Translations under genes and position numbers: made by a program
Notes under the pieces: model-generated
The model's input: the letters and a program-made list of their open reading frames with translations, nothing else
The model's database searches: none
Told to the model about the DNA's origin: nothing
Origin: Deltaproteobacteria bacterium
GTDB taxonomy: Bacteria > Desulfobacterota > Desulfobacteria > Desulfobacterales > SURF-15
Reading direction: 5' to 3'
NCBI GenBank assembly: GCA_024644775.1
Contig: JAHEHB010000083.1
Span: 1-15,610, forward strand
DNA: 15,610 nt
In this document: positions 1-15,610 of the stretch, piece after piece
Layout: each line of letters opens with the position of its first letter
Numbering within the stretch: the first letter of the stretch is position 1

Positions 1-1
1 A

Positions 2-562
2 GCCATGGGTGAATATCCGGGGTTGGAGAATGAATCAATTGCCGCCCGAGACAAACCGCTAGGACGCCGAATCTTCGAGGAAGGGCAACACATTGGAAAA
101 CAACTCGGAGTTAAGGTCGTGCTCCTGCCTGAAGACCAATTCGAAGAGGATCGGAATGAACGCAATACCCTCGAAGATACCCACCACCATCGAAAGCAAT
201 GCCACGATCTCTGGAACAGAGCCGTTATCGCGGCAACCGGTGACGTACTGCCGTGCTGCGCATCGCCCGTATCCATGGGCAATCTACGGGAAATGCCTTT
301 TGATAGAATATGGCGAGGCCCTGGATTCAGCAGACTCAGGGAACAGTTTCTCAGCGGGAAGACTCCCAAGATGTGCACGTACTGCACCGGCACGGCGTGG
401 GTTGAGAAGTCGATGTCTCGGGAACTTCAATTCTATTTCACCAGTCTGATGTTTCCCCGGCTCAAGCGTCGCGTGAAGCAAAAACTGAGACAGTATCCTG
501 CGGCACATTGGATCAAGAACCGATGGGATGTCGCACGTAGCAGACTATCCGGTCTCGTCTAA
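2..562 (+). CDS. Radical SAM/SPASM-domain protein, C-terminal part (5' end outside window)
   Basis: The reading frame is open to the window edge. The first ATG (position 5) has no visible ribosome site and the radical SAM CxxxCxxC core is missing, so this is most likely the last third of a longer gene. Numbered from that ATG, Cys66 with following LW, then GxVxPCC (Cys84, Cys85), a GN motif, a W, and CxxC (Cys124, Cys127) form a SPASM domain. In SPASM enzymes this domain binds one or two auxiliary Fe-S clusters and helps modify peptides, sugars or other substrates. The tail after residue 135 is basic and may be an interaction or membrane-associated end. The substrate is unknown. It stands alone here: the next gene is on the opposite strand about 450 bp away. 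The family call is firm; specificity is not. Confidence 0.8.
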   Translation, partial: AMGEYPGLENESIAARDKPLGRRIFEEGQHIGKQLGVKVVLLPEDQFEEDRNERNTLEDTHHHRKQCHDLWNRAVIAATGDVLPCCASPVSMGNLREMPFDRIWRGPGFSRLREQFLSGKTPKMCTYCTGTAWVEKSMSRELQFYFTSLMFPRLKRRVKQKLRQYPAAHWIKNRWDVARSRLSGLV

Positions 563-758
563 ATAACCCTCAGAAATTATAAATAAACTTACCTGTTCGC
601 TACTTAGTAAACCCGAAGTTCTAGTGCTGACCGTGGAAGGTGTGGTGACCGATTTTTACCCAGGTTTTTGTCCGCCGTTCTGTCCCTGCTGTAAAAAAAT
701 CGGAACTATAACCCAAAGAAAGGTGTAGAAACTTCCCATCTTATTCACCCCCACCCAG

Positions 759-830
759 CCTCCCCCGTCAAAGGGGGAGGAGCCAAAACTTCCCTCCCCG
801 TGCGGGAGGGATTGAGGGAGGGGAATAAAA
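759..830. repeat. G/C-rich double-hairpin repeat, copy A
   Basis: Positions 759-766 (CCTCCCCC) pair perfectly with 773-780 around a 6-nt loop. A second stem pairs 792-797 with 805-810. The stretch 791-825 read on the minus strand matches 2090-2121 on the plus strand (shared core CTCAATCCCTCCCG), so the two copies sit in opposite orientation around the WYL gene. It resembles dispersed small palindromic repeats seen in many bacterial genomes. Confidence 0.65.
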
Positions 831-852
831 TCGGTCTTTGGCATAGGACCGA
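831..852 (-). terminator. Weak candidate terminator of the WYL gene
   Basis: Positions 831-836 (TCGGTC) and 847-852 (GACCGA) form a 6-bp stem with a 10-nt loop. Read on the minus strand the stem is followed by TTTTATT. It lies about 170 bp beyond the regulator's stop codon. The stem is short, so the call is weak. Confidence 0.25.
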
Positions 853-1018
853 AAAAATTTAGCACCCGGTTTGCCTGAAACGGCGTTTATCTCATCTTTG
901 TTGTGCAAGTTTTCTACCATGTTCCAGTTGATATTCGTGATTTGTCCGATCGGTTTCGAAAAACGACTTTTGTGGTATTGGGCCCTTTTTTTTTTGCGGT
1001 TTTTTGAGCAGCCTCTGA

Positions 1019-2014
1019 TCAGCGGGCAGCCGTGTTCATTCCATACCTTTGCAGCATGGCGGCTGCTTCGGAACGGATTTCTTCGCTGAGGGATTCCGGT
1101 TCGATAACAACGGCTTGTGATCCCCAATTTAAAATCCAAAATTTTATTTCATCGGTGCCGGCCACTTCTGCGGTAAACAGGATTGAACCGTCCTCCTGGG
1201 GTTCAATGTTCTGGGTCTCGTGCCAAATCTTTTCTGAGATATAGCCGGCGATATCCGCACTAAACCATATTTTAACGGGTACGGGTTTTCCGTGAAATAC
1301 ACCAAAACTTGCTTTCATGAACGCATCTAAATTGATGTTTTCCGGTATTTCAAATGATTCCTCGGTGGTTTCCAATTTCTGGATGCGATCTAAAGCAAAT
1401 ATCCTTACGTCTTTTCGAAGCTGACAATACCCGATCATGTAAAAAGTGCCGTCGAAAAACCAGATTTTATAGGGTGCCACCTTGCGGTGCAATGCTTCTT
1501 TCCGGCTCATGGAATAATAAATCAACTCAACGAACCGTCGTTGTACCACCGACTCATTGACCTCATCGATAATCCGGCGAAATTGCCCATAGGGCTTGTA
1601 GGGCTGGGGACCGACCTCCAGGCCCTCTTCAATGCGAATCAGATATTTAAGGTATTCCGGTGGCAGCGTTGTTTTAATCTTTTGAAAAAGTGTTTCCAAT
1701 GAATCGTAAAAGACGGTGTTTTTTAAAAATTTCATCATGTTACGGCTGAAATAGAGGGCCATAAGTTCTGTGATGTCGAGTGGAATCGGAATTTGCCGTT
1801 TGGCGCTGCTCAGCAGCGACCACCGGTTGTTCTGATTGACTCGTTCGGAATAGAGTGGAAAACCGGCGATCTGGAGCGCTTCCAGGTCCCGATATACGGT
1901 CCGGGAATGACAACCCAGTTCTTCGGCCAGTTCTGCTGCAGATTTACCGCTCTGAGACGAGAGTAATGTTTGAATTATTTTCCACTGCCTACCCAGTTGG
2001 TCTCCACGTGCCAT
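1019..2014 (-). CDS. WYL-domain transcriptional regulator (HTH - WYL - WCX)
   Basis: A 331-aa predicted cytoplasmic DNA-binding regulator. Residues about 5-55 form a DeoR/HTH_11-type winged helix (AAELAEELGCHSRTVYRDL). Residues about 150-215 form the WYL ligand-sensing domain, in which the signature reads FYM (PYKIWFFDGTFYMIGYC) followed by the typical RIFALDRI strand. Residues about 245-325 fit the WCX extension. WYL proteins sense nucleic-acid or nucleotide ligands in studied cases and often control stress, DNA-repair or phage-defence genes. I chose the ATG at 2014 because the helix-turn-helix begins straight after it; a longer frame to 2104 has poor N-terminal content running into repeat copy B. 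It is divergent from the 2366-3570 unit, which makes that unit, or its own gene, a plausible target. No specific regulon can be read from the sequence. Confidence 0.88.
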   Translation of the reverse strand: MARGDQLGRQWKIIQTLLSSQSGKSAAELAEELGCHSRTVYRDLEALQIAGFPLYSERVNQNNRWSLLSSAKRQIPIPLDITELMALYFSRNMMKFLKNTVFYDSLETLFQKIKTTLPPEYLKYLIRIEEGLEVGPQPYKPYGQFRRIIDEVNESVVQRRFVELIYYSMSRKEALHRKVAPYKIWFFDGTFYMIGYCQLRKDVRIFALDRIQKLETTEESFEIPENINLDAFMKASFGVFHGKPVPVKIWFSADIAGYISEKIWHETQNIEPQEDGSILFTAEVAGTDEIKFWILNWGSQAVVIEPESLSEEIRSEAAAMLQRYGMNTAAR

Positions 2015-2086
2015 ATGGTTGCTGCCTATTTGTATATTTAATAATACGGTTATCCAGAAAGACCAAGTTGAAGGAATGCTATCTAT

Positions 2087-2126
2087 TTTACCCCCCTCTC
2101 TCAATCCCTCCCGCCGGGGGAGAAAA
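2087..2126. repeat. G/C-rich palindromic repeat, copy B
   Basis: CTCAATCCCTCCCG (2100-2113) followed by CCGGGGGAGA matches the reverse complement of copy A at 791-825. CTCCCgCCGGGGGAG is itself nearly palindromic. It lies about 75 bp upstream of the WYL start codon, so the regulator gene sits between two inverted copies. Confidence 0.6.
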
Positions 2127-2257
2127 GTGAAACCCTTCGTACTTGGGCTTTGCAGATAGCCTCGTTTAATAAAAATTAGAGACTATACGACTAAGCCTAT
2201 CTTTACACTATGTCGGTCAGATCTACAAAACTTAAAAAAATAAAAAAAAGTTTTTGA

Positions 2258-2278
2258 GTGTGACCGGATCTGTCACAC
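2258..2278. promoter_or_regulatory. Perfect 7-bp inverted repeat, candidate operator
   Basis: GTGTGAC (2258-2264), a 7-bp spacer, then GTCACAC (2272-2278). The arms are exact reverse complements, centred about 100 bp upstream of the first small gene and preceded by an A-tract (2231-2249). The shape fits a dimeric repressor site. The divergent WYL regulator is the obvious candidate binder, but this is inference. No convincing -35/-10 pair could be assigned nearby. Confidence 0.5.
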
Positions 2279-2365
2279 GCCTAGTGTATGTATATATCTG
2301 AAAATCGGTATAGGACCCCAACCGGGCGGATGTTACCAATCATTACTGAAAGGAGGTTACGTACA

Positions 2366-2545
2366 ATGATACACGATGCATCCTTCACAAACTGTTACGA
2401 TACCTACGAATACCATGGAAATACAGAGATTGTACTCACCCGTAAACGAGGCGATTCGACCGTTTGGCGAAACTGGATCCTTTTTGATTCTGTGGAAGAG
2501 GCAAGCGAATACTTCAATAATCAATGTTGTGCAGAGGAGGTATGA
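2366..2545 (+). CDS. Small protein of unknown function (59 aa)
   Basis: I do not recognise this protein. The ATG at 2366 is chosen because a near-perfect Shine-Dalgarno (AAAGGAGG, 2349-2356) stands 9 nt upstream; a longer frame from 2288 has none. The protein is acidic and aromatic-rich, with a Tyr-rich start, a central basic TRKRGDSTVWRNW patch, a likely amphipathic helix (DSVEEASEYFNNQ) and a CC pair near the end. No membrane segment or signal peptide is visible. Its stop codon overlaps the next gene's start as ATGA, so the two are probably translationally coupled. It is the first gene of the unit ending with the J-domain protein. Codon pattern and ribosome site make it a real gene; its function is unknown. 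Confidence 0.7.
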   Translation: MIHDASFTNCYDTYEYHGNTEIVLTRKRGDSTVWRNWILFDSVEEASEYFNNQCCAEEV

Positions 2546-2781
2546 TGGATACGTTAAAAGTTGTTGGTGTCGGATACTATGGAAAACCGGAAACGGTTGC
2601 CCGATTTTTTAAAAAGATGGTCAGCGCGTATGACCCGGGAAAAGGTGCTAAACCGAAATCCACATCCATATCCGGTTTTTATTTGGGATTGGATAACCAG
2701 GTACTGAAATTGTCGGTATTCTCCAAGAGAAAAGGGCGACATCAGGTCGTTGATAATTTTTCCTTGCTATTTGAGCCGTAA
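2542..2781 (+). CDS. Small protein of unknown function (79 aa)
   Basis: I do not recognise this protein. The start is ATG 2542 (overlapping the previous stop as ATGA) or ATG 2545. A strong AGGAGG at 2535-2540 lies inside the end of the upstream gene and better fits 2545 by spacing. The protein is basic, about 79 aa, without signal peptide or membrane span. It begins MMDTLKVVGVGYYGKPETVA, carries a Lys-rich loop (DPGKGAKPKS), then alternating hydrophobic residues typical of beta strands and a basic KRKGR patch. A small nucleic-acid or protein-binding role is possible but only inferred from charge. It is coupled to the 59-aa gene and lies 45 bp before the J-domain gene. Confidence 0.7.
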   Translation: MMDTLKVVGVGYYGKPETVARFFKKMVSAYDPGKGAKPKSTSISGFYLGLDNQVLKLSVFSKRKGRHQVVDNFSLLFEP

Positions 2782-2826
2782 ATATGATTTGTTTGACGTG
2801 TATTCTTCGAAACAAAAGGTTGCTCA

Positions 2827-3570
2827 ATGGTTCAAACACCGACTCCATTACCCCTCCGCGACTCGGAGGAAACCAACAAAAACCGGTGCTTGTCCTGTGG
2901 TACTTCAGAAAACATGGGCAAGCGCCGGTATTGTTCCACAGAGTGCCGTCAGCGTCTTCGGTATCAACTAAATGTCCGCGCAGGCTTGCTGAAAGCGCTC
3001 AATACAAGATTTGCAACCTTTTATTTCAATGATTTTTTAATCATTATGGATATTCTGCCTTTTGATACGCTTCAGATCTTCAGCTTCATGTATCCGCGAT
3101 CTCAAAACGGAAGACCTGTGGAAGACTTTAGCAGGATGGCGAATGAATTGGGGAATGCGTGGTGGGAAGAAGAACGCCGAACCCGAAGACGATATTTGGC
3201 TTCTCGTCACCTGCTTGAAAAGGCCAGCAGAAACCATACACGACTGGACACTGTGAAACCGTTTGAAATTAAAAAACCGGCCCTTATTGGAAATTCTATT
3301 ATACATCTGCAATTGAATCGAACGCAACTGGATGACCCTGATTTGCTTCAAATTATCAAGCAGGCTTATCGGCGACAGGCAAAAAAATACCATCCGGATC
3401 AAGGCGGAGATGCGGCTGCCTTTCGGAAAATTCACGAAGCCTATCAACAGCTTCTTACCTGGGCAGAAAGTCCTACCTTTGTGAAGCGCCGGGGGTTTCC
3501 GGACAAATGGTTTTATGACGGCCGGCAAAATCGCTGGATTCAACCCACACCCCGCCACGAAGAAATTTAA
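2827..3570 (+). CDS. Zinc-finger / J-domain (DnaJ-like) protein
   Basis: A 247-aa protein with an unusual arrangement. An N-terminal four-cysteine zinc-binding motif (Cys21-x2-Cys24-x11-Cys36-x3-Cys40) is followed by a middle helical, charged region (about 95-140) and a C-terminal J domain (about 168-213). The J domain has the HPD tripeptide (189-191), a preceding basic helix (QAYRRQAKKY) and a following FRKIHEAYQQLL helix. The HPD motif is what J proteins use to stimulate Hsp70 (DnaK) ATPase. It is not DnaJ itself: canonical DnaJ has the J domain first, then Gly/Phe and a zinc domain with four CxxCxGxG repeats. It is more likely a specialised co-chaperone that brings DnaK to a particular client. 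The ATG at 2827 has AAAGG 8 nt upstream. It is the last gene of the 2366-3570 unit, and a MITE-like repeat starts 12 bp after the stop. Confidence 0.8.
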   Translation: MVQTPTPLPLRDSEETNKNRCLSCGTSENMGKRRYCSTECRQRLRYQLNVRAGLLKALNTRFATFYFNDFLIIMDILPFDTLQIFSFMYPRSQNGRPVEDFSRMANELGNAWWEEERRTRRRYLASRHLLEKASRNHTRLDTVKPFEIKKPALIGNSIIHLQLNRTQLDDPDLLQIIKQAYRRQAKKYHPDQGGDAAAFRKIHEAYQQLLTWAESPTFVKRRGFPDKWFYDGRQNRWIQPTPRHEEI

Positions 3571-3581
3571 CAATCAATTCT

Positions 3582-3742
3582 TGATAAACTCGTAAAAAGT
3601 CCTAAAACCGTCATGCCGGACTTGATCCCCGCTAAGAACGGGATCTTCGACCGGTATCCAGAAGTTGTTGAATTTACTCGATTCCGGCTTTCGCCGGAAT
3701 GACATAAAAACGTGTTTTTTGACTTTTTGCGAAACCATCAAT
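3582..3742. mobile_element. MITE-like non-autonomous element, copy 1 (161 bp)
   Basis: It shares long near-identical stretches with 11413-11550. The ends form imperfect terminal inverted repeats: TGATaaacTCGtAAAAAGTC at the left against the reverse complement of the right end (15 of 20 identical). Inside is a strong hairpin, ATTCCGGC-tttc-GCCGGAAT (3681-3700). Copy 1 has an extra 23 bp net, including its own small hairpin (GATCCC...GGGATC), relative to copy 2. The 10-mer ATCAATTCTT occurs at 3573-3582 and 3737-3746, possibly a target duplication, although ATCAAT also belongs to the shared right end. No transposase is encoded. Confidence 0.7.
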
Positions 3743-3913
3743 TCTTAACTCATTGACTTTAGGTTTCCTAATCTTATCCTTATGGTGATGTTGGTTGCGC
3801 GGTTCAGGGTTCAACCTTCCGGGTCGAAAAACCCCAAGCAACTCGCCGCTGATCACATATCAGAGGTACCCTGTCTAATTTAAGTTAAATAAGGTATGGA
3901 AGGGGGTCGTATC

Positions 3914-4144
3914 ATGATTAGTCTTAACTGCCGGTTTGAAAGGATTTCCAATTTTAGTATTGGATTGATATTATTGTTGATCGGACTCGGATTTGTGGTG
4001 ATCGGGTTGACCATTATCCCCTTTTTCGGGCTTCTTATTGCTATCCCGATATTCATTGCGGGTATATTGTTCATAAAGGCACACCGGAGTCAGGAATGTA
4101 TAATTGAAGAACAGATGACAAAAGGTGAGGTAAAATCTCATTAG
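3914..4144 (+). CDS. Small two-span membrane protein
   Basis: A 76-aa protein with two closely spaced hydrophobic segments (about residues 15-37 and 40-56) rich in Gly, Ile, Leu and Phe, joined by a short PFFG turn. It has a basic N-terminus (CRFER) and a charged, hydrophilic tail (KAHRSQ... to KSH). The start at 3914 is supported by AGGGGG (3901-3906) 7 nt upstream; an ATG at 3896 precedes that ribosome site and is rejected. It is flanked by repeat-rich DNA on both sides and is not clearly in an operon. The function is unknown; helical-hairpin membrane proteins of this size are common and poorly characterised. Confidence 0.6.
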   Translation: MISLNCRFERISNFSIGLILLLIGLGFVVIGLTIIPFFGLLIAIPIFIAGILFIKAHRSQECIIEEQMTKGEVKSH

Positions 4145-4165
4145 AATTGCGTTTTCAGTATCATT

Positions 4166-4289
4166 TTAGCCTATTGAAATAAATGGCCTCAGATGAACAC
4201 GAATTATTTGCCACAGAATCACACAGAAAAACACAGATATAATCTTTCGTCGATAATATTTTCCTGAAATAAATTACTCGATAGGCTAA
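4166..4289. repeat. MITE-like inverted-repeat element (124 bp)
   Basis: TTAGCCTATTGA (4166-4177) and TCGATAGGCTAA (4278-4289) are inverted repeats matching at 11 of 12 positions. The interior is A/T-rich and carries CACAGA-type reiterations (around 4211-4238) that resemble dispersed repeats of other environmental bacterial genomes. There is no coding capacity. It may be a non-autonomous transposable element or simply a cruciform-forming repeat. Confidence 0.5.
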
Positions 4290-4362
4290 TGTAACGTCTC
4301 AGAAATTCTACAAGCAATTGGTATTATATTTTTCACTTCATCCGTTTCTTGCGGTGCAGCAT

Positions 4363-4504
4363 GGAATAATGGAATGGTGGAATAGCCGACTTCGCCATAG
4401 TAGCTTTAGCTACGACGGCTGAATTGGAATAATGAGTGATAGGCGCAGTAGAAATCATTTTTAAAATGGATCGAATTCCTTCTTACCCATCATTCCAATT
4501 TTCC
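4363..4504. repeat. Imperfect inverted repeat with nested stem-loop
   Basis: The stretch 4363-4380 (GGAATAATGGAATGGTGG) pairs with 4487-4504 at about 14 of 18 positions. Nested inside, AGCCG (4383-4387) can pair with CGGCT, and GTAGC-ttta-GCTAC forms a tight hairpin around 4400-4413. The GGAAT/ATGGAAT units are also locally repeated in direct orientation. There is no coding content. Confidence 0.45.
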
Positions 4505-4520
4505 ACTTGGGGCAAAGCCC

Positions 4521-5669
4521 TTAGGTCCTACTTTTTGAAATCCAGTTTTGTGGACAGGTTTGCATGATGTCGCTTTTGAGTTTGAAATACAATTCCGCAA
4601 ACTTTTTACGCTCTTCATCCGTCAATGCTGGCGTCCCGTGAGCCATATGATCCGAGGTGATGACACCATCGAGCACCAATGCGTGCTTGAAGCAAGCCAT
4701 TGCTTTATCGACCATTTTTCCCTTATCTTGAAATTGGTCTGAAAATCGACAGGCAACCTCAAACTGTTTAAAGATCTTTCGATAAATTGACATCAGATCA
4801 TCGTCTCCGGTATAAGCCGCATGCCAGGCCCGCCGCCACTCCCGCGGTAGCACATTTCCCGGACCGGACACGACACCTACCGGTAGGGTATCATGCAACA
4901 GAAACCGATTCCAATATTCCTTTACACTCCCCCATAGAGAGCGTTCGAGACGGAAGACGTTAAAAATAAGCATGGCGTTTCCAATGTAGATGCCGAATTC
5001 TCCCTGATCGTTATAATGGGATGCGCCTCTCATATAATTACCCAATACCCGATGAGATGCGGACACCTTAATGCCAAACACAAACGGCAACCGGCTGAGG
5101 CGCTTCACATCAAATGTACGTATATGTTGTCTTTTCGGATCTACAACGATATCTCTGTTATCATAGAGAAATACCGGCAGATAGTGACCGCTTCTCTCAA
5201 AAAGGTCGCTAATTTCACGGTGAAAGAACGAAACGACATTATCTAAATCTCCGATGGACAACGGAGCAATTACAACGGCATCTGCTCCGTGATCCAGGGC
5301 ACACTCGATATTTTCAAGCGTCAGCAATTTTGTCTCGGCGGTCACACCAGCCCATCCCTCAATATGTTTTCGATTCTCTTTCCCAATGAGCTGGTTTATT
5401 TTCTGGATTTCATCGGCAAGAATAGCGATCAACCGCTGGCGTTCAGAATTGATTATCCGATTAAACTCCCCGGTGGTTCCCACGGCGAAAATGATATCCG
5501 CCCCCTTTCCCTCCTGGGCATTGTGACGAAACAATTTTCTTTGCTCCTCCTCGATGATGTTTCCTTCCGGATCGAGCACCGTAATACTGGGGATGCTGAG
5601 TCCACGCCTTACGCTCGGTCGGATCTCATTTTCGATGGGAGAGATTTTTGGTGATAACGATTTTATCAT
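4521..5669 (-). CDS. DapA/NanA-family (class I aldolase) lyase/synthase, long form
   Basis: A 382-aa member of the dihydrodipicolinate synthase / N-acetylneuraminate lyase superfamily, TIM-barrel enzymes that form a Schiff base with an alpha-keto acid. Visible signatures are GTTGEF (64-69, keto-acid carboxylate binding), a tyrosine in LYDNRD (Tyr169) and GIKVSA, whose Lys201 is the expected Schiff-base residue. The usual length is about 300 aa; this protein is longer, with extra N-terminal residues and a helical C-terminal region. The ATG at 5669 is preferred (GAGAAAGGA about 10 nt upstream). A GTG at 5696 would abut the dctM stop and add 9 residues. It is the last gene of the cupin-dctPQM operon, so it probably acts on the imported compound or its breakdown product. 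Whether it cleaves a sugar acid, makes a condensation product or does something else cannot be told. Confidence 0.82.
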   Translation of the reverse strand: MIKSLSPKISPIENEIRPSVRRGLSIPSITVLDPEGNIIEEEQRKLFRHNAQEGKGADIIFAVGTTGEFNRIINSERQRLIAILADEIQKINQLIGKENRKHIEGWAGVTAETKLLTLENIECALDHGADAVVIAPLSIGDLDNVVSFFHREISDLFERSGHYLPVFLYDNRDIVVDPKRQHIRTFDVKRLSRLPFVFGIKVSASHRVLGNYMRGASHYNDQGEFGIYIGNAMLIFNVFRLERSLWGSVKEYWNRFLLHDTLPVGVVSGPGNVLPREWRRAWHAAYTGDDDLMSIYRKIFKQFEVACRFSDQFQDKGKMVDKAMACFKHALVLDGVITSDHMAHGTPALTDEERKKFAELYFKLKSDIMQTCPQNWISKSRT

Positions 5670-5696
5670 GACGATTCGATCCTTTCTCAGACCCAC

Positions 5697-6989
5697 TTAA
5701 CCCTGATATCCTGACAAACGGGGAATCCAGAGCACGGTGTCGGGAAAATACGTAATGATCGCCAAAGCCAGCAGTTCAAACGCAATAAAAATAAGCATTT
5801 CCTTCATTACTTTGTCGAGCGGCGTTCCGCTGATACCGCTGGCTATAAATGCTGTTGGGCCGAAAGGCGGCGTATCCAGGGCAATCATCAAATTGAAAAC
5901 AGTCACCACACCAAAATGGACCAGATCAATTCCGGCTTCTTTTACCAACGGTAGTACAAGCGGCACAATGATAAGCAAAATGGCGGAAACATCGATAAAG
6001 CAGCCCAGAATCAGGAATAGAACATTTAGAGAGATGAGCACGGTCATCTGGCTTTTCATAAGCCCTAAATTTATAAACGTCATTGTGATGATCTTCGGAA
6101 TTTCTTCTCTTGCAACGATGTAACCGAAAATAAATGCACAGGCGACGATGAAGCTCACAAACCCGCTGCTGACAACCGTCTCGATGAATACCTTGTAAAG
6201 GGCTTTGAGGCCCAGGGTTCGATAAACCAACACCGAAAGAATTAAGACATAAACCCCGATGACACCGGCGGCTTCGGTGGGTGTAAAAATTCCACCGTAA
6301 ATTCCCCCCAGGAGAATGACCGGTGCCATTAAAATAAGAATGGAACGAAAAACGATCCGAATGAATTCCGAAAAAGGCGGCCATTTTTCGGTGGGATAGC
6401 CCCGGATAGTGGAGAGGATAAACACCAGTATCATAAGAACGGCTGCCAGGATGAAACCGGGGATAACACCGCCTAAAAAAAGATACCCCACCGATGCCCC
6501 TGACAGCATGGAGTAGATCACCATGGGAATGCTGGGTGGAATGATCGGCCCGATGGTAGCCGAAGCGCACGTAACGGCACAGGCAAACGGGCCGTCATAA
6601 CCGGCATCTTTCATGGCTTTGATTTCAACGGTCCCCAAGCCGGCTACATCGGCGATTTCAGACCCTGACATGCCCGCAAAGATGATACTCGATACGATGT
6701 TGACATGACCTAAACCGCCCCGCAGGGGTCCCACGAGTATTTTGGCAAAATCAAAAAGACGATCCGTTAATTTTCCGGCGTTCATGATTTTGGCAGCAAA
6801 AATGAATAACGGCACAGCCAGTAAAATAAACTGATTTTCATAAGCAATTACCATCGTGTCCATGACGGTTGATAGGTCAATACCGGCAATCATGAGATAG
6901 AGAACAGAACTGACAAACATGCCGAATGCCACCGGATATCCGAGAGCGAAAATCAACAGGAATACCGTCAGCCACACCGCTATCGCCAC
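5697..6989 (-). CDS. dctM: TRAP transporter large permease subunit (DctM family)
   Basis: A 430-aa inner-membrane protein with about a dozen hydrophobic segments. It shows the family's hallmark stretches: an N-terminal GYPVAFGMF, SGSEIADVAGLGTVEIKAM around residue 110, and CASATIGPIIPPSIPMVIY. It forms the transport core of a tripartite ATP-independent periplasmic transporter, normally driven by a sodium gradient, and takes substrate from the binding protein DctP. The GTG start at 6989 has a GAGGTG ribosome site 6 nt upstream and overlaps the end of dctQ by 10 nt, typical of coupled Q and M subunits. The stop is 27 bp before the aldolase ATG. Full family length, no defects seen. Confidence 0.93.
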   Translation of the reverse strand: MAIAVWLTVFLLIFALGYPVAFGMFVSSVLYLMIAGIDLSTVMDTMVIAYENQFILLAVPLFIFAAKIMNAGKLTDRLFDFAKILVGPLRGGLGHVNIVSSIIFAGMSGSEIADVAGLGTVEIKAMKDAGYDGPFACAVTCASATIGPIIPPSIPMVIYSMLSGASVGYLFLGGVIPGFILAAVLMILVFILSTIRGYPTEKWPPFSEFIRIVFRSILILMAPVILLGGIYGGIFTPTEAAGVIGVYVLILSVLVYRTLGLKALYKVFIETVVSSGFVSFIVACAFIFGYIVAREEIPKIITMTFINLGLMKSQMTVLISLNVLFLILGCFIDVSAILLIIVPLVLPLVKEAGIDLVHFGVVTVFNLMIALDTPPFGPTAFIASGISGTPLDKVMKEMLIFIAFELLALAIITYFPDTVLWIPRLSGYQG

Positions 6990-7489
6990 GGTAGCACCTC
7001 TCTACGAGCCGTTGTTTTGCCCAGAAAGATACGTATGTTGGTGTAAATGTCTCTGAAATTATGAATCAGAATGAGAACCACGAAAATGGGGAAGCACATA
7101 AGCAGGTAGGTCCACGGAACTCTCAAGGTCGACGATTTGATGCGGTAATTCCAGAGGGTATAGCTCACACTGGGATACAGCAAGATGAGCATTACGATTG
7201 TCGTGAGTGTATCGAAAACGATATCCACCAGCAGTCTTCCTTTGGGGGAAAATTTTCGGTAGAAGATATCAAATCGGATGTGTTGATTATACCGCTTGGC
7301 TAAAGCCGCTCCCAGATAAATCGTCCAAACAAATGAGTAAATGGTTATTTCAAATAATTTCGGTGTGGGTTTGTTGAGGACATAGCGCGAAAACACCTCG
7401 ATGGAAATTGAAACCAGAAGGAGAATAAAAATCCAGGTGGCCAGATGGATCTCTATGAAGTCGAGTATCTTATTGCCGATTCGTCTCAT
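6980..7489 (-). CDS. dctQ: TRAP transporter small permease subunit (DctQ family)
   Basis: A 169-aa protein with four predicted membrane helices (about 15-35, 48-68, 88-110, 125-147), the expected size and topology for DctQ. The region between helices 2 and 3 holds the conserved-type sequence GAALAKRYNQHIRFD. It pairs with DctM in the membrane. The ATG at 7489 has AGGAAAG about 7 nt upstream. It lies between dctP (86-bp gap with a hairpin) and dctM (10-nt overlap). The neighbours support the assignment as strongly as the sequence, because DctQ proteins are divergent. Confidence 0.9.
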   Translation of the reverse strand: MRRIGNKILDFIEIHLATWIFILLLVSISIEVFSRYVLNKPTPKLFEITIYSFVWTIYLGAALAKRYNQHIRFDIFYRKFSPKGRLLVDIVFDTLTTIVMLILLYPSVSYTLWNYRIKSSTLRVPWTYLLMCFPIFVVLILIHNFRDIYTNIRIFLGKTTARREVLPWR

Positions 7490-7515
7490 CAGTCACTTTC
7501 CTGATACGCAGGGAA

Positions 7516-7563
7516 GCGGGGTGCCTTGAAAAAAAGTGCGGATTATTTTCCAAGGCACCGTAA
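7516..7563 (-). promoter_or_regulatory. Intercistronic hairpin between dctP and dctQ
   Basis: GGTGCCTTG (7520-7528) and CAAGGCACC (7551-7559) are perfect 9-bp reverse complements, and the stem can be extended inward by A/T pairs around a bulge. It lies entirely in the 86-bp gap between dctP and dctQ. There is no T-run directly after it on the minus strand. It is more likely an mRNA-stabilising or partial-termination element that lets the binding protein be made in excess than a full terminator. Confidence 0.55.
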
Positions 7564-7575
7564 ATCCCTTTATCC

Positions 7576-8598
7576 TTATTTTACATTCTGGATCTTGGAA
7601 TACATTCCTTTCCCCCAGCGTTTGTCGAATTTTTCCTGGCTGTAGAATTTTTTGGCATGTTCCATGAATGCTGCTTTCTTCGGAATGACCACCTCCATAC
7701 CGAACTCTTTTTGAAATCTTCCCAATAGAGATGCTTCTTGATCCAGAACCAGATAATTGGAATAATTCCGGGCGACCTCCAGGGCTTTCTTGATATAGAC
7801 CCGATAATTCTCAGGCATTTCCTGCCAGAGTTTTTCATTGATAAATGGATTCACAAAACCGATCATATGGTCGGTCAGCACGATGTACTTGGTGACTTCA
7901 TAGAACTTCGATGCGTAGTCGGTGGGAAGCGGGTTGTCTTGTCCATCGATGGTTCCTGTCTTTAAGGCCATGTAGACCTCCCCAAATCCGAGCGGTGTGG
8001 GATTCGCTCCCAAAGCCCTTCCCACATCGAGCCATGCTTCCACATTGGGCATCCGCAGCTTTATCCCTTTCAATTCCTCCGGTTTTTTCACAACCCCGAC
8101 TTTTTCCGTAAAGTTGAGTTGCCGGGTGCCAAGATACCACACATCCAACACGCGCAGGCCGGATTTCTTGGCCAATGTTTCGTAGTACTCCTGCCCAATG
8201 GGCCCTAACTGAACCCGATACATGTGATCGATGTCTCGGTAAAGGTAGGCAACTTCCAGGACACCTATTTCAGGATAGCTTGCTAAATCTGCAAACCAGG
8301 ACGGACTTGCATCGATTGACATTTCAAGGGTCCCCTTCATGACACCGAGGATGCTTGTCTTCTGGTTTGCAAGTTGTCCGGAATGGAAGAGTTTGACCTG
8401 AATTTTTCCACCGCTCAGTTTATCTGCCACTTCGGCGAATTTTTCCATACCCTTATACATTGGCTGGGTTGGCGATGCCACCGTGGTGAAACGGAGGGTG
8501 TAGGTCTTGTCCGCAGCTAGGGAGGACCCTAAACTTAAGACAAGGCCAAGAAATACAATGCTGATAATTGTAACATATTTCTTTTTGTGACGACTCAT
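7576..8598 (-). CDS. dctP: TRAP transporter periplasmic solute-binding protein (DctP family)
   Basis: A 340-aa exported protein. The start at ATG 8598 is chosen for its AAAGGAG ribosome site and because it gives a clean signal peptide: basic MSRHKKK, a hydrophobic core, and probable cleavage after SSLAA near residue 29. The mature part has DctP-family landmarks: VASPTQPMYKGMEKFAE near the start, GGKIQVKLFHSGQL, ELKGIKLRMP (the Arg expected to bind the substrate carboxylate) and PLGFGEVYMALKTGTIDGQDNP. It captures an organic acid in the periplasm and passes it to DctQM. It is the second gene of the operon after the cupin. The substrate is not evident; the adjacent aldolase hints at a keto- or sugar acid. 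Confidence 0.93.
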   Translation of the reverse strand: MSRHKKKYVTIISIVFLGLVLSLGSSLAADKTYTLRFTTVASPTQPMYKGMEKFAEVADKLSGGKIQVKLFHSGQLANQKTSILGVMKGTLEMSIDASPSWFADLASYPEIGVLEVAYLYRDIDHMYRVQLGPIGQEYYETLAKKSGLRVLDVWYLGTRQLNFTEKVGVVKKPEELKGIKLRMPNVEAWLDVGRALGANPTPLGFGEVYMALKTGTIDGQDNPLPTDYASKFYEVTKYIVLTDHMIGFVNPFINEKLWQEMPENYRVYIKKALEVARNYSNYLVLDQEASLLGRFQKEFGMEVVIPKKAAFMEHAKKFYSQEKFDKRWGKGMYSKIQNVK

Positions 8599-8660
8599 GG
8601 CAATTTCTCCTTTCAATTGTGCTGATCGGTTAAGAATTTCCTTTTTGGGATGCAGTTGAA

Positions 8661-8999
8661 CTATTTCGTTTTCTGCTCTGGTAAAAATTCTTCCCTTACG
8701 GGGGAAAAAATTTCAATGACGACGGAATCTTCCAAGACTTTAACACTGTGTTCAACACCACCTAGAAAACACCAACTATCGCCGGGTTGTGCGTCAAATG
8801 CTTCTTTGTCAACTGAGAACCGAAGCTGGCCCTTCACGAGGTATCCCGCCTGCTCGTGAGGATGAGAGTGCTCAGCCATTGCGGTGCCTTTTTTTAACAC
8901 GAACTCGCACATCAGCGTTTTTTCCCCATAAACTAATGTCTTTCGTTCGATTCCCTCGACGGGTGAAATGTATCCAATATCACTGCGTTTTTCGAACAT
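8661..8999 (-). CDS. Small single-domain cupin protein
   Basis: A 112-aa protein with both cupin motifs. Motif 1 is G38-x5-H44-x-H46-P-H48-E49-Q50 with a following G. Motif 2 is PGDSWCFLGGVEH (H84). The His residues would hold one metal ion in a beta barrel. Such small cupins act as isomerases, dioxygenases, sugar epimerases or sensors, so the fold alone does not set the reaction. The ATG at 8999 is preferred over GTG 9005 because AAGGAGG stands 5 nt upstream of it. It lies 62 bp before dctP on the same strand and is probably the first gene of the TRAP operon, perhaps in processing the imported acid. Confidence 0.85.
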   Translation of the reverse strand: MFEKRSDIGYISPVEGIERKTLVYGEKTLMCEFVLKKGTAMAEHSHPHEQAGYLVKGQLRFSVDKEAFDAQPGDSWCFLGGVEHSVKVLEDSVVIEIFSPVREEFLPEQKTK

Positions 9000-9020
9000 A
9001 CACACCTCCTTTTCAACGTT

Positions 9021-9050
9021 AATTATCTGATTTAATTATCTGATTTAATT
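9021..9050. repeat. 13-bp tandem duplication in the nth-cupin gap
   Basis: AATTATCTGATTT occurs at 9021-9033 and again directly at 9034-9046, with a partial third copy (AATT). Read on the minus strand each copy offers a GATAAT hexamer (5 of 6 to the sigma-70 -10 consensus) just upstream of the cupin gene, but no good -35 box was found. Confidence 0.6.
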
Positions 9051-9059
9051 TCCCGGCTT

Positions 9060-9707
9060 TTACCTGGAAACCTTCACTCCCACACGATCGCAGTATGGAT
9101 GGATTTTACATTGGCTACAAAACGGCGAGATCGGCTTGCAGAGATTTTGGCCGTAAGTGACCAACAGATCGTTAATGATCATCCAGTACTGGTGCGGAAG
9201 CTTCTGACGAAGCGCCATCTCCGTCTGCTCCGGTGTTTTGGTTTCAACATACCCCCAACGGTTTGTGATACGATGCACGTGGGTGTCTACGCATATACCC
9301 GATTTACGGTAGCCCAGCGTGAGAACCAAGTTTGCTGTCTTTCGCCCAACGCCGGGCAGTTTCAGCAACTCATCCATTTCATCCGGCACCCGTCCGTTGT
9401 TTTGAGACAAAAGGATTCCACAAATCTTTTTGATATTCAGCGCCTTTGTCTTATAAAAACCCACCGGATAAATAGCCTTCTCAATGGTGGACGCGGGCAC
9501 ATTGTCCATCGCCTGAGGGGTCTTCGCCAATCGAAACAATCTCTCGCTGGCTGCATGGGTCGTTTTATCCTGTGTGCGCAGCGACAATAAACAAGATATA
9601 AGAACTGTAAAAGGGGTTTTCGTGTAGTGCCCGACTACCGGCATACGCCACTTCTGAACTTCCTTTTTTAGGATTCGAATGGCTGCGTGAATCTCTTGTA
9701 CGCTCAT
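9060..9707 (-). CDS. nth: Endonuclease III (DNA glycosylase/AP lyase)
   Basis: A 215-aa base-excision repair enzyme that removes oxidised pyrimidines and cuts abasic sites. The helix-hairpin-helix LPGVGRKTANLVL carries the catalytic Lys123, and VDTHVHRI carries the catalytic Asp141. The C-terminal cysteines Cys190-x6-Cys197-x2-Cys200-x5-Cys206 form the 4Fe-4S cluster loop. All are at nearly the positions of E. coli Nth (K120, D138, C187-C203). The early SAQTTDK-type motif reads SLRTQDK, a mild deviation. The start at 9707 has AAAGGTGA upstream. It is full length. It lies 60 bp before the cupin on the same strand, so partial read-through into the TRAP operon is possible. Confidence 0.95.
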   Translation of the reverse strand: MSVQEIHAAIRILKKEVQKWRMPVVGHYTKTPFTVLISCLLSLRTQDKTTHAASERLFRLAKTPQAMDNVPASTIEKAIYPVGFYKTKALNIKKICGILLSQNNGRVPDEMDELLKLPGVGRKTANLVLTLGYRKSGICVDTHVHRITNRWGYVETKTPEQTEMALRQKLPHQYWMIINDLLVTYGQNLCKPISPFCSQCKIHPYCDRVGVKVSR

Positions 9708-9763
9708 GTTTTCAGTTCACCTTTCGTGCCTTTTTGTTTCTGGCTAACAGCCGATTACATCAT

Positions 9764-9791
9764 ACTATACAATTTTTCCAAAGCGTAACAA
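9764..9791 (-). promoter_or_regulatory. Candidate sigma-70 promoter of nth
   Basis: On the minus strand TTGTTA (9791-9786, 4 of 6) is followed after 16 bp by TATAGT (9769-9764, 5 of 6). The start site would be near 9757, giving a leader of about 50 nt before the nth ATG. It lies back to back with the sigma-54-type promoter facing the other way. Confidence 0.5.
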
Positions 9792-9813
9792 GAAGAAAAA
9801 GTAAATTAACTCT

Positions 9814-9829
9814 TGGCACTTATATTGCA
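9814..9829 (+). promoter_or_regulatory. Sigma-54 (-24/-12) promoter upstream of the B12/radical SAM gene
   Basis: TGGCAC (9814-9819), 5 bp, then TTGCA (9825-9829). This matches the RpoN consensus TGGCACrnnnnTTGCw at nearly every position, with GG and GC exactly 12 bp apart. Transcription would start near 9840, leaving a leader of about 110 nt before the ATG at 9950. Sigma-54 promoters need an upstream ATP-dependent activator; no clear activator site was identified. Confidence 0.65.
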
Positions 9830-9949
9830 TTCATTACAGTGAGTGGTCAAGTGAGTTTTCCGACAAATAGTGGTTGGATTGCGAAACGTAATAAACTTAA
9901 AATCAAATTTTACGTATGACGTTCCACTCGCGCAGAAAGGAGACAACGA

Positions 9950-11353
9950 ATGCGCGTTTTGTTGGTAGAGCCCCCGATTAGTCCCTTTGATGTGCCCACC
10001 GGAACATTTGGATTACCCCCTGCCTATCATCTGGAAAGACTGGCGGGCGGTCTTGTGAAGGATCACGATGTGCGGATCTTCGACATGCGTATCGATCCAA
10101 GTCTATCGGAAGAGCTGGATGACTTCGAACCGGATATGGTGGGCTGTTCCTGTGTAGCGGCCAACAGTCATTTGGCCAAAGAAGTATTGTGGAAAGCCAA
10201 GCAACAGCATCCGGGTACATTTACCGTTATTGGGGGACACCACCCTTCTCTTTCTCCGGAGTCCTGTTCGGAAAATTACATAGATTTTGTCGTTATTGGG
10301 GAAGGAGAAGCCACTCTGAAGGATCTGGTCCAGGTTTGTTCCAGTCGGAAAAGTCCGGCAACAGTTAGAGGGATTGCGTGGCACAATGGATCGGGCATCC
10401 TTCAGATCAATCCGCCCCGCCCTTTATTGGATCTAAATATGTTACCCATTCCAGCTCGGCACCTATCGAAGAGATATCGTGACAAAAAGCTATATTATCG
10501 CGCCAGCTGGCGCCCCACGGATTCTATTATCTCATCGCGAGGCTGTCCCCATAAGTGTACCTTCTGTGGGCTTTGGAAGATCAATCACGGGAAATACCGA
10601 TATCGGCAGGCGGAGCTCATCGCTGAGGAGCTTGATACCATCACCGATCCCTTCGTCTGTTTTGTGGACGATAACACGATTGATCACGTAAAGAATGCCG
10701 ACCGTCTTGCTGATATCATCCGGGAAAGAGGCATCAAAAAGACCTATGAGCTTTACGGTCGGGCGGATACGATTGTGAAACACCCGCAATTAGTTGAAAA
10801 ATGGGCTGAGATCGGTATGAAACTACTTTTAATCGGTCTGGAAGCTACCAATCAGGAGGTGTTAGACTCAATCAATAAGAAGATTTCTACAGAGACAAAC
10901 CAAAAGGCAATAGAAATCTGTCACCGGTTGGGTGTTGAAATCGTAGCCTATTTCATTGTCAATCCGAACTTTGACCGAGAGGATTTTAAGCGTTTGTCCG
11001 ATTATGTAGCGGAAAATCAGCTGACTCATCCTATTTTTACTATTTTAAGCCCCTTTCCTGGAACCCAACTCTATGAAGAGGTTAAACCCACACTGACGAC
11101 AGACCGGTTGGATCTCATCGATTTCTATCACGCTGTGATTCCTACAAGACTCCCTTCAGAAGAGTTTTATGAAGAGTTTAGAAACCTTTACAAGAAAGCC
11201 TATCCTTTTACAGGCTTTGTGAAATCTGTTTTACAGAAAAAGACAGTTCTTTCCCCCTCGATGTTCCGGAAGACGTGTCAGTTTAAAAAGCGAATGGCTT
11301 CATTACAGGAACATCACCGCACCAAAGCACCAACCGCCCCCGATCTCTACTGA
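9950..11353 (+). CDS. B12-binding-domain radical SAM protein
   Basis: A 467-aa enzyme with an N-terminal cobalamin-binding-type Rossmann domain (about 1-135: MRVLLVEPP, GGHHPS at 95-100, IGEGE at 117-121). The radical SAM core follows, with Cys199-x3-Cys203-x2-Cys206 (RGCPHKCTFC) for the 4Fe-4S cluster. The later motifs GLEATNQEVLDSINK and PFPGTQLYEE are usual for the BchE-like class. The canonical cobalamin His motif DxHxxG is absent, so B12 may bind base-off or not at all. Such enzymes catalyse methylations, cyclisations and lipid or tetrapyrrole modification; the substrate is unknown. The ATG at 9950 has GAAAGGAGA 6-7 nt upstream. It is monocistronic, behind a sigma-54-type promoter, and followed by MITE copy 2. 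The basic C-terminal tail (KKTVLSPSMFRKTCQFKKR) is notable. Confidence 0.9.
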   Translation: MRVLLVEPPISPFDVPTGTFGLPPAYHLERLAGGLVKDHDVRIFDMRIDPSLSEELDDFEPDMVGCSCVAANSHLAKEVLWKAKQQHPGTFTVIGGHHPSLSPESCSENYIDFVVIGEGEATLKDLVQVCSSRKSPATVRGIAWHNGSGILQINPPRPLLDLNMLPIPARHLSKRYRDKKLYYRASWRPTDSIISSRGCPHKCTFCGLWKINHGKYRYRQAELIAEELDTITDPFVCFVDDNTIDHVKNADRLADIIRERGIKKTYELYGRADTIVKHPQLVEKWAEIGMKLLLIGLEATNQEVLDSINKKISTETNQKAIEICHRLGVEIVAYFIVNPNFDREDFKRLSDYVAENQLTHPIFTILSPFPGTQLYEEVKPTLTTDRLDLIDFYHAVIPTRLPSEEFYEEFRNLYKKAYPFTGFVKSVLQKKTVLSPSMFRKTCQFKKRMASLQEHHRTKAPTAPDLY

Positions 11354-11698
11354 GCTAGCAGTTCGGCTTTTATATGAGTGGAGTGAGGGTCACAATTATA
11401 ATGATATAAATAGTGATAAACTCGTAAAAAGTCCTAAAACCGTCATGCCGGACTTGATTCGGTATCCAGAAGTCATTGAATTTACTGGATTCCGGCTTTC
11501 GCCGGAATGACATAAAAATGTCTTTTTCGACTTTTTGCGAAACCATCAATAATGGATTCAAAAGCCTCGAACATGGGGTGATTTTGTCATAAAATAAAAT
11601 TTCGATTTTTACACTTTAGATAAATATCCCACGTTTCTTGTCAGGTTCCTTTTGTATCTTATTGGCTTGTTGCACGTTTACATGAGGCCATTTTGCCT
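11354..11698. other. Intergenic region between convergent genes
   Basis: No gene is seen. It holds MITE copy 2 (11413-11550). The rest (11551-11698) is A/T-rich and featureless to the eye. Because the radical SAM gene and the aldo/keto reductase gene converge here, the strong hairpin of the MITE (11489-11508) may serve as a transcription end point. Confidence 0.55.
11413..11550. mobile_element. MITE-like non-autonomous element, copy 2 (138 bp)
   Basis: Same orientation and same ends as 3582-3742. It has the TGATaaacTCGtAAAAAGTC left end, the right end GACTTTTTGCGAAACCATCA, and the hairpin ATTCCGGC-tttc-GCCGGAAT (11489-11508). It lacks the internal 23 bp of copy 1. No clear flanking target duplication is seen. 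Both copies sit just downstream of a plus-strand gene. Confidence 0.7.
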
Positions 11699-12766
11699 CT
11701 ACCTGCCATAAAATAACCGTGGCGGCCTGAGCTCATGCCAAACCGCATCGCAGGCATCAAGCACTTCTTTAGACAAGGTAATGTCAACAGCCCCCATATT
11801 CAATTCCAGCTGTTCAATAGTGGTTGCACCGCAAACGATGGAGGTGATGGTTTTATTGCTCAATACCCATGCAAGGGCAAATTCAGACAACCGTTTACCA
11901 TGATTTTCGGCAGTTTGTGTCAACTTTTCAACAGCCGCAAAGCTGGCATCGTCCCAGTAGGGCTGGTTGTAACGATAACCAAGATGAGCCAAGCTGAATC
12001 GAGCTCCTTCTATGGGTTTGGCGTCTTTTTTATATTTACCGGAGAGAAAACCGGCTGCCATGGGGCTGAACACGCATACCCCCACACCCTCCTCGTCGCA
12101 CAACGGCAGGAGCTCGTATTCGACATCTCTGGCAAGCAGATTGTAGGGGGGCTGAATACAATCCCATCGCGCCAGGTTGAGCTTATCACTGATCCACAAC
12201 GCCTTGCAGAGCTGAAAAGCACGAAAGTTGGAGCAGCCTAAATAGCGTACTTTTCCCTGACATACCAGGTCGTCCATGGCGCGAAGCGTTTCATCAAGAG
12301 GTGTCGCGTAATCCGGCATATGCGCATAATAAAGGTCGAGATAATCGGTTTTCAGACGCTGCAGACTTCCCTCAACCGCCTGCATGATGTGTTTTCGGGA
12401 AAGCCCCATATCGTTGTGACCGACACCTCCACCCGATGGCCAGGCATGAAAAGCCTTCGGACGTGCCAAATCAATTGGACCGCAATCTAACGATTCACCA
12501 TACTTTTCGTCCAATTTCCGGATATGTCCCCCTTTCGATGCAATCACAAGTGAATCCCGTTTCCCCTTAATCGCCTTTGCAACGATTTCTTCAGTGATCC
12601 CATTTACATACATGTCCGCCGTATCGATGAAGTTCACTCCCGCATCGATTGCGGCATGAATGATTTGAATAGATTCCTTTTCTTCCACCTGCCGGCCAAA
12701 AGTCATGGTTCCTAAACAAAACGAAGACACCTTGAGCCCTGTCCTACCCATCCTACGGTATTGCAT
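11699..12766 (-). CDS. Aldo/keto reductase family oxidoreductase
   Basis: A 355-aa NADPH-dependent carbonyl reductase of the TIM-barrel AKR family. The catalytic tetrad is visible: Asp48 (NFIDTAD), Tyr53 (MYVNG), Lys78 (IASKGG) and His149 (YYAHMPD). The family start MxYRxMGRTGLKVS and the cofactor-binding VLSNKTITSIVCGATTIEQL are present. It is slightly long because of an extra segment of about 25 residues (roughly 84-118) between the catalytic Lys and GLSRKHI. The ATG at 12766 is preferred over an in-frame TTG at 12772, with AGGAGG 7 nt upstream. The likely substrate is a sugar or aldehyde, not specified by the sequence. It is separated from the next upstream gene by about 230 bp and probably transcribed from its own promoter. 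Confidence 0.92.
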   Translation of the reverse strand: MQYRRMGRTGLKVSSFCLGTMTFGRQVEEKESIQIIHAAIDAGVNFIDTADMYVNGITEEIVAKAIKGKRDSLVIASKGGHIRKLDEKYGESLDCGPIDLARPKAFHAWPSGGGVGHNDMGLSRKHIMQAVEGSLQRLKTDYLDLYYAHMPDYATPLDETLRAMDDLVCQGKVRYLGCSNFRAFQLCKALWISDKLNLARWDCIQPPYNLLARDVEYELLPLCDEEGVGVCVFSPMAAGFLSGKYKKDAKPIEGARFSLAHLGYRYNQPYWDDASFAAVEKLTQTAENHGKRLSEFALAWVLSNKTITSIVCGATTIEQLELNMGAVDITLSKEVLDACDAVWHELRPPRLFYGR

Positions 12767-12845
12767 CCCCAAACCTCCTGTAAGTCGTATTGAAAATAAG
12801 CTTCCAGTATGAAGTTAACAGTGAATGTAGAATTATCGCGCTGAT

Positions 12846-12875
12846 AAACTAAAGTAAGATCTGATTGAGTGTCAA
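12846..12875 (-). promoter_or_regulatory. Possible promoter of the aldo/keto reductase gene
   Basis: An exact TTGACA lies on the minus strand at 12875-12870. The best -10 at suitable spacing is TAGTTT (12851-12846, 18-bp spacer, 3 of 6). The -35 is perfect but the -10 poor, so an activator or a different start may be involved. Upstream, TAACTC-ctattt-GAGTTA (12899-12916) is a 6-bp inverted repeat. Confidence 0.35.
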
Positions 12876-12999
12876 GTTTAATAACTGTTTCATTTCTTTA
12901 ACTCCTATTTGAGTTATATGATGCCCGCGGATCACCTGCAGGAGGTAAAGCCATTGAGTTCGAACAAGCCTTTACGATAAATCCCGCAAGTTTTTCCTT

Positions 13000-13392
13000 T
13001 CAGGTGCATCCGTCTTGTTGTGCAGAGTCTTCGTTCAATACTTCAGCCAACTTTTCCAGTGCATCCCACGCTGCCGCGAAACCCGCGTAAGCTGCGACTT
13101 GAAAAATCGCTTCAAATATTTCTTCTACTTTAGCACCATTGCGTAAAGCCATCTTAAAATTCAGTTTCAAAGCATTGTTTCGGCCTAATGCAGCCAAAAC
13201 GCAAATACTGCAAAGTGATCTGGTCTTAAGATCGAGGCCACCGCGGGTCCATATCCTACCGCCTAAAACGGTGACGACTTCCTTCTCAAAATCTGGGCAA
13301 ACAGACCGAAAACGCGAAACCAGTGACTTAATATTTTCCTCCCCGACCATCTCCGCAAACTGCTTGTAACCCTTTTCGTAATCGGTGTTCAT
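13000..13392 (-). CDS. Carboxymuconolactone decarboxylase (CMD/AhpD-like) family protein
   Basis: A 130-aa all-helical protein matching the CMD family: LKTRSLCSICVLAALGRNNAL, then ALRNGAKVEEIFEAIFQVAAYAGFAAAWDAL. Family members are decarboxylases or AhpD-like peroxidase partners. Two oddities are visible. The His usually found in the LxxH position of the CMD motif is Asn78 (LKLNFKMAL), so ordinary decarboxylase chemistry is doubtful. There is also a CxxC (Cys61, Cys64), but without the downstream His of the AhpD active site. The ATG at 13392 has AGGAGA 7 nt upstream; a longer frame to 13431 has no ribosome site and would begin within a hairpin. It may be functionally paired with the downstream aldo/keto reductase, but the 230-bp gap argues for separate expression. 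Confidence 0.82.
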   Translation of the reverse strand: MNTDYEKGYKQFAEMVGEENIKSLVSRFRSVCPDFEKEVVTVLGGRIWTRGGLDLKTRSLCSICVLAALGRNNALKLNFKMALRNGAKVEEIFEAIFQVAAYAGFAAAWDALEKLAEVLNEDSAQQDGCT

Positions 13393-13428
13393 TCCATTTC
13401 TCCTGTATAATGCCCCGGATAACCTGGA

Positions 13429-13448
13429 CAAAAAGCGTCAGCTTTTTG
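13429..13448. promoter_or_regulatory. Perfect 8-bp hairpin upstream of the CMD-like gene
   Basis: CAAAAAGC (13429-13436), loop GTCA, GCTTTTTG (13441-13448). It is symmetric, so it reads the same on both strands, with T-runs inside the second arm. It could be a weak bidirectional terminator between the upstream TA/DUF3800 region and the CMD-like gene, or a leader hairpin. The G/C part is only 2-3 bp. Confidence 0.35.
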
Positions 13449-13514
13449 GATGAGAGTTAATTTGTATGTTAGCATCCTATCGGATATTCTTTGTTTTTTT
13501 TTGCAGATAACGCG

Positions 13515-13769
13515 TTACCACAATTCTGGATCTCCTTCAGCATCATTTTCGGAATTTCCGTCCAGAGATCTGAACTGTCGGCACCAAATGTGGATATCCG
13601 CCAGCTGCAGCAAGCGACTCAAATGCGACTCTGTGAAATGAACCGTATCAATCAGATTCTTGATTTCTGTCCCAAGGTGATACTCTGAACAACCTGCAAT
13701 CATTCCGATAGTTACAGGAAGAAAATATCCAGGTTTCATGTAGATGTATCGATATAAAATATGTTGCAT
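13515..13769 (-). pseudogene. Probable C-terminal remnant of a DUF3800-type gene
   Basis: The minus-strand frame ending at 13515 contains GTEIKNLIDTVHFTESHLSRLLQLADIH-type sequence (13676-13590). This resembles the C-terminal end of DUF3800 proteins, where a (D)T.xF..S..S...QLAD block precedes the last helix; that match is from memory and unverified. The part upstream (before about 13740) does not look like the rest of such a protein. There is no ribosome site at ATG 13769 or ATG 13739, and the family is normally more than 200 aa. I therefore read it as a truncated relic. It lies directly downstream of the toxin-antitoxin pair; DUF3800 proteins often occur in mobile and defence-rich regions. 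It could instead be a real 84-aa orphan. Confidence 0.4.
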
Positions 13770-13783
13770 TCTATATGGTTCGG

Positions 13784-13912
13784 TGTAACGCAGAGTTAAA
13801 GTGCGGGCAGAGAAAACCGAGGCGATAACAACAAGGCAATGTAACAGGTTGAAATATTGATAGGTGATAGCCGCCGACTTCTGCCCGTCAATCTTCAACG
13901 TTTTGTTCGGCA
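13784..13912. repeat. Imperfect long inverted repeat at the end of the TA module
   Basis: The stretch 13786-13814 (TAACGCAGAG..., GCGGGCAGA) pairs imperfectly with 13876-13903 (TCTGCCCGTC, ...CAACGTTT). The best core is GGGCAGA (13805-13811) against TCTGCCC (13880-13886), with further A/T and AACG/CGTT pairs. It starts inside the last codons of the antitoxin gene and ends about 105 bp beyond its stop. It may be a folded recombination site or a 3' mRNA structure. Confidence 0.35.
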
Positions 13913-14127
13913 AACCGTTCCCTAGATTCTCTTACCGCAGAAAGAATGTCTTTTGTAGTTGCTTTGGTTTGGATTCCTGGAACATCAAATGGTGATTTTT
14001 TACTTTTCCTAAAGATTATTGAAAAAGTTTCACCACCTCTCCTTTTGATAACGACCTCTTCATTTCTCGCGGTATTAAGAACGTCAGAAAGACGTTGTCT
14101 TGCCTCAGAATATGTATACACTTTCAT
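13888..14127 (-). CDS. Phd/YefM-family antitoxin
   Basis: A 79-aa antitoxin with the Phd/YefM DNA-binding N-terminus: MKVYTYSEARQRLSDVLNTA, then EEVVIKRRGGETFSIIFRK. The charged C-terminal tail (about 50-79, TKATTKDILSAVRESRERFAEQ) would wrap the toxin. It neutralises the PIN toxin encoded just upstream and normally represses the operon together with it. The ATG at 14127 has GGAG (14139-14136) inside the last codons of the toxin gene; the gap between toxin stop and antitoxin start is 6 bp. The antitoxin is second, the reverse of the usual order for PIN modules. Confidence 0.85.
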   Translation of the reverse strand: MKVYTYSEARQRLSDVLNTARNEEVVIKRRGGETFSIIFRKSKKSPFDVPGIQTKATTKDILSAVRESRERFAEQNVED

Positions 14128-14133
14128 GATATC

Positions 14134-14523
14134 TTACTCCAAAATTGTAATCCCCATCTCCCGCGCTACCTTTTGCATTCCAAGGTCAAGTGTAAGCAGC
14201 GGGCTTCTGAGGTTTTCAGCGCATTCTAAGAAATACGCATCGTAGGCATATAGATTATATTTAATCGCGATGCTCAATGCATATTTTATATTCGTATGTC
14301 TTAAATCAACCGGTATCTGTTGAACAATATCCCAGGCTGATTCGACTTCTTCTTTTTTCAATGTCTTTTTTTTCATCATCGCCGTTAATGCATTCCCTAT
14401 TTCAAACGGCAAAACATCAGGGGCAATTAAATCATGGCCTTCTGTAAGTCCAATGATTTTGACCTTTTCAGGCTCATTTAAGGCAACAGCTATGAACGTA
14501 TTCGTATCAGTGATTATTTTCAT
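14134..14523 (-). CDS. PIN-domain toxin (VapC-type ribonuclease)
   Basis: A 129-aa PIN-domain protein. The four acidic active-site residues can be placed: Asp6 (IITDTN), Glu41 (PFEIGNAL), Asp95 (YAYDAYFLE) and Asp113 (TLDLGM). They bind Mg/Mn for single-strand RNA cleavage, classically of tRNA or rRNA in VapC toxins. It is full length and apparently intact. The ATG at 14523 is chosen because MKIITDTN is the normal PIN beginning; an upstream TTG at 14559 lies inside the -35 box. There is no Shine-Dalgarno: a promoter puts the transcript start at or within 1 nt of the ATG, suggesting a leaderless message. The partner antitoxin follows 6 bp downstream. Confidence 0.87.
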   Translation of the reverse strand: MKIITDTNTFIAVALNEPEKVKIIGLTEGHDLIAPDVLPFEIGNALTAMMKKKTLKKEEVESAWDIVQQIPVDLRHTNIKYALSIAIKYNLYAYDAYFLECAENLRSPLLTLDLGMQKVAREMGITILE

Positions 14524-14525
14524 AG

Positions 14526-14559
14526 GTACAATTGTACGTATTTCGTTCCGATTTGTCAA
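14526..14559 (-). promoter_or_regulatory. TA promoter with palindromic operator over the -10 box
   Basis: On the minus strand TTGACA (14559-14554, perfect) is followed by 17 bp and TACAAT (14536-14531, 5 of 6). The -10 lies inside a perfect 12-bp palindrome, GTACAATTGTAC (14526-14537), ideal for autorepression by the antitoxin or the complex. The expected start is 14524 or 14523, i.e. at the toxin ATG. Confidence 0.7.
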
Positions 14560-14836
14560 GTCAATTTTTTAACAAGAGCCGAACGCCGCGGGTAAGGAGC
14601 ACGCCCCGTTAGGGGTGTGTATCACTCAAATGGCTTGGATAGATCGCGCTTTACATCTTGATCTATATTGCCGTGGCGACCGCTCTGGCCATTCAGGTCC
14701 CCCGATATCGGGTGCGCGTTGCTGTTGCTTAAGAGAGACTATCGGCCTAAGTGACTGTGAAATCTGTCTCGTATAGGTCCATGATATCGACACCGGTCAG
14801 GGTTACATCCATATCCACTGCGTCGCCGTCCCTTTC
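14560..14836. other. Intergenic stretch between TA module and YCII gene
   Basis: No intact gene is seen. It contains the hairpin CACGCCCC-gtta-GGGGTGTG (14600-14619, one G-T pair, no T-run) and a perfect 12-bp palindrome CCCGATATCGGG (14701-14712). On the minus strand a short open stretch ending with a stop at 14747 (reading ...DGDAVDMDVTLTGVDIMDLY...) looks protein-like and could be the tail of a lost gene; it has no start or ribosome site. Confidence 0.45.
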
Positions 14837-14881
14837 TTGACAGGCAACCGATCAACGACTACTATACGTAAAATCGGTTGC
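14837..14881 (+). promoter_or_regulatory. Sigma-70 promoter within a 9-bp inverted repeat
   Basis: TTGACA (14837-14842, perfect), a 17-bp spacer, then TACTAT (14860-14865, 4 of 6) give a start near 14872. The exact inverted repeat GCAACCGAT (14844-14852) / ATCGGTTGC (14873-14881) brackets the -10 and start site. This suggests a repressor operator, or a 5' RNA element if transcription began upstream. The ribosome site AGGGGG follows at 14889-14894. Confidence 0.6.
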
Positions 14882-14899
14882 AGCTTTTAGGGGGAAAAC

Positions 14900-15523
14900 A
14901 TGCACTATTATATTAAACTGTACGACGAACCGGATTCAGGTGCTATTCGTGACGCCAACCGGGAGCCTCATCTCAAATACCTAGACGACATGCGCAAGGA
15001 TTCCCTGTTTGTCGGGCCGATCCTGACAGAAGATCTGACCACTGAATTGGGCAGCATACGGCTTATCAACCTGCCTGACCGAGCCGCTGCACAAGCCAAT
15101 GTGGACGAAGAGCCCTATCACATCGCCGGCCTGCAAAAGCGCTATGAAATCTACCCATGGTCGCCGAGTGTACCCTTTTCCTGGCGCGACTGCCCGCGCA
15201 TCGAAGGCAATGTGCAGTACCTCATCGAGGCCCATGATAAAGACGATGCCGACGATCTTCGCAATGAATTGCGGGCCGAACACGAAGCTTTTCAGGCGGT
15301 AAAAGGAAGCCTCTTTATCACCAGGGGACCGATCATGTCGGATGACGGCAGCCGCCAAATTGGCAGCCTGATGGTCATCGATGTTCCGGACCCGACAGCG
15401 GCGCGGCGTTTTTGGGAATGTGAGCCGTTCAATTCAGGGGGGCTGTTTAAACGGGTCAATTTCTACGGCTGGCGGTTTGGCCGGGTGATGGACAGATTCA
15501 AGGTCGACCCCTCTGTCCCATAG
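14900..15523 (+). CDS. Tandem YCII-domain (YciI-like) protein
   Basis: A 207-aa protein built from two copies of the YCII fold. Domain 1 (about 1-88) reads YYIKLYDEP..., REPHLKYLDDM, LFVGPILTED, GSIRLINLPD, DEEPYHIAGL, YEIYPW. Domain 2 (about 104-194) repeats the same order: VQYLIEAHDK, RAEHEAFQAV, LFITRGPIMSDDG, GSLMVIDVPD, CEPFNSGGLF, VNFYGW. YciI proteins are small ferredoxin-like dimers with a pocket formed by a conserved His and an acidic residue; here His24 with Asp69 and His128 with Glu175 are the likely counterparts. The fusion would form the dimer within one chain. The reaction is unknown for most of the family. The ATG at 14900 has AGGGGG 6 nt upstream. It is monocistronic within the window. 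Confidence 0.82.
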   Translation: MHYYIKLYDEPDSGAIRDANREPHLKYLDDMRKDSLFVGPILTEDLTTELGSIRLINLPDRAAAQANVDEEPYHIAGLQKRYEIYPWSPSVPFSWRDCPRIEGNVQYLIEAHDKDDADDLRNELRAEHEAFQAVKGSLFITRGPIMSDDGSRQIGSLMVIDVPDPTAARRFWECEPFNSGGLFKRVNFYGWRFGRVMDRFKVDPSVP

Positions 15524-15551
15524 GTGGTCCGGCGGCTGATCTGCTGGGTTT

Positions 15552-15567
15552 GGCGGGTGGCCCCGCC
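15552..15567 (+). terminator. Possible terminator hairpin after the YCII gene
   Basis: GGCGGG-tggc-CCCGCC is a perfect 6-bp G/C stem 29 bp after the stop codon. No T-run follows, so it is at best a non-classical terminator. Confidence 0.3.
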
Positions 15568-15610
15568 GCTGCGGATCCTCTGCGCCGCCCTTCTCTTCTC
15601 ATCTCGGTAA

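Follow-up and report, generated by a model that had tools for sequence, protein, structure and literature searches.

The two small genes and the divergent WYL regulator of this stretch of DNA appear to belong to a circuit by which sulfate-reducing bacteria and related organisms respond to DNA damage. The window (the whole stretch analysed, 15,610 nucleotides) carries, from left to right, the WYL regulator gene, an intergenic region of ~350 nt, and the genes for A59, B79 and a J-domain protein, J (Table 1). By its J protein, the window falls among the Desulfobacterota. We consider it probable, with good though not full confidence, that the locus is a WYL-regulated, DNA-damage-inducible operon in which a DriD-type activator acts on a 19-bp operator and A59 is the commonest recognised target. 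Sequence comparison shows the conserved unit, the operator, the promoter geometry, the regulon membership, the protein-DNA covariation and the selection described below.

Table 1. Features of the locus (positions in the window)
Feature	Positions	Strand	Basis
WYL regulator, wHTH-WYL-WCX, DriD-like	1019..2014	-	Pfam HTH_11, WYL, WCX; alignment to DriD
19-bp putative operator TGTGACCGGATCTGTCACA	2259..2277	+	holds most of the 7+7 inverted repeat
presumed -10 element TATGTA, TA at +28 from operator start	2287..2292	+	spacing kept in 63/64 A59 sites
A59, 59-aa protein of a new family, predicted beta-beta-beta-alpha	2366..2545	+
B79, 79-aa shortened C-terminal ARPP-1-like module	2542..2781	+
J-domain protein, outside the conserved unit; may be transcribed by read-through in the window's lineage	2827..3570	+

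The listed reading frame of the regulator reaches a TTG at 2104; the ATG at 2014, giving 331 aa, is the likely start. The regulator gene is flanked by a 44-nt inverted repeat (788-831 and 2085-2128, 84% complementary). Elsewhere in the window are a two-part direct repeat (3582-3742 and 11414-11550; 45 nt identical and 91 nt 93% identical, ~7.8 kb apart) and a Phd/YefM antitoxin and PIN-domain toxin pair (13888-14559, minus strand).

Could the two small proteins and J work as one unit of three genes, with J recruiting DnaK to a client of the small proteins? The sequence-only reading had proposed this, and the observations on which it was built hold: the 7+7 inverted repeat is perfect (GTGTGAC at 2258-2264, GTCACAC at 2272-2278), A59 has a ribosome site (AGGAGG at 2351-2356), B79 is joined to A59 through an ATGA overlap, and J has both an N-terminal Cys4 motif and a C-terminal J domain with HPD. 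J is indeed not a class A DnaJ, which would have an N-terminal J domain and four CxxCxGxG repeats instead of a C-terminal J domain and a single N-terminal Cys4 motif. It is a J-domain protein with HPD (Pfam DnaJ at residues 175-209, E=1e-8), and in 41 aligned sequences the residues H189, P190, D191, C21, C24 and C36 never vary, whereas C40 is almost always conserved. The close spacing (B79 ends at 2781, J starts at 2827), the lack of a convincing terminator between B79 and J, a likely B79-J linkage in the nearest relatives, and the co-occurrence of A59 and J in 68 of the 93 A59 genomes, which shared ancestry may explain, all favour such a unit. On the other hand, J lies beside A59 at none of 106 A59 loci, and the best 80 of 412 J loci contain no A59, B79, WYL regulator or the 82-aa ORF found at 3896 in the window (tblastn E<=0.01). 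Nor did the J loci and A59 loci yield evidence that J brings DnaK to such a client. Consequently, we give the three-gene unit hardly any credence, and for lineages other than the window's own it is largely refuted. The first reading is thus corrected: J, which is conserved in Desulfobacterota and occurs in 129 of 389 genomes, is a separate passenger, and the conserved unit is, as judged from gene neighbourhoods, the WYL gene with divergent A59, often followed by a B-family gene. J seems to follow B79 in the window's own lineage only. At L001, the last codons of B79 survive as a remnant in front of J (5924-5956), although A59 and all other parts of B79 have been lost, and the B79 homologue P0006 and the J homologue P0022 are both assigned a longest contig of 1711 bp, presumably one and the same.

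The small genes themselves are real. An A59 profile search gave 111 matches in 93 of 389 genomes. We examined 107 of these, the other four being weak or partial; the resulting set of 106 loci omits L082, which coincides with L161, and L154, which lacks an A59 frame, and four loci with no start called (L150, L175, L186 and L188) are excluded from the start, SD and operator counts. An SD-like word precedes all 103 called A59 starts. The variability of A59 by codon position (0.18/0.15/0.47), together with a median dN/dS of 0.24 (quartiles 0.17 and 0.32; 682 pairs), indicates purifying selection on the protein. A59 matched no known family in the searches made, and a WGR domain is at most a tentative assignment for it. 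A protein database search found nine relatives, two of which (P0008 and P0009) have longest-contig sizes, 2842 and 4075, that match those of the B79 relatives P0002 and P0003, which suggests that the two families are linked there as well. By these comparisons, A59 is a new small-protein family; it is also the commonest recognised target of the operator.

The neighbourhood of A59 takes three forms. A WYL gene is present at 26 of the 106 loci, divergent and upstream at 25 and downstream at one (L179); an HTH-S24 LexA/CI-like repressor lies upstream on the same strand at 31; and 49 have neither, including five with less than 1000 nt of upstream sequence. A B-family gene follows A59 at 15 of the 26 WYL loci, at one of the 49 loci with neither regulator and at none of the 31 S24 loci. 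At seven loci (L084, L089, L090, L092, L093, L098 and L110), the WYL-A59-B unit is followed by a convergent gene whose product, of ~160 aa, contains a CxxCHH-like stretch and could be a small cytochrome c.

The 7+7 repeat overlaps the 19-mer of Table 1, which is the sole match in the window at <=3 mismatches; only one of 200 shuffles gave any match. When an operator was called at >=14 of 19 matching positions, it was present in the DNA preceding A59 in all 24 WYL-type regions, the window among them, in 40 of 48 other regions and in none of the 31 S24-type regions, where the best match reached 13. Three of the eight other regions without an operator reach a contig end. All 64 A59 operators have one orientation, and a TA starts 28 nt after the operator's first base at 63 of the 64, as well as at 79 of 88 distinct sites from a genome scan. 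Because the TA lies at this constant +28, we place the operator over the -35 position, and the 19 bp would take the place of a -35 element. The conserved -10 form is mostly TGnTAnnnT; the window has the TA, but its TG and last T are off the consensus places. Of the sequence-only reading, the real small genes and the control by WYL hold, and a stress unit is likely.

Is the WYL protein the reader of the operator? The pattern TGTGACCGKATCTGTCAMA occurs at 138 sites in 60 of the 389 genomes, with one to eight per genome, and the reversed pattern does not occur; a phylum-wide sample had the operator in 2 of 198 genomes. Nine of the 138 sites, all at places other than A59, were left out of further work (three in G338, two in G051 and one each in G306, G100, G309 and G146), and the 88 scanned sites and the 92 regulon occurrences given below include some A59 sites and thus overlap with the 64. 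A WYL relative (E<=4e-70) is present in 90 of the 389 genomes and in 50 of the 60 operator genomes (Fisher p 3e-28), and A59 in 46 of the 60 (p 1e-21), both p values ignoring kinship. Furthermore, two operator forms exist, and the arms covary with the WYL recognition helix. The TTTGTC-armed form pairs with a Trp before RTVYRDL in six of six cases, that is, at five of five divergent loci (L089, L090, L092, L093 and L098) and also where the WYL gene lies elsewhere (L289, for the A59 locus L096). For the other operators, Trp is found in none of 36 cases, made up of 18 loci with a divergent WYL gene and 18 further WYL genes that do not face A59. Among these 36, L146, one of five A59 operators in the genome of L297, has a degenerate left arm, and the WYL gene of L293 is that which follows A59 in L179. 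L151 fits less well: it combines both arm types (TGTGAC and GACAAA) but has no Trp. The count, which is not corrected for kinship, leaves out L182 (no helix read) and L296 (a second WYL paralogue of a genome).

An alternative is that another regulator reads the operator and that the WYL gene is merely one of its targets. Operators stand before WYL genes at six clustered sites, and a WYL match at E<=4e-70 is missing from 10 of the 60 operator genomes, in eight of them even at 1e-30; at some operator loci (L197 and L198), WYL fragments are present. Such a regulator would not account for the covariation between operator arms and recognition helix, including the one case in which the WYL gene lies elsewhere, or for the apparent resemblance of the operator to a DriD site, and we judge this alternative quite improbable. 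The WYL protein is therefore the likely reader, as far as covariation can tell.

Beyond A59, 68 of 92 operator occurrences in the fetched loci have an ORF of >=70 aa starting <=350 nt downstream, a few of the 68 probably being spurious. By cluster, these ORFs comprise 17 transposase-like, six WYL, four Cas3-like and three ARPP-1-like members; 26 are single, and six pairs make up the rest, with RecA (L239 and L274) as well as response regulators among them. Pfam scans of one representative per kind, except for two each of IS1595 and RecA, identified IS1595 transposase (in both transposase-like genes scanned), Cas3_HD, ARPP-1, ADP-ribosylglycohydrolase, Response_reg, Cas1, HIRAN, HD, RecA (both) and WYL. 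CRISPR-Cas genes lie 3' of the operator at L211, L235, L238 and L241 (Cas3-like) and at L276 (Cas1), which suggests, from gene order, that CRISPR expression may be induced by damage. The transposase-like genes (L199, L215, L220, L227, L230, L233, L234, L242, L243, L246, L247, L255, L256, L258, L259, L266 and L271) have the WYL operator as promoter, and transposition may therefore be tied to the host damage response. Two small operator-driven proteins of ~92-109 aa (L232 and L240) may be WGR-like; that of L232 had no Pfam match at E<=10. As to the idea of a defence system in the first reading, a PADLOC scan of the four locus proteins gave no match for A59, B79 or J, and the WYL regulator matched WYL-type models and a Cas3c model over the same HTH-WYL stretch, but cas3, cas1 and ADP-ribose conflict genes carry the operator elsewhere. 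LexA exceeded the cut-off in 42 of the 60 operator genomes and in 27 of 60 other genomes; therefore, the WYL regulon would come on top of SOS and not in its place. Neither this operator nor this regulon turned up in the literature searched, and the DNA-damage regulon is probably new for this Desulfobacterota class.

The B family connects the locus to ARPP-1 (PF20208). In nine first-found loci, A59 is followed by longer B79 relatives (ORFs of 122-152 aa), and a 126-aa relative aligns with positions 202-297 of the 297 in ARPP-1 (E 1.6e-4; 21.5 bits vs a cut-off of 27). A profile of the long B proteins retrieved two ARPP-1 proteins (E 2e-21 and 3e-10) and the window's B79 (E 3e-16) from a small database, and none of 1000 shuffled decoys was listed. 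A full-length ARPP-1 protein lies downstream of the operator in L200 (E 6e-104). The window's B79 lacks a middle stretch of ~40 residues in the long-B alignment and had no match in a Pfam scan, so it does not show PF20208 over the whole domain. On these alignments, B79 is a shortened C-terminal ARPP-1 module.

This ancestry invites a different reading, in which the WYL protein represses the operon and responds to ADP-ribose or RNA ends, and A59 and the ARPP-like B79 are conflict-system proteins responding to a signal other than DNA damage. It is modelled on the proposal for ARG-associated WYL regulators, which are called negative in the available part of PMC9503650, and the derivation of the B family from ARPP-1 and the ARPP-1, ARG and HIRAN genes behind the operator speak for it. 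However, recA also lies behind the operator, and an operator over the -35 with a conserved -10 spacing resembles the site of an activator. We regard the repressor reading as unlikely, although it deserves more weight than the other alternatives, and prefer a damage-responsive activator.

Such an activator could work as follows. The DriD-type wHTH-WYL-WCX protein would bind the 19-bp operator and sense damage through ssDNA bound at its WYL domain, by analogy with DriD; it would then draw RNA polymerase to the -10 for transcription of A59 and B79, with J possibly co-transcribed by read-through in the window's lineage. The same operator would set a regulon in this Desulfobacterota class comprising recA, cas3/cas1, ARPP-1/ARG/HIRAN and hitch-hiking IS1595 transposons, and A59 would act as a small effector or adaptor of the damage response, probably a cytosolic one. 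We infer ssDNA or damage as the signal, activation instead of repression, and this role of A59.

The S24 loci suggest a wider view. All 31 S24 proteins before A59 have the Ser and Lys motifs, 28 have the strict Ala-Gly pattern and the other three a near form of it. A scan of the first 70 residues found a phage-CI-type HTH in one, and the peptidase half directly upstream of A59 in G306 and G100 gave LexA-model matches. LexA/CI-like repressors that carry self-cleavage motifs thus precede A59 in other genomes, and a single effector family seems to answer to two types of damage sensor. A59 might be a dedicated damage-checkpoint effector of this Desulfobacterota class, comparable to the DidA/SidA pair but formed by one family, which evolution has put under a DriD-like WYL activator in some genomes and under a self-cleaving LexA/CI-like repressor in others, two sensors of damaged DNA that are unrelated to each other. 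Through the WYL regulon, CRISPR-Cas, ADP-ribose conflict genes and transposons would also be linked to DNA damage, and mobile elements would carry the damage promoter of their host. As a whole, this view is tentative and somewhat less likely than not.

If the damage-regulon reading is true, DriD-type damage regulons extend to a further phylum; the operator is defined sharply enough to be sought in any genome, and the residue that sets specificity can be read from the regulator sequence. The reading would also predict, in testable form, which genes of sulfate-reducing and syntrophic bacteria are induced by damage, name the new small-protein family A59 as the commonest recognised target, and tie CRISPR-Cas and transposons to the same switch.

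Among known systems, mycobacterial PafBC aligns with the WYL protein at E 1.2e-14 (6sj9), mainly over its C-terminal part. In the PafBC promoter (the RecA-NDp consensus), a TGTC-type element and a TANNNT -10 stand at a fixed spacing. Like PafBC, as described in the available part of PMC6789036, the window's protein is a WYL/WCX regulator, a putative damage activator, with an element of this type at a set distance from the -10; unlike PafBC, which is built from two distinct HTH-WYL subunits and whose site is not palindromic, the locus has one HTH-WYL-WCX protein, in place of two separate or fused subunits, and a near-palindromic site.

The likeness to ARPP-1/ARG conflict systems lies in the B proteins, which align with the last third of ARPP-1, and in the ARPP-1, HIRAN and ARG genes downstream of the operator; the part of PMC9503650 available describes ARPP with WYL or HIRAN neighbours. 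B79 differs from ARPP-1 in that it holds the last part only, with a further internal deletion. The loci with LexA/CI-type S24 repressors share A59 with the window, which has no S24 repressor; those loci in turn have no WYL operator.

The closest counterpart is DriD of Caulobacter crescentus. Residues 33-344 of the WYL protein align with residues 22-334 of DriD (8tp8; E 1.5e-13), with wHTH, WYL and WCX in a single chain alignable over its length. In the promoter of CCNA_03891, which faces driD, the best site for a matrix built from the 64 A59 operators is TACGACCGTTTCTGTCGCA, equalled in none of 2000 shuffles and followed by 9 nt and CAATCT. The didA promoter scored moderately (42 of 2000 shuffles as good), again with 9 nt and then CAnnnT after the best site, and the bapE promoter was not significant (306 of 2000). 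According to the available part of PMC12340889, DriD is a homodimer activated by ssDNA that activates the divergent two-gene operon CCNA_03891/CCNA_01149 and not its own gene; its sites lie across the -35, with a single spacing to the -10; and its further targets are didA, bapE, dnaG and recJ, with recA named from earlier work. The single-chain architecture, the divergent two-gene operon, the apparent operator position over the -35 at one -10 distance, the apparently similar operator at CCNA_03891 and the recA target are thus shared (PMC12340889, PMC4211646, each as available in part). The window differs in its phylum and in the inferred ssDNA sensing, which is assigned by analogy. CCNA_01149 is a TonB-dependent transporter, and the available parts of these sources report no A59 or B79 in Caulobacter. 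DidA is a membrane protein, whereas A59 has no membrane helix, and the Desulfobacterota regulon, unlike that of DriD, includes cas, ARPP/ARG/HIRAN and IS1595 genes.
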